Source of the DNA: Candidatus Geothermarchaeota archaeon
Lineage (GTDB): Archaea > Thermoproteota > Nitrososphaeria > Geothermarchaeales > JDFR-13
DNA length: 64,000 nucleotides
Assembly: GCA_015523545.1 (NCBI GenBank)
Contig: WAKB01000001.1
Coordinates: 1 to 64,000, forward strand
Direction of reading: 5' to 3'
Made by a program: the position numbers and the translations under genes
In this document: positions 1 to 64,000 of the stretch, one piece after another
How the letters are laid out: each line of letters begins with the position of its first letter
Numbering within the stretch: the first letter of the stretch is position 1
Notes under the pieces: model-generated
What the model was told of the DNA's origin: nothing
Database searches by the model: none
The model's input: the letters and a program-made list of their open reading frames with translations, nothing else

Positions 1-1323
1 AAACTCCTCGAACCTAGCCATTATATAGTCGAACATCGTGTCAGGCCCCATCTCTACCACGGGCACACCCATCGCCCCCAACCTCTCCTCAGCCTCTCTA
101 CGCCTCTCCTCAGTCTCGACCTGCGAGGCTAGGTATAAGACCCTCTCGACCCCCTCCAGCTCCCTGATATCAAAGTGGACGGCTGCGGGGCTTATCACAT
201 ATACTACGTGGCCCAGCCCCCTTAGGAGGCTGATCATCTCTATATCACCCTCCATGGTCAGGTCGGTTATATAGATGTATAGGGTCTTACCCATGACCCC
301 CATCCCCTGGATAAGCATAGAGGGAGTGGGGAGGCTGTACTCATCCCTCCCTAGGAAGATAGGTACACGGGCAAGCGTATCCGTGAACCTCCTTAGACTA
401 GCCTCCGTGACACGTGTCAGGGGGACAGCCAGCCGGGCCACGCCGGTGATGACTAGGCCCACCCTGTTATAGCTATGTATCTGGCTAGCCACTATCTCAG
501 CCGCCACCCTGGCTACGTAGTCATACCTCCTCTCACCAAGTCTGCCCGCAAGCATCTGCCTAGTGGCGGAGATCACGATGACTATATCCGACTCACTCTC
601 CCTGTAATATTCTCTGAGCATCAGCTCCGCCCTACGGGCAGTGGCCTTCCAGTCTATGAAGCGCGTATCATCCCCAGGCACATACTCCCTGATCTCCTTG
701 AACTCCATGCTATATCCATGCTCCATACTCGTCCTCACCCCTATCATGTACCTACTACTAGCCTCATAGGCGTCTCCAGCTGCCACGACGGGTACGGGTA
801 CACATCTTATGGCTGACTCCTCTACAGCCGCGTCCCTCCTCTCAATCGTGTATATACTCAGAACATCCCTAGTCCTGAGATAGACGGGGCCGAAAACATG
901 TGTCCCGACACCCCTAACCCTGATCCTGTATGTCAGGACCACTTCGCTCCTAGGGGGTAGGTAGAATACAGCCTTGTTACTCCCCCCTACTAGCCTAGTC
1001 GATGATGGGTAGTGATCCACAACACTTATAGGGTAGTGCCCAACCCATCCTCTATTCCTAATCCTGAGCCTTACGACGGCTTCCTCCCCATCCCTAACCA
1101 CCCTGGGGCACTCCCTAACTATCTCTAGCCTCTCCAGCGAGGCTGCCCTAAGCCTGGAGTATAGCCAGCCACCCACTAGTAGTAGGTAGATTACTATCGG
1201 CGTGAGGATGAGCGATGGTATGGCCTCTAGCCAGAGCATAGGTAGAGCTATGGAGAAGAGCGTAGCCGCCACAACTATCAAGACCTTTCCCAGGCTATTG
1301 ATGCCTAGGGATACCCTACTCAT
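1..1323 (-). CDS. DUF58 domain protein (partial, runs off the left edge)
   Basis: My own reverse-strand translation from ATG at 1323 is open to position 1 and contains MEFKEIREYVPGDDTRFIDWKATAR, the DUF58 hallmark; directly downstream of MoxR. Confidence 0.9.
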   Translation of the reverse strand, partial: MSRVSLGINSLGKVLIVVAATLFSIALPMLWLEAIPSLILTPIVIYLLLVGGWLYSRLRAASLERLEIVRECPRVVRDGEEAVVRLRIRNRGWVGHYPISVVDHYPSSTRLVGGSNKAVFYLPPRSEVVLTYRIRVRGVGTHVFGPVYLRTRDVLSIYTIERRDAAVEESAIRCVPVPVVAAGDAYEASSRYMIGVRTSMEHGYSMEFKEIREYVPGDDTRFIDWKATARRAELMLREYYRESESDIVIVISATRQMLAGRLGERRYDYVARVAAEIVASQIHSYNRVGLVITGVARLAVPLTRVTEASLRRFTDTLARVPIFLGRDEYSLPTPSMLIQGMGVMGKTLYIYITDLTMEGDIEMISLLRGLGHVVYVISPAAVHFDIRELEGVERVLYLASQVETEERRREAEERLGAMGVPVVEMGPDTMFDYIMARFEEF

Positions 1324-2270
1324 ATCGGTACCCTTACAGCCCTTATAGCCTCGTCGATGACGTCCTCCGCCCTATGCCCCTTGAAGCTCGCCTCTGGTGT
1401 AAGGATTATCCTATGGGTGAAGACGGGCTTTATAAGCCTCTTGATATCCTCGGGTGCAACATAGTCCCTCCCATTCATCATGGCATATGCCTTGGCCCCA
1501 CGTATCAAGTGTAGAGCCGCCCTCGGGCTTATACTCCACCTCACCCTGCTATCCCCATGGATCTTCTCAATTATCTCGCCGATATATCGGTAGAGATCCT
1601 CACTAACCGTGACGTGGTCTATCATCCTCTGCATATCCTCTACCTCGGCCCTAGACACTATTGTCCTGGGCTCCTCCCTGGAGTAGCCCCCATAGAGCTT
1701 CATCACCTCGATATACGTCTCTACAGGCGGGTAGCTCGCCACATTCTTAATCATGAACCTGTCTAACTGGGCCGAGGGTAGGGGGTAGGTCCCCTCCACC
1801 TCTATTGGGTTCTGGGTAGCAATGGTCATGAAGGGCCTGGGCAGCCTATACACCTCCCCCTCAATAGTGATCTGAAGCTCCTGCATAGACTCTAGCAGAG
1901 CGCTCTGAGTCTTGGGCCCGGCCCGGTTTATCTCGTCGGCCAGCACTATATTTGCAAATATGGGGCCCAGGCGAACCTCGAACTCACCAGTCTTCTGGTT
2001 ATAGATCTTCACACCAGTTATATCGGTTGGGAGCAGATCTGGTGTGAATTGGATCCTCTTGAAGCTGAGGTCTAGGAGCCCCGCGAATGTCTTTGCAAGG
2101 GTCGTCTTGGCTATCCCCGGAGCCCCCTCAAGCAGTATATGCCCCTGTGAGACAAGGGCTATGAAGAGCTCCTCCTTGGTATCCTCCATACCTATGACGA
2201 ACCTGTCTAGCTCGGCCCGGAGCCTACGCCAAGTATCCTGGACCAGTGTTATGTCCGGCAATATATCCAC
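1320..2270 (-). CDS. MoxR family AAA+ ATPase
   Basis: Walker A GAPGIAKTTL, Walker B VLADEINRAGPKTQSALLESMQE, ATQNPIEVEGTYPLPSAQLDRF. Confidence 0.95.
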   Translation of the reverse strand: MDILPDITLVQDTWRRLRAELDRFVIGMEDTKEELFIALVSQGHILLEGAPGIAKTTLAKTFAGLLDLSFKRIQFTPDLLPTDITGVKIYNQKTGEFEVRLGPIFANIVLADEINRAGPKTQSALLESMQELQITIEGEVYRLPRPFMTIATQNPIEVEGTYPLPSAQLDRFMIKNVASYPPVETYIEVMKLYGGYSREEPRTIVSRAEVEDMQRMIDHVTVSEDLYRYIGEIIEKIHGDSRVRWSISPRAALHLIRGAKAYAMMNGRDYVAPEDIKRLIKPVFTHRIILTPEASFKGHRAEDVIDEAIRAVRVPI

Positions 2271-2322
2271 CCCAAGAGGTTAGACCAGGAATATATATCG
2301 GTGAAAATCCATAAATCGGTTC

Positions 2323-3756
2323 CTAGGCTGGTAGGAGCCCAGCCAGCTCCAGAAGTATCTTTCTAAGCTCCCTCCTCGCAAACCTCGTCGGATAGGGTGG
2401 GAAACGCCTCTCCATCCTCCTCCTAAGCCTCCTAACCCTATTGAGAACCCTATCCACGCCTGGGGCGTCACGGCCAATGTTCTCCACAAGCATTTTCTCC
2501 AGGCTTACCACGTATCTATAGATATCGCTCCTACCAGCGGATTCTAGGACAGGTACATAGTCCTTCTCTATCGCGACCTCGATCTCAGCCACGTCACCAG
2601 GGGATATACCGGCCTCATCCGGAACCCTGAGCCTCCGCCTAAGCTGGTAGGCGAGTGATACACTGGCTAAAAGGATCACAAGGATAGTCCACTCAGATAA
2701 ACCTCTAAAGAAGCGTGAGTAGCCAGTCTCAAACTCCCTGAAGTACCTGGTGAGGGTCTCGACAACTAGGATGCCGATGTGTGGGAGCTCGACCCTCACA
2801 TTTAGAGTCGCCATCTTGGATACGTCGAAGACTATCTTGCCACCCTCCCTACCAGCCAGGAGGAAGTCTAGGAGCCGTATAACAGACCTCTGATACCGTT
2901 CAGAGGAGAAGTAGTGGTTAATGAAGGGGGCGGTGTCTGATAGGGCTGCGAAGCGGCCGTTGCCAAAATATCCATAGGCGACCGTCCCAAACGTGGACAG
3001 ATATACCTTGCCATCAGATATGGTGGTCTCACCAACACTGAGGATATCGAGGACAGCAGCAGAGGCATCATCATTAGCTATTGGGAACCCCGTAACATTT
3101 ATCCATAGCTCACTTGTTAGGTTGTGTGGCTCTATATATGGGGAGTTATACCTCCTTATCGACATTTTCACCCCGATACTCTCGACTATCGTGACGCCGT
3201 CCCCAAGATCAACTAAAGGGGGGCGTGACTGAGGACCCTGATTAACAAGAGCCTCTGTAGTTGGTATTATTAGCACTATATTGTTGCTGACGTCTAGTGG
3301 CAGTCTCCCCCTACATATGTTGCAGTAGGCCTCTCTAAAATCGACGTCGGCCAACTCCTTGGCTAGGGTAAAGGTGCTGATATCTATGGTGGGTACCGAC
3401 ATGTAGATAGGCTCTATCAACAATCCCTTGTCGAACTCGTTTGCATATAGGAGTGAGCCGCCACTCCTGACATACTCCAGTATCCTCCTCATCTCCTCAG
3501 GTGTATAGTCCTCATCGGGGCCTAGAGCAATGTATAGTACGGTGTCCCCGTCGAGATCCTCAGGCCCCCCTATAACTACTTGGTAGCCCCTCTCCCTAAG
3601 ATACTCGGCCAGCATACTCGTGCCATACTTATCAGTATTCCCTGGGTGGAGAGTCCCCTGGATCAGGGGTGCGGAGATGATTTTACGGGGCGCATACACC
3701 ATCCCGAGGAACAGTAGAAGTATCAGGAAGATGATGACTGTGGAGCGTCTAATCAC
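2323..3756 (-). CDS. DUF4350-like membrane protein
   Basis: N-terminal TM, GTSMLAEYLRERGYQVVIGG...GGSLLYANEFDKG and C-terminal TM; located in a MoxR/DUF58 cluster. Confidence 0.75.
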   Translation of the reverse strand: MIRRSTVIIFLILLLFLGMVYAPRKIISAPLIQGTLHPGNTDKYGTSMLAEYLRERGYQVVIGGPEDLDGDTVLYIALGPDEDYTPEEMRRILEYVRSGGSLLYANEFDKGLLIEPIYMSVPTIDISTFTLAKELADVDFREAYCNICRGRLPLDVSNNIVLIIPTTEALVNQGPQSRPPLVDLGDGVTIVESIGVKMSIRRYNSPYIEPHNLTSELWINVTGFPIANDDASAAVLDILSVGETTISDGKVYLSTFGTVAYGYFGNGRFAALSDTAPFINHYFSSERYQRSVIRLLDFLLAGREGGKIVFDVSKMATLNVRVELPHIGILVVETLTRYFREFETGYSRFFRGLSEWTILVILLASVSLAYQLRRRLRVPDEAGISPGDVAEIEVAIEKDYVPVLESAGRSDIYRYVVSLEKMLVENIGRDAPGVDRVLNRVRRLRRRMERRFPPYPTRFARRELRKILLELAGLLPA

Positions 3757-4697
3757 AGCTCCTCAAGCCTCCTCCATATACGGCTAAGCCTATCCTCACC
3801 CAGCCTCTTCCCACCATATCTATAGTCCTCGAAGCTCCTACTGACCTCGATACCTACATCCCTTAGTCTCGGGTCACGGATCTCCACAACGTGTTCAACA
3901 GGACCCATATAGTCTGGCTTTGGATACCCCCTCCTACCCACCCTGTCTAGGAAGTAGTAGTAGAAGTCGAGGGAGCCATAGATCCTCCTCCCCGGCAGGG
4001 GGACACGCCTAACCCCTCTCCGGAGCCTGGAGACTATCCTATCCAGCTCGTCCCCATACCTATAGAGTAGGAATGCCAGGAGGATCGCTCCACCAACTAT
4101 GAATATGTAAGGAAGGAGGCCTAGGAATCCCATCGATACACCTGGTGTGATACTTGGCACGGCGCTTGGGAGCTGGGTAGCACCCTCAGGCTGCCTCGGG
4201 ACTGGTGGCGAGACACTCTCAGGCGGATTCACAATATCCGAGATGCTCACCTCCTCAGAGGGGAGATCCGTCAACAGTTCAAGCCTATCCACGACCTCCG
4301 TGGCCGTGGCCACCACCTCCTCTGGATCCACATTGTCCGACTCGTAGGAGGCGTCTATAACCTCAGAGAGTATTCTACTTATCCTAGCGATATCACTATT
4401 GATACCCTCCGCATCCATCTCAAGCACATTAGTGACGAGGCTATCCCTAGCGCTCCTGAGCTGCGCGGCGAGGCCGGGATCGACCTTCTCAGCGATCTCT
4501 ATCGCACTGTCCAGTTCCGCTAGTGTCTCAAGGATGTACTGGTCGATGAGGTGGGGAGGAATCGTGGTGAGAGTAGCATTAGCAGATGTCTCGTTCCAGG
4601 CCTCGGGAGCCACGTTCCTAACATTCCCAAACACAGGTATTATGGAGGCCATTATTATCAATACTAGACATATGGCTATGGACTCCCTCCCCACCAC
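3753..4697 (-). CDS. Membrane protein with C-terminal DUF4129-like segment
   Basis: Signal peptide, helical ectodomain, TM, then YYYFLDRVGRRGYPKPDYMGPVEHV...SFEDYRYGGKRL typical of DUF4129. Confidence 0.75.
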   Translation of the reverse strand: MVGRESIAICLVLIIMASIIPVFGNVRNVAPEAWNETSANATLTTIPPHLIDQYILETLAELDSAIEIAEKVDPGLAAQLRSARDSLVTNVLEMDAEGINSDIARISRILSEVIDASYESDNVDPEEVVATATEVVDRLELLTDLPSEEVSISDIVNPPESVSPPVPRQPEGATQLPSAVPSITPGVSMGFLGLLPYIFIVGGAILLAFLLYRYGDELDRIVSRLRRGVRRVPLPGRRIYGSLDFYYYFLDRVGRRGYPKPDYMGPVEHVVEIRDPRLRDVGIEVSRSFEDYRYGGKRLGEDRLSRIWRRLEEL

Positions 4698-4727
4698 TAC
4701 CTCCCACTTATCATAGGTGTCTCGGGG

Positions 4728-6005
4728 CTACATATTTCTCCGGAGCTCCTCAAGTATCTCTACTGCCCGGCTATACCTCACATTCCCCTCCCTAACCATC
4801 TTCTCAGCCACGAGGTCGATCAACTCACCCTCGGCACCAGCCATGACCGCCAAGTTACGTGCATGTAGCTTCATATGACCCCTCTGTATCCCCTCGGTGG
4901 CCAACGCCCTTATAGCGGCTAGGTTCTGCGCTAGGCCGACGGCCCCCATGATCTCGGCCAGCTCCTTGGCTGTGGAGACCCCCATGATCTTCAAGGCTAT
5001 CCTAGCTATTGGATGGACCTTCACGGCGCCCCCCACTATGCCTACAGGCATCGGCATCTCGAGGGTTCCTACGAGGTCTCCATTAGCATCCTTCTCCCAC
5101 CTACTGAGGGAGGTGTAGACCCCAGTCCTAGCCGCGTAGGAATGGGCACCAGCCTCGATAGCCCTATGATCCTGCCCAGTGGCGAGGGCCACCGCAATGA
5201 CCCCATTCAGGATCCCCTTGTTATGGGTAGCGGCCCTATATGGATCGGCCTCAGCAAAGGCGGAGGCGGCCACTATCCTGTCCACCACCTCCTCCCCACC
5301 TAAAACCTCCTTCCTAACCCTACCCCTAACCCTTACGAGCCTCCTATCAGCTAGGTTGGAGAGTATCCTAAGCAGCACCTTCCCACCGGTGATCTCCTCT
5401 ATTATGGGGGCGACGGCCTCACACATCGTGTTGACAGCGTTGGCCCCCATAGCGTCCCTCACATCCACGTAGAGGTGGACCACCAGCATAGTGCCTACCC
5501 TGGAGCCTATAATCCTGACGTCGAGGTCCTTAGCCCCGCCACCCAGCTTAGTGAGGGTCTTGCTCTGCTGGTTAGCCACCCTCAAAATCCCCTCTCTATG
5601 CCTATAGATATCTACCCTGGCCCTCCAGGGGTCAGGCACATCGAGAACCTGTATCTGGCCAATCATCACGGGGTCGGTGGCTATCGAGATTATCCCCTCG
5701 CCATCCCTCATCATCCTAGCTGCGTTGCTCGCCGCAGCAACTACTGATGACTCCTCAATAACCATGGGTATGAGGACATCCCTACCATTGACCCTGAAGT
5801 TAACAGCTATCCCCAGGGGGTAGGGCATCGCCCCCACGACATTCTCGATCATCACGTCCAGCGTCTTGGGATCCACGTGGCCGAAGCTCCTGAGAATCCT
5901 CTTCTCCTCCTCAGTGAGGCCTACCAGCTCCGCCACCTTCTCCAGACGCTCCTCCATACTGAGCTTGTAGAAGCCGGGTATCCTGCTGCTGTACATCCCC
6001 ACCAC
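4728..6005 (-). CDS. hmgA: Hydroxymethylglutaryl-CoA reductase, class II type
   Basis: VVAAASNAARM, EAGAHSYAARTGVYTSLSRW, ATEGIQRGHMKLHARNLA; class II-like sequence pattern. Confidence 0.93.
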   Translation of the reverse strand: MVGMYSSRIPGFYKLSMEERLEKVAELVGLTEEEKRILRSFGHVDPKTLDVMIENVVGAMPYPLGIAVNFRVNGRDVLIPMVIEESSVVAAASNAARMMRDGEGIISIATDPVMIGQIQVLDVPDPWRARVDIYRHREGILRVANQQSKTLTKLGGGAKDLDVRIIGSRVGTMLVVHLYVDVRDAMGANAVNTMCEAVAPIIEEITGGKVLLRILSNLADRRLVRVRGRVRKEVLGGEEVVDRIVAASAFAEADPYRAATHNKGILNGVIAVALATGQDHRAIEAGAHSYAARTGVYTSLSRWEKDANGDLVGTLEMPMPVGIVGGAVKVHPIARIALKIMGVSTAKELAEIMGAVGLAQNLAAIRALATEGIQRGHMKLHARNLAVMAGAEGELIDLVAEKMVREGNVRYSRAVEILEELRRNM

Positions 6006-6038
6006 ACAGAACTATTTATGGCTACTGGGTATGAATAG

Positions 6039-6488
6039 CTAGTCCGCAACTATTATGACCTTCTCCCCAGAGTCGAGTCTAACAGAGCCAGTCCATGTAT
6101 AGACCTTATCCCCAGACTCTACACGCACCTCCTCCAATACGCCGCCTACCCTCATATCTATAGCGACGACCCTATACCCGTCATAATCCAGGCCCAGATC
6201 AGAGACCACATAGGGCGAGTAGAGATAGTAGTCCTCCCCATCAATGACAAGGACCACCCTATCCACCCTCTCCACCGGTGCCACGACAACTATGACCGCT
6301 GGCGTCGCCTGTAGAGCCAACTCCCTAGACGGATCTCCCAAACCGTCTGAGGGGGATACACTATCACCGCCCTCATCACCAACGCCATAGACCTGGCCAC
6401 CGGGGGCACTCGACAGGTATATAGAGGTGTATATAACCGCCCCGGATAGGACGAGGCCCAGTATAATGGGTAGGATGAGCTCCCTCAT
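6039..6488 (-). CDS. Hypothetical single-TM protein
   Basis: ORF with N-terminal hydrophobic segment and acidic/serine linker; no family recognised. Confidence 0.6.
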   Translation of the reverse strand: MRELILPIILGLVLSGAVIYTSIYLSSAPGGQVYGVGDEGGDSVSPSDGLGDPSRELALQATPAVIVVVAPVERVDRVVLVIDGEDYYLYSPYVVSDLGLDYDGYRVVAIDMRVGGVLEEVRVESGDKVYTWTGSVRLDSGEKVIIVAD

Positions 6489-6552
6489 TACCCTATCGAT
6501 AATCTATGGGGCCCGTCACGAAATAAGGAAAATTTTTTGAACATTGCACTAT

Positions 6553-6972
6553 CTAGATGTAGAGCCTCCTATAGCTGCGGAGAGCCTCGAATAGTGATAC
6601 CGTGGCTCCTACAAGTGATGCCATGAGGGATATGTACCAATAGGCCTGGCCAGGAGAGGGAAATAAGAGGCTGTAGATCAGGATCACAAGGAAGAATACG
6701 GATAGGAAGAGTAGGCGTGGAACGATATACCTACCCATGAAGACGAAGTCCCGTAGATAGTCTATCTTCACATCCCTCTTAACATAGTAGTCCCCATACC
6801 TCTTATCAAGGAGACCCATGTGGACAAGCTTGTCGAGATGGTAATATGCGTGGCTAGGGCTCTTCATACCCATACCACGCATAACCTCACGGACACCGAC
6901 CTTCTCCTTACCAGTCCTTAGAATATAGAGGTAGACCCTCAGCGTAGTCCCCTGGAGATCCTCCATACCCAC
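6553..6972 (-). CDS. Membrane-anchored winged-helix regulator (N-terminal wHTH, two C-terminal TM helices; ArnR-like architecture)
   Basis: GVREVMRGMGMKSPSHAYYHLDKLVHMGLLDKRYGDYYV wHTH followed by two hydrophobic helices. Confidence 0.8.
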   Translation of the reverse strand: MGMEDLQGTTLRVYLYILRTGKEKVGVREVMRGMGMKSPSHAYYHLDKLVHMGLLDKRYGDYYVKRDVKIDYLRDFVFMGRYIVPRLLFLSVFFLVILIYSLLFPSPGQAYWYISLMASLVGATVSLFEALRSYRRLYI

Positions 6973-6985
6973 ATTAAATATGTGG
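6969..6985. promoter_or_regulatory. Palindrome CCACAT-TAAAT-ATGTGG at the start of the ArnR-like wHTH gene
   Basis: Perfect 6-bp arms overlapping the GTG start (6970-6972); extra half-site ATGTGG at 7020-7025; TATA-like GTATATATCC at 6997-7006. Confidence 0.5.
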
Positions 6986-7083
6986 CTCCCATCAAAGTAT
7001 ATATCCCTCCTCCATCGAGATGTGGCATGTTCAAACCTTTAGACCCAAATCCTAATGGCTAGATACATAGCTACTGGGGGAGC

Positions 7084-8853
7084 ATGTTGGTTAGGCTATT
7101 AGGTGTGGCCCTGATAACCGCCATACTCCTAGGCATGGGCCTCACCCTCCTAGAAACTACCTACAACCACGGGTTGGAGGAGGGTGTCGTAGGAGATGGT
7201 AGGAGATACGTGGTCTCGGATCTAGCACCTGCATCCAAAATAGATGAGGTCTTGGAGAGGATCTCGATAGAGTCGTTCCTAATACCTACAAGGATGGATG
7301 GAGCCGTGCTTGAATCCGCTACGCCAATAGCGGCTACAGACTATAGCAGGACGAATGTACAGGTAATGGGTATAGACGAGCCAGACGTCGTCAAGACTGA
7401 CGGCAGGTTCCTATACATGGCGGGATGGTATGGAGGGGGCTCACAGATACTTATATATACACTAGGAGAGGAGCCAGGACACGTCTCGACAATAAGGCTG
7501 GAGAATGAGAGCATCTCTGAAATCCTACTTGCGGGTGACAGGCTAATATCTATCTCACACCTATGGATACCAGTTGATAGGGTTGAGGCTAAGAGGCTTG
7601 CGGTGTTCAGTGGATATACATCTGTCAGGATATTCGACGTCTCCAATCCATGGGAGCCTAGGGAGCTTATCAACATGACTTTCTATGGCGACTATATCGA
7701 TGCTAGGCTCTACCTTGGAAGACTCTACCTATTCACCTATACCTATGGGCTTGATAAGGCTATTGCCGAGGATCTCATGGAGAGGGGCGATATATACATC
7801 AATGTATGGAGGGAGATCCTCTACCCCGGTCTCTGGGGGATACACGTATATAGCCTCGACGATGGGGAGCTAGAGGAGAAGTATGTCGAGGCGGGACCCG
7901 GATCCGTATATATGACCTACGACTCAGCCTACCTCGTAACCACAATATATCGTAGAGCCATGATAGTCCCCCTGGTAAGAGGCGAGGGGGACACAATGTT
8001 CAAACGGGACATACCAAGGACCGAGATAGTCAAGATAAGGCTCCTAGACAACGGCGTAGATCCAGTTGGTTCAGTAATCCTCGACGGCATAGTGGGTGAT
8101 AGGTTGAGGGTGGATGAATACGGCGGCTACCTGAGAGTCGCTGTACACCTACCTATCAGCAGTAGCTGGTCGGAGTGGGAGACCGCTATCTACGTCCTAG
8201 ACTCTGGGAGCCTAAGGGTGGTCGGCTATATCGGTGGACTTGGTAAGGGGGAGATGCTATACGGAGTCAGATTCCTAGGTAGATACGCCTATCTAGTCAC
8301 CTTCAGGGTGGTGGACCCCTTCTACGTCGTCGACCTAGGGATACCCACCAACCCAGTAGTACTCGGCGTTCTGAAGATACCGGGCTTCAGCACGTTGCTC
8401 CAGCCCCTCTGGAACGGGCTGGTACTAGGAATAGGGTTTAACGCCACTGAGGAGGGGCGCGTAACAGGCCTCAAGGCCAGTGTCTACGACGTGAAAAACC
8501 CGTTGATCCCTAGGGAGCTGGTATCAGTCCCGCTAGACACTGCATGGACCGAGGCCCTATACAACATCAACGCACTAACCCTGGATCCAAGGAGGGGCAT
8601 AGCCATTGTTCCATTGAAGAAATATCTGGGGATGAGCTATGACGTGGCTGCTCTAGTCGTCGATACAGGGTCTCTAAGGATTGAGACTATATCCTACAGA
8701 GTGGACTGCAACACACCATGCATATATAGTTTCCACTGGGTAAGAAGTGTATACGCCGGGGACTATCTCTACCTGATAGGGATGGATAGAATCGGAGTTT
8801 TCACATATCCAGGATTGGAGAAAGTCGGGATAATCACAGTGGCAAGCGGGTGA
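7084..8853 (+). CDS. Secreted beta-propeller domain protein (PF09826-like)
   Basis: N-terminal signal segment; DYSRTNVQVMGIDEPDVVKTDGRFLYMAG is the family signature. Confidence 0.85.
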   Translation: MLVRLLGVALITAILLGMGLTLLETTYNHGLEEGVVGDGRRYVVSDLAPASKIDEVLERISIESFLIPTRMDGAVLESATPIAATDYSRTNVQVMGIDEPDVVKTDGRFLYMAGWYGGGSQILIYTLGEEPGHVSTIRLENESISEILLAGDRLISISHLWIPVDRVEAKRLAVFSGYTSVRIFDVSNPWEPRELINMTFYGDYIDARLYLGRLYLFTYTYGLDKAIAEDLMERGDIYINVWREILYPGLWGIHVYSLDDGELEEKYVEAGPGSVYMTYDSAYLVTTIYRRAMIVPLVRGEGDTMFKRDIPRTEIVKIRLLDNGVDPVGSVILDGIVGDRLRVDEYGGYLRVAVHLPISSSWSEWETAIYVLDSGSLRVVGYIGGLGKGEMLYGVRFLGRYAYLVTFRVVDPFYVVDLGIPTNPVVLGVLKIPGFSTLLQPLWNGLVLGIGFNATEEGRVTGLKASVYDVKNPLIPRELVSVPLDTAWTEALYNINALTLDPRRGIAIVPLKKYLGMSYDVAALVVDTGSLRIETISYRVDCNTPCIYSFHWVRSVYAGDYLYLIGMDRIGVFTYPGLEKVGIITVASG

Positions 8854-8874
8854 AAAACATTTTTAAGCAACGCT

Positions 8875-8890
8875 TGGAAACCGTTTTCCA
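8875..8890. repeat. Inverted repeat TGGAAA-CCGT-TTTCCA
   Basis: Perfect 6-bp arms, 4-nt loop, just downstream of the beta-propeller stop. Confidence 0.6.
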
Positions 8891-8905
8891 TGTTTTTCTA
8901 AATTC

Positions 8906-8923
8906 TTTAGGTTATCGCCTAAA
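8906..8923. repeat. Inverted repeat TTTAGG-TTATCG-CCTAAA upstream of prefoldin
   Basis: Perfect 6-bp arms, 6-nt spacer, immediately upstream of a TATA-like CTTAAATA. Confidence 0.6.
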
Positions 8924-8972
8924 CCCTTAAATAGGATGGCCACGATGAGGATTTATGCGGAGGTGGGGGGCT

Positions 8973-9386
8973 ATGTCAAAGGAGGTGGAGAGTACTAAGG
9001 CCGATAAGGCTGAGGAGGAGCTCAGGACACTCTTCGGACAGGCTGAGAGCCTCCGGCAGCAGATCAACACCCTCGACACCACGATACTCGATATCGCAAC
9101 GGTGATAGAGACCCTCGACTTCATCAAGGACAACGGTAAGGACAAGACCGTACTAGTCCCTATCGGGGCTGGTAACTTCATACGAGCTAGGATAGTCGAT
9201 ACACAGAACGTCATAATGGGTGTCGGGGGTAGGCTAAGCATAGAGGCTAATATAGAGGAGGCTAGGAAGGTCCTGAGCGAGAGGATGAAGGTTCTGGAGG
9301 ATCTGAGGCTCGACCTAAGGAGGAGACTGGAGGAGATCAACGCCAAGATAAGCAAGCTGGTGAGCGAGATCCAGCAGAAGGCCTAG
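8973..9386 (+). CDS. pfdA: Prefoldin subunit alpha
   Basis: LVPIGAGNFIRARIVDTQNVIMGVGGRLSIEANIEEA between two coiled coils. Start moved to the ATG at 8973, preceded by GGAGGTG; the ORF track starts at 8955. Confidence 0.9.
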   Translation: MSKEVESTKADKAEEELRTLFGQAESLRQQINTLDTTILDIATVIETLDFIKDNGKDKTVLVPIGAGNFIRARIVDTQNVIMGVGGRLSIEANIEEARKVLSERMKVLEDLRLDLRRRLEEINAKISKLVSEIQQKA

Positions 9387-9422
9387 TCGTCTCCACCCAC
9401 CCCACCTTTTTCCCAGTCCCCG

Positions 9423-9641
9423 GTGCCTCAAATGGAGAGGAACCTGGAGGACGAGGTCAGAGAGGTTAGAGAGGCTATAAGGCTCATAGAAAGTGGGGAG
9501 GCTAGGGAGATATTCCTCGTATTCGGTGGGAAAGTATATATAGAGGCTGAGAGGGAGGAGGCCCTCCACTACCTTAGGAGACGGTTAGAGGCACTCGAGG
9601 CCTGGCTCAGGAGAAGAGCCTCCTCTTCACCCCCAGCTTGA
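9423..9641 (+). CDS. Short prefoldin-beta-like/coiled-coil protein
   Basis: 72 aa, helix-strand-strand-helix pattern (AREIFLVFGGKVYIEAEREEALHYLRRRLEALE), downstream of pfdA. Confidence 0.5.
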   Translation: MPQMERNLEDEVREVREAIRLIESGEAREIFLVFGGKVYIEAEREEALHYLRRRLEALEAWLRRRASSSPPA

Positions 9642-10896
9642 AGCTTATCTTCATTGTTAGTATCCTCTCACTCTCAAACATCCTCGCCAGTATCACCATG
9701 ACAACTACTAGCCAGACGATGTTTACTATTATCCCCACGACATACATTTCATACCTACCTATGATTAGGTACTCGAAGGACTTCATCAGGTATACATAGG
9801 GTATGCTGAAGTAGATCATCCTGGCGTAGTCTGGGAGTAGTGAGAGGTCTATAAGAGCCCCCAGTAGTATGATCATCATAATCGGCATCGATACAGTGGC
9901 TGCGACGCCCTCAGCAGTCTTGGTGTCCTGTGTGAAGAGTGATACTAGTAGGCCTATCCCACCAGTTATCAACACCGTTAGGAAGAAGAGGAGGGTGAGG
10001 AGTAGGAGGACCTCGGGCCTGAGGCTTATCGATAGGCTCTCCTCGATGATGTCTAGGCCCTCCCCACTCGTAACGGTGAATCTCGTGCCGAAGCCTAGCA
10101 TCGCCACGTAGATGAGGAATCCCACGGCGTATGCAGCGGTGGCGGCGAAGGCAACTATCATACTACCCATAATCTTCTCGAGGGCCAGGATCTTCCTATC
10201 GATGGGGAGTGTTAGCAGGGTCTCAAGAGTCTTATACTCCTTCTCCTCGCTGAGCATTGCGGCTGATACCTGGAGTATGCTGACTACTAGGCCGAAGACC
10301 ACCCATGGCATTATGAATATCTGTATGAATAGGCTTGCCAGCTGCTGAGAGGGTAGCTCCATCCCCCAGTCCTCAACCCTGACATATACATCTGTGGAGA
10401 ATATGTCGTTTAGGAAGTCTGCATCTAGTCCGGCCTCTATCATCGCCTCCCTCCTCAGGTATGCCTCGAAGCCTGCCACCAGCCTGTTACCAATGTCTAG
10501 TACGCCCATAGAGCTGAAGGATACGCTCCCGATCCTGACCTTAACCTCTATACTACCCCTCTCTCCCGAGAGGTATGACTCGGTCAGGTTCTCGGGTAGG
10601 ATGAATAGCACTACGTAGTCCAGCACATCTATCTGATCAGGCTCTACAAGCTCAACCGTTATGTTCCTATCCCTCAGATACTGGATAAACTTCTGGGAGA
10701 CCTCGTCCTGATCCAGGTCAACCACGTATACCGTAAGGGTGGCTATCCTTTCCTGGGCGGTCTGGAAGCCGAGGTTGTATAGATAGCCTATGGCCGGGAA
10801 GATTATGAGTGGGAAGAGTACAGTGAAGACTATGTACCTCGGGTTCCTAAAAGTCTCCTTAATCTCCTTCTTGACCAGCTCCCATAACAGGTTCAT
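9607..10896 (-). CDS. ABC-2 type transporter permease (NatB-like)
   Basis: LLWELVKKEIKETFRNPRYIVFTVLFPLIIFP, ectodomain and five or more TM, LSEEKEYKTLETLLTLPI. Confidence 0.9.
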   Translation of the reverse strand: MNLLWELVKKEIKETFRNPRYIVFTVLFPLIIFPAIGYLYNLGFQTAQERIATLTVYVVDLDQDEVSQKFIQYLRDRNITVELVEPDQIDVLDYVVLFILPENLTESYLSGERGSIEVKVRIGSVSFSSMGVLDIGNRLVAGFEAYLRREAMIEAGLDADFLNDIFSTDVYVRVEDWGMELPSQQLASLFIQIFIMPWVVFGLVVSILQVSAAMLSEEKEYKTLETLLTLPIDRKILALEKIMGSMIVAFAATAAYAVGFLIYVAMLGFGTRFTVTSGEGLDIIEESLSISLRPEVLLLLTLLFFLTVLITGGIGLLVSLFTQDTKTAEGVAATVSMPIMMIILLGALIDLSLLPDYARMIYFSIPYVYLMKSFEYLIIGRYEMYVVGIIVNIVWLVVVMVILARMFESERILTMKISFKLGVKRRLFS

Positions 10897-11624
10897 ACAC
10901 TCCTCACCAGGTTTGTGAAGACCTCCTCAAGATTCTCCCCACCATAGCGCTCCTTCAACTCCTGTGGGGAGCCCTCGGCGATCAGCCTACCGTTGGATAT
11001 AATGCCTATCTCGTCGCAGAGATACTCGACCTCCAGCATGTTGTGGCTAGAGAGTAGTATCGTCACGCCCTCCTGGTTTATCCTCTTGATCATCCGCCTA
11101 ATCTCCGTAGCATATACGACATCCATCCCCGACGTAGGCTCGTCAAGGATGGCCAGCTTCGGGAGTGTCATCAGGGCCCTCGCCAGGAGGAGGCGTCTAA
11201 GCATACCCTTACTATACTCCCCAATCTTACTGTATATCCTACCACCCAGGCCCGCCAGCTCGACACCCCTCTCTACATACTCCCTATAGCCGTCCCCAGC
11301 ATAGATCTTGGCCATCAGCTCGAGGTATTCATAGCCAGTGAGGTGTTTATATGCACCCGCCTCCTCGGGGAGGTAGCTTATTATACGTCTAACCTTATCA
11401 GCCTCCCCCACCACGTCATATCCGAATACAGAGACCCTACCAGATGTCGGCTTTAGTAGAGTAGCTATAATCCTCAGGGTGGTCGATTTACCAGCCCCGT
11501 TGGGGCCTATAAGTCCATATATCCTACCCTCCTCCACACGGAAGGATATGCCGTTTACGGCTACAAAGTTTCCATACTTCTTCACTAGGTTCTCGACGAG
11601 CACGGCCTCCATATCCCCACTCAC
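10893..11624 (-). CDS. ABC transporter ATP-binding protein (NatA-like)
   Basis: GPNGAGKST, YSKGMLRRLLLARAL, LAILDEPTSGMD. Confidence 0.95.
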   Translation of the reverse strand: MSGDMEAVLVENLVKKYGNFVAVNGISFRVEEGRIYGLIGPNGAGKSTTLRIIATLLKPTSGRVSVFGYDVVGEADKVRRIISYLPEEAGAYKHLTGYEYLELMAKIYAGDGYREYVERGVELAGLGGRIYSKIGEYSKGMLRRLLLARALMTLPKLAILDEPTSGMDVVYATEIRRMIKRINQEGVTILLSSHNMLEVEYLCDEIGIISNGRLIAEGSPQELKERYGGENLEEVFTNLVRSV

Positions 11625-11647
11625 CAGCCTAGTAATGATTGACTGGC

Positions 11648-12496
11648 TTACGATGATATATACCTTAGGATATTGTCTAGACTCGCCTCCCCCCTTAGGA
11701 ACTTGTCGAGCCTGGAGAGTCCTTCAAGCCCAATCATCACCAGCTCCCTCTCCATATCACCCAGCCTCTCATCGATCCCCCTAAGGATGAGGAGGGCCGC
11801 CCCAACGAATACCTTGGCTCCAAACCTCTTTCTAAAATAGTCCCTCAGGATCGGTAGGCTACTAGCCTCCATCTCAGTGGCGAGGACACCCATCTCCCTC
11901 AATGCATCATACCTCCTCCTAGACTCCTCCCCCTGTGGAGAGTTGTGGAAACCCTCCTGGAAGTATAGGTCGTCCTTCGTCTCCACCTTCCCGAGGAAGA
12001 GGTTCCTCCCCAGTACCCAGCCACGGGAGACGGCAGAGTCGAGTAGGGATAAGTAGACAGCGGGATCCATATCCGCTGGGTAGCCCGGGAATATGATGTG
12101 GCTAGTCCCGGCCTCGTTCCTCACAACTGAGGATGCCACGACTATGGAGTATCTAGGGATATCCTGAAGAGCACCTGCGGTTCCAAGCCTGACCATATAT
12201 GCCTGCCCAACACCCTCTGATATCTTCTTCAGGGCCTCCGTGACACTTATAAGTGCGGAGCCGATCCCCATACCGGTCGTGAAGCCGAATACCTTTATAT
12301 CTCCGTAGTACCCTGATACCCAGTTGAGACGCTCCCCACCACGCTTAACATCCTCCAGTAGTTCACCGAGCATCTCGAGCCTCCTAGCAGACCCCATCGT
12401 CAAGATATATGTGGACACCTCGTCGCCACGTATCCCTAGGTGGTATGTCCTCCCATCGCTATACTCGAAAATCAAGCCCTCGAATATTTTCTCCAA
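11648..12496 (-). CDS. Nucleoside phosphorylase (uridine/purine phosphorylase family)
   Basis: FTTGMGIGSALISVTEAL, VRLGTAGAL, VLATEMEASSL. Confidence 0.85.
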   Translation of the reverse strand: MEKIFEGLIFEYSDGRTYHLGIRGDEVSTYILTMGSARRLEMLGELLEDVKRGGERLNWVSGYYGDIKVFGFTTGMGIGSALISVTEALKKISEGVGQAYMVRLGTAGALQDIPRYSIVVASSVVRNEAGTSHIIFPGYPADMDPAVYLSLLDSAVSRGWVLGRNLFLGKVETKDDLYFQEGFHNSPQGEESRRRYDALREMGVLATEMEASSLPILRDYFRKRFGAKVFVGAALLILRGIDERLGDMERELVMIGLEGLSRLDKFLRGEASLDNILRYISS

Positions 12497-12544
12497 GGCG
12501 GGTCACCACGGCATACTATATTATCTCATCCACCCCCGTATAAC

Positions 12545-13894
12545 TCATCTCCTCTTGACATTGATCCTGGCGAAGCCGCTTATCACCTCCCCATTGAATA
12601 CGTTGTCATCCCCATCCCTATACTTAGGCGGGACATTCCTACCGTCTAGGGAGACGCTTACATATCCACTCCTAACATCGATGTCGAACTCGACACCCTT
12701 CTTATAGGCAGCCGCGTCTAGGCTGAGGAACCCGTTCCTAAGGTTTATACTTACGGTGTTGCCTGAATCCATGAGCCTCGAGTCTATCCTCACATAGCTG
12801 TTCTCACTCTCTATCTCCAGCTCGCCCCCATGGATAACAGGGAATATCTCGACCGCGGAGGAGGCTATCTCCAGCCCCATCCTACGGGCCTCTATCTTCC
12901 CCTGGCTACTGAGTACACCCCTGTTGATCTCGATCCTGAACGATTCATAGACCCTCTCGGGTAGGGATATTATGACATAGGCGTTGGAGGCATATACCGA
13001 GAACTCGCCCTTCTCCACTGTGTAGGACACGTCAGGCCTGACGTCACTCACCCTCCACCCCACTATCCGGGGGTCACCCTTCTCTATCAGGACTCCCCCG
13101 TCATTGACATGTATAGATACTTTGTTGAATCGGCCGTCATAGGTAAGCTCGAGATACTTTTCCCTCCGTGTGATCCTTCCACTCGTCTCGGGGAGGGTTG
13201 CGATGGCTGAAGACTTGGATACGACTCCCCCGAGTAGGTCGGATATGCCTGAGACTATCCCACCAATGATCTTGTCTAGGAAGTTGTCCTCTACCTTGAC
13301 TATAACCGCCTCCCCCTTCAGTTCGTCCTCCCTGCCCGGGTCGTACCGGACTATTCGGAAGACGTCCTCACACTTCTCGACGACGTCTTCATATAGGTAG
13401 TTGGGTGTATACACCGTGAGGACGTCCTGAATACTCTCCACCGTGGCGTTGAATAACTCCCTCTCCATCGGATAGATAACCAGTTTAAGGATATCGCTGA
13501 AGACCGCCTTCCTACCCTGCTCCCTGAGCCTCCTAGCCATCCTAGGAGTATACTCCATACTCATCTTGTCGCTGAAGATCTTAAGCCTCTCCTCACTAGG
13601 CTCCGTCTCCTCATCAGCCCTGGCCCTACCCCCATTCTCCAACCTATCGAGTATCTCGAGGGCCCTCCTACCCAAGTCGCTCAGACTATACTCTCCAAAC
13701 TCGTTCTTACGGAGGAGGCGGCTCATCTTCTTTAGGTGGAAGCCGAGGGTACCTGAGTCCTCTATCCCCAGCCTCTTCATGATCTTGGTATATGTTAGGC
13801 CCGGCTCCTGTGCTAGGAGCCTCAGGATACGTCTACGGGTATCATTACTTATCGCCTGGAGTATATAGTCCAGATCATCAGCCATCCACCACAC
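12545..13894 (-). CDS. ArsR-like wHTH fused to a DUF4097-like beta-helical domain
   Basis: N-terminal ISNDTRRRILRLLAQEPGLTYTKIMKRL; C-terminal repetitive strands (IEARRMGLEIASSAVEIFPVIHGGELEIESENSYVRID...). Confidence 0.7.
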   Translation of the reverse strand: MWWMADDLDYILQAISNDTRRRILRLLAQEPGLTYTKIMKRLGIEDSGTLGFHLKKMSRLLRKNEFGEYSLSDLGRRALEILDRLENGGRARADEETEPSEERLKIFSDKMSMEYTPRMARRLREQGRKAVFSDILKLVIYPMERELFNATVESIQDVLTVYTPNYLYEDVVEKCEDVFRIVRYDPGREDELKGEAVIVKVEDNFLDKIIGGIVSGISDLLGGVVSKSSAIATLPETSGRITRREKYLELTYDGRFNKVSIHVNDGGVLIEKGDPRIVGWRVSDVRPDVSYTVEKGEFSVYASNAYVIISLPERVYESFRIEINRGVLSSQGKIEARRMGLEIASSAVEIFPVIHGGELEIESENSYVRIDSRLMDSGNTVSINLRNGFLSLDAAAYKKGVEFDIDVRSGYVSVSLDGRNVPPKYRDGDDNVFNGEVISGFARINVKRR

Positions 13895-14002
13895 CCAATG
13901 AGATATATAGCCCCCTCGACATGGATAAGGAGTCTGTCAACTGTGCTCTACATACTTGGTAAAAAGTATGGGTATGGGTTGTCGAGAAGCCTCGACAGGC
14001 CA

Positions 14003-14248
14003 CTACTCCTTCTTAACACTGACCTCCTGGCCAGTCTCGGCGGGCCCAGCCTCACACGTGCTGATCCCAAGCATCTTGTAGAGGGCGCAGAAACCTACAG
14101 CTCCGGTTCCGATCATTACTAGGCCGATCAGTGCTAGGATGATCCCTATAGGCTCTGCTAGGAGGCCTGTGAAGTAGGTCCCCGCCAAGACTACCAGGCC
14201 GAAGACTATCCTGGCGGCCCTATCAGTCCTCCCCACGTTACATTCCAT
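14003..14248 (-). CDS. DUF2892 (YgaP-type TM) family protein
   Basis: MECNVGRTDRAARIVFGLVVLAG...IGLVMIGTGAVGFCALYKMLGIST. Confidence 0.85.
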   Translation of the reverse strand: MECNVGRTDRAARIVFGLVVLAGTYFTGLLAEPIGIILALIGLVMIGTGAVGFCALYKMLGISTCEAGPAETGQEVSVKKE

Positions 14249-14343
14249 GGGGGTCACCCTATAACTATACTGGGTAGATACTTAAAATACATATGCCCCC
14301 TTAGACGGTCTTCGATGGATTTATCTGTAGCTGGGACTATGAA

Positions 14344-15075
14344 TTGAGGGGTGGTAGGGTGGAGCCCCTCACCAACGCATTGATATTCGGCGCGATCGTG
14401 TCAGGAGTTTCTCTTGCCGCTATATTGATGGTGAGGGTGCTCCGCCTAGATAGGATAGGTATAAAGTATCAGCTCGCACTCGCCTCGGGAGTATTCATTG
14501 GCATCGCATTCCTAGGTGCATTGCCCAGGATCGTTGAGACGGGGGACGAGGCATATGCACTCCCCGTATTCCTAGGGTTCATAGCATTCTCACTTCTGGA
14601 GCTGTCGCTCGGATATCATGAGCATCACCACATCGGGAGGAGCCATCTAGGCATCATGAACCTCACCAGCGACCTTCTCCACAACTTCATCGACGGGATA
14701 TTTATATACACAGCCTTCGCCATAGACTACGGTCTAGGCGTAACCATCTCCCTAGCCACTGTACTGCATGAGGTGCCGCAGGAGGTTAGCGACTTCATAA
14801 TACTGATAAACAGTGGCTTCAGCTATGGTAAGGCTGTGATCCTAAACCTAGCCGTGTCTCTATCCACTATACTGGGGATACTTATCTTCAGCATGGTGGA
14901 GGTGGACACCCTTATGGTCCTGGGCTTCATAATGGGTAACTATCTATACCTAGCCGCTGTAGACCTGATACCAGAGGTGTCTAGGGAGACCTCGGGAACG
15001 GAGAGGCTCAAGGCATACCTCTTCTTCGCCCTAGGGATAGTCATTATCTACCTCCTACACACCTATACCAACTAA
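14344..15075 (+). CDS. ZIP family metal transporter
   Basis: DLLHNFIDGIFI and VLHEVPQEVSDFIIL ZIP motifs; multiple TM. Confidence 0.9.
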   Translation: MRGGRVEPLTNALIFGAIVSGVSLAAILMVRVLRLDRIGIKYQLALASGVFIGIAFLGALPRIVETGDEAYALPVFLGFIAFSLLELSLGYHEHHHIGRSHLGIMNLTSDLLHNFIDGIFIYTAFAIDYGLGVTISLATVLHEVPQEVSDFIILINSGFSYGKAVILNLAVSLSTILGILIFSMVEVDTLMVLGFIMGNYLYLAAVDLIPEVSRETSGTERLKAYLFFALGIVIIYLLHTYTN

Positions 15076-15689
15076 CCCTTCCTACGCCATAGAAAAGCTA
15101 TCGTAACGCTTGAGATCACTAGTAGTAGGACGATTGTGGGTAGGTATTCAAAGATATAGAAAGGCCTACCCTTACCAGAGTATTCTAAGACATCTTCATA
15201 CGTAGTAGGGACCCCGGATAAATAGTCATCGAAAAAGGTAACCCTAGCGATGTTCACAGACTTAAGACTCGTACCTATATACACTTCAAGCTTTCCGTTA
15301 GGATTATTTATTAGCCTTTCCCAGAAGTTGTCCTCAAGAACCGCTCCAATTACTATTGCCTCAGGTTTACCATTAACAACAAGAACTACTGTAGGCGTCC
15401 CTGCCTGAAAGTCATAGTCGGTTGCAAGCCTTTTTAAAAGGTTGTTATTCACCTCCTCCTCAATCCAGAACCAAGTAAAGTTCATGTTATTCTCTATAAT
15501 GTAATTTGCTAGGTCGTGACAGTGTGGACAGGGTCTCCACCCATAAACATATAGCGTGTAATTATTCTCCACTTCTAGACCACTAACCGTCGTAGTCATA
15601 GTTCCTATTACATAGCCTGTTAAGAGCATTGACAGCAGAAGTATTAGTGACACGTGAGAATAGGATATCTCAACTCTCATTTTACACAC
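15072..15689 (-). CDS. Membrane-anchored thioredoxin/glutaredoxin-like protein (CPHC)
   Basis: N-terminal signal anchor, YGWRPCPHCHDLANYI, AGTPTVVLVVNGKP, C-terminal TM ending WRRKG. Confidence 0.8.
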   Translation of the reverse strand: MCKMRVEISYSHVSLILLLSMLLTGYVIGTMTTTVSGLEVENNYTLYVYGWRPCPHCHDLANYIIENNMNFTWFWIEEEVNNNLLKRLATDYDFQAGTPTVVLVVNGKPEAIVIGAVLEDNFWERLINNPNGKLEVYIGTSLKSVNIARVTFFDDYLSGVPTTYEDVLEYSGKGRPFYIFEYLPTIVLLLVISSVTIAFLWRRKG

Positions 15690-15803
15690 CTATGAATTAT
15701 ATGGCTGGGCTCAGGGTACCTCGATTCGGCCATAATGTTTAAGCCGGGCAGTTCGGTCATCATAGCCCTAAAACCACCATATGCGACATGAACTATAAAT
15801 ATT

Positions 15804-16133
15804 TTATCCACCTGAATAACCCCTCTTAGATAAATATACAGCATAGAAGAGGAAGATGAGTAGAAGGATTAAAAGTGGTACATGCTCAGAAGCCCTCTCA
15901 GCAACCTCACCAGTACTCGTAACTATCGAGCGTGAAAGCCTACCAATATTGAAGGATATGAGCACCAGTAATGGCCAGTGCACCCCCTTGTTGAAGAGGA
16001 ATATCGCTGCCAGGTATAGGGCCACCAAGAGGATATTCTCATACTTGATGAAGAGGGGGATGGGTATGAAGACGGTAACCAATATGTATGAGGCTATGAC
16101 GAGGCCTGAGATAATGGCTAGTCCCTTGTCCAA
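15804..16133 (-). CDS. Small hypothetical membrane protein
   Basis: Hydrophobic ORF overlapping the FTR1 gene by 16 nt. Confidence 0.6.
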   Translation of the reverse strand: MDKGLAIISGLVIASYILVTVFIPIPLFIKYENILLVALYLAAIFLFNKGVHWPLLVLISFNIGRLSRSIVTSTGEVAERASEHVPLLILLLIFLFYAVYLSKRGYSGG

Positions 16134-16942
16134 ACTACCCCCCTCAGGTATAGATATAAAGCCATCCCTAGATACCCAAACTGGAGTATGACCCTTCCAA
16201 TCTCCATTTTTGAGGAATACCCTATAAGCGCTGATAGTATGCCTCCGATAACATTGTTCTCATTCATTGGGTGATCATTAGGAAGGTTTAGATTATATAC
16301 ATATGTCCCTAGAGGATCAACAGCGACCCCATTCTCCTCCATATACTCAAGTGTCTCGTGGACCGCATAACCCAGAATACCCGAGGCTATAAAGATTATC
16401 ATAATCGAAGTTACCACAAACATCTTCTTAAGAGGTAGCCTTATCTCTAATATGTAGATTAGTGCTGCTAAGAAGATGGCTAATAGGATCCCTCCGAGAA
16501 GACCTATGATATTCTCCATAGGTGTGTACTGTCCCAGGAAGGGAATCATGAATAAAACCATCTCCACACCCTCCCTAAACGTCACCACGAAGCCAATGAC
16601 TAGTAGTGCAGTTGGCTTATATAGGTTCATGGCCACCTTCTCTCTAAGCTCGGTCACGAGTGTCTTAGCACTCCTACCCATGTGATACACTACATAAGTA
16701 AGAACAACGACCGCAAGGTAGGAACCTGCTATCTCGAACATGGCTTTATATGCAGTCAACTCATACAATGTATAAACACCTATGCCGAGCAGCAGGCTTG
16801 TTATGACTGCGATACCTACACCCATAAAGATATGCTTGTTGTTCTGACTCATGCCCAGCTTGTAAAGCGCACCAGTTAGCACAGCTACAATTAGGACTAC
16901 CTCGAGCGCCTCCCTGAAGCTAATCACGAACTGTGGAATCAA
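16118..16942 (-). CDS. FTR1 family iron permease
   Basis: Two REXXE-type motifs (FREALEVVL, FREGVEMVL) in a polytopic protein. Confidence 0.9.
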   Translation of the reverse strand: MIPQFVISFREALEVVLIVAVLTGALYKLGMSQNNKHIFMGVGIAVITSLLLGIGVYTLYELTAYKAMFEIAGSYLAVVVLTYVVYHMGRSAKTLVTELREKVAMNLYKPTALLVIGFVVTFREGVEMVLFMIPFLGQYTPMENIIGLLGGILLAIFLAALIYILEIRLPLKKMFVVTSIMIIFIASGILGYAVHETLEYMEENGVAVDPLGTYVYNLNLPNDHPMNENNVIGGILSALIGYSSKMEIGRVILQFGYLGMALYLYLRGVVWTRD

Positions 16943-17023
16943 TATCCAACCCCTCCGATTATAACACTGTTATAAAGGAATCTGGAGAACTGCTTTAAAG
17001 CACCAGTATATATGATTGGATGC

Positions 17024-17908
17024 TTAGAGGAACCCACTCAAGACGACCAGCGTCACACCCAGAGTGATGGTGGCGTTGGCCATGATAACTGGTCCCGTGA
17101 TCTCCTCATACCTCCTGTTTATCAGGTAGGAGAGCAGGAGTACCTGGAGGGGCATCGTGCTGAATATCGGTGATAACACGGTCACCCCTATGAAGAGGAG
17201 GGCTAGGTATCTGAATAGCTGTCCAAGATTCACGGTTACACCCGAGACGATATAGTAGGTTATGACCTCCCTGGATGCCCTCTCAATCCTGTCTCTGTGG
17301 ACATGGAAGGATATTAGGGTGGGGAGTGATGCCAGGTATGAGATGAAGAGCCCTGCATATGGATATGGATAGTTTGTCAGCCCATACCTAACCAGGTTTG
17401 TAGATATCGCGAACACCACCGTGGATAGGAGGCCAATCACGATACCCCTAAGATACCCCACATTCCCGAGATGGGTATATGCCAGGAGGAGTACACCAGC
17501 TGTGGAGATGAGTATTCCTAGCCCCTTCACCAGGTTAACAGTCTCCCCTAGGATAAAGACGGCGATCAGTATGGCGGAGATCTGGGTCAGTGTGACCACG
17601 GGGGTTGCGGATGTAGCCCCGGTTAGCTGGATAGCCTTGTAGTATAGGTACCTGCCTAGGATGAAGTGTAGGAGGCCTGCTGATGTGAATATGGCTATGA
17701 ATCCTGGATCAGGGCTTAGGAGGGCCCCTAATTCTCCGGAGAGTAGCGTCGCTACCAAGAACATCGGTATCCCGAATAGGGTTGCATAGGCCACGGCCTC
17801 GAATACATGGCCCTCGACGACTCCTCTTCTAGTGATAACTGTGTTCAGTGTGAAGAAGAGGGATGATGCGAAGCCTAGTCCTATACCTAGTGCATACCCC
17901 TCCAGCAA
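17024..17908 (-). CDS. EamA/DMT superfamily transporter
   Basis: About ten TM, duplicated EamA halves, AVFILGETVNLVKGLGILISTAGVLLL. Confidence 0.85.
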   Translation of the reverse strand: MLEGYALGIGLGFASSLFFTLNTVITRRGVVEGHVFEAVAYATLFGIPMFLVATLLSGELGALLSPDPGFIAIFTSAGLLHFILGRYLYYKAIQLTGATSATPVVTLTQISAILIAVFILGETVNLVKGLGILISTAGVLLLAYTHLGNVGYLRGIVIGLLSTVVFAISTNLVRYGLTNYPYPYAGLFISYLASLPTLISFHVHRDRIERASREVITYYIVSGVTVNLGQLFRYLALLFIGVTVLSPIFSTMPLQVLLLSYLINRRYEEITGPVIMANATITLGVTLVVLSGFL

Positions 17909-17998
17909 GCCTCTCCCACCCTAGAGGCATAGAGGTTTAGCTAGTCATCCTATATATATTGAATACCCTAATCTAGGTGTAGCCCTGCATCGTATATA

Positions 17999-20524
17999 GT
18001 GGTCGAGATGGCCCGGGAGTGGAGGAGGATCCCACTACTATTCATCCCCATCCTACTATCCCTATACCCATATTATGACTATAGGACACTCCTCCACTCC
18101 CTGATAACAGGATCCGACCCGATATGGAGAATATTCGAGTCGAATCTATGGCCCAGCCCATCCCCCATAGAACTCATCCTATTCAAGTCCATAGACCCGG
18201 CCATAGTCTATGCATTCTCGGGAGCCCTCGTCTCCTATGCCCTACTCCGGGGCCTGGATACAAGGCTACTCCCAGGCTATAGCCTACTACTCCTGATGGG
18301 AGACCCATTAACCCCCCTTCTACATATAGCCATGAACCTGGGGAGGCGAGCCTCAGTAATAGGCCTTGCAGGCCTTATAATACATAGCCCCATAGCCGTA
18401 ATAGGCCTAATACTACTAGGGATACTCCCTAGGAGGGCTTTAATTCCTTCACTAGCCTCGATAGTACTACAATACGAGAGGTACTACACAGCTCTCGTAA
18501 ACCCAACTCCACAGGGTATACTACTGGGTATCCTAGTAGTGACGCTCCTCCTTTACATGGATAGGAGGCCCGGGCCATGGCTACTAACACCCATATATCC
18601 GGAGGCCTCCATAGCCTACAGGCCAGGTGATCGAGGGGGGAGAACCGCCCCAATTATTATAGCTATGGTCATCACTGGTCTAATCATCATTCAGCTCCCC
18701 ATCAACCCTGGGCTTAACGGGGGGCTCGACGAGTTTATAGCCAGCAGTATAAGGGATGATGCTGTCCTACTCCTAAGCGACGACCCCACCCTTGTGGCGG
18801 CTCTACAGGGTATGGGGATATACACCTACCTCTATGGAGACGCTATGGACTGGAACTGGAGCGACCGGGAAGAGATCGAGAAGAGGCTATGGGACGCTAT
18901 ATGGACCATGATGAGGTTTGGATACAGATACATAGTCCTAGAGAAGCCCGAGGAGCTGGCCTACTGGATAAGCCCAGCCCATTTCAACGAGTATAAATAC
19001 CCGGTGAGGGAGGACACCACCAGGTACATAATAATACTTGAGAGGAGAGGCCTCCCAGGCGGGGCTCCCCACTACATGGTGACCGACTTCACACCCGTAA
19101 CCAGCCTTGAGAGGTTCTATGACTGGACATGGAGCAACGTATCTATAGATGTAGAGGTATCCGGGGAATGGATCACCATATCATCGGACAGGGCCTACGA
19201 GGCATACATCCACCTAAACAACGTTTCGAGCTACTCCGGACTCATATTCATGGCTGGGGACGGGCCAGTCGAGAGCATCGAGGTATACAGTCTCAAGGAT
19301 GGGGTCCTCAACAGCCTCTGGGAGTCCGGCAGACTATTGTCAGGAATAGTCGTACCCCTGGAGCTAGACCTATCTAGTGTAGAGACCCTCGTATTCAAGG
19401 TGGAGGCCAAGGGGGATAGAGCCATCAAGCTAGGACTATACGGCGGTGGAGAGCTCCTAGAGGTGGAGAGGGAGGGCGGCATAGTCAGGGTATCGCCCAA
19501 CGAGGGGTTGAGGGAGGTGAGATACAGACCGATCGACGGCTCACCAGAAGATGGTGGGAAGCTAGGCCTAAATATCCAGCTACTCAGTCTAATCCTGGTG
19601 CTCGCCGCTCCGTTCATACCTATAGAGAGGTATTACATCCTAGGATCTCCGCTAAAGCTGGACACTAGGGAGCTCATGCTGTTCATAGTCCTGGGCCCAG
19701 CCCTACTCTACATAGCCATCCCCGATATGTTAGAGGTGAGCTGGATAGGTGCCGGGGTATTTGTGATAGCCCTGACTATGTATATCCTCAACTATATTGA
19801 TGAGGAGGGCCTAGGCGAGACTGGACACACCACTATACTGGCGTTGATGCCCCTAGCCTCCCTACTAACATACCTGGTTAAGCTCCAATATGGAGATGTC
19901 TTCGACCTGATAGGGGATTTCTGGAGGAACAGGGCGTTATACGCCACGATCGACGCTGGGATATACTCAGTATTCCTGACGCTCACAGCTATATACATAG
20001 GTGGCTGGAGAATGCGTATCCTAGCTCCTGGGCTATACCTGGGCCTAAGCACAGTGGCATTCATAACCGACCTCTCGAGGAGTTCAAACCCTGTCCTCCA
20101 AGCGGTTCTCGAGGCCAATGTATACCTGGTCGACCTAACGATGGAGCTATTAGGCTATAGGGTGGAGTATGTCTATACAACGCTGGGATACCCACTCTAC
20201 CTCTTCGAGGGAACCAGGCTACTAACTGTAGTCATCTTGGCATGGCCATGTGCAGGCGTGACAGGCCTCTTCCTCTTCACCGGCTACGTATCGACACTTA
20301 GAGACATCTACCTCAGGAGTAGGGAGCCTATATCCTGGCTAGCCGTAGCAGCCGGCCTACTGGGCACTTTCTTACTCAACATAGCTAGGGTGGATGCTAT
20401 CCTCCTACTACAGATATTCTATGGCGTAGACGCTGCAGAGCTATTCCACAGCACAGCCTACGAGTTCATATTCCTGGCCTGGCTTGCCATCTACTGGCTT
20501 ATATACAGAATGCTTAGGCGCTAA
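17999..20524 (+). CDS. Exosortase/archaeosortase-like membrane protein with large N-terminal extension
   Basis: C-terminal TM domain with ordered Cys (WPCAGVTGLF, codon 20249-20251), Arg (LLNIARVDAIL, 20387-20389) and His (LFHSTAYEF, 20447-20449). N-terminal multi-TM plus extracytoplasmic region. Confidence 0.75.
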   Translation: MVEMAREWRRIPLLFIPILLSLYPYYDYRTLLHSLITGSDPIWRIFESNLWPSPSPIELILFKSIDPAIVYAFSGALVSYALLRGLDTRLLPGYSLLLLMGDPLTPLLHIAMNLGRRASVIGLAGLIIHSPIAVIGLILLGILPRRALIPSLASIVLQYERYYTALVNPTPQGILLGILVVTLLLYMDRRPGPWLLTPIYPEASIAYRPGDRGGRTAPIIIAMVITGLIIIQLPINPGLNGGLDEFIASSIRDDAVLLLSDDPTLVAALQGMGIYTYLYGDAMDWNWSDREEIEKRLWDAIWTMMRFGYRYIVLEKPEELAYWISPAHFNEYKYPVREDTTRYIIILERRGLPGGAPHYMVTDFTPVTSLERFYDWTWSNVSIDVEVSGEWITISSDRAYEAYIHLNNVSSYSGLIFMAGDGPVESIEVYSLKDGVLNSLWESGRLLSGIVVPLELDLSSVETLVFKVEAKGDRAIKLGLYGGGELLEVEREGGIVRVSPNEGLREVRYRPIDGSPEDGGKLGLNIQLLSLILVLAAPFIPIERYYILGSPLKLDTRELMLFIVLGPALLYIAIPDMLEVSWIGAGVFVIALTMYILNYIDEEGLGETGHTTILALMPLASLLTYLVKLQYGDVFDLIGDFWRNRALYATIDAGIYSVFLTLTAIYIGGWRMRILAPGLYLGLSTVAFITDLSRSSNPVLQAVLEANVYLVDLTMELLGYRVEYVYTTLGYPLYLFEGTRLLTVVILAWPCAGVTGLFLFTGYVSTLRDIYLRSREPISWLAVAAGLLGTFLLNIARVDAILLLQIFYGVDAAELFHSTAYEFIFLAWLAIYWLIYRMLRR

Positions 20525-21027
20525 CCAACCAAAATAGTATATACCAGGTAGAAGACAACCGTAGATATTAGGGTCGAGATCGCTGCCAACCATACAGGTG
20601 AGATCCTGGCAGGCTTGAGAATCCTACCACGGGGACGGATAGGGAGCCTCCGCCTATCCATATCCCTAAATTCCCTACCCCATGATATCTGCTCAGCCTG
20701 TCTTGAGGGCTGGGGAATAGTGACTGTGAAAGGCTCGATACATGGGGCCTTCTCAAGCTCTATCCTAAGCTGATCCATATACCTATGAACCGTGGGAAAC
20801 CTGCTCCTAGTTACAACCCTCTCGAGATCCTCCTTATGACAGGCCAGCCTGTCTAAGAGGCCTCTAAGCCTAAGACTTTCAAAGAAAGTTGGGACTAGGG
20901 AGGGATCCTCCTCTTCAACCATCTCGATAGCTGTATCCAGCTTGATTAGGAATCCATCCAGGCTATAGGTAAGCTCATGGGCCTGCCTAATATACTCTAT
21001 AGCCTCATCCAACCTGGATCCCTCCAT
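20521..21027 (-). CDS. Hypothetical C-tail-anchored protein
   Basis: Helical cytoplasmic part plus C-terminal TM (PVWLAAISTLISTVVFYLVYTILVG). Confidence 0.6.
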   Translation of the reverse strand: MEGSRLDEAIEYIRQAHELTYSLDGFLIKLDTAIEMVEEEDPSLVPTFFESLRLRGLLDRLACHKEDLERVVTRSRFPTVHRYMDQLRIELEKAPCIEPFTVTIPQPSRQAEQISWGREFRDMDRRRLPIRPRGRILKPARISPVWLAAISTLISTVVFYLVYTILVG

Positions 21028-21256
21028 CTATCTCCACACCTCAATAATTAGTGTCCACTATATACTGCGGGGGCTAGGTATATAAACCATCATATATCTT
21101 TTCAGTCCAATGATAGAGGCTGCATAAGCACACATTCAACTACAGCTCCACTGAACAGTGATGGAGGGCTACCACTTTAGACTTCCGAATATTTATATAG
21201 TATAGCCATCCATCAAATAGAGACTGGAGCAGAGGAGCCTAGACGGTGCCTAAGAT

Positions 21257-22249
21257 ATGGATAAGGCCATAATTGTTAGGAATCTGAGAAAGGTGTATGA
21301 GGGAGGGGTAGTCGCTGTAGATGATGTGTCCTTCGAGGTGGAGCGAGGTGAGATATTCGGCTTTCTAGGCCCAAATGGGGCGGGGAAGACCACAACCATA
21401 AACATTTTGACAACCCTAATCCCACCAACATCTGGGGAGGCATATGTAGGGGGATACAAGGTTGGTGATCAGGATGATAAGATAAGGAAGGCTATAGGTC
21501 TAGTTCCCCAAGAGTTGACCGCCGATGACGAACTAACTGGATGGGAAAACATCTATCTACAGGGAAGCCTCTACGGACTATCAAGGAGCGAGATAAGGAG
21601 AGAGGGTGAGGAGCTGCTAGAGATGGTTGGCCTCGAAGAGGCTGCTGATAGACTGGTCAGAACCTATAGCGGGGGGATGAGGAGGCGTCTAGAGCTGGTT
21701 ATGGGACTAATCCATAAGCCGGATATACTCTTCCTGGATGAGCCAACCCTAGGGCTAGACGTACAGACAAGAGCCCAGCTATGGAACCATATAAGACGTG
21801 TGCGTAGTGAGTATGACATGACGATATTTATGACAACTCACTATATGGACGAGGCCGACAAGCTCTGTGACAGGATAGCGATTATAGACCATGGTAGGAT
21901 AAAGGCTATAGGCACACCCGAAGAGCTAAAACGTATGGTTGAGGGGGATCTCGTAATAATAAGGACTGTGAATGGCTCGCCCCTAGAGGTAAGCCTCGAT
22001 GGGATCCCAGGCCTAAAAGACTATACCATAGACGGCTCTGAGATAAGGGTACGTGTTGAGGAGGGTGAGAAGGCCACTCCAGCTATTATCGAGAGCCTCG
22101 TCTCAAAGGGCTATAGGATAAGGAGTGTCGAGCTTGTAAGGCCCAGTCTTGAGCAGGTATTCCTAACACTGACTGGACGGAGCATTAGGGAGGAGGAGGC
22201 GCTGGACACGATAAGCTACCGGGTTATGATGAGAAGGAGGAGGGGATAG
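21257..22249 (+). CDS. ABC-2 type exporter ATP-binding protein
   Basis: GPNGAGKTTT, YSGGMRRRLELVMGL, ILFLDEPTLGLD. Confidence 0.95.
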   Translation: MDKAIIVRNLRKVYEGGVVAVDDVSFEVERGEIFGFLGPNGAGKTTTINILTTLIPPTSGEAYVGGYKVGDQDDKIRKAIGLVPQELTADDELTGWENIYLQGSLYGLSRSEIRREGEELLEMVGLEEAADRLVRTYSGGMRRRLELVMGLIHKPDILFLDEPTLGLDVQTRAQLWNHIRRVRSEYDMTIFMTTHYMDEADKLCDRIAIIDHGRIKAIGTPEELKRMVEGDLVIIRTVNGSPLEVSLDGIPGLKDYTIDGSEIRVRVEEGEKATPAIIESLVSKGYRIRSVELVRPSLEQVFLTLTGRSIREEEALDTISYRVMMRRRRG

Positions 22250-22251
22250 GG

Positions 22252-23085
22252 ATGAGCGGTGCGTTATGGGCATTGACGGAGAGGGAGATCAAGAAGTGGT
22301 ATAGGAGGAGGATAGCCATAGTATTCACCTTCATAACACCACTCATGTGGCTAGCTCTCTTTGGGAAGTCCTTCAACCTACTCAACCTATTCAGAGCCCC
22401 TGACGACCTACCGCCAGATATCGTTAGGACAGTACAGGAGGTTATAGACTCTATAATCATCAGGGCCTTCGGGACAACCGACTACTTCACCTACGTGGCT
22501 ACAGGCATGTTCACAGTCTTCATACTATTCACCTCGATGTTCAGCGGTATGAGCCTGATATTCGATAGGAGGCTCGGATTCCTAAACAGGCTCCTCGTAT
22601 CACCAGTCAAGAGGGAGACTATCTATCTAAGCAGGGTACTTGCAACGGTTATAAGGAGCATACTACAGTTCACGGGACTATTCATTATAGCGGTAGCCCT
22701 GGGGATAAACCTCGGGCCGGGGGTCGGGCCAATACATATACTCCTAACCTATCTAAACCTGGCCCTCGTGGCGTACATCTTCAGCAGCATATTCATCTCG
22801 ATGATGCTCAGGGTTACGGAGCACGACACAGCCATCTCCGTGGCAAACCTACTCAACCTACCACTTATGTTCGCGAGTAACAGTATATTCCCAGAGGAGC
22901 AGATGCCTAGCTGGCTAAAGACAGTTGCCCTCCTAAACCCCATATCCCATAGCAACGAGGTGGTTAGAACCCTACTGGTTATGGGTAGCCTAGAGATACC
23001 TATGACCAGCCTGGCCTATCTACTAGTCCTAGCACTAGTATCCACAGTCATGGGCCTCTATCTAAGTAGGAGATATCTTAGGTGA
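22252..23085 (+). CDS. ABC-2 type exporter permease
   Basis: LTEREIKKWYRRRIAIVFTFITPLMWLALFG, FDRRLGFLNRLLVSPVKR; adjacent to the ATPase. Confidence 0.93.
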   Translation: MSGALWALTEREIKKWYRRRIAIVFTFITPLMWLALFGKSFNLLNLFRAPDDLPPDIVRTVQEVIDSIIIRAFGTTDYFTYVATGMFTVFILFTSMFSGMSLIFDRRLGFLNRLLVSPVKRETIYLSRVLATVIRSILQFTGLFIIAVALGINLGPGVGPIHILLTYLNLALVAYIFSSIFISMMLRVTEHDTAISVANLLNLPLMFASNSIFPEEQMPSWLKTVALLNPISHSNEVVRTLLVMGSLEIPMTSLAYLLVLALVSTVMGLYLSRRYLR

Positions 23086-23088
23086 GGA

Positions 23089-24855
23089 CTATCTCGAGTG
23101 TAGAGGTATGGGCGGCTTCCTAGCGAGGTAGATCGCCAGGCATACCAGGAATACGGCTACGCTTACCAGTATCGTGGCTGCACCTGCATTCACGTTGGAG
23201 TAGTAGCTCAGGTAGTACCCAACGATACCGCTGAAGACACCTATAGAGACGCTTATACCGATATACTGCCTAGGCCTCCTACTAACCAGGTACGCAGCGG
23301 ATGGAGGGACTATGAGGGCGGCAATAGCGGGTATAGCGCCTATCGACATGAAGGCAGATACCGTGGATATGGCTAGGAGTAGGAGTAGGGCATAGTGTAT
23401 AAGGCCTATCCTCACACCCATCGAGATTGCGGAGACGGGGTCAATAGCGTATAACAGGAGATGCCTGTGGAAGAGGAGGAGTAGAACCCCTATACCCAGG
23501 GCTGATAATACTGCCCTAGTCATCATCTCACTGGAGACAGCCGTTACATCGGCGAAGAGCACATCTTCAAGGGATATGTTGACACCCCCCATTGTAGAGA
23601 TTATAAGCGTGGCAATAGCAAGCATGGAGGTGAAGGATATAGCTATTATCACGTCAGCCCTTAGAGTGGTCACCCTCTCCAGCGTACCCACCGTAAACGC
23701 TATGAATAGCCCTATCAATAAGGCTCCAAGGTAGAAGTCCATCGCCAGGAGATAAGCCATAAGAAGGCCGACTATAGCCCCATGCCCAAGAGCATCGCTG
23801 AATATCGACCAGCCCCTAAGTACGGCATATGCACCCACAGCCGACGTCATAGCCATGAGTACGACGAGAGTTAGGAACCCCCTCTTCAGGAAGTCATAGG
23901 CGAGGGGTTTTAGGAGGGGGTTATCTATACTCGCTACTTCTATAGCCACCTCTCCAGCCCCCTCTAGGAGGGCCTCCCTAATCACCTCGGTGTTCCACCT
24001 AATCATCTCGACATAGCTGTAGACACCGTAATCCGGGGCTAGACTCTCAAGGACGACGAAGCCATATGTCTCCAGACCGGCCTCCTCCGCTAGTGTCTCA
24101 ACAACCTCCCTAAGGGTAGTGCCCATCTCCTCATACTCGATGATTATTACTACCTCACCACTCAGAACCACATCCTCGAACTGCTCCACAACCCAGGCAG
24201 TGGCTGGCTCATATACACCAGCCGCCCCAGTTATATAACCAGCAACCTCTAATCCATACCTCTCCGCATAATACATCAAACCGTTCCTAACCGTGAATAT
24301 TGACCTAGTGGGCAGCCCGGGGTGGGAGAGCATGTCTAGAACCCATGCGTCAAGACTCTCCAGCTCATCGAGATACCTATCCGCATTCTCCATGTAGACC
24401 TCTTCATACTGTGGAGCCAAGTCGGAGAAGAGGCTGGCCAGCTCCTCCACCAGCCTCATGGTGAGGCTTACATCGTGCCAGAAATATGGGTTTTCATAGA
24501 CCCTAGGCTCATACCTAACCACGAGGTCAAGGATGCTCAACACCCCCTCCCCATCCCTAAGTCCAGCGACGTTACTAGCTATGGCCAGCTCGGAGCCATA
24601 CCCTACATATAGGAATAGATCCGCTAGGTAGGCCTTCTCGGAGTCGGAGGGGGTGAACTCATAGGTTGAGGCGTGCCTCCCGGGACGTAGGAGGCTCTCG
24701 GCATAGCCATACTCACCCAGTATGTTCCCAGCAATGTCCGAGATGAAGGGGTAGGTCGTCACTACATATAGTCCCTCAGGCCTAGTCTGGACAGGATCGC
24801 CCACGGCTAGGAGGGCTATGAATACCGCCATGGAAACATATACCCATGTCCTCAT
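23089..24855 (-). CDS. Zn/Mn-type ABC transporter, fused substrate-binding protein (ZnuA-like) and permease (ZnuB-like)
   Basis: N-half YVVTTYPFISDIAGNI...GRHASTYEFTPSDSEKAYLADLFLYVGYGSE; C-half RGWSIFSDALGHGAIVGLLMAYLL...SIGAIPAIAALIVPPSAAYLVSR; one continuous frame. Confidence 0.88.
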   Translation of the reverse strand: MRTWVYVSMAVFIALLAVGDPVQTRPEGLYVVTTYPFISDIAGNILGEYGYAESLLRPGRHASTYEFTPSDSEKAYLADLFLYVGYGSELAIASNVAGLRDGEGVLSILDLVVRYEPRVYENPYFWHDVSLTMRLVEELASLFSDLAPQYEEVYMENADRYLDELESLDAWVLDMLSHPGLPTRSIFTVRNGLMYYAERYGLEVAGYITGAAGVYEPATAWVVEQFEDVVLSGEVVIIIEYEEMGTTLREVVETLAEEAGLETYGFVVLESLAPDYGVYSYVEMIRWNTEVIREALLEGAGEVAIEVASIDNPLLKPLAYDFLKRGFLTLVVLMAMTSAVGAYAVLRGWSIFSDALGHGAIVGLLMAYLLAMDFYLGALLIGLFIAFTVGTLERVTTLRADVIIAISFTSMLAIATLIISTMGGVNISLEDVLFADVTAVSSEMMTRAVLSALGIGVLLLLFHRHLLLYAIDPVSAISMGVRIGLIHYALLLLLAISTVSAFMSIGAIPAIAALIVPPSAAYLVSRRPRQYIGISVSIGVFSGIVGYYLSYYSNVNAGAATILVSVAVFLVCLAIYLARKPPIPLHSR

Positions 24856-24862
24856 GGAGCAC

Positions 24863-25585
24863 TCACCTATAGGCCTCCTCCAACACCTCCCTACGTAGAA
24901 CCTCGCCTGGAGGCCCGATCCTCACGATCCCATGCCTGAAGAGAATCACCCTATCGATCTCCTCCCCATCAGATATGTGATGCTCAGTAAGGATGACGAG
25001 CTTGCCACGCCCCTTCTCCTCCTCGAGAACCTTCATGATCCTCTCCTCGGAGGGGAAGTCGATGGACTCGAAGGGCTCGTCGAGGATATAGATTGTTGGG
25101 TCCTGGGCAAGTGCACGGGCTATCATGGCACGGGCCAGCTGCCCACCAGATACCTCCGAGAGCCTATAGTCACGCCTATCCCATAGGCCAACCCTCCTGA
25201 GAGCCTCCTCAACCATCCTATGATCCTCATCACTAGGCCTGGCTAGGAGGGGTAGCCTAGGATACCTACCCATCATGACGAAGTCGTAGAGGGTGATTGG
25301 TGCGTATATGTTCACCTCGTCGAGCTGGGGCACATAGCCTATCTCCCTCCTGACACCCGGATCCCTCACCGGGTCACGGCCAAGCACGGACACAATGCCC
25401 GATACGGGCTTGACAAGGCCGAGTATAGTCTTGACCAGAGTGGTCTTCCCACCCCCGTTGGGACCAGCTATCAAGACAATCTCGCCGGGATATAGCTCGA
25501 GGCTGAGGTTCCTAAACACGGGGCCGTTCCTATCACTATACTTCACAGTCACGTCTCTGAGAACTATGTATGGCTCCCGGGTCAT
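24863..25585 (-). CDS. Zn/Mn-type ABC transporter ATP-binding protein
   Basis: GPNGGGKTTLVKTILG, VSGGQLARAMIARAL, IYILDEPFESID. Confidence 0.93.
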   Translation of the reverse strand: MTREPYIVLRDVTVKYSDRNGPVFRNLSLELYPGEIVLIAGPNGGGKTTLVKTILGLVKPVSGIVSVLGRDPVRDPGVRREIGYVPQLDEVNIYAPITLYDFVMMGRYPRLPLLARPSDEDHRMVEEALRRVGLWDRRDYRLSEVSGGQLARAMIARALAQDPTIYILDEPFESIDFPSEERIMKVLEEEKGRGKLVILTEHHISDGEEIDRVILFRHGIVRIGPPGEVLRREVLEEAYR

Positions 25586-25604
25586 CCCAATATAGAGTCT
25601 AGTG

Positions 25605-25641
25605 TTTTAGGCTTATTTAAACTTTTTTACCTAGGCTAAAA
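25605..25641. promoter_or_regulatory. Candidate DtxR/MntR-type operator flanking a TATA box
   Basis: TTTTAGGCTTATTTAAACTTTTTTACCTAGGCTAAAA: TTTTAGGCTTA and, on the other strand, TTTTAGCCTAG, bracketing TTTAAA upstream of the importer. Confidence 0.45.
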
Positions 25642-25647
25642 GACCCA

Positions 25648-26079
25648 CTAATCCCTAGTTTCCATACACTTCTTGAGGAACATGTATAGCTTCTCAATCG
25701 TCTCGTCGGAGAGGAAGTGTTCAGCCAGCTCCGCCTCGATATTGGCACGCTCCTCATCAACCCCCAGAGCCAGGAATAGTTCTAGGAGCATACCATGCCT
25801 CCTCGATATCCTGCTAGCCAGCTCCTCACCCCTCCTCGTGAGCTTCGGATTCCTGTATCGCCTATACTCGACAAGGCCCTTCTCCTCCAGCCTCTTCAAC
25901 ATGTTGGTGACTGATGCCGGGGTGACCCCTAGTATCCTGGCTATATCGGTTGGCTGGGCATATCCATGGCTCTTCTCCAGCTCATAGATAACCTCTATAT
26001 AGTCCTCCTCAGCCATCGAGGCGAACCTCTTCTTCCTCCTATGAGCCTCCGCGAGGAGCTCCAGCCTATCCCTAGGCAA
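25648..26079 (-). CDS. DtxR/MntR family metal-dependent regulator
   Basis: EEDYIEVIYELEKSHGYAQPTDIARILGVTPASVTNMLKRLEEKGLVEY. Confidence 0.92.
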   Translation of the reverse strand: MPRDRLELLAEAHRRKKRFASMAEEDYIEVIYELEKSHGYAQPTDIARILGVTPASVTNMLKRLEEKGLVEYRRYRNPKLTRRGEELASRISRRHGMLLELFLALGVDEERANIEAELAEHFLSDETIEKLYMFLKKCMETRD

Positions 26080-26164
26080 CCCGGGACACCACCAAAATAT
26101 TCCTGGGGCTATCCCTATATCACAATCTATAGTCTTGTCCTAAGCTTATTCCTTCTAGGCTTGG

Positions 26165-26677
26165 ATGAGGATAGTGGGGGAGATGTGTATCTTCAGGAAG
26201 GCCTTGGAGGGCCGTGTAGAGACGGAACTGGCTGGGCATAGGATGGCTGTGGAGCCGCTTGGGAGGGGGAGGTTCCGGGAGGAGTGGAACTATGGGGTCT
26301 ATGTAGATGGTAGGCTATTCTGCCGGGCAAAGTATTTCATGGGTAGAGGTATCTATAGGCCCTGGATAGAGCTGTACAGCTTCACCGATGAGTGGCTAAG
26401 ACATAGGGATGACGAAGAGTTCCTAGCCAGCTTCCTAAGACTGGTTGGTGAATGTCTGGGGGTGGGCGAGTCACTCTTCATTGAATATGTTCACGATCCT
26501 AGGCTGACTAGGGAGATTGAGAAGGCCCGGGATCCAGGGGATACATATCTGGGCAGAATCCTGAGGAGGGCCGGGTTCGATAGGCTGAGGGACTGGTATA
26601 TCCCTGAGGGTATGTGGGAGGGTGGCCAGAAACTGGAGGCTTGGAGGAGTGGAAATGAGGAAAAAGTAGGTGGTTAA
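26165..26677 (+). CDS. Conserved-looking hypothetical protein (possibly DUF1122-like)
   Basis: Intact ORF divergent from the DtxR gene; the DUF assignment is tentative. Confidence 0.5.
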   Translation: MRIVGEMCIFRKALEGRVETELAGHRMAVEPLGRGRFREEWNYGVYVDGRLFCRAKYFMGRGIYRPWIELYSFTDEWLRHRDDEEFLASFLRLVGECLGVGESLFIEYVHDPRLTREIEKARDPGDTYLGRILRRAGFDRLRDWYIPEGMWEGGQKLEAWRSGNEEKVGG

Positions 26678-26683
26678 TGGTAT

Positions 26684-27295
26684 TTAGGGTGGGTTGACAG
26701 GCTCCTTCTTCTCCAGCCTCTTCTCAACCTCGTCCCAGTTGATAACCTTCCAGAAGTTCTCGACGTACTCAGCCCTCCTGTTCTCGTACTGAAGGTAGTA
26801 GCTGTGCTCCCATAGGTCTGATACGAGGATCGGTACTAGGCTGGCGGGGTGGTTCAGGTTATGCTTCTCCACCTGTAGTATGTATAGGTTGTCCTCAGGA
26901 TCGACGTAGAGGATTGCCCAGCCAACCCCCTCTAGGGTGTTGCTGGCCGTGGTGAAGACCTTCTTGAAGTTCTCGAAGCTCCCGAACTGCTTGTCGATCA
27001 AGTCTCCTATCCTCCCTCCGGGCTTATTGTCCTCACTCGGTGGAGCTAGGTTTGGCCAGAACAGGGTATGGAGTATATGCCCGTTTAAATGGAAGCTTAG
27101 ATCCCTCATCACAGCCCTGACATCGATCTCTAGCTCACCCTTGGCGAACTTCTCCAGCTTCTCCACCGCGGCGTTAGCCCCCTTGACGTATGCTGCGTGG
27201 TGCTTGTCGTGGTGTAGCTCCATTATCCTCTTACTGATGACAGGCTCCAAAGCGTCGTAGGAATATGGTAGTGGGGGTAGGTTGAACCTCTTCAT
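26684..27295 (-). CDS. sod: Superoxide dismutase, Fe/Mn family
   Basis: FNLPPLPYSYDALEPVISKRIMELHHDKHHAAYVKGAN, DLWEHSYYLQYENRRAEYVENFWKVINWDEV. Confidence 0.97.
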   Translation of the reverse strand: MKRFNLPPLPYSYDALEPVISKRIMELHHDKHHAAYVKGANAAVEKLEKFAKGELEIDVRAVMRDLSFHLNGHILHTLFWPNLAPPSEDNKPGGRIGDLIDKQFGSFENFKKVFTTASNTLEGVGWAILYVDPEDNLYILQVEKHNLNHPASLVPILVSDLWEHSYYLQYENRRAEYVENFWKVINWDEVEKRLEKKEPVNPP

Positions 27296-27343
27296 GTTAA
27301 TTGATTTAACTCCCCCCGGATATTTAATGCCTAGATATATATA

Positions 27344-27712
27344 CTACCCGTTGTCCCGGTACCTGTCGAAACGCTCCCTATTCAGGCTCAGCTTCTTCCT
27401 AAACCACTCCTCAAGATCCATATCCAGGAGGTTGGCGGTTATCACTGTGTAGATGAAGATGTCTATAAGCTCCTCCCTCAGCTGATCCAGCCTCTCCCTC
27501 TCCTCAACCCCAAGGTGCATATACTCCCTCCTCATCTTCTTAACGATGTTGGCGAACTCGCCCACCTCACCCGCGAGTGCAACGACGAGGTACTCCAACC
27601 TGTCTAGGAAGTCTTCATAGCCATTGATCCTCCAGAACTCTGGGAAGTATTCTAGGTCGAACTCCTTCTGGACCTTCTGGAGCTCCCTAAGCTCCATCCC
27701 ACCACCCACCAC
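27344..27712 (-). CDS. MazG-like nucleotide pyrophosphohydrolase
   Basis: LVVALAGEVGEFANIVKKM...LREELIDIFIYTVITANLL (EXXE...EXXD pattern). Confidence 0.85.
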   Translation of the reverse strand: MVGGGMELRELQKVQKEFDLEYFPEFWRINGYEDFLDRLEYLVVALAGEVGEFANIVKKMRREYMHLGVEERERLDQLREELIDIFIYTVITANLLDMDLEEWFRKKLSLNRERFDRYRDNG

Positions 27713-27859
27713 TTAAGGTGGTCTCCCTTGGATGGTTAAAAGCATGTCCCACAGCCATGAGATGCATACTGGATTGTGTATCGAGGCTTCTCGACATGCC
27801 TCTCCAGCGACCTAGACATATGCATTATTAAGTGTCGAGCCACCATAACACTGGGTGTA

Positions 27860-29590
27860 ATGAGCAGCGTAGCCGACCTTATGAAGAGGCTTGAGGAGCT
27901 TGTGAGGCTTCCATTCTACGCGTTGATGGGCATCGCCAGTGAGAAGCTGGTCTACATGACTACTGAGCAGGGCGTCGTACGTCTATGGGTATCCAACAAG
28001 GATGGTAGCGATAAGAGGCCTGCGTCGGGTGAGAGGGTCACCGCTCTCTCCAGGCCGGAGCCTGACTCCAACATCATTGTATATGCAAGGGACGTTACGA
28101 AGGGTCAGGAGCTGGGACAGATCTATACTCTTGACGTGGATAGCCTCGCCGAGGAGAAGGCACTCGAGATGACTCCTACCAGGGTTATAGGGCTGGTAAG
28201 GCGTGGTGATAAGATAGTCTACTCAGGAGCGGCTGAGGACGGTGTAGGGATATTCATGGGCGAGATTGGTGGGAAGGCTGAGAAGCTATATACCCATCAG
28301 GGACTCCTCTTCGTGACTGACTATACGGGTAAGTACATAGTCGGCACAGGGATGTTCAGGGGCCCCAGGAGCTACGAGCTATTTAGATACGACGTGGAGA
28401 CGGGTGAGATGAAGGTATTTACACCTAAGGAGGGCAGTGTAAACTTCTCTGGAAGAGCTAGGGATGGGAGGCTCTTCTTCAAGTCTGACTATGAGGGGAG
28501 TGACTGGATATACACCGTCGATGTGGAGGACTTCAGCATCGAAACTGTAGAGCCGTTCGAGAAGCCTGGGAAGGAGATTCTTGACGTCGAGCCACTCAAC
28601 TGGACCTATGACGGTGAGGTTGCCTATCTAGTCTCGACCAGGGATGGTTTCGAGGCATATCTAGGGACGGAGAAGCTACCCATAGATGGTGGAACAGTAA
28701 CCAGTCTGGAGAAGGTTGGGGGAGAGATATTCCTTACCTACTCCAGCTTCACAACACCCTCTGGAATATATAGGCTGGTGGATGGTAGGCTGGAGAGGAT
28801 CCATGGCTCAGACCCCGACCAGGAGATAATTGGGAAGGTTAAGAAGGTAAGCTATGTATGGATAAAGAGTAAGGACGGTCTTGAGATACCCACCTACATA
28901 CTGGAGAGCGACGCCCCGAAGCCTGGACCAACAGTCATATATGTACATGGAGGTCCCTGGAGCCACGTGATGGATGCCTGGAGCATACTCATCCTAGGCC
29001 TAGTCGCAGCCGGGTTCCACGTGGTTGCGCCAAACTTCAGGGGTTCGACAGGCTACGGAACCAAGTTTATGAAGATGGATATCGGCGATCCCGGTGGGAT
29101 GGATATGGAGGATATCGAGGCCGCAACTAACTACGCTGTCGAGACCGGCCTAGCCTCGAAGAAGGCCATCATGGGCTATAGTTATGGAGGCTTCATGACC
29201 TTCCTCTCAACGGTTAAGAAGCCCGACACCTGGGAGGTGGGCGTGGCTGGCGCGGGTATAGTGGACTGGGAGGAGATGTTCGAGCTGGGCGACGCGTTCT
29301 TCAAACAGTTCGCATTGACCCTATTTGACAATAGGCGTGACCTGTGGAAGGATAGGAGCGCTATTAACTTTGTCGATAACCTGAAGGCTCCGCTATGCAT
29401 AATCCATCCCCAGAACGATACCAGGACGCCTCTAAAGCCTGTGCTTAGATACATGGAGAAGCTGCTAGAGAAGGGTAAGAGCTTCGAGGCCCACATCATA
29501 CCCGACATGGGCCATACAATAACCACTGTTGACGACATCTTCAAGCTACTGCTACCTGCAGTAATATTCCTAAGGAACAAACTCTACTAG
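27860..29590 (+). CDS. S9 family peptidase (acylaminoacyl-peptidase-like)
   Basis: MGYSYGGFMTFL catalytic Ser, YVHGGPWSH, PDMGHTI catalytic His; start at the internal ATG 27860. Confidence 0.9.
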   Translation: MSSVADLMKRLEELVRLPFYALMGIASEKLVYMTTEQGVVRLWVSNKDGSDKRPASGERVTALSRPEPDSNIIVYARDVTKGQELGQIYTLDVDSLAEEKALEMTPTRVIGLVRRGDKIVYSGAAEDGVGIFMGEIGGKAEKLYTHQGLLFVTDYTGKYIVGTGMFRGPRSYELFRYDVETGEMKVFTPKEGSVNFSGRARDGRLFFKSDYEGSDWIYTVDVEDFSIETVEPFEKPGKEILDVEPLNWTYDGEVAYLVSTRDGFEAYLGTEKLPIDGGTVTSLEKVGGEIFLTYSSFTTPSGIYRLVDGRLERIHGSDPDQEIIGKVKKVSYVWIKSKDGLEIPTYILESDAPKPGPTVIYVHGGPWSHVMDAWSILILGLVAAGFHVVAPNFRGSTGYGTKFMKMDIGDPGGMDMEDIEAATNYAVETGLASKKAIMGYSYGGFMTFLSTVKKPDTWEVGVAGAGIVDWEEMFELGDAFFKQFALTLFDNRRDLWKDRSAINFVDNLKAPLCIIHPQNDTRTPLKPVLRYMEKLLEKGKSFEAHIIPDMGHTITTVDDIFKLLLPAVIFLRNKLY

Positions 29591-29666
29591 GGGGATATCC
29601 CCACCCTACAACTTTTTAACAGGAGTTGTGATAGGTGTAAAAAGGTTGGGAGTAGGCTTCTAGAGA

Positions 29667-31637
29667 CTAGTCCTCCCACTCGTTGTGGTCGTCATCATCC
29701 TCCCCATCATCCTCGCCGTGGTCATCCTCCATGTATCCGCCCCGTCCCCCGCCCATTCCATCGTCGCCAGATCCATCATCATCGCCATGCTGATCATCGT
29801 CCATCCCATCCCCAGCGTCTCCCATATCCTCATCTGACCACTCATCTTCTCCATCATCATGCTCCTCGTCGTGATCATCATCCATTCCACTGCCGAGAAT
29901 CATCTCTGCCTGCTCAATCATCTGCTCGGCCTCCATGTATAGTGCTCTTGCCTCCCCGATAAGCTGGAGTGCCTCTGTATAGTTACCTGTCCTAGCGGCT
30001 TCGGAGGCGTTCTCCAGTATTGACAGGGCCTGGCTAAGGATATCAGTAGCATTGGTCAGGAGTGCCGCAGCCTCAGAGTTGTTGCTCGAGACCGCTCTCT
30101 CCCACATCCTCTCGGCCTTATACCTCTTCTCCAGAATCTCCTCCCTAAGATCGGCGATCTCACTAAATACCTCGCCGGCCATGTCCTCATACATATCCTC
30201 CATCAAATCCTCAGCCATGTCTATCTGTTCCTCTGCATACTCGTAAAGTCTCTTAGCCTCTAGATATAAGTCGTAAGCCTCCACCAAGGAGCCGTTATCA
30301 AGGGCTGAGAAGGCCATGTCAAGCGTCATGGACGCATTCTCCAGTATCGATATGCTGGTGTTGAGTAGACCGATGAGGCTGTCGCCACCTGTCTCTCCAG
30401 CCCTTCCCATGAGATATTCAGCCCTTGTCATTGCCTCCGAGATCTCTAGTCGCAGCTCATTCATCTCCTCCACAAGCCAGTCTATGTTTACTGACTGGTT
30501 ATCACTGGGCTGTGTAGGCTCTTCAGGGGTGATGTCTAGAGCGTCGGCCACATCATCCAGAATATTCTCCGCATAGTCGATCTTCACCTTCGCACTCTCT
30601 AGATACATCATGGCCTCTGGGAGAGAGCCGTTAAGTGCGAGAACCTCAGCCATGTCTAGATCGCTAGAGGCATTAGCTAGATACCTCCTAGCCTCCTCTA
30701 TCAGTTGTAGCAGGTAGGTCTTGTTCTGAGCGTTAGCCTCCCCCTCCAACTGTAGGCTTATATTATTATATTTCTCAATCTCCATCCTCTCCTCACTGAT
30801 TTCTAGCAAGATCTTCTCAGCGAGAGTGTTGTTAACAGCATTCTCCACTACACCGGGGAGTGTCTGGTTACCTATCTCCTGAGCAACGTTCTCCAAGATG
30901 GTCAATGTCCCATTCAAAGTTGATATGGCTAAATCCACAGCTAGTATAGCCGCTGGATCCGCCCCCTCATCAGATAGGTAGTCCCTAATCTCACTCAACA
31001 GATCCATAGCTATGGAAATCCTCTCCATGCCCATCTCCAGCGTATCAACGCCGTCACCACTTGTTGATAACTCCCTAACAAGCTCTATAGCCGCCTCCAC
31101 TAGGTCACTGCTTATACCACTAACAGAGATCTCGTTTAAAGCCCTAGCCACGTCCTCAAGCTTCGCCAGCGCTGAGTCAAGGTTCCCAGCCTCTACATCG
31201 GATGCTATGGAGCTGTAGAGCTCCTCGATCGATGTATAGTTATACTTCTCAGCCACCACCTGTAGGACGCCCAGCACCTCCCTTACAATAGCCTCCTCTA
31301 CATCCCTCTGATCCAACACATCCTCTGGGAGAGTCTCCTTTAGATCCTCGAAGTAGCTTGCGAGAGTATCCCTGACACTCCTCAGCTCGTCTAGGCTTAG
31401 CATAGTTAGGTCCATAGCTGTGACGTTCTCTATGTATGCTAGTGCCTCCTGGGCGAGTGACTCGTCAGGAGTTATGTATGCCAGGCGCCTAACCATCTCG
31501 ATGTATACGTTTATCTCACCTATCACCACGCTCTTCTCGAGGCTGTCCTCCCGAGCCGCTGACGGAGCTGGGATCCCTGGTATGAGCCCGACAAGTATCA
31601 AGAGTAGTAGTCCGACCCCTATCAACACCCTATTCAT
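29667..31637 (-). CDS. Secreted repetitive helical/coiled-coil protein with Asp/Glu/His-rich C-terminal tail
   Basis: Signal peptide MNRVLIGVGLLLLILVGLIPG; internal helical repeats (SILENAS...ALDNGSLVEAYDLYLEAKRLYEYAEEQIDMAEDL); tail of about 73 aa with 38 D/E and 5 H. The ORF track extends to 31706. Confidence 0.8.
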   Translation of the reverse strand: MNRVLIGVGLLLLILVGLIPGIPAPSAAREDSLEKSVVIGEINVYIEMVRRLAYITPDESLAQEALAYIENVTAMDLTMLSLDELRSVRDTLASYFEDLKETLPEDVLDQRDVEEAIVREVLGVLQVVAEKYNYTSIEELYSSIASDVEAGNLDSALAKLEDVARALNEISVSGISSDLVEAAIELVRELSTSGDGVDTLEMGMERISIAMDLLSEIRDYLSDEGADPAAILAVDLAISTLNGTLTILENVAQEIGNQTLPGVVENAVNNTLAEKILLEISEERMEIEKYNNISLQLEGEANAQNKTYLLQLIEEARRYLANASSDLDMAEVLALNGSLPEAMMYLESAKVKIDYAENILDDVADALDITPEEPTQPSDNQSVNIDWLVEEMNELRLEISEAMTRAEYLMGRAGETGGDSLIGLLNTSISILENASMTLDMAFSALDNGSLVEAYDLYLEAKRLYEYAEEQIDMAEDLMEDMYEDMAGEVFSEIADLREEILEKRYKAERMWERAVSSNNSEAAALLTNATDILSQALSILENASEAARTGNYTEALQLIGEARALYMEAEQMIEQAEMILGSGMDDDHDEEHDDGEDEWSDEDMGDAGDGMDDDQHGDDDGSGDDGMGGGRGGYMEDDHGEDDGEDDDDHNEWED

Positions 31638-31687
31638 ACGGGTTTCACCGGGTAGGGAGAATACGTTCCAAAATATTGAGGACATAT

Positions 31688-31705
31688 GTGGAACACCGTG
31701 GAACA
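31688..31705 (-). promoter_or_regulatory. Direct repeat TGTTCCAC-GG-TGTTCCAC upstream of the secreted coiled-coil gene
   Basis: GTGGAACA at 31688-31695 and 31698-31705 (10-bp period), intergenic, upstream of the AT-rich element AAATATT (31671-31677). Confidence 0.45.
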
Positions 31706-31710
31706 TGGTT

Positions 31711-32577
31711 TCAAGGCTTCCTGAGTAGGCGGATTCTATTCCTCCTATACTCCTTGATCACCTCTACGTAGCCAAGCACCTCCAGCCTACGTATATGCCT
31801 CCATAGGGTCGTCTTCGGTATACCTAGCCTCCTCATCAACTCGCTCTGATACATCTCTCCACCCGCCTCCTCAAGAGCCTCCAGTATCAGGTGGTCGGTC
31901 TCGTCTAGGAAGCCGGCCTCCTCAAGATCTACCTCACCTGTTTTGGCTGATCTGTAGCGCCACGCCAGGAATCCAACAGCGACTATCGATGCCAGTACAG
32001 CAACCAGTACTAGGTTCCAAGGGAGTGGCTCACTAGCTGTTGGCGGTGGCTCTGGCGGAGTAGCCACCTCAGAGACTACGTATCTGATCTCGTATAGCCC
32101 CCTGAACTTCACAGTGAAGGTCCCGTCATCGTCGTAGAAGCTCTCTAGTATGGTCTCGGGGAGGCTTAGGAGGACTACTCTGCTGGAAACCCTTAGTATA
32201 GAGTCGTAGCCTGAGTAGTATCTGAATGCCACCCCCTCGCCCGAGGTGTCGACCTCGGGGATATACTCTATCGTGAAGCTCTGGCCAGGCTGGCCAGATA
32301 TAATCACACTATCGTTTATCACCACTGGAGTCCTAAGCTCCCCCTCCACATATACCACAACAGATGCGGGGGTGGGATCTGAGGGGAGCTGGATCTCCTC
32401 GATATCCCTCTCAAGAGTCCCGTTGAGGAATATCCTGGGAACCCCATCCTCAGTTATCACTATGGTGCCTGATATTGTGTATCCCCTTGTGGCCCCCATC
32501 ATAAGCGATATTATTGTCATAGCGATCAGGAGGCCCATAGCTATAGAGGCGATGCCGACCCTATTCATACCCACCAC
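31711..32577 (-). CDS. Transmembrane one-component regulator: ectodomain, TM, cytoplasmic winged helix
   Basis: N-terminal signal anchor, beta-rich ectodomain, TM LVLVAVLASIVAVGFLAWRY, wHTH DHLILEALEEAGGEMYQSELMRRLGIPKTTLWRHIRRLEVLGYVEV. Confidence 0.85.
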   Translation of the reverse strand: MVGMNRVGIASIAMGLLIAMTIISLMMGATRGYTISGTIVITEDGVPRIFLNGTLERDIEEIQLPSDPTPASVVVYVEGELRTPVVINDSVIISGQPGQSFTIEYIPEVDTSGEGVAFRYYSGYDSILRVSSRVVLLSLPETILESFYDDDGTFTVKFRGLYEIRYVVSEVATPPEPPPTASEPLPWNLVLVAVLASIVAVGFLAWRYRSAKTGEVDLEEAGFLDETDHLILEALEEAGGEMYQSELMRRLGIPKTTLWRHIRRLEVLGYVEVIKEYRRNRIRLLRKP

Positions 32578-32677
32578 TCATGGGCCATATCCCTATACTT
32601 AAATCCCGTCCCGATATAAAGTGGATGATTCCAACAGGTAGTGATTAAAATTATCGTTAAGCATATCATCTAATACT

Positions 32678-33121
32678 ATGACGGGGCCCAACACCCTCGA
32701 CAAGGTCGAGGTCGAGTTTAAAGGTGTGAAACATACCTATTCGAGCCAGGGCAGGCCCTACAAGTTAGCGGTAAGTGGATGCAGCGGAACATTCGTATCG
32801 GGCGTCGTACCCATATCTGATAAGGGCTTGGTCTCAAAAGATTTTAAGGAGCAGGTTAAGTTCGTCCTAAAAGTCATCACGGAGGTAGCCAAGGAGATTG
32901 GGAAGTCGTGTATAAAGAGTGATGATGAGGCTAAGAAGTCGATCCTGAAGCTGACGGTATTCGTCGTAGATCTCGATAATAATAAGTACCAGGATCTAAA
33001 CCAGGTCTTCAATGACTTCTTCGGGGGCCTAAACTATTTCCCTGCTAGGACGACGATCGGCGTGGCCTCAATCCCCATACCTGGTGCACTTGTTGAGATA
33101 GATGCCGTCCTTGACATCTGA
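32678..33121 (+). CDS. ridA: RidA (YjgF/YER057c/UK114) family protein
   Basis: VSGVVPISDKG, FPARTTIGVASIPIPGALVEIDAVLDI. Confidence 0.85.
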   Translation: MTGPNTLDKVEVEFKGVKHTYSSQGRPYKLAVSGCSGTFVSGVVPISDKGLVSKDFKEQVKFVLKVITEVAKEIGKSCIKSDDEAKKSILKLTVFVVDLDNNKYQDLNQVFNDFFGGLNYFPARTTIGVASIPIPGALVEIDAVLDI

Positions 33122-33169
33122 GGTAGGAGAGGTGTTACAGGCCTGGCGGGTAGGCTCGACTACCTCCTC

Positions 33170-34024
33170 TTGGCTGTAGCTGTAGTATCAGTATCCTTCG
33201 CGGCGATACTCTTCAGGCTATCGGGGGTAGCCGGATTCCCAGCAGCGGCCTGGAGGCTAGGCATAGGGAGCCTAGTCACACTGGTTATTCTCTTCCTCCT
33301 AGGTGGACCGGAGAGGGGGATACGGCCTAGGGACATGGGTCTAATGGTTCTGGGGGGCTTAGCACTGGCCCTCCACTTCGGCTTCTGGTTCATAAGCCTT
33401 GAGCATATAAGGGTGGGGCCCAGCACATTGATCGTCGATGCCTATCCAGCCGTACTGGCGATTATTGGACACATATTCTTTGGGGAGAGGTATGGATATA
33501 GGGATGTCGTCGGATCTCTACTCGCGATTATGGGTTTGGCTGGTATGGTAATCACGACCTATGGATACGAGCTGACGACACCTGGTGGAGACGTCGTGGT
33601 TGGCCTCGTAACAGTCCTCATATCCCTAGCCATGGTGACGACATACTTCATCATCGGGAAGTTTATGAGGCTTCGGATCGGGACCTGGACCTACACCTCA
33701 ATAGTCTACCCATCAGCATTCCTAGCCACCCTGGTAATTACACTGGGAACTGGGGAGTCACTGCTACCCCCGAGCCCCGAGTCCTACATCTACCTCATAC
33801 TCCTAGGCATCGTCCCGATGATAGGTGGGCACACAGTGATCAACTACCTACTCCCGAGGCTTAGGAGCTTGACCGTTACCATACCCGTGATAACAGAGCC
33901 TATAGGGGCTAGCCTACTAGCATATATAGTTCTTGGCGAGACACTCCCCCTCGAGGCCTCTATATGGATAGGGATCACGGTGCTGGGCGTAGGTCTCGTG
34001 ATATCATCTGAGGAGGCCGGTTAG
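33170..34024 (+). CDS. EamA/DMT superfamily transporter (start uncertain)
   Basis: About ten TM, FFGERYGYRDVVGSLLAIMGLAGM and LGETLPLEASIWIGITVLGVGLVI. The ORF-track TTG start may not be the true start. Confidence 0.85.
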   Translation: MAVAVVSVSFAAILFRLSGVAGFPAAAWRLGIGSLVTLVILFLLGGPERGIRPRDMGLMVLGGLALALHFGFWFISLEHIRVGPSTLIVDAYPAVLAIIGHIFFGERYGYRDVVGSLLAIMGLAGMVITTYGYELTTPGGDVVVGLVTVLISLAMVTTYFIIGKFMRLRIGTWTYTSIVYPSAFLATLVITLGTGESLLPPSPESYIYLILLGIVPMIGGHTVINYLLPRLRSLTVTIPVITEPIGASLLAYIVLGETLPLEASIWIGITVLGVGLVISSEEAG

Positions 34025-34073
34025 CGGCTTAGGGGTCTTCTTTAAAGCAGTTACTAGGTGATAATATAATTAG

Positions 34074-35306
34074 GTGCTGATGATGGAGCTGAGCCACGTA
34101 CTACCAGAGGTGGATAGATACTTTGAGTATGCTCTCGACACCGTCTATAAATATATTCATAAGACCCCTATGGACTATAGCGCGACTCTCTCCAAGATGG
34201 TTGGCGGGGAGGTATACCTGAAGTGTGAGAATCTACAGAAGACTGGTAGCTTCAAGGTTAGGGGTGCGATAACAAAGATCTCTAGGCTCAGGGGTAAGAC
34301 AGAAGGTGTAGTTGCAGTTAGTGCGGGTAACCATGCACAGGGAGTGGCATATGCAGCCTCCATATACGGCTTGAAATCCATAATCGTCATGCCGAGAGAT
34401 GCTTCTATATCAAAGGTGGAGGCCACGAAGAACTATGGCGGGGATGTCGTCCTGGCCGAGGGGGGATTCGGACACCTATTCCAGCTCGGCTACGAGATAT
34501 CGAGGAGTAGGGGCTATGAATTCGTCCATCCCTACGACGACCCCGAGATAATCGCTGGTCAGGGCACCCTTGGATGGGAGATCCTACAGCAGGTTAGCGA
34601 CGCAGACACGATAGTAGTGCCCATCGGGGGCGGGGGCCTGATATCCGGAATCTCCTACATAGCGAAGAAGCTGAGGCCAAGCATAAGGATCATAGGGGTC
34701 GAGTCAGAGGCCGTACCAAAGGCCAGCGAGGCTAGGAAGGCGGGGAGGATAGTCGATGTGGAGGTCAGGCCGACACTGGCCGATGGGCTCTCAGCTAAGA
34801 GGCTGGGTGAGCTCACCTTCCAGTTCATAGAGAAGTATGTAGATGAGATCTACACCGTCTCTGAGGAGGCTATTGCACAGGCAATCTACTTCATCCTAGA
34901 GAGGAGTAAGATGCTTGTGGAGGGTGCAGGTGCCACCACCGTGGCAATGATCTTCGACGGGCATGGAGACCTATTCAGAAATGGGAAGACGGTCTTCCTA
35001 CTATCCGGTGGGAATATAGACCTTACATCGATCTACAGAATCCTACTTAGAGGCCTGAGCGAGGCTAAGAAGATCGTCAGTCTCGAGGGATATGCCCTGG
35101 ACGTGCCCGGGACACTAGCCAGGATAGCCGGGATAATAGCTGAGAAGGGCGGTAACATAGTAGATGTTTTCCACGACAGGATGGATATCTATACACCCCC
35201 TGGATACACCAACCTGAAGATCATTGTAGAGGTGCCCAACCCAGAGACTATTGAGGAGATAAAGGAGATGCTGCGCCACTCAGGGATATGGATAAGCAAA
35301 GGATGA
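34074..35306 (+). CDS. ilvA: Threonine ammonia-lyase with C-terminal ACT-like domain
   Basis: KCENLQKTGSFKVRGA (PLP Lys), SAGNHAQGVAYAA, GGGGLISGI, C-terminal ACT-like YALDVPGTLARIAGIIAEKGGNIV. Confidence 0.93.
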   Translation: MLMMELSHVLPEVDRYFEYALDTVYKYIHKTPMDYSATLSKMVGGEVYLKCENLQKTGSFKVRGAITKISRLRGKTEGVVAVSAGNHAQGVAYAASIYGLKSIIVMPRDASISKVEATKNYGGDVVLAEGGFGHLFQLGYEISRSRGYEFVHPYDDPEIIAGQGTLGWEILQQVSDADTIVVPIGGGGLISGISYIAKKLRPSIRIIGVESEAVPKASEARKAGRIVDVEVRPTLADGLSAKRLGELTFQFIEKYVDEIYTVSEEAIAQAIYFILERSKMLVEGAGATTVAMIFDGHGDLFRNGKTVFLLSGGNIDLTSIYRILLRGLSEAKKIVSLEGYALDVPGTLARIAGIIAEKGGNIVDVFHDRMDIYTPPGYTNLKIIVEVPNPETIEEIKEMLRHSGIWISKG

Positions 35307-35309
35307 CCA

Positions 35310-36140
35310 CTACTCCCTAAGCCTATAGACCCGTCTCTGACCCTCCCTCACCACCTCTACCACTCCACTCTCAACAAGTTTTGAGAGCCGTCTATATAGT
35401 GGGGACTTTGGGATACCCGTCTCCTCCATAAGCTCCGAGGCAGTCATAGGCCTCCTCCTCAACGCCTCTATTATCAGCCTATCCCTCTCATCCTCAACGG
35501 CCTCCACGAATCTCTTCCTCCCCCTATGGAGTATTATGAGTGTGGCTCCCGCTGCAATGGCTACGATGAGTATGATTGGTAGCGGGTCTATACCTCCTGT
35601 ATCAGCCCCATCACCCCCGCCGCCATCCACGCCGTCACCACCATCTATGGGTGGTGGGCTCGTCACATACTCGATCGTTACGTTGCCGGGTCCGAAGTCT
35701 AGGGCGGGTGAGCCGTTCACAAAGGATATGCCATAGTTCTCCCTCGAGACTGATAGGATTATTGTGCCCTCTGGGAGGAGTATCCTATAGGGTGTATCGA
35801 AGCCTATCTCCAGCCTCCATATCTCGGCCTCCTTGGAGGTGAGGCCGTAGAAATAGGCCTCTACCGAGGCCCTTTCAGAGGTGGATATGAATATCAGCTC
35901 ATCACCCTCCAGCAGGTATGGGAGGTCACCCCCCTCAGTATATACCCTGACGTGGAACGGCTCCGAGGGTAGTCTGAGCGATATGTTCTCGGGAGGTATG
36001 GTAACCAGGTCATAGAGAACCATGACGGAGCCGTCCCTATAGACCTCTACCAGTATATTCCTAACCTGGTATGGATACGCCCCCACATACGTGGCGGCTA
36101 TGAGGATGAGAAGGAGGTATATGGTGGGGGCTAGCCTCAT
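35310..36140 (-). CDS. Transmembrane one-component regulator: ectodomain, TM, cytoplasmic winged helix
   Basis: Signal peptide, beta-rich ectodomain, Gly/Asp linker, TM PLPIILIVAIAAGATLIIL, wHTH LIIEALRRRPMTASELMEETGIPKSPLYRRLSKLVESGVVEVV. Confidence 0.85.
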   Translation of the reverse strand: MRLAPTIYLLLILIAATYVGAYPYQVRNILVEVYRDGSVMVLYDLVTIPPENISLRLPSEPFHVRVYTEGGDLPYLLEGDELIFISTSERASVEAYFYGLTSKEAEIWRLEIGFDTPYRILLPEGTIILSVSRENYGISFVNGSPALDFGPGNVTIEYVTSPPPIDGGDGVDGGGGDGADTGGIDPLPIILIVAIAAGATLIILHRGRKRFVEAVEDERDRLIIEALRRRPMTASELMEETGIPKSPLYRRLSKLVESGVVEVVREGQRRVYRLRE

Positions 36141-36160
36141 GTAAAAAGGGATTGGGAGGG

Positions 36161-37528
36161 TCAGCTATATTTCGCTAGGAGCTCGTCAACCCTCTGTATA
36201 AGGCTGTCGAGATACTTGAAGACGAAGTCGGGTATATTTGGGTAGCGTGAAAGCCTATCCCTTAGCTCGGTGAGCCCCTCCCTAATCATGCTCAGCTGGA
36301 AGACTAGGTACTCCCTGGTTATCTCGCCAGCCTCATACTTCTTTACCAGCTCATCGATCCTCTCCTCGAACTCTCTAAGCATCGAGAGGAACTGGCTGGC
36401 CAGCCTATCCATACCACCCCTGATCCTCCTAATCTCCTCCCTAATAGACTCCCTAATCTCATCCAGCCTCTCCAGCACCGGCATAGGCACCGGTATTCCT
36501 AGGCCTGGCAGCTCCTCCATAAGGCCCTCGAGCCTGTTCAACGCCTGCTCAAGACTCGTTAGCGCAGCCTCCACATCACCGTTGTCGAGGCTCTCAATAG
36601 CGCTGTCGACGAGGCTCTTAACCTCCCTCATAACCTCCACCACGTCTCCAGCCTTCCTCCTAACCTTCTCGTCGACACCTATCTCTACACCCTTCTCCGC
36701 TATCCGCTCAGCCCTCTCGATGAACTCTCCTATTAGGCTTGATAGTAGGGCTAGGCGTGCCCTGGCCTCACTCATCTGGCCGTTATTGATCAGGTTTATC
36801 GAGCTGTTTATTTCAGCTATGACCTTCATAACGAAGGCCATGGTTATGGTGCCTGCCACCATCTGTAGACTTATCGATGCCCAGTCCCTCCTGAGGCTCT
36901 GCCTAATACTCATTATCAGCTCCTCAAGCCTCTGATCAATCTCCCGTAGCCTCTCTATAGCTACCTCTGGCCCTATCACGTCGACCTCATCCATGAGCTG
37001 GAGCAGCTCGTCCCTAGCCTCCCTAAGATCGGCTATTATCTCATCAATATTGATGTCGATACAGTATCCTGTGGAGGCGGCTCCACATACAACTCCAGAC
37101 TCCTCCATCCTCTCAGCGGCATCTATCGCAGACTCCACTATCTTTAGCCTGACCCTTATAGCCGCCATGACCGCCTCTACATCTAGGGTCTCCTCGGGGG
37201 GTGCGACTGTGTAGACATACTTGATTACTGGGGCTAGGAGGGTGCCCGCCTTTATGAGCATGTCGACTGCCTCCTCCTCATCAGCCTCTCTAGCCTGGCT
37301 CACAAGGTTCTTGGCCTCCTCCAGATTGGCCTGTAGATCTTCTGGGAGGGTTATGTTGTGTGCCTCTATGTATTGCTCGAGCCGCTCAATAAGCCTCTCC
37401 ATATGTTCGATATACTTGTCTATAGGCCTCTCAGCCCCAATCACGGACGTGTCTACCAGAACCCCGCTGAGCACGAGCGCCATCAGTGTGACAGCTGAGA
37501 GTAGTCTATACATCATTGTACTACTCAC
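36161..37528 (-). CDS. Secreted repetitive coiled-coil protein
   Basis: Signal peptide; long helical repeats (SLVDSAIESLDNGDVEAALTSLEQALNRLEGLMEEL). GTG start at 37526-37528 with TATA-like TATTTTAG (plus strand) at 37553-37560. Confidence 0.8.
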   Translation of the reverse strand: MSSTMMYRLLSAVTLMALVLSGVLVDTSVIGAERPIDKYIEHMERLIERLEQYIEAHNITLPEDLQANLEEAKNLVSQAREADEEEAVDMLIKAGTLLAPVIKYVYTVAPPEETLDVEAVMAAIRVRLKIVESAIDAAERMEESGVVCGAASTGYCIDINIDEIIADLREARDELLQLMDEVDVIGPEVAIERLREIDQRLEELIMSIRQSLRRDWASISLQMVAGTITMAFVMKVIAEINSSINLINNGQMSEARARLALLSSLIGEFIERAERIAEKGVEIGVDEKVRRKAGDVVEVMREVKSLVDSAIESLDNGDVEAALTSLEQALNRLEGLMEELPGLGIPVPMPVLERLDEIRESIREEIRRIRGGMDRLASQFLSMLREFEERIDELVKKYEAGEITREYLVFQLSMIREGLTELRDRLSRYPNIPDFVFKYLDSLIQRVDELLAKYS

Positions 37529-37556
37529 CGTTGATATGTGGGGCTGGCATCCTATT

Positions 37557-38246
37557 TTAGGGAGCCAGTGGGAATATGATGGGAAGATAGTGGGAAATCC
37601 TCTCCAGACCCTTTCCAGCTGATTCCTCCCTAGCTGAGAGCCTTCTACCGAGGATAGCGAATATATTGGCTAGTAGTGTCAGGCTCAACGTGGGGGACAC
37701 GACAGGCCGGAGAGTGGTGCTGAGAGTCTCCGGGCTTCCCAAGACACTTATAGAGACAGCCACCCCTACCGAGAGACCCGGCCCTATCGAGCCGCCCAGC
37801 CCTATGAGTAGGAGGGAGTAGACGATTGTCAGGACCATCCCGGTCAGGGATGGGAGTTTGAACCCTATCAACTCCCTGGACAGCCTCCTATCCCTGACTA
37901 GTGAACCAGCCACCAGTGATAGCCCGGCCACTGCATAGGAGAGCTTTGAGGAGAGGTATAGATAGTTGAGTATTGGCATATCTCCACTCGTGCCGAAGAG
38001 TAGTATTGAGACCTTGTCGAAGCCGAAGGACACCTCACCAGCCTCAGAGGCCAGCCTCACCAGTGGTCCCCCGAATAGTACTAGGTAAAGGGTTATCAGG
38101 CCTGAGAGGAGGGCAGGGACATTTACATGCCCCAGGTAGAAGACCTTCTCAAGCAGCGTCCTATCACGAGACGGATATGTATCCGGTGAACTCGACCCTC
38201 CTGACGAATACCTCACCCTGATACTCCACCTCCATGTACAGTACAA
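37557..38246 (-). CDS. Hypothetical polytopic membrane protein (start uncertain)
   Basis: Multiple hydrophobic helices; N-terminal part overlaps the next CDS, so the true start may be near 38216 or further downstream. Confidence 0.55.
   Translation of the reverse strand: MYCTWRWSIRVRYSSGGSSSPDTYPSRDRTLLEKVFYLGHVNVPALLSGLITLYLVLFGGPLVRLASEAGEVSFGFDKVSILLFGTSGDMPILNYLYLSSKLSYAVAGLSLVAGSLVRDRRLSRELIGFKLPSLTGMVLTIVYSLLLIGLGGSIGPGLSVGVAVSISVLGSPETLSTTLRPVVSPTLSLTLLANIFAILGRRLSAREESAGKGLERISHYLPIIFPLAP
37569..37596 (-). promoter_or_regulatory. Three TTCCCA repeats at 11-bp spacing upstream of the coiled-coil gene
   Basis: TGGGAA (plus strand) at 37569, 37580 and 37591, directly upstream of the TATA-like element at 37553-37560. 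Confidence 0.45.
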
Positions 38247-38667
38247 TGTTCACGTCATACCTACCCTTGGCGAACTGGGAGGCGGGTATCCCGAGCTCCA
38301 CGGGTATCTTGAAGCTCAGCGACTTACCAGCTTCCAAGGTGCCTAGATCCATGTCTAGGAATACGTCTTGTGAGAGGCGTAGCTCTGCACCCGTAGGCTC
38401 GACGCTCGAGATATTCACAGTAGCATTGATGACCTTGAGACTGAACTCCCTGTTACCAGTGTTCAGGGCCTTCACCACAAGGAGCATCTTCGAGTCCTCG
38501 ATAATCATGTCCTCCAGACGGAACTCCGCCTCTATACGTATCGTCTCGAAGTCGAGCTGTAGAAACCTCTGTATATCGAAGTCGACAAGGTAGAGCCCAT
38601 AGAGTATGGGTGCCGCAAACATGATTATGAGTATAATGTTGACTAGTTTCGATACATGGCTAGACAC
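38164..38667 (-). CDS. Hypothetical membrane-anchored protein with LEA14-like beta-sandwich appearance
   Basis: Signal anchor VNIILIIMFAAPILYGLYLV then beta-rich domain (VVKALNTGNREFSLKVINATVNI). Confidence 0.6.
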   Translation of the reverse strand: MSSHVSKLVNIILIIMFAAPILYGLYLVDFDIQRFLQLDFETIRIEAEFRLEDMIIEDSKMLLVVKALNTGNREFSLKVINATVNISSVEPTGAELRLSQDVFLDMDLGTLEAGKSLSFKIPVELGIPASQFAKGRYDVNIVLYMEVEYQGEVFVRRVEFTGYISVS

Positions 38668-38712
38668 GCGGCACCCCCACCAACAAATCCATTATTAATA
38701 ATACATTATGTA

Positions 38713-39495
38713 TTAAATCGTTGACTGCTTCTCCTCCAGCTTCATCCTCAGATACGTGAAGATCATCGCTACTAGCACTATTATCGTGGAGAGGGCGTTG
38801 ATGTCTAGCTCCACCCTACCCCTAGCCACCCTCGTCCAGATATAGACCGGCAGCGTGTCGAAGCCAGTAGGCCTGGTGAAGAAGGTCTTTATGAAGTCGT
38901 CATAGCTCCATATGAATGTCAGGAAGGCCGCCGCCAATACAGCCGGCATCATCAGAGGGATGGTTACCTTTACAAAGGTCCTGATCTCATCTGCTCCGAG
39001 AGTCATCGCGGCCTCCTCATACTCCCTGTTCCAGCCCTGGAACCTCGCCTTTAGGATCAGGTATGCCAGGGGGGCGTCGAAGGCCACATGCCCAATTATA
39101 ATTGTGAATGGGCTGAGAGGTATCCCTACTATGCTTAGGAAGAGGGCCAGGGTCACTGCCTCGACTATCTCTGGTATGATTATCGGCACCATGATTAAGC
39201 TGTCTAGGATCGTGCTCCCCCTAGGCCTGTAACGAGTGACCCCGTAGGCCATCAATATACCGAGGATAAGTGAGACAACCACAACTATCAACGCTGTCCA
39301 TATAGAGTTGTAGAATGAGCCCCAGACCCTCTCATTTGAGAATAGGCTGATATAGTTCTCTAGGGAGAAGCCCTCAAAAACCACCTTTGACCTCGAGGCG
39401 TTGAATGAGAAGGCAACCATGACCGCGATAGGCACATATATGAGAACCATAACCGTCCAGAAGAATATCTTCAGCAATGTATCCACGACCTTCAA
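38713..39495 (-). CDS. potC: Spermidine/putrescine-type ABC transporter permease (PotC-like)
   Basis: YEEAAMTLGADEIRTFVKVTIPLMMPAVLAAAFLTFIWSYDDF. Confidence 0.9.
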   Translation of the reverse strand: MKVVDTLLKIFFWTVMVLIYVPIAVMVAFSFNASRSKVVFEGFSLENYISLFSNERVWGSFYNSIWTALIVVVVSLILGILMAYGVTRYRPRGSTILDSLIMVPIIIPEIVEAVTLALFLSIVGIPLSPFTIIIGHVAFDAPLAYLILKARFQGWNREYEEAAMTLGADEIRTFVKVTIPLMMPAVLAAAFLTFIWSYDDFIKTFFTRPTGFDTLPVYIWTRVARGRVELDINALSTIIVLVAMIFTYLRMKLEEKQSTI

Positions 39496-40433
39496 ATAAG
39501 GGTCACCTCCCTACCCACGAAGCGGAAGTAGAGATATGTCGCGATAACTATCAGGCCTACGTATACCATCGCCGCCGCACTGCCCAGTGCCCAGCCCTGT
39601 ATACCACTCACCTTTATGAACTGGTCGAAGATTAGGCGGCCTATTGGGTATGACTTGCCACCACCCACTATGATAGGTATTATGAACTCCCCCATAGCAG
39701 GTATGAATACAAGGAGGCTACCAGCTATTATCCCCGGCTTAGCCAGTGGCAGGGTAACCTTAACAAGGGTCTTGAAGGGGGTCGCCCCAAGTGTATATGC
39801 AGCCTCTATAAGCTCCTTATTGATCTTCTCCACCACCCCGTAGATCGGGAGGAGCATGAATATCAAGTAGCTATACACCATCGTGATTAGGACCGCCGCG
39901 TCAGTACCAATAATGGATATCGGGCCATCGGTGATCCCAAGTGCCATCAGGGTTGTGGAGACGATCCCGTCAGGGTGGAAGAGGAACCTAATGGCGTAGA
40001 CACGTATGATGAAGTTTACCCAGAAGGGTAGGAAGATGAGGAAGAGGACGAAGTTCTTCCTCCTCCTATCAAGCTTAAAAGCCATGTAATAGGCCATGGG
40101 GAAGGATATCAATAGAGTTCCAATAGTCGTGAAGGATGCGTAATACAGGCTCTGCATAATACTGACAGAAGTCCCTGGACTAGTGAAGAACTTGATGTAA
40201 TACTCGAGGTTGGGCTGGAGGCTAAGTATCCATACAAAGGTATTCCCAACCCGCTCCCTAACAAGCATGTCAAAACTAAGGAGTAGCGAGACGACGAAGG
40301 GGAGGAAGAAGAATACTGCAAGGGTTATAAGGCCAGGGGATAAAAAGAGTATGGTTTTAAGCCGCCGGTCCCTACGTATCCTATCTGCCAAGCGGCTAAG
40401 CAGCGACACTACGCCGTCTGCACCTGCTGCCAA
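39492..40433 (-). CDS. potB: Spermidine/putrescine-type ABC transporter permease (PotB-like)
   Basis: LPFWVNFIIRVYAIRFLF, LIEAAYTLGATPFKTLVKVTLPLAKPGIIAGSLLVFIPAMGEFIIP. Confidence 0.9.
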   Translation of the reverse strand: MAAGADGVVSLLSRLADRIRRDRRLKTILFLSPGLITLAVFFFLPFVVSLLLSFDMLVRERVGNTFVWILSLQPNLEYYIKFFTSPGTSVSIMQSLYYASFTTIGTLLISFPMAYYMAFKLDRRRKNFVLFLIFLPFWVNFIIRVYAIRFLFHPDGIVSTTLMALGITDGPISIIGTDAAVLITMVYSYLIFMLLPIYGVVEKINKELIEAAYTLGATPFKTLVKVTLPLAKPGIIAGSLLVFIPAMGEFIIPIIVGGGKSYPIGRLIFDQFIKVSGIQGWALGSAAAMVYVGLIVIATYLYFRFVGREVTLI

Positions 40434-41593
40434 TACCTCTGCCAGAGCTCCTCCAACTCGGGTGTCAACATAGTCCAGTAGAGCTTGTCATAGAGGCTCT
40501 CCGGGACGAAGATGGTCGGATCATTCCTCAATATCTCGGGGACATACTTGATACCGGCTGGGAATGGATACTTCACAGTCATGGTGTGGATAGCCGATAT
40601 TACAGGGTCTAGGAACCAGTTGATGAAGGCATGGGCATTCTCAATATTCTTGGCATTAGCGGGTATCGCGAAGTTGTCGAACCAGGCCACTGCACCCTCC
40701 TCAGGAACCACATACTTGATCTGTGGATTGGCAATACCCATCAGAACCTCAGTCTCACTGGATTCATAGATGATACCTGCGATGTCACCGTTCCATGCCT
40801 GGGAGATATAGAAGAGGCTCCCAGTCGGTAGGTTCTCCATGATTGCCTCTGTAGAGGCATATCCATAGAGGTATGGCTTCTGCGCTATAAGGAGGTCGGC
40901 TATGTCCTGAAGCTGGTTCTCATCCATAGTATCAATGGGATAGCCTAGATAGATTGCGGCTGCATCCATAACCTCTATACTCTCCTCCAGCATAGTCACC
41001 TTCCCAGCGTGCCTCCTTATGATGCTGTCTGGATTATCAACGTCGAAGAGGTCTCCCCAGCTTGTGATCTCGTCCCCGCCAAGCTTATCCTCGTTATAGG
41101 CTATCGCCGTTGTTCCGTAGCTATAGATTACTGTATACTCGTTGTCGGGGTCCCACTCCCTACCCATGAAGTTCTCGGGAATATACTCGACGTTTGGGAT
41201 CTTGTCGAGGTCGATCTTCTGGATAAGCCCCTTCTCAATCAATGAAGGGATGTATGAAGCGCTTGGAACCACAAGGTCATAGCTGACTGTACCGAGCTCC
41301 AGAGTAGCTACAAGCTCATCGTTAGACTCGTAGTGGTCGATGGTCAGCCTGATACCATTCTCCCTCGCCCACTGGTCGATAAGCTCCAGGTTGGCGTACC
41401 ACGTCCAGTTGTAGAAGTTGAACTCCTCCTCAAGCTCCACACCAGCCCTCGAGGCAAGCTCCCTAATCCTCTCGTTGAGACTGTCGACCTCGCCCTGCCT
41501 AGCCATGTAGCCAGCTCCGACTCCAAGTGCTAGTCCGGCGGCCCCGGCCACCGCTACCCTCAAGAAGTCACGGCGACTAGACACCATAACCAC
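40409..41593 (-). CDS. potD: Spermidine/putrescine-type substrate-binding protein with twin-arginine signal
   Basis: SRRDFLRVAVAGAAGLALG; FNFYNWTWYANLELIDQWARENGIRLTIDHYESNDEL. Confidence 0.9.
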   Translation of the reverse strand: MVMVSSRRDFLRVAVAGAAGLALGVGAGYMARQGEVDSLNERIRELASRAGVELEEEFNFYNWTWYANLELIDQWARENGIRLTIDHYESNDELVATLELGTVSYDLVVPSASYIPSLIEKGLIQKIDLDKIPNVEYIPENFMGREWDPDNEYTVIYSYGTTAIAYNEDKLGGDEITSWGDLFDVDNPDSIIRRHAGKVTMLEESIEVMDAAAIYLGYPIDTMDENQLQDIADLLIAQKPYLYGYASTEAIMENLPTGSLFYISQAWNGDIAGIIYESSETEVLMGIANPQIKYVVPEEGAVAWFDNFAIPANAKNIENAHAFINWFLDPVISAIHTMTVKYPFPAGIKYVPEILRNDPTIFVPESLYDKLYWTMLTPELEELWQRYWQQVQTA

Positions 41594-41806
41594 CAGGGCC
41601 TGATGTTATTCTTATCCCTGAAAACCTCTTTTAAATCAACCTACTCTTTCCTGTATGTAGAAATGGTTAACAATAAGTATACATATTTAGGCGATCGGCT
41701 AGACCCAAACATCAACACAATGGTTTTTATCTATACGTAATTCCTCTGAGACGCCGGAGATACATAATCCCAGCCTCATTAGCCTGGTGGGGCGATATAT
41801 TTAAAC

Positions 41807-42259
41807 ATGGGATGCATAGATCCACGCTTCTTCGACAAGGAGATATACGCCATCTACAGAGCTGTGAACGAGAAGATTGGGGAGGAGACCTGGTGGATAG
41901 TCTGGAGGGCTGGTGAGATACTCCTAGACGAGCTATGGGGAGAACTCGGCCTATCAAGCCTAGGCCTAGGAGAGGCGCTCAAGAAGCTTGGTGAGTGGCT
42001 GAAGAGTGTCGGCTATGTGGAGGACATAGAAGTACGTCTACGCGATGGAGAGGCGGAATACATCATGACAGAGCCGGTCATCACACCCGGTGCCAAGAGG
42101 CTTATAGATGAGGGAATGGTGCCGCCACACATCTCTACGAGCCTACTATTCGCCCTCCTGAAGAGGTATGGCTACAGGGCGGAGATGGCGGGAGACCCGG
42201 TTTTCCTGGAGGACGGCCGTGTACTCGAGAGATGGCGACTAGTAAAACTTGATGAATAG
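41807..42259 (+). CDS. Hypothetical protein
   Basis: Intact ORF with TATATTTAAA just upstream; no confident family. Confidence 0.55.
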   Translation: MGCIDPRFFDKEIYAIYRAVNEKIGEETWWIVWRAGEILLDELWGELGLSSLGLGEALKKLGEWLKSVGYVEDIEVRLRDGEAEYIMTEPVITPGAKRLIDEGMVPPHISTSLLFALLKRYGYRAEMAGDPVFLEDGRVLERWRLVKLDE

Positions 42260-42261
42260 GT

Positions 42262-44097
42262 GTGGCGGTCTTGATAGGCTTCGAGGACTGGGATCTAACC
42301 CTAAGGGATGAGGTGTTCCATAGGCTGAAGAGCGTCTCGAAGCCTGGGACGGAGTATAGGCTTGCCGGTACAGATGCGGAGGAGAGGGCGGCCCACTATA
42401 TAGCGGAGAAGATGGGGGAGCTGGGGCTGGAGGTTGAGCTACAGCCAGTACCCGTAGATGGATGGAAGAGGATAGATGGATACCTGAGATGCGAGGATGG
42501 ATATAGGGCCGAGCTCTACACCTACGCAGGGAACACCGGCGGCGTGGCTGAGGGGGAGCTCATAGCGATAGAAGACCCCCTCGAGGGAGATGTTGAGGGG
42601 AAGATAGTCCTCTTCCTCGGCGATACCTACCCCTCACACCTAATAACCATGGCTATACTAGCAAACAGAGGGGCAAGAGCCATAGTCCTTGGGAAGAGGA
42701 GTGATAAGCACCATAGCCACTACCACATAGCCAACAACGAGTCGGCCGGGTACATCCCAATGGGAGTCGTCCGATGGGGGGAGGTGGAGAGCCTCATAGA
42801 GAGGGTTGGCAAACATTTCGAGCTATCCATTGAGACAGAGATATTCAGCAGTACTGGCTACAACGTCATAGGCACTATTGGGGAGGGTCCAGAGATACTC
42901 GTGACTGCCCACCACGACGCCTACTACCCGGGAATAGTCGACAACGCGTCGGGCGTAGCTGCTATACTAGACCTCGCCAGGGCGATCAGGGACTCGGCGT
43001 CCCTAGGCGACAGGTTTAGATACAGGTTTATCAGCTACACCGCTGAGGAGTATGGACTCAGAAACCAGGTCTTCGACTACCTAGTAGGGAGCAGACACTT
43101 CTTCAGAGAGATGTCTAGGGATCCAGCCAGGCCCGGGAGGATAGTGGCGATGATAAACTTCGACGTGATAGGCCTTAGGGGCGAGCCGATTGGGATAGCC
43201 TATACCCCAGACCTCGAGGAGTCCGTCCTATCCACTGTAAACAGCCTATCCATAGATAGTAGGAACGGGTATAGGTTGATAGACATGCCCAGCATATGGC
43301 TAGACATGTGGCCAGCGACCCTCGCTGGGGTCAGTACGGTCAGCTTCTCACAACTCGGGGAGAATGAGTACCACCAATACTACTACCACACCGAGGGAGA
43401 CACTGAGGAGCTTATAGGCGACCAGAACTACCTGGAGACGCTTGAGACAGCCTATGAACTCATAAATAATCTATCGAGGACGAGGACACCATTCCAGGTA
43501 TCAATGATTCTCAATAGGTTATCAAGGACGTTACGGGAGGACTGGGGACCGGGCCAGAGGAGTAGATATAGAAGGGTCGTTGAGAGGCTATCAGAGCTTG
43601 AGGGGAGGCTCCACCAGATTGAACATCTAAGGAATACTAGCGGCGGGGTAAGGGGGTATAGGAGGATAATGGGTGTGCTGAGGAGGGATCTATACAGGCT
43701 TCTCTACAGCTATGGCCTAAGATTCCCCACAACACTCTTCCCACAGCCATGGGGAGCAATACTAGCCAGCATAGACAGGGCATTGGAGAAGGGTGGAGGA
43801 GATGCTAAGGAGATCCTAAAGACGTATATAGGCTCGGCATGGCCGCTACATATGGGTGATGAGTATCTCAGGGACATACTTGACAGGCTGGGTAGAGTGG
43901 AGGGGATGGGCCTTGGCCAGCCACGTATATACCCCGACCCCGATATGCTGGACACTGAGAACCTACTAGACTGGCTAGCCGTGACTAGGGAGTCATATAT
44001 AGAGATGCTTTGGAACGTCTTGGATAGCCTGGAAGAGATTGTGAAACACTATGAGGAGGAGGCTAGGCAGTCACCTTCCCGAGAGACCTCTCCATGA
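42262..44097 (+). CDS. M28 family metallopeptidase with PA domain
   Basis: ILVTAHHDAYYPGIVDNASGVAAILDLAR, YRFISYTAEEYGL. Confidence 0.92.
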   Translation: MAVLIGFEDWDLTLRDEVFHRLKSVSKPGTEYRLAGTDAEERAAHYIAEKMGELGLEVELQPVPVDGWKRIDGYLRCEDGYRAELYTYAGNTGGVAEGELIAIEDPLEGDVEGKIVLFLGDTYPSHLITMAILANRGARAIVLGKRSDKHHSHYHIANNESAGYIPMGVVRWGEVESLIERVGKHFELSIETEIFSSTGYNVIGTIGEGPEILVTAHHDAYYPGIVDNASGVAAILDLARAIRDSASLGDRFRYRFISYTAEEYGLRNQVFDYLVGSRHFFREMSRDPARPGRIVAMINFDVIGLRGEPIGIAYTPDLEESVLSTVNSLSIDSRNGYRLIDMPSIWLDMWPATLAGVSTVSFSQLGENEYHQYYYHTEGDTEELIGDQNYLETLETAYELINNLSRTRTPFQVSMILNRLSRTLREDWGPGQRSRYRRVVERLSELEGRLHQIEHLRNTSGGVRGYRRIMGVLRRDLYRLLYSYGLRFPTTLFPQPWGAILASIDRALEKGGGDAKEILKTYIGSAWPLHMGDEYLRDILDRLGRVEGMGLGQPRIYPDPDMLDTENLLDWLAVTRESYIEMLWNVLDSLEEIVKHYEEEARQSPSRETSP

Positions 44098-45493
44098 GGC
44101 CCTGAGGAATGTACGGTGGGAACCTCCGCCTAAGCTCCGCGAATATCTCGTCAGTCACCCTGGCCCACTCGGCTATCCCATCGGGCTTCTCAGGATAGTT
44201 TAGGTAGTGCTGCTTCACCCTCTTCATAACCTTCAATGTATAGTCGAGATCCCTGATCACACCCATCTTCCCATGGGCCATCGCCTTCAACACCTTGACG
44301 AGCTTGTCATATACACTTATAACGTCATCCTCATCCCTAGCCTTAGAGACCTCCTCACTCTTTAGGATCCCATATCTAATGACGAACTCATACTCGGTGT
44401 CGCTATACGCCTGCATCAAGTGTCTAAAGACGTCGAGCCTAGCCTGCCTAACACCGTAGGGACTCGTCATATAGGCGTGTTGATACCTCCACATCATCTC
44501 CATACTATAGTCACCTGCCTCGATAGCCTCGGCCACATACTTCGATAATAGGTATGCACCGTAGAGGCCATAGCCTATACCCTCAGCCGTCGCGGGATCA
44601 ATCATTATCGCGCTATCACCCACAGCCGCGAAGCCGTTACCCACGAAGACGTGTCTAGGCCTCCTGTTAGGGATGTTCCACGTCCCCTTCTTAATGATCT
44701 CCCTCTCAGCCAGTAGATCGGGCATAAACTCCCTGATATACCTCTCCATAAGGATGTGGGGCTTAGGTATATCGGGATGGGGCATCACCCCGTTCCCAAT
44801 GTTGAGCATATACCCCTCCCTATCCCATGGGAAGAGCCATACATAGCCAGTCGGTGCATACTCGCTTATGAACTGTAGATGGACATAGTCAACCTCCTCA
44901 AACCTCTTCTTAATGCGTACAACCTCCCTATACGCGTTAATGATATCCCTATCTAGGATCTCCTTCTCAATACCCCATGACTCGGGGGCCTTCCTAATCA
45001 GTATTGAGCTATAGCCCGTGGCATCCACCACGATCTTCGCCCTAATCTCGTAGGGCTCACCGCCTCCACGGGGCCTGACGACTACACCCCTGGCATACCC
45101 ATCTTCTAATACCAGGTCCTGGATAATGGTTGAGCTGTATAGCTCGGCCCCAGCCTCTAGTGCAAGGCTTAGGAGCTCCTGCCCCCATCCATGCCTATCA
45201 ACAACATATCCACCTTCCCTAGTCTCCACAGCTATGCTATACCTCATATCCCTCGGGTAGACCTTTATCCCCTTGATGTAGCTCCTAACCACGCTGTCAC
45301 TTGGATGTGGAAGGCCTGTGGCGGAGAAGTGGTGCCCAGCTATCGCGTCGCCACATATCTTGTCACCGATATTGTCCCTACTCCTCCTATCTATGAGAGC
45401 CACGCTTAGACCCTTCTTCGCCAGGAGGTATGCAGCAGTCATACCGGCGGTGCCGGAGCCGGCTACCACCACGTCATAAGTCTTCTGCTCCAT
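44063..45493 (-). CDS. Geranylgeranyl reductase family FAD-dependent oxidoreductase
   Basis: VVVAGSGTAGMTAAYLLAKKGLSVALIDRR, GDKICGDAI, AAVGDSAIMIDPATAEGIGYGLYGAYL. Confidence 0.9.
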   Translation of the reverse strand: MEQKTYDVVVAGSGTAGMTAAYLLAKKGLSVALIDRRSRDNIGDKICGDAIAGHHFSATGLPHPSDSVVRSYIKGIKVYPRDMRYSIAVETREGGYVVDRHGWGQELLSLALEAGAELYSSTIIQDLVLEDGYARGVVVRPRGGGEPYEIRAKIVVDATGYSSILIRKAPESWGIEKEILDRDIINAYREVVRIKKRFEEVDYVHLQFISEYAPTGYVWLFPWDREGYMLNIGNGVMPHPDIPKPHILMERYIREFMPDLLAEREIIKKGTWNIPNRRPRHVFVGNGFAAVGDSAIMIDPATAEGIGYGLYGAYLLSKYVAEAIEAGDYSMEMMWRYQHAYMTSPYGVRQARLDVFRHLMQAYSDTEYEFVIRYGILKSEEVSKARDEDDVISVYDKLVKVLKAMAHGKMGVIRDLDYTLKVMKRVKQHYLNYPEKPDGIAEWARVTDEIFAELRRRFPPYIPQGLMERSLGKVTA

Positions 45494-45631
45494 ATAACCA
45501 CCTACATCTATATCTAGGCATCTATCTAGTATTCCCACGAGACTCTATATATCGGCTGTAAATACCTCCCGGGGGATGGGTATATACCTATACAGGGTTA
45601 TCAAGCCTGAGCCACCAATACTATATGGTGG

Positions 45632-46114
45632 ATGAAGGGGTACGCCGCTGTAGCTATAGTCCTAAACGGCTCAGAGGTATTGATGATTAGGCGTGCCGAG
45701 AGGGACGACGATCCCTGGAGCGGGGACCTAGCCCTCCCAGGGGGTAGACACGTGGATGAGGATAGGGATATGCTCGACACGGCTATCAGGGAGCTGTGGG
45801 AGGAGGCCGGCGTATCCATAGAGAGAGGGGATGTAGAGCCCATAACCCTGGGCGTGTTCCACCCCATGTCCTACCCCGAGTATAGGGTATACGCGATAGC
45901 CTTCATCCTCGGAGAGAAGCCCAGCACGAGGCCTGGTGAGGAGGTTACACAGGTCTTCTGGCTAGACCTTGGAAACGCTAGGGAGGACACCTGCCTCAAA
46001 CATGTAAGGGCACGGGGTGTAGATCTAGAGGTTCCCTGTATAAAGACTAGTTATGGAGATGTATGGGGATTGACGTATAGAGTCTTGAAGAGGGTTGCGA
46101 GGGACCTCCTATGA
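45632..46114 (+). CDS. NUDIX hydrolase
   Basis: GGRHVDEDRDMLDTAIRELWEEAGV Nudix box. Confidence 0.93.
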   Translation: MKGYAAVAIVLNGSEVLMIRRAERDDDPWSGDLALPGGRHVDEDRDMLDTAIRELWEEAGVSIERGDVEPITLGVFHPMSYPEYRVYAIAFILGEKPSTRPGEEVTQVFWLDLGNAREDTCLKHVRARGVDLEVPCIKTSYGDVWGLTYRVLKRVARDLL

Positions 46115-46347
46115 AGATAGACACCCTCCTAGAGATGATACACCAAGTGATACGAAAGGCGGGGGCAGAGGGGCCTGAGGAGGTGGAGCTCTGTATAGAG
46201 GGGCTGCGGCACGACTTGTTGAGGGAGGTGGCTGCTAGGCTGAGGCCTGCATACATATCGAATAGGTGTGAGGACGGGGTCTACAGAGAGGAGATTGAAA
46301 TAGGTGGGCAGAGGATAGTCGTGGGTGTCAGGAGGCTGGAGATATAA
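46111..46347 (+). CDS. Hypothetical small protein
   Basis: 78-aa ORF overlapping the NUDIX stop (ATGA-type coupling). Confidence 0.55.
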   Translation: MKIDTLLEMIHQVIRKAGAEGPEEVELCIEGLRHDLLREVAARLRPAYISNRCEDGVYREEIEIGGQRIVVGVRRLEI

Positions 46348-46365
46348 AGAGTGGAGGGGTTAGGG

Positions 46366-49300
46366 CTACCTCCTCATCCGCCTAAGGAGTAGTAGGACGC
46401 TGATGGCCACGAGGGCTATAGCTATGATGTACACTATGAGAGTCAAGTTGTTCTGACCCTCGATAGTGACCTCCTCCGATATGAAACCGTCTACACTGAC
46501 CTGTAGAGTCTCGCTGTAGGAGACGGATACTGTGGGTATGGTCACCCTGTAGACACCGCCCTCAACCACCGCACCATCTACGCTTAGGGACTCGACAGGC
46601 TCTCCAAGGACGCGGTAGCTAGCCCTTATCTCATAGGTCACGCTGAAGAGATCCTCAGAGACCTTCACCACCTCGAGGTCGACGGTGTCGAAGACCACCT
46701 CAATAGGTTCAGAGACATATACATCCACATTGTAGACGTCGTCGGCTATGCTGGTGACACTATAGGACACCCTTCCAGGCGAGTTCGTGTCGCCGTCAGG
46801 CTCTATAACAACCTCACCGGTGAAGCCCCTACCATCACTCTCATAGTATGCCGTGTAGCTTATCCCCGGATGACTACCTATCGGCAGGTGGGTCCTCTCG
46901 GCACTAAGCTCCACAACCACCCTGTCAAAGACGATGGTTATCGGGGTGCCGTCAACCGAGGCGGTTAGGCCAGGTGTGAAGACTAGTAGGCCCGAGTCGT
47001 CCCTAACCATTGATACGCCGATCGATACAGAGCCCACGTCATCCATCGAGACCTGGTAGACAGCCCTATACACGCCATTATCCATGGCCAGTCTCAGCAC
47101 CACAGCCTCGCCATCCACATCCAGGACTATGACTGGATTCTCACCAAGCATTCCCATGGGCTCCGACGCTACGACAACCTCTATCGCCACGGTCTCCCCT
47201 ACAGACACCCTAGCCTCGCCATCCACTAGTCTGAGCCAGTCAGGAGTATTGACCTCGATAGACACGCCTATGAAGACTATCGATATCGGCTCTGGGAGGG
47301 CCACATCATCAATGTCTATGTACGGGCTCAGCATCTCCACGCCATCCACAGCTATAGATACCTCGCCTGGGGAGCTACTCGTTATGTTTAGAATGACAAC
47401 ACCGTCCTGAGCCTCATACCACTCACCATTAACCATGATCCTTGCTGGGCCTATCGGGGACATGTTGCTGGCCAGCCTAAGAGCCACCTCCACCACTACG
47501 GTGTCTCCCACAGCCGCCCTGTCCTGCGTTGCCTCCATAGTCACCGTCAATCCGGTGTAGAGTATCTTCCTGGTGATCTTTACAGGCTCGGTTAGGGATG
47601 ACGGACCGGTGTATACATCTATCCTAGTGCCATTAGTTATCAACAGGATTTCTGAGTTCAGGACCCACTCGCCGTTATCCTCCTCCATAGGTAGTGTCAG
47701 GAGGTCGAATCCGGCTATGCTTATAGTCACTCCGAAGCCCTCAACAGGTGTGGTGTAGACCAGCCTCGGATCCTTACCCTCGTCCATCACCACAGGCTTG
47801 ACATCCACCTCTAGGCCAGTAGCCAATGGATCCTCGAGGGAGAGTACCACCACGTCCTCATAGCTCGACTCATGGATGTTTCCATAGGAGTCCTCCGCAT
47901 AGATAGAGATGGATAGGCTGTCACCCATCACGGGTATCTCCACCCTGTGTAAAAGCGCCAGGCCAGGTGGTGAGAATAGTGTCCTGTCTACACCCACCTG
48001 CTCTATCTGAGCCCTCCTCGGGGTGGATCCGTCCCAGCTATATAGGAACTCCAGGTTCTCCAGCCGTGAGGCCTCGGATACTGTGAAGAGGATCTCTACC
48101 GTGTCGTCGAGTACCTCGCTCTCCATCCTGAGTATTATCGGCGGCTCACGGTCAATCTCACCGGTCTTGAAGACTGAGCGTCCCTCGATCCTTGTGAATA
48201 GTAGATACTCACTATTCACCATCTCATACTCCACTTCATAGGTCGGCCCGGTCCTCAGGTTCCTGAAGCTCAGCAGTGGTATCCCAGAGTCCCTCCCCCT
48301 CTCCAAGACTTCACCGTCCGAGCGGAGGACATATTCGATGTCGTAGTCACCAGCAATCACGAATGGGGTATAGCTGGACATAACATATACCGAGAGATTA
48401 GTCCTGAGGCTGAAGTCTGGCATTATCAGTGTACGCTCCCTGTTATAGATGAAGTATGGAGTCCTACCGGGCTTAAACACCTTGTTAGCCGTCTCCTGGA
48501 AGAGGACGTCTAGACTCGTTATCCTAAAGTCGCCCGAGACCGTGAGGAAGTATTTAAACTCGGTGTCGAAGGTCTCCACATCGGGTGTGAACCTGACATT
48601 GTACAGCCCACCCTGGAACATTGGGGCCACTACCAGGAAGGTGAACTGCTGACCTGGTGGGAAGACGGCGAATCCACCGAAGACCGACTCATTAGCCCTC
48701 TGGAAGCCGGTGTCCAGCCTGTTCTGGAAGAATGTGGGCCTAGGCAGGGACGATACATAGTCGCTCAAGAGCCAGGATGCAGAGGCATATGTAGTTGTGT
48801 ATCTAAGCCTCTCGGTATAGTTCCAGTCCCCTAGGGGTGGGGGCCTCCTGATATACTGGCCGTTGAAGAAGAACTCTCTCGGTAGGTTATAACCGTAGTA
48901 CATGTAGTAGTCAGCAGAGATATTCCATAAGCCGTATAGGTAGAGGCTGAGAGGCTCATCCGAGGGGCTGTAGAACGTTACTATATGGCCCATGGGGACG
49001 TAGGACGCCCCAATACCCTGTGGCTGTAGACTCGTGGTTGGGTAATCATCCACATCTATGGTCAACGTTATGTCCTCATCCACCGTGATGTTCTCGGAGT
49101 AGACGAATATCGGCCCCTCGATCAGGTCTTCAGACATGAATGTATTGGCTGAGACTCCTACGAAGGTATAGTCTCCTGGTGGTAGGTCGAACCAGAGCAT
49201 ATAGCTCGTCCCATTATCACCTATGGATCCGCCTGTGGGGAGTAGCCAATCCTTATCCACCGGGTTATATGTGGCGAATAGTGTGAAGAATACCTCTCCA

Positions 49301-51093
49301 TTCAGTGTAGAGTTTAGCGTCACCTTGTAGAGCCAATACACGCTGAACATTATCTGGTACCTCTCACCCAGGTCGTCCCTAAGCCTTATAATACCCATGT
49401 AGACATCTGGCGGTACAGTATCCGATATGAAGACCTCTACGGTCCCATGGGTCTCATTGTTCTGTACGTAGAAGGCGGTCACCATCTGTATGTCGGGACC
49501 AGTACCGTATAGCCTGGCCCAGTCAACACCGAGAACCTGTAGCCTCGTTGCCTCTCCAACGGTATATACAGTGATGTTTAGATGCCTAATACCAGTCCTA
49601 GCATTGACCGATATGCTGGGCATGGTAATGATGAATGAAGCGTTTATAGCGTCTACAGCGTCTACAAGACCGGCGCCATAGGAGAAGACATCCGGCTCGA
49701 TAGGGTCAGCCGTAGTGACTATGAGGCTCTTAATCTCGAGAGGCGATAGGTTGGGCCTGGCCTGCTTAATCAGGGCCACGACCCCGGCGACGTGTGGTGT
49801 AGCCATGCTAGTACCGCTTAGGGCTATGTAGCTTCCACCGTCGCCCTGTATAGCTGAGTCGCCAGCCATCTCCTCCAGGAGGCTACCGCTGGCCAGGGGG
49901 GCTATGATGTCGACTCCAGGGGCCAGTACATCGGGCTTTACACGTAGGTCCCCAGTGGGTCCACGGCTACTAAAGTCTACCAGTGTACCATTCTTGAATG
50001 TGGCTCCCACAGTGATGGCTTTCCTCGCGACGGCTGGACTACCTAGAGAGGAGTATGAAGGCCCGTCGTTCCCAGCCGCGACTACCACCACCACACCATT
50101 ATCAACGGCCCAGTCCACGGCCATGCTGAGGGGGTCTGTACCATCACCGTTGAGGCCTCCACCTAGGCTCATGTTTATGACATCCGCCCCATTCTCCACA
50201 GCCTCCTCAATACCTGCTATGATCCAGCTCACGAGCCCGAATCCCTCGCTCGATATCACCTTTATATTCATCAATAGGGCTCCGGGAGCCACACCGGTGA
50301 ACTTACCATTGCTCGCCGCTCCAGTCCCAGCGGCTATCCCAGCTACATGCGTGCCATGGCCATGGAGATCCTCAGGCCCCTCCTCAGGCACCATTGACAC
50401 ACTATAGACAATCTTAGAAGTCCCGTTGGGGAAGTAGAAGTCTGGGTGGGTAGGGTCTATACCCGTGTCGAGGATCGCTATCTTCACCCCACTCCCATTT
50501 ATCTCTATCCCCAGCCTATTCGAGATCGTCTCCAGCCTATCCCTATCCACTATTAGGCCTACACTCTCGTTCAGACTTATCCTGACCTTGATATCAGGGA
50601 CTAGGCTGGCGCTCTCTACACGGCTCACCAGTAGTGGAGCCTTGGATAGGGGTATCTCAAGGGCTATTAGTGGCAGCCTCCTATATACATAGGTAACCTC
50701 GCCATCCAGCCTCTCGACGAGCCTGATCAGCGATACCTTCTCCATCTGGTCCTCATACCTCGCTATAAACCTGAAGTCTATACGATCCAGAACGTCGGGG
50801 CTTATGCTATAGATCCTCCTACCCTCCACCTCGAGGCCGTCGATATCCGACAAGGGGTATAGCAGGTCTGGCGTCAGCATAAGGTATGGCTCCCCGCCCA
50901 CACCCACTACAGCCAGGTTCTTACCATTATCAGTCACAAGTATCCCTATACTGCTATACCCACCCTGGGTAGCCGAGGTGCCGAGTACAACGAGTAGTAA
51001 CATTAGAAGTATTATGGTTCTAGAAGGTCCCCTAGGATCAGTCATATCTTCACCTCTCCCTAAAAGATGATTAAAAGGTATTTCGGGAGCCAC
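46366..51093 (-). CDS. Giant secreted subtilisin-like S8 protease with tandem beta domains and C-terminal TM
   Basis: Triad motifs KIAILDTGIDPTHPDF, HGHGTHVAGIAAGTG, LSGTSMATPHVAGVVALIKQ; C-terminus LTLIVYIIAIALVAISVLLLLRRMRR. Confidence 0.93.
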   Translation of the reverse strand: MAPEIPFNHLLGRGEDMTDPRGPSRTIILLMLLLVVLGTSATQGGYSSIGILVTDNGKNLAVVGVGGEPYLMLTPDLLYPLSDIDGLEVEGRRIYSISPDVLDRIDFRFIARYEDQMEKVSLIRLVERLDGEVTYVYRRLPLIALEIPLSKAPLLVSRVESASLVPDIKVRISLNESVGLIVDRDRLETISNRLGIEINGSGVKIAILDTGIDPTHPDFYFPNGTSKIVYSVSMVPEEGPEDLHGHGTHVAGIAAGTGAASNGKFTGVAPGALLMNIKVISSEGFGLVSWIIAGIEEAVENGADVINMSLGGGLNGDGTDPLSMAVDWAVDNGVVVVVAAGNDGPSYSSLGSPAVARKAITVGATFKNGTLVDFSSRGPTGDLRVKPDVLAPGVDIIAPLASGSLLEEMAGDSAIQGDGGSYIALSGTSMATPHVAGVVALIKQARPNLSPLEIKSLIVTTADPIEPDVFSYGAGLVDAVDAINASFIITMPSISVNARTGIRHLNITVYTVGEATRLQVLGVDWARLYGTGPDIQMVTAFYVQNNETHGTVEVFISDTVPPDVYMGIIRLRDDLGERYQIMFSVYWLYKVTLNSTLNGEVFFTLFATYNPVDKDWLLPTGGSIGDNGTSYMLWFDLPPGDYTFVGVSANTFMSEDLIEGPIFVYSENITVDEDITLTIDVDDYPTTSLQPQGIGASYVPMGHIVTFYSPSDEPLSLYLYGLWNISADYYMYYGYNLPREFFFNGQYIRRPPPLGDWNYTERLRYTTTYASASWLLSDYVSSLPRPTFFQNRLDTGFQRANESVFGGFAVFPPGQQFTFLVVAPMFQGGLYNVRFTPDVETFDTEFKYFLTVSGDFRITSLDVLFQETANKVFKPGRTPYFIYNRERTLIMPDFSLRTNLSVYVMSSYTPFVIAGDYDIEYVLRSDGEVLERGRDSGIPLLSFRNLRTGPTYEVEYEMVNSEYLLFTRIEGRSVFKTGEIDREPPIILRMESEVLDDTVEILFTVSEASRLENLEFLYSWDGSTPRRAQIEQVGVDRTLFSPPGLALLHRVEIPVMGDSLSISIYAEDSYGNIHESSYEDVVVLSLEDPLATGLEVDVKPVVMDEGKDPRLVYTTPVEGFGVTISIAGFDLLTLPMEEDNGEWVLNSEILLITNGTRIDVYTGPSSLTEPVKITRKILYTGLTVTMEATQDRAAVGDTVVVEVALRLASNMSPIGPARIMVNGEWYEAQDGVVILNITSSSPGEVSIAVDGVEMLSPYIDIDDVALPEPISIVFIGVSIEVNTPDWLRLVDGEARVSVGETVAIEVVVASEPMGMLGENPVIVLDVDGEAVVLRLAMDNGVYRAVYQVSMDDVGSVSIGVSMVRDDSGLLVFTPGLTASVDGTPITIVFDRVVVELSAERTHLPIGSHPGISYTAYYESDGRGFTGEVVIEPDGDTNSPGRVSYSVTSIADDVYNVDVYVSEPIEVVFDTVDLEVVKVSEDLFSVTYEIRASYRVLGEPVESLSVDGAVVEGGVYRVTIPTVSVSYSETLQVSVDGFISEEVTIEGQNNLTLIVYIIAIALVAISVLLLLRRMRR

Positions 51094-51120
51094 CCCTATA
51101 AAACTATTGGTTGGGGTGGC

Positions 51121-51849
51121 CTACCTTGTTATACCGAGGTAGAGCCTGGAGAACTCTGGGTGCTCCAGGAGCTCCTTAGGATCTCCACTATACCTTATCT
51201 CACCACTTACTAGTAGATAGGCATAGTCACCTATCTCAAGAGCCTGCTTAGCGTTCTGCTCAACCAGTAGAATAGTGAGGCCAAGCTCATCCCTAAGCTC
51301 CACCACCTTACGCATCATCATCTTGACTAGTAGGGGCGCCAGGTCTGTAGACATCTCATCCAGCATGAGTAGCTTCGGCCTCCTCATCAATGCCATGGCT
51401 ATAGCCAGCATCCTACGCTCACCACCGCTAAGTGTGCCAGCCTTCCTATCCATGAATTCCTTCAGCCTTGGGAAGAGCTGTACAACCTCCTCTATCCTAG
51501 TCTCGACCTCGTCCTTCGGGAGTAGGTATGCACCGAGGACCAGGTTGTCCCGCACCGTTAGGCTTGCAACCACGTTCTTCATCTGGAGCAGGTATGAGAT
51601 CCCCATCTGGGCTATCTTATGTGGCGGGACACCAACTATCTCCTGCCCATTGAACTTTATCGAGCCCTTATAGATCGTCGTCAAACCCGCGATACTGTTG
51701 AGGAGCGTCGTCTTACCAGCACCGTTGGGGCCGACGACCACCGTTATACTGCCCTCCTCAACCTCCATGTTGACGTCGAATAGGACCTTGAGAGGACCAT
51801 ACCCAGCAGAGAGATCCTTGACAACTAGTGTCTTGGACATAGCCATCAC
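51121..51849 (-). CDS. livF: Branched-chain amino acid-type ABC transporter ATPase (LivF-like)
   Basis: GPNGAGKTTLLNSIAG, LSGGERRMLAIAMALMRRPKLLMLDE. Confidence 0.92.
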   Translation of the reverse strand: MMAMSKTLVVKDLSAGYGPLKVLFDVNMEVEEGSITVVVGPNGAGKTTLLNSIAGLTTIYKGSIKFNGQEIVGVPPHKIAQMGISYLLQMKNVVASLTVRDNLVLGAYLLPKDEVETRIEEVVQLFPRLKEFMDRKAGTLSGGERRMLAIAMALMRRPKLLMLDEMSTDLAPLLVKMMMRKVVELRDELGLTILLVEQNAKQALEIGDYAYLLVSGEIRYSGDPKELLEHPEFSRLYLGITR

Positions 51850-52640
51850 TCCCCGATATAGACCTCTATGACTTTGGGGTTGTTAGCCACCTCGTCAGGC
51901 AGGCCCTCCGCGATAACTGTTCCACGGTCCATGACATAGACATAGTCTGCGAATGGAAGGGCTATATCAATCCTATGCTCTATAAGTAGGAAGGAGACGT
52001 CCCACTTCTTTAGGAGCCCCCTGATGTATGAGAGGATCTCATTGGCATACTTCGGGTCGGTACCGCCTATGGGCTCGTCCAGTGCGATAAGCTTCGCATT
52101 GGTTGCTAATGCCCTGGCCACCTCCAACATCTTTAGCTGGCCAGCCCCTAGGGAGGATGCGGGCATGTCCCACTTCTCCTCCAAGCCTACGCTCCTAAGT
52201 ATCTCGAATGCCCTCTTAATGTTCGCCTCCTCCTCACTTATCCATAGAGGCCTTATAGGCGCCTTCAAGGGGTTCTCCCCACTATTCTTGAGTGCGACCA
52301 AGACGTTGTCTAGGACGGTCAGCCCTATGAAGGGCTCCGGGATCTGGAAGGTCCTAACAAACCCTACCCTATATACCTCATGGGGCCTCCAGCCCGTGAT
52401 ATCAATACCATTATAGAATATCTTCCCACCATCGGGCTTCAAAACACCTGTACATACATTTACGAATGTGGACTTACCCGCCCCATTAGGGCCCATCAAC
52501 ATGGTTATCTTGTTCCTAGCCACCTTCATAGACACATTGTTAACGGCTACAAGACCACCAAACCTTTTCACCACTTTGAATGTCTCCAATATATACTTCT
52601 TGGGATCTAGAGTGTAGGCTTCAGCAGTATCCTGCAGCAT
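51846..52640 (-). CDS. livG: Branched-chain amino acid-type ABC transporter ATPase (LivG-like)
   Basis: GPNGAGKSTFVNVCTG, VRTFQIPEPFIGLTVLDNVLVA, LIEHRIDIAL. Confidence 0.92.
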   Translation of the reverse strand: MLQDTAEAYTLDPKKYILETFKVVKRFGGLVAVNNVSMKVARNKITMLMGPNGAGKSTFVNVCTGVLKPDGGKIFYNGIDITGWRPHEVYRVGFVRTFQIPEPFIGLTVLDNVLVALKNSGENPLKAPIRPLWISEEEANIKRAFEILRSVGLEEKWDMPASSLGAGQLKMLEVARALATNAKLIALDEPIGGTDPKYANEILSYIRGLLKKWDVSFLLIEHRIDIALPFADYVYVMDRGTVIAEGLPDEVANNPKVIEVYIGE

Positions 52641-52764
52641 AAATAAGAAAATCTGATCTGGACGATAAAAAAGTGTTGCAGTCCCCTAGGACAAGAAGTG
52701 GAGGTGAACTTAGGACTATAAATGAAAACACAATATAAAAAAATGGGTGTTTAGGGTTGGGAGT

Positions 52765-54081
52765 CTAGGACCTCGCCAGCCACCAGTCCTCCCAGACGAT
52801 CTTACCTGTTGTGAAGAGCCATGTACCAGCCTTCTTCCAAGTGGCCTGACCATTTTCTATGACTGGGACATATATGTCATAGTCTGCATTGGCCCTGTCA
52901 CCGTTCTCGTCTAGCTGGAAAACACCAGATGCACCTACCATCCTCTCAACAGTCATCGGCAATATCTCTTTTACCTTCTCGGGATCAGCATCCTGGACGT
53001 ACTGAATTGAGAGAGCTATTGCCCATAGGGCGTCGTAAGAGGCGAAGGCGTAGGCGTCTGGAGTCCTACCGAGCTCCTGCTCTATGAAGTTCCTCAACTT
53101 CTCATTGAATGGAGACTCACCAGGGGCGAATATGGGGTTGAGGAACTCCACTGAGGCAGCAAATTCTGCTACAGTGTTGTCAGCCACTATATCTCCCAAT
53201 AGGGCTGAGCCGTCACTTCCAATCCACTTTACCTGTGTTAGGACATCGTAGCCAGATGCAGCTGAGAAAACTGCCGCAACCTCTCTAAACCCGAGAAGTG
53301 CTACGCCTACCTTGTCGGCGCCAAACTGGTTTACTAGCTGGGATACAGTGTCAGCTAGTGTGGCAACCTCAGAGGTGAACTCCTCCTGATCTGGATTATA
53401 CCTTGGCCCCTCGTGCACCATGATACCCTTTTCCTGAGCGCTCTCAGCCATGGACTCCTTTAGACCGTCGCCCCAAGTGTCACCACGCCACATAATGACC
53501 AAGTGTTCAATACCCTGCTCAAATGCTATCTCGGCTGCAGCCGGACCCTGGAGAAGGTCTGTCGGACAGAACCTGAATATGTAGTCATTCGGAATAGCTA
53601 GGGCTGGAGAGGTGGATGACGGCGAAATTACTAGGATCTTGTTGTTTGTTGCGAACTCCCTGATCTCCTTCACCTCACCGCTGGACATAGGTCCAATGAC
53701 AAACTTAATGCCCTGAGCGTTGAAGGTCTGTATCTTTGATAGTGCTATATCAGGCTTGACCTGTGTATCCTCTACTCTAACCTCTATCTGCCAGTCCTCA
53801 CCAATAGCCTCTAACCAGGCGTTAATCTCCTCTTGTGCAAGCTCAAGAGCCTTCTGGCTATTCTCACCATATGTGGCTAGGCCGCCGCTTAGATCTAGAA
53901 GGGCACCCACTGTAACCGTACCCGATACTCCTACCGCTGGGGGCTGCTCACCTGGTGTCTCAACCGGAGCCTCCTCAGCAGCTGGTGGCTGCATAGCCAG
54001 TCCGAAGGCATAGCCGAGGATGATTCCAACTACAAGTGCTACGATGATCAGCGTATAGGCTCTATTAGCAGGCATTGACAT
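52765..54081 (-). CDS. Branched-chain amino acid-type ABC substrate-binding protein
   Basis: Signal/TM, Pro/Glu linker, GALLDLSGGLATYGENSQKALELAQEEIN, FVIGPMSSGEVKEI. Confidence 0.9.
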   Translation of the reverse strand: MSMPANRAYTLIIVALVVGIILGYAFGLAMQPPAAEEAPVETPGEQPPAVGVSGTVTVGALLDLSGGLATYGENSQKALELAQEEINAWLEAIGEDWQIEVRVEDTQVKPDIALSKIQTFNAQGIKFVIGPMSSGEVKEIREFATNNKILVISPSSTSPALAIPNDYIFRFCPTDLLQGPAAAEIAFEQGIEHLVIMWRGDTWGDGLKESMAESAQEKGIMVHEGPRYNPDQEEFTSEVATLADTVSQLVNQFGADKVGVALLGFREVAAVFSAASGYDVLTQVKWIGSDGSALLGDIVADNTVAEFAASVEFLNPIFAPGESPFNEKLRNFIEQELGRTPDAYAFASYDALWAIALSIQYVQDADPEKVKEILPMTVERMVGASGVFQLDENGDRANADYDIYVPVIENGQATWKKAGTWLFTTGKIVWEDWWLARS

Positions 54082-54238
54082 ACACGTTACACCCCCTTAA
54101 ATAGGGCTTAATATTAATGTAGCCCCCTCGATTTATAAAGAAAAATTCGTTGAAGCCTTCTCTAAGGAGAGTACAATATATATCCCAACCGTCTTTATTC
54201 TCTATTCTAAACTACTGATACTGACACGGTGAAGAGCA

Positions 54239-55177
54239 GTGTTGGAGGTAATACTTACTGCATTAGTAATCTCGGCTGGGATAGCCCTAGCAGCGGCAGG
54301 CATAACCATCATCTATATGTCGACAGAGACATTCAACTTCGCACACGCATCATTCACCACCATAGGCTTCTTCGTGGTCTACAACATGCTGCTTGTATTC
54401 GGAGGCTCACCATACTACTACTTTATATTCGCAGCAATATTCACTGGATTGGTAGGGGTAGCTGTATATCTAACCGTTAATAGATGGTTGATCAAGCGCG
54501 GTGCCGACATGGTTACACTTATGATGTCAACACTAGGTGTGGATCTGATACTCTTCGGACTGATAAATCAGTGGGCAGACATAATTAGAGACACAATACC
54601 TGGCTCATCCCCGAGAAACTTCCTCCTAAGAACTATAGACTACCCAGTCGCAGAGATAGGGGGAACCACGGTATATGCTAGGGTCCCCATCTCCATCGCT
54701 ATAGTTATCTTAATTATCATAGGACTACACACATTTCTCACAAGGACTAAGTTCGGGATCGCCATGAGGACAACAATTGAAAATCCGACACTGGCAAAAA
54801 TAATGGGTGTCAACACAGAGATGGTATACCTCACGGCATGGTTCCTCGGAGGAGCCTTAGCCGGCCTTGGAGGAGCAGTACTCTCCATGATCGAGACCGG
54901 CTCGCCTCAGGTGGGTGTGAGGTATATAGTGCCACTCTTTGCAGGCTCTATAGTGGGTGGACTATATAGTGTTTTCGGGAGCCTTCTGGGTGGCTTCCTG
55001 ATCGGGCTTAGCCAGCAGATAGGAATATACGTACTCTCACTATGGGTAGGGACATTCATCAACGCCTACAAGCCCGTGATACCACTTGTCATCATGGTTG
55101 TGGCCCTCCTATTCTTCCCTGAGGGCCTAGGCGCATTGGCGGAGAAATATCTAGCCAGGAGGGGGGTGAAGAAGTAG
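54239..55177 (+). CDS. livH: Branched-chain amino acid-type ABC permease (LivH-like)
   Basis: MSTETFNFAHASFTTIGFF; GGALAGLGGAVLSM; VSG-like GGLYSVFGSLLGGFLIG. Confidence 0.9.
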   Translation: MLEVILTALVISAGIALAAAGITIIYMSTETFNFAHASFTTIGFFVVYNMLLVFGGSPYYYFIFAAIFTGLVGVAVYLTVNRWLIKRGADMVTLMMSTLGVDLILFGLINQWADIIRDTIPGSSPRNFLLRTIDYPVAEIGGTTVYARVPISIAIVILIIIGLHTFLTRTKFGIAMRTTIENPTLAKIMGVNTEMVYLTAWFLGGALAGLGGAVLSMIETGSPQVGVRYIVPLFAGSIVGGLYSVFGSLLGGFLIGLSQQIGIYVLSLWVGTFINAYKPVIPLVIMVVALLFFPEGLGALAEKYLARRGVKK

Positions 55178-56262
55178 TGGCGATAGTCATACCTCCATTC
55201 CTGATCGAGATACTCCTAACCTTGGGCATATTCCTCATCATAACTGTGAGCCTAAACTTCGAGGTTGGATACGCGGGGATACCTCAGTTCGGCCGTGTAT
55301 TGACTGTCCTAGTAGGAGCAATAGTTGCTGCCGCCATACCTGGTAGGCTCCTAGTACTGATGGCCGGGATAACAGTTGAGTTCCGTGGCGAGGAGATAGT
55401 GCCCTACGGCGCCGAGTACGCCAACCACCTTGTAAACTTCAGGCTGGTTGACCAGATAAACACACAGATACTAGGGGTCAACCCAGGCCTCTCTATAGTT
55501 ATGTTCATAGTCACGTTGATACTAGCAGCTATATTCGGTGCTATAATTGGATACCTTACCAGCTACCCAGCCCTCAGGCTTAGGGAGGCATATCTAGGCA
55601 TCACCCTACTAGCATTTGGAGACGCCCTACAGCTCATAGCCCTAAACTATGACCCACTAGTAGGGGCTACCCAGGGAGTATTCGTTCCTAACTTCTTCCT
55701 ATGGGTAGGGGCTACACAGACAAGTGCAAAGATAATAGCCATACTCATAGTAGCGGCACTGATATACGTCTTGGTACACTTCTGGGTCAACAGCCCCTTC
55801 GGCCGATCCCTCAAAGCCATGAGGGACAGTGAGCAGGCCGCAGAGGTATATGGAAAGAACGTGCCACGACTCAGGGGATACACCCTGATGATTGGAGGGG
55901 CATTAGCAGCTATAGGCGGGGCTCTATGGGTTATATATACAGGCTCGATGGATGCGAGGACCTTCAACAGGCTCACATGGACGTTCTGGCCCTGGGCCTT
56001 CATGATGCTTGGAGGCACAGGTAGTCATAAAGGTATGCTGGTAGGCGTCTTCTTCTTCGCACTCTTCCGCTACCTCATATTCGCCTACAAAGGCGTACTA
56101 GAGCCCTTCATACCCATCAGTATACAGTGGCTTGAATACATATTGATAGGCCTGATAATAGTCCTAGTATCCATGTTCAGGCCACAGGGACTCCTACCCG
56201 AGAAGCCGAGGACACTCCTGCCCAAGGAGAGGGTGGAGGAGCTGGCAAAGGCCTCCGCCTAA
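55177..56262 (+). CDS. livM: Branched-chain amino acid-type ABC permease (LivM-like)
   Basis: LNFEVGYAGIPQFGRV, RLREAYLGITLLAFGDALQ, FGRSLKAMRDSEQAAEVYGKNV. Confidence 0.9.
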   Translation: MAIVIPPFLIEILLTLGIFLIITVSLNFEVGYAGIPQFGRVLTVLVGAIVAAAIPGRLLVLMAGITVEFRGEEIVPYGAEYANHLVNFRLVDQINTQILGVNPGLSIVMFIVTLILAAIFGAIIGYLTSYPALRLREAYLGITLLAFGDALQLIALNYDPLVGATQGVFVPNFFLWVGATQTSAKIIAILIVAALIYVLVHFWVNSPFGRSLKAMRDSEQAAEVYGKNVPRLRGYTLMIGGALAAIGGALWVIYTGSMDARTFNRLTWTFWPWAFMMLGGTGSHKGMLVGVFFFALFRYLIFAYKGVLEPFIPISIQWLEYILIGLIIVLVSMFRPQGLLPEKPRTLLPKERVEELAKASA

Positions 56263-56401
56263 CCCACACACCTATTTTTCCATGGGTATTCACGGGATCA
56301 GCACTTAAAGGATTCTTCATCACCCCTCCCTAGGGGCTCATATTCACCTCCCTCATCATCCCCAATATTTATTCAGATCCCTATGGATATAGGGCTGGCG
56401 A

Positions 56402-57553
56402 CTATAGACGCCTACTCTTCTCAACAGCCTCATATACTGGCAGGCCCCTCCTACCCAGCTCCCTAATCCATAGCATCGGCTCCTCCACCTTCTCAGGCGG
56501 CGTGACTCCTTTAGGAACCTTGCCCTGTACAAGCATCTCTAGGCCGGCCACTGCTCCAAAAGCAGTCGTGACAGCCGTTACTCCTGCGTCCCACTCCTCA
56601 ATACCCTGTACCGGGCCTAGATAGTATGTCAGCCTAGCCTCCTCCCCCTCATACAAGCCTCTAAGCTCCACCTTTAGACAGCCATATGTCTTTGGATCCT
56701 CCCTAGGCTTTAGGAGTGTTCCCACCACGTGTAGAGGCTTCACCTTTACACCGAGGACATCTATCTCCTCCCTACTGGTTAGGCCGGAATTCCTTAGGAA
56801 ATCTAGGACTGGGAATATCGACTCGTCCCAGGTATCCTTATACGTGATTGTCTCTACCCCCTCCAGTGTATATGGTAGTGTGGCCAGCTCACTATGTATA
56901 ATCGCATAGGTATACATGTACCCGATAGGCTCAGGGAAGTAGGTGAGCTCCTTCTCACTCAGTGGCGGGAGCTCAACGAGGCGGCCCTTGACATAGGCCA
57001 CTGCGTTCATCGACGCCTCATCCATAATGGTGACTACTGAGAAGCCGAAGAGGTCTTCTTCTCCCCCCTTACTACCCCACCTGATATGGATCTCCCGGAC
57101 ACTATCCATCTTGTCATACCCTATCCTAGCCAGAATATTGCTCGTCCCGGGGTCGTCACCAGCGCCTAGTAGGAGTGAGAGCCCCCTCCTCCTAACCTCC
57201 TCGTCCCACTCTAGCTCCTTCCTAGTCATCCAGTATAGGCCGCCGAGGTCGAGCATATCCCTACCCGCCTTGAGCATAGCCTTTATAGCGTGGATGTTGA
57301 ACTCGTACCATGCGGCGTTTATGACATAGTCACCCCTCCTCATCTGCTGCGCGGTGAGGTCGATATCCCTGATGTCTCCCTTCTCGAGAACAACTTTCTC
57401 AGTGTCTAGGGACTCGACGAAGGGCCTGGCGGCCTCCACGTTATAGTCCACCGCGTATATCCTACCAACCCTCTCGTTCCTGACGAGGTCTCTAAGTATC
57501 ACCCTCCCAACATTGCCGAGGCCTATCAAGACTACGTCGTAGCTACTCATCAT
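56402..57553 (-). CDS. Saccharopine dehydrogenase family protein
   Basis: VVLIGLGNVGRVILRDLV Rossmann motif; YVINAAWYEFNIHAIKAMLKAGRDMLDLGG. Confidence 0.85.
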   Translation of the reverse strand: MMSSYDVVLIGLGNVGRVILRDLVRNERVGRIYAVDYNVEAARPFVESLDTEKVVLEKGDIRDIDLTAQQMRRGDYVINAAWYEFNIHAIKAMLKAGRDMLDLGGLYWMTRKELEWDEEVRRRGLSLLLGAGDDPGTSNILARIGYDKMDSVREIHIRWGSKGGEEDLFGFSVVTIMDEASMNAVAYVKGRLVELPPLSEKELTYFPEPIGYMYTYAIIHSELATLPYTLEGVETITYKDTWDESIFPVLDFLRNSGLTSREEIDVLGVKVKPLHVVGTLLKPREDPKTYGCLKVELRGLYEGEEARLTYYLGPVQGIEEWDAGVTAVTTAFGAVAGLEMLVQGKVPKGVTPPEKVEEPMLWIRELGRRGLPVYEAVEKSRRL

Positions 57554-57641
57554 GGGTCACTGGTAACCCTTTTTAGAGGCTATGGATTATCACAGGGTGT
57601 ATATAGTTTCATCTCTAGATGGCTCACTAATGTATGGGGGG

Positions 57642-60380
57642 CTAGTCCCTAGGTTTAAGTATGTTTGCCTGTGCAGCCGCCAGCCTGGCAGGTATTATCC
57701 TGTAGGGACTAGCGCTGACATAGTCTAGGCCCGCCAGGTGGAGGAAGTGGATCGAGTCTGGATCGCCTCCATGTTCTCCACATATCCCGATCTCGATATC
57801 ACTCTTCACACTCCTAGCCTTCTCGACACAGATCTTTATGAGCTGGCCCACGCCCTCCCTGTCAAGAGTCTGGAATGGGTTTGTCTTGAGTATGCCTAGC
57901 TCTAGATACTTCGCCATAAACTTGTTCTCCACGTCGTCCCTACTGAAGCTGAAGACGGCCTGTGTCAGGTCGTTGGTGCCGAAGCTGAAGAAGTCCAGCC
58001 TCTTGGCCAGCTCATCACCGAGTAGCGCGGCCCTCACAGTCTCGATCATAGTGCCGAACTTCACGTCGAGCTTAACACCATACTCCTTCTCCACCTCCCT
58101 TATCATCGGTCTAAGAATGTTTTCAACCACGTAGTCGACCTCCTCCGGTATAGCAACCTGTGGAATCATTATCTCGGTCCTGGGTCTATAGCCCTCCCTG
58201 ATAAGCTCGGCCGTGGCCTCTAGTATCGCCTTGGCCAGCCCCCTATAGATCTCTGGATGGGTGATCCCAACCCTCACACCCCTATGACCCATCATCGGAT
58301 TAGCCTCTTCCAATGCGGTTACCCTCCTGTAGAGATCCTCAAGCTCAGCGGTGTCTTCGCCTCTAGCCTTCGCCTCAAAAATCCTTTTAAGCAGCTCCTT
58401 CGAGTCGGGGAGGAACTCGTGTAGGGGCGGGTCTATCAGCCTGATAACCACTGGGAGTCCATCCATGACCTTCAGGATCTCCTTGAAGTCGGGCTTGATC
58501 ATCTCGGCTAGCTTCTCCATATTGTGCATCCTCTCCTCGGGGGACTGGCTCAGGATTACGCTTCTAAGCACCTCTAGACGCTCAGGCTTCCTGAACATCC
58601 TCTCTATCCTGAGTAGGCCTATACCCTCTGCCCCGAATCTCCTAGCCGTCTCGGCGTCCTCTGGGAGGTCTGCATTAGCCCATACCCCGAGCCTCCTGAA
58701 ACTATCTGCCCATTCGAGGAGCGTCTCCATCTCCTCCGGCCACTTAGGGGTCTCTGTCGGGACCTTCCCCAGGTAGATATTACCCGTCGAGCCATCGATA
58801 GTTATCCATTCACCCTCCCTCACAACAACTCCGTCGACCGTGAATAGCCTCTCCTCATAGTTGATCTTGATGGCCTCTGCGCCCACTACTGCTGACTTCC
58901 CCATAGCCCTAGCCACTACAGCTGCGTGGCTCGTGTTCCCACCCTTGGATGTGAGGATACCCTTCGCAGCGTAGAAGCCGTGTACATCGTCGGGAGTAGT
59001 CTCGACCCTTACAAGTATTACGTCGAGACCCTCCCTAGCCTTCTCAATGGCTGCGTCGGGGGTGAATACCACTACTCCAGACACGGCACCTGGTGAGGCT
59101 GGTATCCCCCTGGCTATGGGCTTCCCAATATAGTCCTCCCTTATCGATGGGTATAGAAGCTTCTCGACCTCCCGGGGACTGACCTTTAGGACCGCCTCCT
59201 CCCGTGTTATTATCCCCTCCCTAGCCATATCCACGGCAGTCTTCACCCTTGCCTTAGGAGTCATCTTAGCGTTCCGAGCTTGGAGGAAGTATAGCTGGCC
59301 ACGCTCGACTGTGAACTCTATGTCCTGGACATCCTTATTGATACGTTCCAGCTTCTTCGCCTTGCTAACCAGCTCCTCATAGAGCTGGTCACTTATGCTC
59401 TTGAGATACTCGATTGGCATCGGAGTCCTTATGCCAGCCACGACATCCTCTCCCTGGGCGTTGGGGAGGAACTCTCCATAGATCCTATCCTCACCAGTAG
59501 CCACGTCCCTGGTGAAGACTACTCCCGTGCCGCTATCATCACCCATATTGCCGAAGACCATTGCCTGGATATTCACAGCCGTCCCATGGGCCATCTCCTC
59601 AGTAATCCTGTTTATATGCCTGTAGAAAATGGCCCTGGTGTTCATCCAGCTCCTGAAGACGGCCTTCACAGCCTCCTCAAGCTCCCTCCAAGGATCGAGA
59701 ATATCCTCCCCAAACCTCTCGATGACTATGGATTTATACCTCTCGACAATCTCCCTGAGGCCATCTACAACCAGGCCACTGGGCTCCCCCACCCCATACT
59801 TCCTGAGAACCTCCCCCTCAGCCTGGTTGAAGACCTCCTTCTCTATGCCGAGTGCTATCGTGCCATACATCTGTAGGAAACGTCGATACGCGTCCAATGC
59901 GAAGCGCTCGTCACCAGTCTGCCTCTTAAGCCCCTCCAGCGTCTCGTCGTTGAGGCCCAGGTTGAGTATGGTGTCCATCATCCCCGGCATCGAGACTGGT
60001 GCCCCACTCCTCACCGATACTAGTAGGGGGTTATCGGGATTACCGAACCTCCGCCCCATCTTCTCGCCGAGCCACTCCATATACCTCCTAACCTCGTCCA
60101 TAAGGCCCTCTGGGAGGTCTAGGCTCCTCACAAGCCTATTGATCTCCTCCTCTATACGGCTCCTCTCCTCGGCTGTTGATGCGTTTACCAATTGATTAGC
60201 AAGTCTATCCAACTCCTTCTTAACCGGCCTGTAGAACTCGACACAGGCCTCCGTGGTTATTGTGAAGCCTGGGGGGACGGGGAAGCCTAGCTGGGTCATC
60301 TGTGCAAGGCTACTCCCCTTACCCCCCAGGAGTTTCTTATTTCTCCAGTCCGCCTCCTCAAAGGTGTATATGTACTTCAT
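57642..60380 (-). CDS. ppdK: Pyruvate, phosphate dikinase
   Basis: KKLLGGKGSSLAQMTQLGFPVPPGFTITTEAC; GGNTSHAAVVARAMGKSAVVG catalytic His; FGTNDLTQAVFSFSRDDVE. Confidence 0.97.
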   Translation of the reverse strand: MKYIYTFEEADWRNKKLLGGKGSSLAQMTQLGFPVPPGFTITTEACVEFYRPVKKELDRLANQLVNASTAEERSRIEEEINRLVRSLDLPEGLMDEVRRYMEWLGEKMGRRFGNPDNPLLVSVRSGAPVSMPGMMDTILNLGLNDETLEGLKRQTGDERFALDAYRRFLQMYGTIALGIEKEVFNQAEGEVLRKYGVGEPSGLVVDGLREIVERYKSIVIERFGEDILDPWRELEEAVKAVFRSWMNTRAIFYRHINRITEEMAHGTAVNIQAMVFGNMGDDSGTGVVFTRDVATGEDRIYGEFLPNAQGEDVVAGIRTPMPIEYLKSISDQLYEELVSKAKKLERINKDVQDIEFTVERGQLYFLQARNAKMTPKARVKTAVDMAREGIITREEAVLKVSPREVEKLLYPSIREDYIGKPIARGIPASPGAVSGVVVFTPDAAIEKAREGLDVILVRVETTPDDVHGFYAAKGILTSKGGNTSHAAVVARAMGKSAVVGAEAIKINYEERLFTVDGVVVREGEWITIDGSTGNIYLGKVPTETPKWPEEMETLLEWADSFRRLGVWANADLPEDAETARRFGAEGIGLLRIERMFRKPERLEVLRSVILSQSPEERMHNMEKLAEMIKPDFKEILKVMDGLPVVIRLIDPPLHEFLPDSKELLKRIFEAKARGEDTAELEDLYRRVTALEEANPMMGHRGVRVGITHPEIYRGLAKAILEATAELIREGYRPRTEIMIPQVAIPEEVDYVVENILRPMIREVEKEYGVKLDVKFGTMIETVRAALLGDELAKRLDFFSFGTNDLTQAVFSFSRDDVENKFMAKYLELGILKTNPFQTLDREGVGQLIKICVEKARSVKSDIEIGICGEHGGDPDSIHFLHLAGLDYVSASPYRIIPARLAAAQANILKPRD

Positions 60381-60452
60381 ATATCCACACCATTTAAACG
60401 GAGAAGGCAAAGATAGTATTCCCTAGACCATGTTATAAATGGATTTTGAGGT

Positions 60453-60469
60453 GTACATGTAAAATGTAC
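60453..60469. repeat. Inverted repeat GTACAT-GTAAA-ATGTAC over the isoaspartyl peptidase start
   Basis: Perfect 6-bp arms; ATG at 60464 lies in the right arm; TATA-like TTATAAAT at 60432-60439. Confidence 0.5.
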
Positions 60470-61366
60470 CGGATAGTCATCCATGGAGGAGCTGGGAACT
60501 GGAGTGAGAGGAATGTGGAGGCAGCCCTGAAGAGCATTGGGGAGGCCCTGGAGAAGGGGCTGGATATCCTCAGGAGAGGGGGGACTGCAGGCGAGGCCGT
60601 TGTGGAGGCCGTTGCAACGATGGAGGATAGTGGGTACTTCAACGCAGGAATAGGCAGTAGCCTCAACATAGAGGGTGTGAGGGAGATGGATGCTGGCTAC
60701 GCCGACTCTGAGGGGAATATAGGGGCGGTCTCAGGTGTGAGGCGGCCCAAGAACCCCATCAGACTTGCATACTGGGTGGCGAGGGAGACTGACCACGTCC
60801 TCCTGACGGGAGAGGGTGCCGACAGGATCTCCGCGTGGATCGGGCTTGAGGAGATAGGGGAGATACCTGAGCATGTATTGAGGAGGTATCAAGACCTGGT
60901 TATCCAGAGGAGGGTCATTGGTGAGCGTAACAAGAGAGTTGTGGAGACATACTATGGAGACACGGTGGGTGCAGTGGCTCTAGATAAATATGGTAATCTA
61001 GCCACGGCAGTCAGCACAGGTGGGCTATGGCTAAAGCTCACCGGCAGGGTTGGGGATACACCGATATATGGGGCTGGCTTCATAGCCAACAGATACTACG
61101 CAGCGAACGCCACTGGTATAGGAGAGTATATCGTTGAGAGCCTCCTATGTAGGAGGGCTCTGGAGGAATATATGGAGGTAGGCGACGTATATCGAAGTAT
61201 CCAGATCCCGCTAAAGGAGCTTGGGCTGAGGAGGCCATCATCAGCGGGACTAATCGCCGTAGATAGGTTTGGGAACATAGCCTATGGACACAACACCCCA
61301 AGCATGGTTGTAGCCTACTACGACGGGAGAAGGGTGAAAACACTGCTTTCACGAAACAGTATTTAG
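60464..61366 (+). CDS. Isoaspartyl peptidase/L-asparaginase (Ntn hydrolase)
   Basis: VIHGGAGNW; YYGDTVGAVALDKYGNLATAVSTGG (nucleophile Thr in GDTVGAVA). Confidence 0.95.
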   Translation: MYRIVIHGGAGNWSERNVEAALKSIGEALEKGLDILRRGGTAGEAVVEAVATMEDSGYFNAGIGSSLNIEGVREMDAGYADSEGNIGAVSGVRRPKNPIRLAYWVARETDHVLLTGEGADRISAWIGLEEIGEIPEHVLRRYQDLVIQRRVIGERNKRVVETYYGDTVGAVALDKYGNLATAVSTGGLWLKLTGRVGDTPIYGAGFIANRYYAANATGIGEYIVESLLCRRALEEYMEVGDVYRSIQIPLKELGLRRPSSAGLIAVDRFGNIAYGHNTPSMVVAYYDGRRVKTLLSRNSI

Positions 61367-61476
61367 GGAGAATCCGAATCAAAACATCAACTCATTTTCA
61401 ATACAAACGTTTAACGGTTCCTTTAAATATATATTTAAGAGTAAATTGAGGTTTCGCCCCTAAAAGCCAAGTTGTA

Positions 61477-62784
61477 GTGGTTAGGAGGTTGGTCAAATTG
61501 TCCATTGTGGAAAATAAGGAGGAGATATTAAAGAGGTTCTTCGAGAAGGTTGACCCCGCAAAGCTGGTTGAGGAGAACGTGAGTAGGAAGGGGGACGTCC
61601 TCAGTATAGCGGGGGAGAAGTTCGACCTTAGGAAGTTTAGGAAGGTCTATCTACTTGCCTATGGAAAGTCAGCCTACAGGATGGCTGTAGGCCTCTACCC
61701 ATACATCTCAGATAAACTGGCAGACTCATTCGTCATAGTGGATAGGAGGAGTGGGGCCAAGGATAGTAGATTTAGGATCTTCTGGGGGAACCACCCCATA
61801 CCTGATGAGGAGGTATACACCGCTACAAGGGAGATAATCAAGAAGGTTAGGTATTCCAGGAAGAGCTTCCTCATGTTCAACCTGATATCTGGTGGTGGCT
61901 CTGCACTTCTCGAGTATCCCTTTGCAAACCTGAAGCCTATAGACCTGGAGCGTATGTGGAGGATATTACTGGACCTCGGGCTCAACATACATGAGATAAA
62001 CACCGTTAGGAGGCGTCTCTCAGCGGTTAAGGGAGGCCGACTAGCCAGGCTACTATACCCCAGTAGGGTCATGAGCTTAGTCATAAGCGATGTGGTTGGT
62101 GACCCGCTACACGACATCGCTTCAGGACCTACAGCCCCAGACCCGACGACCTACAAGGATGCGTGGAACATCCTCCTGAAATACGATGTGAACAGGAAGT
62201 GGAAGGCCTCGAGACTCATAAAGAGGGGTATGCAGGGGGCTCTAGAGGATACCCTGAAGCCTGGCGACCCAGTCTTCCAGAGGGTTACCAACAAGATCAT
62301 AGCCAATATACCACTAGCAGCCAGGATGTTTGCCGAGACACTGGAGGAGTTCGGCATGAAGACGGAGATAGTCGATACACAGGTCGAGGCTAGGCCTGAG
62401 GAGGCTGCGGACAGGATATTCAGGGAGCTGATGGATAGGCTCGAGCCTGGCAAGGCCTATATCTATGCCGGAGAGCTCTACGGCCCAGCCGGCAAGACTG
62501 GGATCGGCGGCACCGCCCATGAACTGGCTCTACAGCTATACCTCCGCTTCAGGGATGCAGATGTAGAGATAATAGCCTTCGACACCGACGGCCTAGACGG
62601 GAACTCACCAGCCGCCGGCGGGATACTCAGGACTGATGAGGTCAGCGTGGGTGTGAGAGATATACTGGCGGCTATAGAGTCGAAGGACACCTATACATTG
62701 ATGCAGCAGGCGGGGCTTAGCCTACACACAGGCTATACAGGGGTGAAAATGGGGCAGATATGGGCGCTATACAAGCCTGGATAG
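61477..62784 (+). CDS. Glycerate 2-kinase (GckA/MOFRL type)
   Basis: MFNLISGGGSALLEYP, RRRLSAVKGGRLA, SLVISDVVGDPLHDIASGPTAPDPTT, FDTDGLDGNSPAAGGI. Confidence 0.93.
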   Translation: MVRRLVKLSIVENKEEILKRFFEKVDPAKLVEENVSRKGDVLSIAGEKFDLRKFRKVYLLAYGKSAYRMAVGLYPYISDKLADSFVIVDRRSGAKDSRFRIFWGNHPIPDEEVYTATREIIKKVRYSRKSFLMFNLISGGGSALLEYPFANLKPIDLERMWRILLDLGLNIHEINTVRRRLSAVKGGRLARLLYPSRVMSLVISDVVGDPLHDIASGPTAPDPTTYKDAWNILLKYDVNRKWKASRLIKRGMQGALEDTLKPGDPVFQRVTNKIIANIPLAARMFAETLEEFGMKTEIVDTQVEARPEEAADRIFRELMDRLEPGKAYIYAGELYGPAGKTGIGGTAHELALQLYLRFRDADVEIIAFDTDGLDGNSPAAGGILRTDEVSVGVRDILAAIESKDTYTLMQQAGLSLHTGYTGVKMGQIWALYKPG

Positions 62785-62837
62785 ACGCTTCCCACCAACC
62801 CCCGATTTAAAGCCTAGGGAATCAGGAATAGCTAGGT

Positions 62838-63740
62838 ATGGAGATAAGCATAGTAGACGTCTCACCCAAGCCTGGGATAGAGGGTGATATCTGCCTATAC
62901 GTGGTAGAGACGAGTAAGGGACTCATACTTGTCGAGGCGGGTCCTCCAAACGGGTTCCAACGCTTAGAGAAATGGCTGTTGGAGAGGGAATATAGCTTCA
63001 GTGACATCAAGTACGTCCTACTGACCCATATCCACCTAGACCATGGCGGTGGCGCTGGATACATCGTCCAGAGGGGTGGGAATCCGGAGATATATGTGCA
63101 TCCGCGTGGCGCGCCACACCTTGTAGACCCCTCCAAGCTGTGGAGGTCGAGCCTAGAGACTATAGGCGACGTGGCGAGGGTCTATGGGGAGCCCCAGCCA
63201 GTGCCGGAGGAGCTCGTGAAGATCCCCAGTGACGGGGAGGAGGTGGAGCTCCTGGGCCTAGGCTTCGAGTTCATCTATACACCTGGACACGCGAAGCACC
63301 ACATGTCTATCTACCTGGAGGATGAAGACATACTCTTCACAGGGGACTCGGCAGGCCTATACCATGGAGGCACAGTGATCCCCACCACCCCACCTCCACA
63401 CAACGTGGAGGAGAGTAGGTCCAGTATCAGGAGGATGATGGCCCTAGCCCCTGGGAGGCTGGGATATACACACTTCGGGATAGTCGACGACGCACTGGAC
63501 TGGCTCGAGAGGTACGAGATAGTCTATAACAAGTGGGTGAACCACGTTGAGAAGGGCTATAGGGAGGGCCGTGGCATAGACGAGATCTATAGGGAGCTGA
63601 GACGCGTAGACGTTGGTATAGAGGTGCAGGAGAGGTTCTTCAGGTATAGAGGGTATGGAGAGGAGGAGGTCCTACTCAGCCTCTACGGGATCTATAGCTA
63701 CTACGAGTGGCTCGAGACTCGTTCCAGCTCAGGATCTTGA
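62838..63740 (+). CDS. MBL fold metallo-hydrolase
   Basis: LLTHIHLDHGGGAG, YTPGHAKHHMSIYLEDEDILFTGDSAG. Confidence 0.93.
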   Translation: MEISIVDVSPKPGIEGDICLYVVETSKGLILVEAGPPNGFQRLEKWLLEREYSFSDIKYVLLTHIHLDHGGGAGYIVQRGGNPEIYVHPRGAPHLVDPSKLWRSSLETIGDVARVYGEPQPVPEELVKIPSDGEEVELLGLGFEFIYTPGHAKHHMSIYLEDEDILFTGDSAGLYHGGTVIPTTPPPHNVEESRSSIRRMMALAPGRLGYTHFGIVDDALDWLERYEIVYNKWVNHVEKGYREGRGIDEIYRELRRVDVGIEVQERFFRYRGYGEEEVLLSLYGIYSYYEWLETRSSSGS

Positions 63741-64000
63741 GGTGGTAGATGTAGACCTTCGTATCCCTAGGCAGCTCGCCATAAATATCCCTTAGTATCT
63801 CCTGGAGCTCCTCCAACGACTCGAACCCATCTATCACTGCGTCCCTCTCGTTCAGGGTCTCCAGGCTCTTCTCAACGATATCCTCGACCAGTGCCTTTCC
63901 ATAGATCTTGCCATTGGTATCAGCTATGTAGACCGTCTCCCCCAGCTCATACTTCTTCTCCAGCCTAATGGTAGTCCTCTTCCTCCCACTCCTGAGGAGC
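63676..64000 (-). CDS. ASCH-domain-like protein (partial, runs off the right edge)
   Basis: My reverse-strand translation: LLRSGRKRTTIRLEKKYELGETVYIADTNGKIYGKALVEDIVEK...DGFESLEELQEILRDIYGELPRDTKVYIYHLKILSW..., stop at 63676; overlaps the MBL 3' end. Confidence 0.7.
   Translation of the reverse strand, partial: LLRSGRKRTTIRLEKKYELGETVYIADTNGKIYGKALVEDIVEKSLETLNERDAVIDGFESLEELQEILRDIYGELPRDTKVYIYHLKILSWNESRATRSSYRSRRG

Follow-up and report, generated by a model that had tools for sequence, protein, structure and literature searches.

How Thermoproteota report the state of the cell surface to their genes is little known, and membrane-bound regulators of the ArnR type are among the few studied cases. 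In bacteria, the two-component systems Cpx and ZraSR each have a membrane sensor for which a secreted helical protein (CpxP and ZraP, respectively) serves as a main target and also as a feedback partner. Transmembrane transcription regulators (TTRs) are defined by a predicted DNA-binding domain and at least one transmembrane (TM) region (PMC10269533). Co-component transmembrane regulators, such as ToxR/ToxS, VtrA/VtrC, TcpP/TcpH and PsaE/PsaF (PMC13042144, PMC9214523, PMC10269533), have an N-terminal winged helix-turn-helix (wHTH) domain, a TM and a C-terminal periplasmic domain (PMC13042144). ArnR and ArnR1 of Sulfolobus are archaeal membrane-bound one-component HTH regulators of surface structures with an N-terminal HTH, HAMP-like and sensor domains, and two C-terminal TMs (PMC6396743). 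No description of a system combining a regulator, an operator and a secreted helical partner was found in the open-access literature that was searched, and the locus analyzed here points to an uncharacterised mode of surface control in these archaea.

The window (the whole 64,000-nucleotide stretch of DNA that was analyzed) carries two modules, A and B, each formed by two ORFs on the minus strand. These ORFs, which lie at the coordinates given in the preliminary description, encode the regulators RegA (31711..32577, 288 aa) and RegB (35310..36140, 276 aa) and their partners CCA (29667..31637, 656 aa, with the best start at ATG 31637) and CCB (36161..37528, 455 aa), and the gene order is indeed swapped between the modules (RegA then CCA, CCB then RegB). 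The regulator architecture proposed there, in which a signal helix is followed by a beta ectodomain, one TM helix and the C-terminal wHTH, was also confirmed: the wHTH domains of RegA (HTH_24, E 1.2e-10) and RegB (HTH_20/HTH_5, E 8e-10/1.7e-9) score above Pfam cut-offs, the AlphaFold2 model of RegA (mean pLDDT 87) contains a signal helix (residues 6-28), a beta ectodomain (36-168), a TM (187-212, also seen in hydropathy) and a wHTH (226-284), and the alignment with RegA spans the length of RegB. A C-terminal domain without a DNA-binding fold was one of the two observations that the preliminary description had named as refuting its reading; by both Pfam and the model, the domain has such a fold. 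The DUF7343 profile (PF24034) matches the RegA wHTH with 27.6 bits, which equals the gathering cut-off, and that of RegB with 17.9 bits, below it; at E 0.01, 14 of 27 relatives match. The recognition helices read PKTTLWR in RegA and PKSPLYR in RegB.

The regulator ectodomain has no usable domain match in Pfam. In a Foldseek search, the RegA model matched M1 aminopeptidases in their N-terminal domain (probability 1.0, best E 1.9e-5), and the matching portion of the model is likely the beta ectodomain. The resemblance is one of fold only, since identity is mostly 8-18% and the regulator has no catalytic domain. With its wHTH above the Pfam cut-off and its TM at 187-212, RegA falls within the definition of TTRs. 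Like the regulators of ToxRS and VtrAC, it is a single-pass membrane wHTH protein with an extracytoplasmic domain and a neighbouring partner gene, but the domain order is reversed, the system is archaeal and phylum-wide, and there is a dedicated operator at the partner promoter. In ToxRS and VtrAC, the extracytoplasmic domains form an obligate heterodimer. The partner in those systems carries a TM helix together with a periplasmic beta domain of lipocalin-like type, whereas the partner here is soluble and all-alpha, CCB having an N-terminal signal; family searches gave no lipocalin-type match. RegA shares with ArnR and ArnR1 the nature of an archaeal membrane-bound one-component HTH regulator, but its wHTH is C-terminal, it lacks the N-terminal HTH and two C-terminal TMs of those proteins, and no secreted helical partner has been described for them.

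The partners had been described as secreted coiled-coil proteins. They are secreted and all-alpha, and the recurring helical motifs quoted for them are found in both CCA and CCB; "helical-hairpin array" is a better term than "coiled coil", since in its model CCB is such an array, with 13 helices in a string after the N-terminal signal helix, rather than a single long classical coiled coil. CCA contains 17 N-glycosylation sequons versus 3.3 in shuffled sequences, as expected for an extracellular protein; CCB has no such excess over shuffles. Membership in a known family was rejected for the partners, as searches of Pfam, NCBIfam and PDB brought up nothing beyond helical matches that were generic or sub-threshold. 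The CpxP/Spy (LTXXQ) family was absent from the Pfam matches of CCA, CCB and the Nitrosopumilaceae partners, and Pfam revealed no sequence relation to CpxP/Spy-type proteins. The ectodomain and the helical partner, two protein families for which Pfam has no domain, gain names and neighbours from this unit.

Full-length regulator matches are present in 240 of 299 Thermoproteota genomes. To search for partners, an HMM was built from a seed that left out window-family and Nitrosopumilaceae sequences and was then iterated. The independent seed HMM detected CCA with E 4.7e-5 and distant CCB orthologues with ~1e-22, and the iterated profile includes both CCA and CCB, which are themselves members. 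The partner HMM matched 63 of 192 regulator-neighbour genes versus 2 of 1253 other genes (P 4e-57), and chance adjacency was therefore rejected; this result supersedes an earlier composition test (27/57 regulators versus 13/522 background genes). Co-conservation, whose absence was the other observation that the preliminary description had named as refuting its reading, was found: a partner lies beside 12/12 regulators of the window family and, across Thermoproteota, is side by side with 62 of 98 regulators and present next to one in 28 of 40 taxon groups. When 25 whole genomes were searched with the profile, each yielded 0-2 genes, most of which adjoined a regulator. The unit spans probable ammonia oxidisers to hyperthermophiles.

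Exceptions to adjacency were also seen. In one family (f7), the regulator is kept with an adjacent partner in 0/9 cases, and so can exist without one; the partner is located away from the regulator in G195, G017, G028 and G123; G005 has a partner homologue and lacks a full-length regulator; and in two Nitrosopumilaceae species a non-helical 116-aa protein occupies the partner slot. These cases, together with convergent pairs, which have no common promoter, speak against the reading proposed below. Nitrosopumilaceae regulator and partner genes usually overlap by 4 bp. Nine regulators carry partner-like helical hairpins between the ectodomain and the TM. Geothermarchaeum keeps pairs A and B with different intervening genes. 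Since about one quarter of residues are common to RegA and RegB, and two genera retain both pairs, a recent tandem duplication of the modules was rejected, in agreement with the preliminary description.

A conserved operator, TGAAACG-n-CGTTTCA-N5-TYCCTTA, is located just upstream of the TATA region at partner promoters; its presence there is a new finding of this work. In the window family, it consists of direct repeats of 10-11 bp arranged in a row (TGTTCC in module A, TTCCC in module B), and no inverted repeats with arms of at least 5 bp were found at the window's own promoters. The CCA operator (31680..31705, minus strand) lies inside the 73-bp RegA-CCA gap, upstream of a TATA-like stretch, and consists of TGTTCCACGG-TGTTCCACATA-TGTCC direct repeats; it is conserved in six loci, and the exact pattern has a single match in this genome. 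Across the window family, seven of eight matches to the TGTTCC pattern are at the CCA promoter. The CCB operator (37559..37596, minus strand), conserved in five loci, contains four TCCC repeats with an 11-bp period (TTCCCACTATC TTCCCATCATA TTCCCACTGGC TCCCT, then AAAATA) and overlaps the 3' end of the preceding ORF (37557-38246); the double repeat in its exact form is present at CCB and nowhere else in this genome. Pattern searches located the exact operator patterns of this genome at partner promoters only.

The operator is scarce elsewhere in the tested genomes as well. When the PWM was evaluated on held-out loci, a score of at least 20 was reached by 10 of 272 genes near a regulator versus 0 of 718 far from one, by 0/84 held-out regulator promoters and by 0/3342 shuffles. 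Genome-wide, 19 of 52 sites were within 2.5 kb of a regulator (P 1e-33). A neighbouring second gene for a secreted protein also has the operator in Nitrososphaerales and other families. The repeat type differs along with the recognition helix, GTTCC at the partner of RegA versus TTCCC at that of RegB. The conserved operator is probably bound by the membrane regulator, and, judging from sequence, there is good reason to expect that the predicted wHTH makes this contact. Since it is the partner promoter that carries the operator, the regulator probably has the partner as its main target rather than merely as a sensor subunit.

We propose that the modules are dedicated regulator-target pairs acting across the archaeal membrane. 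Anchored in the membrane, the regulator would expose its beta ectodomain to the outside and keep its wHTH inside the cell. As a probable dimer or higher assembly, the wHTH would bind GTTCC/GTTTC half-sites (TTCCC in the case of RegB) immediately upstream of the partner gene's TATA region and would set partner synthesis. The regulator most likely helps to recruit TBP/TFB, activation being somewhat better favoured than repression. The exported partner would fold outside the membrane into a helical-hairpin array and most likely touch the regulator ectodomain, so that its own expression probably responds, through feedback, to its supply at the surface, in a way similar to the signalling of CpxP or ZraP to their sensors; the partner-promoter operator supports the target half of this proposed working likeness. 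We put the probability of this reading, a membrane-bound regulator dedicated to a secreted helical protein with extracellular feedback, at roughly one half, and consider the chances of direct partner-ectodomain contact to be evenly balanced. Earlier treatment of the module as an extracytoplasmic-signal one-component system is partly supported. A bolder version, tentative and a little short of even odds, is a phylum-wide surface-protein homeostat, in which the ectodomain of a membrane-anchored transcription factor would bind the secreted protein that the factor itself targets, and the factor would adjust transcription of this protein via a dedicated operator; it would be a one-component counterpart of Cpx/CpxP and possibly a main envelope-sensing system of Thermoproteota. 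The proposed unit has three concrete parts (membrane regulator, operator and secreted target), and its predicted half-sites can be tested in vitro.

The proposed sensing of the partner by the ectodomain, or gating of the ectodomain by the partner, is suggested by the linkage, the 4-bp overlap in one family and the hairpin insertions, though the fusion argument would be weakened if such hairpins, as may be the case, are common among archaea. The overlap and the insertions suggest more than a common promoter and thus stand against a plain regulator-target pair, in which the operator controls the partner while the ectodomain senses a peptide, a metal or envelope damage and never touches the partner. 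This explanation is possible, if clearly below an even chance: it accommodates the operators at partner promoters and at the second secreted gene, the f7 regulators without an adjacent partner, and the M1-like ectodomain, which could mean peptide binding. A ToxRS-like receptor in the sense of the preliminary description, in which the regulator is gated by the partner as its standing sensor subunit and has its real targets elsewhere, would agree with the adjacency and overlap in an operon that bacterial co-component systems also show, and with retention of the partner in so many taxon groups, but is unlikely given that the conserved operator is that of the partner promoter and that its exact patterns are confined to such promoters in the window's genome. 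That the operator is read by another regulator, with the membrane wHTH acting otherwise, is very improbable: a candidate reader would be the HTH_45 protein, whose gene lies before that of the membrane regulator in Nitrosopumilaceae, and wHTH-operator binding is predicted here, but in those other families whose loci were inspected no HTH_45 gene was seen next to the pair, the operator and the membrane regulator occur together, and operator type changes along with the recognition helix within one genome.

As to minor features of the locus that may hint at a link with metals, CCA ends in an acidic, His-containing tail of ~80 aa, and a ZnuA-type transporter and a DtxR-like regulator are encoded a few kb away.

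An ORF check bore out the coordinates that the preliminary description had given for all four ORFs of modules A and B, which lie on the minus strand: the membrane regulators RegA (31711-32577) and RegB (35310-36140) and their secreted helical partners CCA (29667-31637) and CCB (36161-37528). A wHTH domain scored above Pfam cut-offs in both regulators; in each, one hydrophobic stretch is the N-terminal signal and a second the TM preceding the wHTH (signal peptides and TMs were called by hydropathy and AlphaFold2 alone). In the AlphaFold2 model of RegA (mean pLDDT 87.2), obtained with a 50-sequence alignment, residues 6-28 form the signal helix, 36-168 the beta ectodomain, 187-212 the TM and 226-284 the wHTH. 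No usable Pfam match was found for the regulator ectodomain. Foldseek aligned the RegA model with M1 aminopeptidases (best E 1.9e-5, probability 1.0), and the ectodomain likely corresponds to their N-terminal beta domain; the wHTH matched MarR-type regulators.

The AlphaFold2 model of CCB is all alpha, with thirteen helices after the signal (mean pLDDT 79.7), and Foldseek returned only generic bundles for it, none at E below 0.001. CCA carries 17 sequons vs 3.3 expected. Its last 80 amino acids are Asp/Glu-rich with His (39 D+E, 5 H), and a similar acidic His-rich stretch lies mid-protein in the orthologue from genus g4 (L066 5433-6968 (-)); such a stretch could possibly bind metal.

A scan of named genomes placed the nearest relatives of the window among Nitrososphaeria and Candidatus Geothermarchaeota MAGs. 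Within the window's own family (here, the Geothermarchaeum family), A-A and B-B pairing is kept in readable loci with the gene orders of the window, an adjacent partner was found for 12/12 regulators, and both pairs are retained in the g4 genome G006 despite different intervening genes. Nitrosopumilaceae (by our reading, family f4) have one regulator with a secreted helical protein encoded after it, and the genes as a rule share 4 bp. A profile search confined to Thermoproteota, where several genomes are incomplete MAGs, detected regulators at E below 1e-10 in 240/299 genomes.

We built a seed HMM from 14 partner proteins, none of them from the window's family or Nitrosopumilaceae, and searched 1618 genes called in about 107 loci with a simple purpose-written predictor. 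Nearly all matches directly adjoin a regulator; Nitrosopumilaceae partners were among them, CCB relatives were found at 1e-22 and CCA scored at E 4.7e-5. Iteration, open to all genes whether neighbours or not, recovered 63/192 regulator-neighbour genes vs 2/1253 others (Fisher P 4e-57); linkage P values ignore phylogeny, and the safer figure is that regulators with an adjacent partner occur in 28/40 taxon groups. Such a partner was present at 62 of 98 regulators, in all four orientations. Across 25 whole genomes, the partner profile detected 0-2 genes per genome, mostly regulator neighbours. Family f7 keeps the regulator and has no adjacent partner. Two Nitrosopumilaceae genomes have, in place of the helical partner, a secreted protein of 116 aa that is non-helical and weakly Ig-like (L082 10301-10651 (+), L100 9387-9737 (-)). 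Nearly all f4 genomes also carry a gene for a 95-aa HTH_45 protein 5′ of the regulator (in L099 at 8717-9004 (+), and at the corresponding position in the others), apparently in the same operon.

In nine regulators (six from Nitrosopumilaceae, and those of L167, L174 and L183), the ectodomain-TM linker contains a helical hairpin recognized by the partner HMM, and membrane-anchored ectodomain paralogues lacking the wHTH adjoin two pairs (L107 6795-7712 (-), L198 9845-10747 (+)). Together, these arrangements suggest that ectodomain and partner-like domains cooperate outside the cell. The hairpin may, however, be a common archaeal element, which would make this fusion argument weaker.

Inspection of Geothermarchaeum family promoters for autoregulation brought out direct repeats with a 10-11-bp period, TGTTCC upstream of CCA and TTCCC upstream of CCB, each followed by a TATA-like stretch. 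The repeats are conserved at six CCA loci and at five CCB loci, one of the latter broken by Ns. The only site of the A pattern in the window's genome is the CCA promoter, where 7/8 matches in the whole family also fall. In the window's genome, CCB is the only place with an exact match to the B double repeat; with one mismatch allowed, the repeat is not commoner than the reversed control.

Phylum-wide, partner promoters share the consensus TGAAACG-n-CGTTTCA-N5-TYCCTTA, a putative operator. A PWM was trained on 14 promoters, with sites chosen and aligned by eye, and the figures to trust are those for held-out loci, excluded from training. At score 20, these gave 10/272 genes within two of a regulator vs 0/718 farther away, and 0/84 regulator promoters; none of 3342 shuffled sequences reached this score. 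At score 10, the held-out counts were 18/272 near and 4/718 far (P 1e-7), and three of the four far sites belong to an additional secreted gene not far from the partner. The PWM picked out convergent secreted Nitrososphaerales proteins of 612-628 aa and the L070 and L107 proteins. Most of these had been missed by the HMM, but their partner-like appearance had been noted before the PWM was applied. Across 58 genomes, the pattern GTTTCANNNNNTYCCTTA occurs at 52 sites, several-fold above the reversed control, and 19 of these have a regulator no more than 2.5 kb away (P 1e-33, uniform placement assumed). In Nitrosopumilaceae, GTTCC/GTTTC half-sites are arrayed in front of the regulator-partner operon, with TTCCTCATAA as the end of the array; there, the regulator would control itself too. 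The operator of the partner promoters is also present in front of a further secreted or membrane protein gene in the vicinity of the pair in Nitrososphaerales (341-359 aa; L112 4687-5712, L118 6848-7897, L126 8354-9433, all (-)) and in family f11 (271-275 aa, with a C-terminal TM; L161 8306-9121, L197 8193-9020, both (+)).

The RegA recognition-helix motif PKTTxWR is common to most homologues and goes with the usual half-site GTTCC, while RegB has PKSPLYR and its target the repeat TTCCC. That helix and repeat change in parallel inside a single genome is the strongest argument from sequence for binding of the repeats by the wHTH domains. The 30-nt operator unit starts about -51 to -67 relative to the start codon, and TYCCTTA is situated some 30 nt before that codon. 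Since short or absent leaders are common in archaea, the operator would stand immediately 5′ of BRE/TATA, the position from which archaeal activators work; we therefore favor activation of the partner gene by the regulator, with a probability of roughly 0.6. Outside Nitrosopumilaceae, the operator is missing from regulator promoters, which points to the partner gene as the main output. The odds are about even that the partner would, in turn, report back to the regulator ectodomain.

Membrane-bound one-component regulators are widespread, Thermoproteota included (PMC10269533), and for several of those in bacteria a partner is encoded alongside (PMC10269533; PMC13042144). In the open-access literature, we found no description of a regulator-helical partner pairing in archaea. 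The pair resembles co-component systems in its outline of working but differs from them in topology and partner fold, and we therefore do not class it among them. In topology, RegA and RegB are unlike ArnR (PMC6396743). By eye, a 139-aa window protein (6553-6972 (-)) without a Pfam match appears to have the ArnR-like order, with two TMs after an N-terminal HTH. Elsewhere in the window, a 588-aa ORF (23089-24855 (-)) fuses a ZnuA-type binding protein to an ABC-3 permease and is adjoined by an ATPase and a DtxR-type regulator (24863-25585 and 25648-26079).
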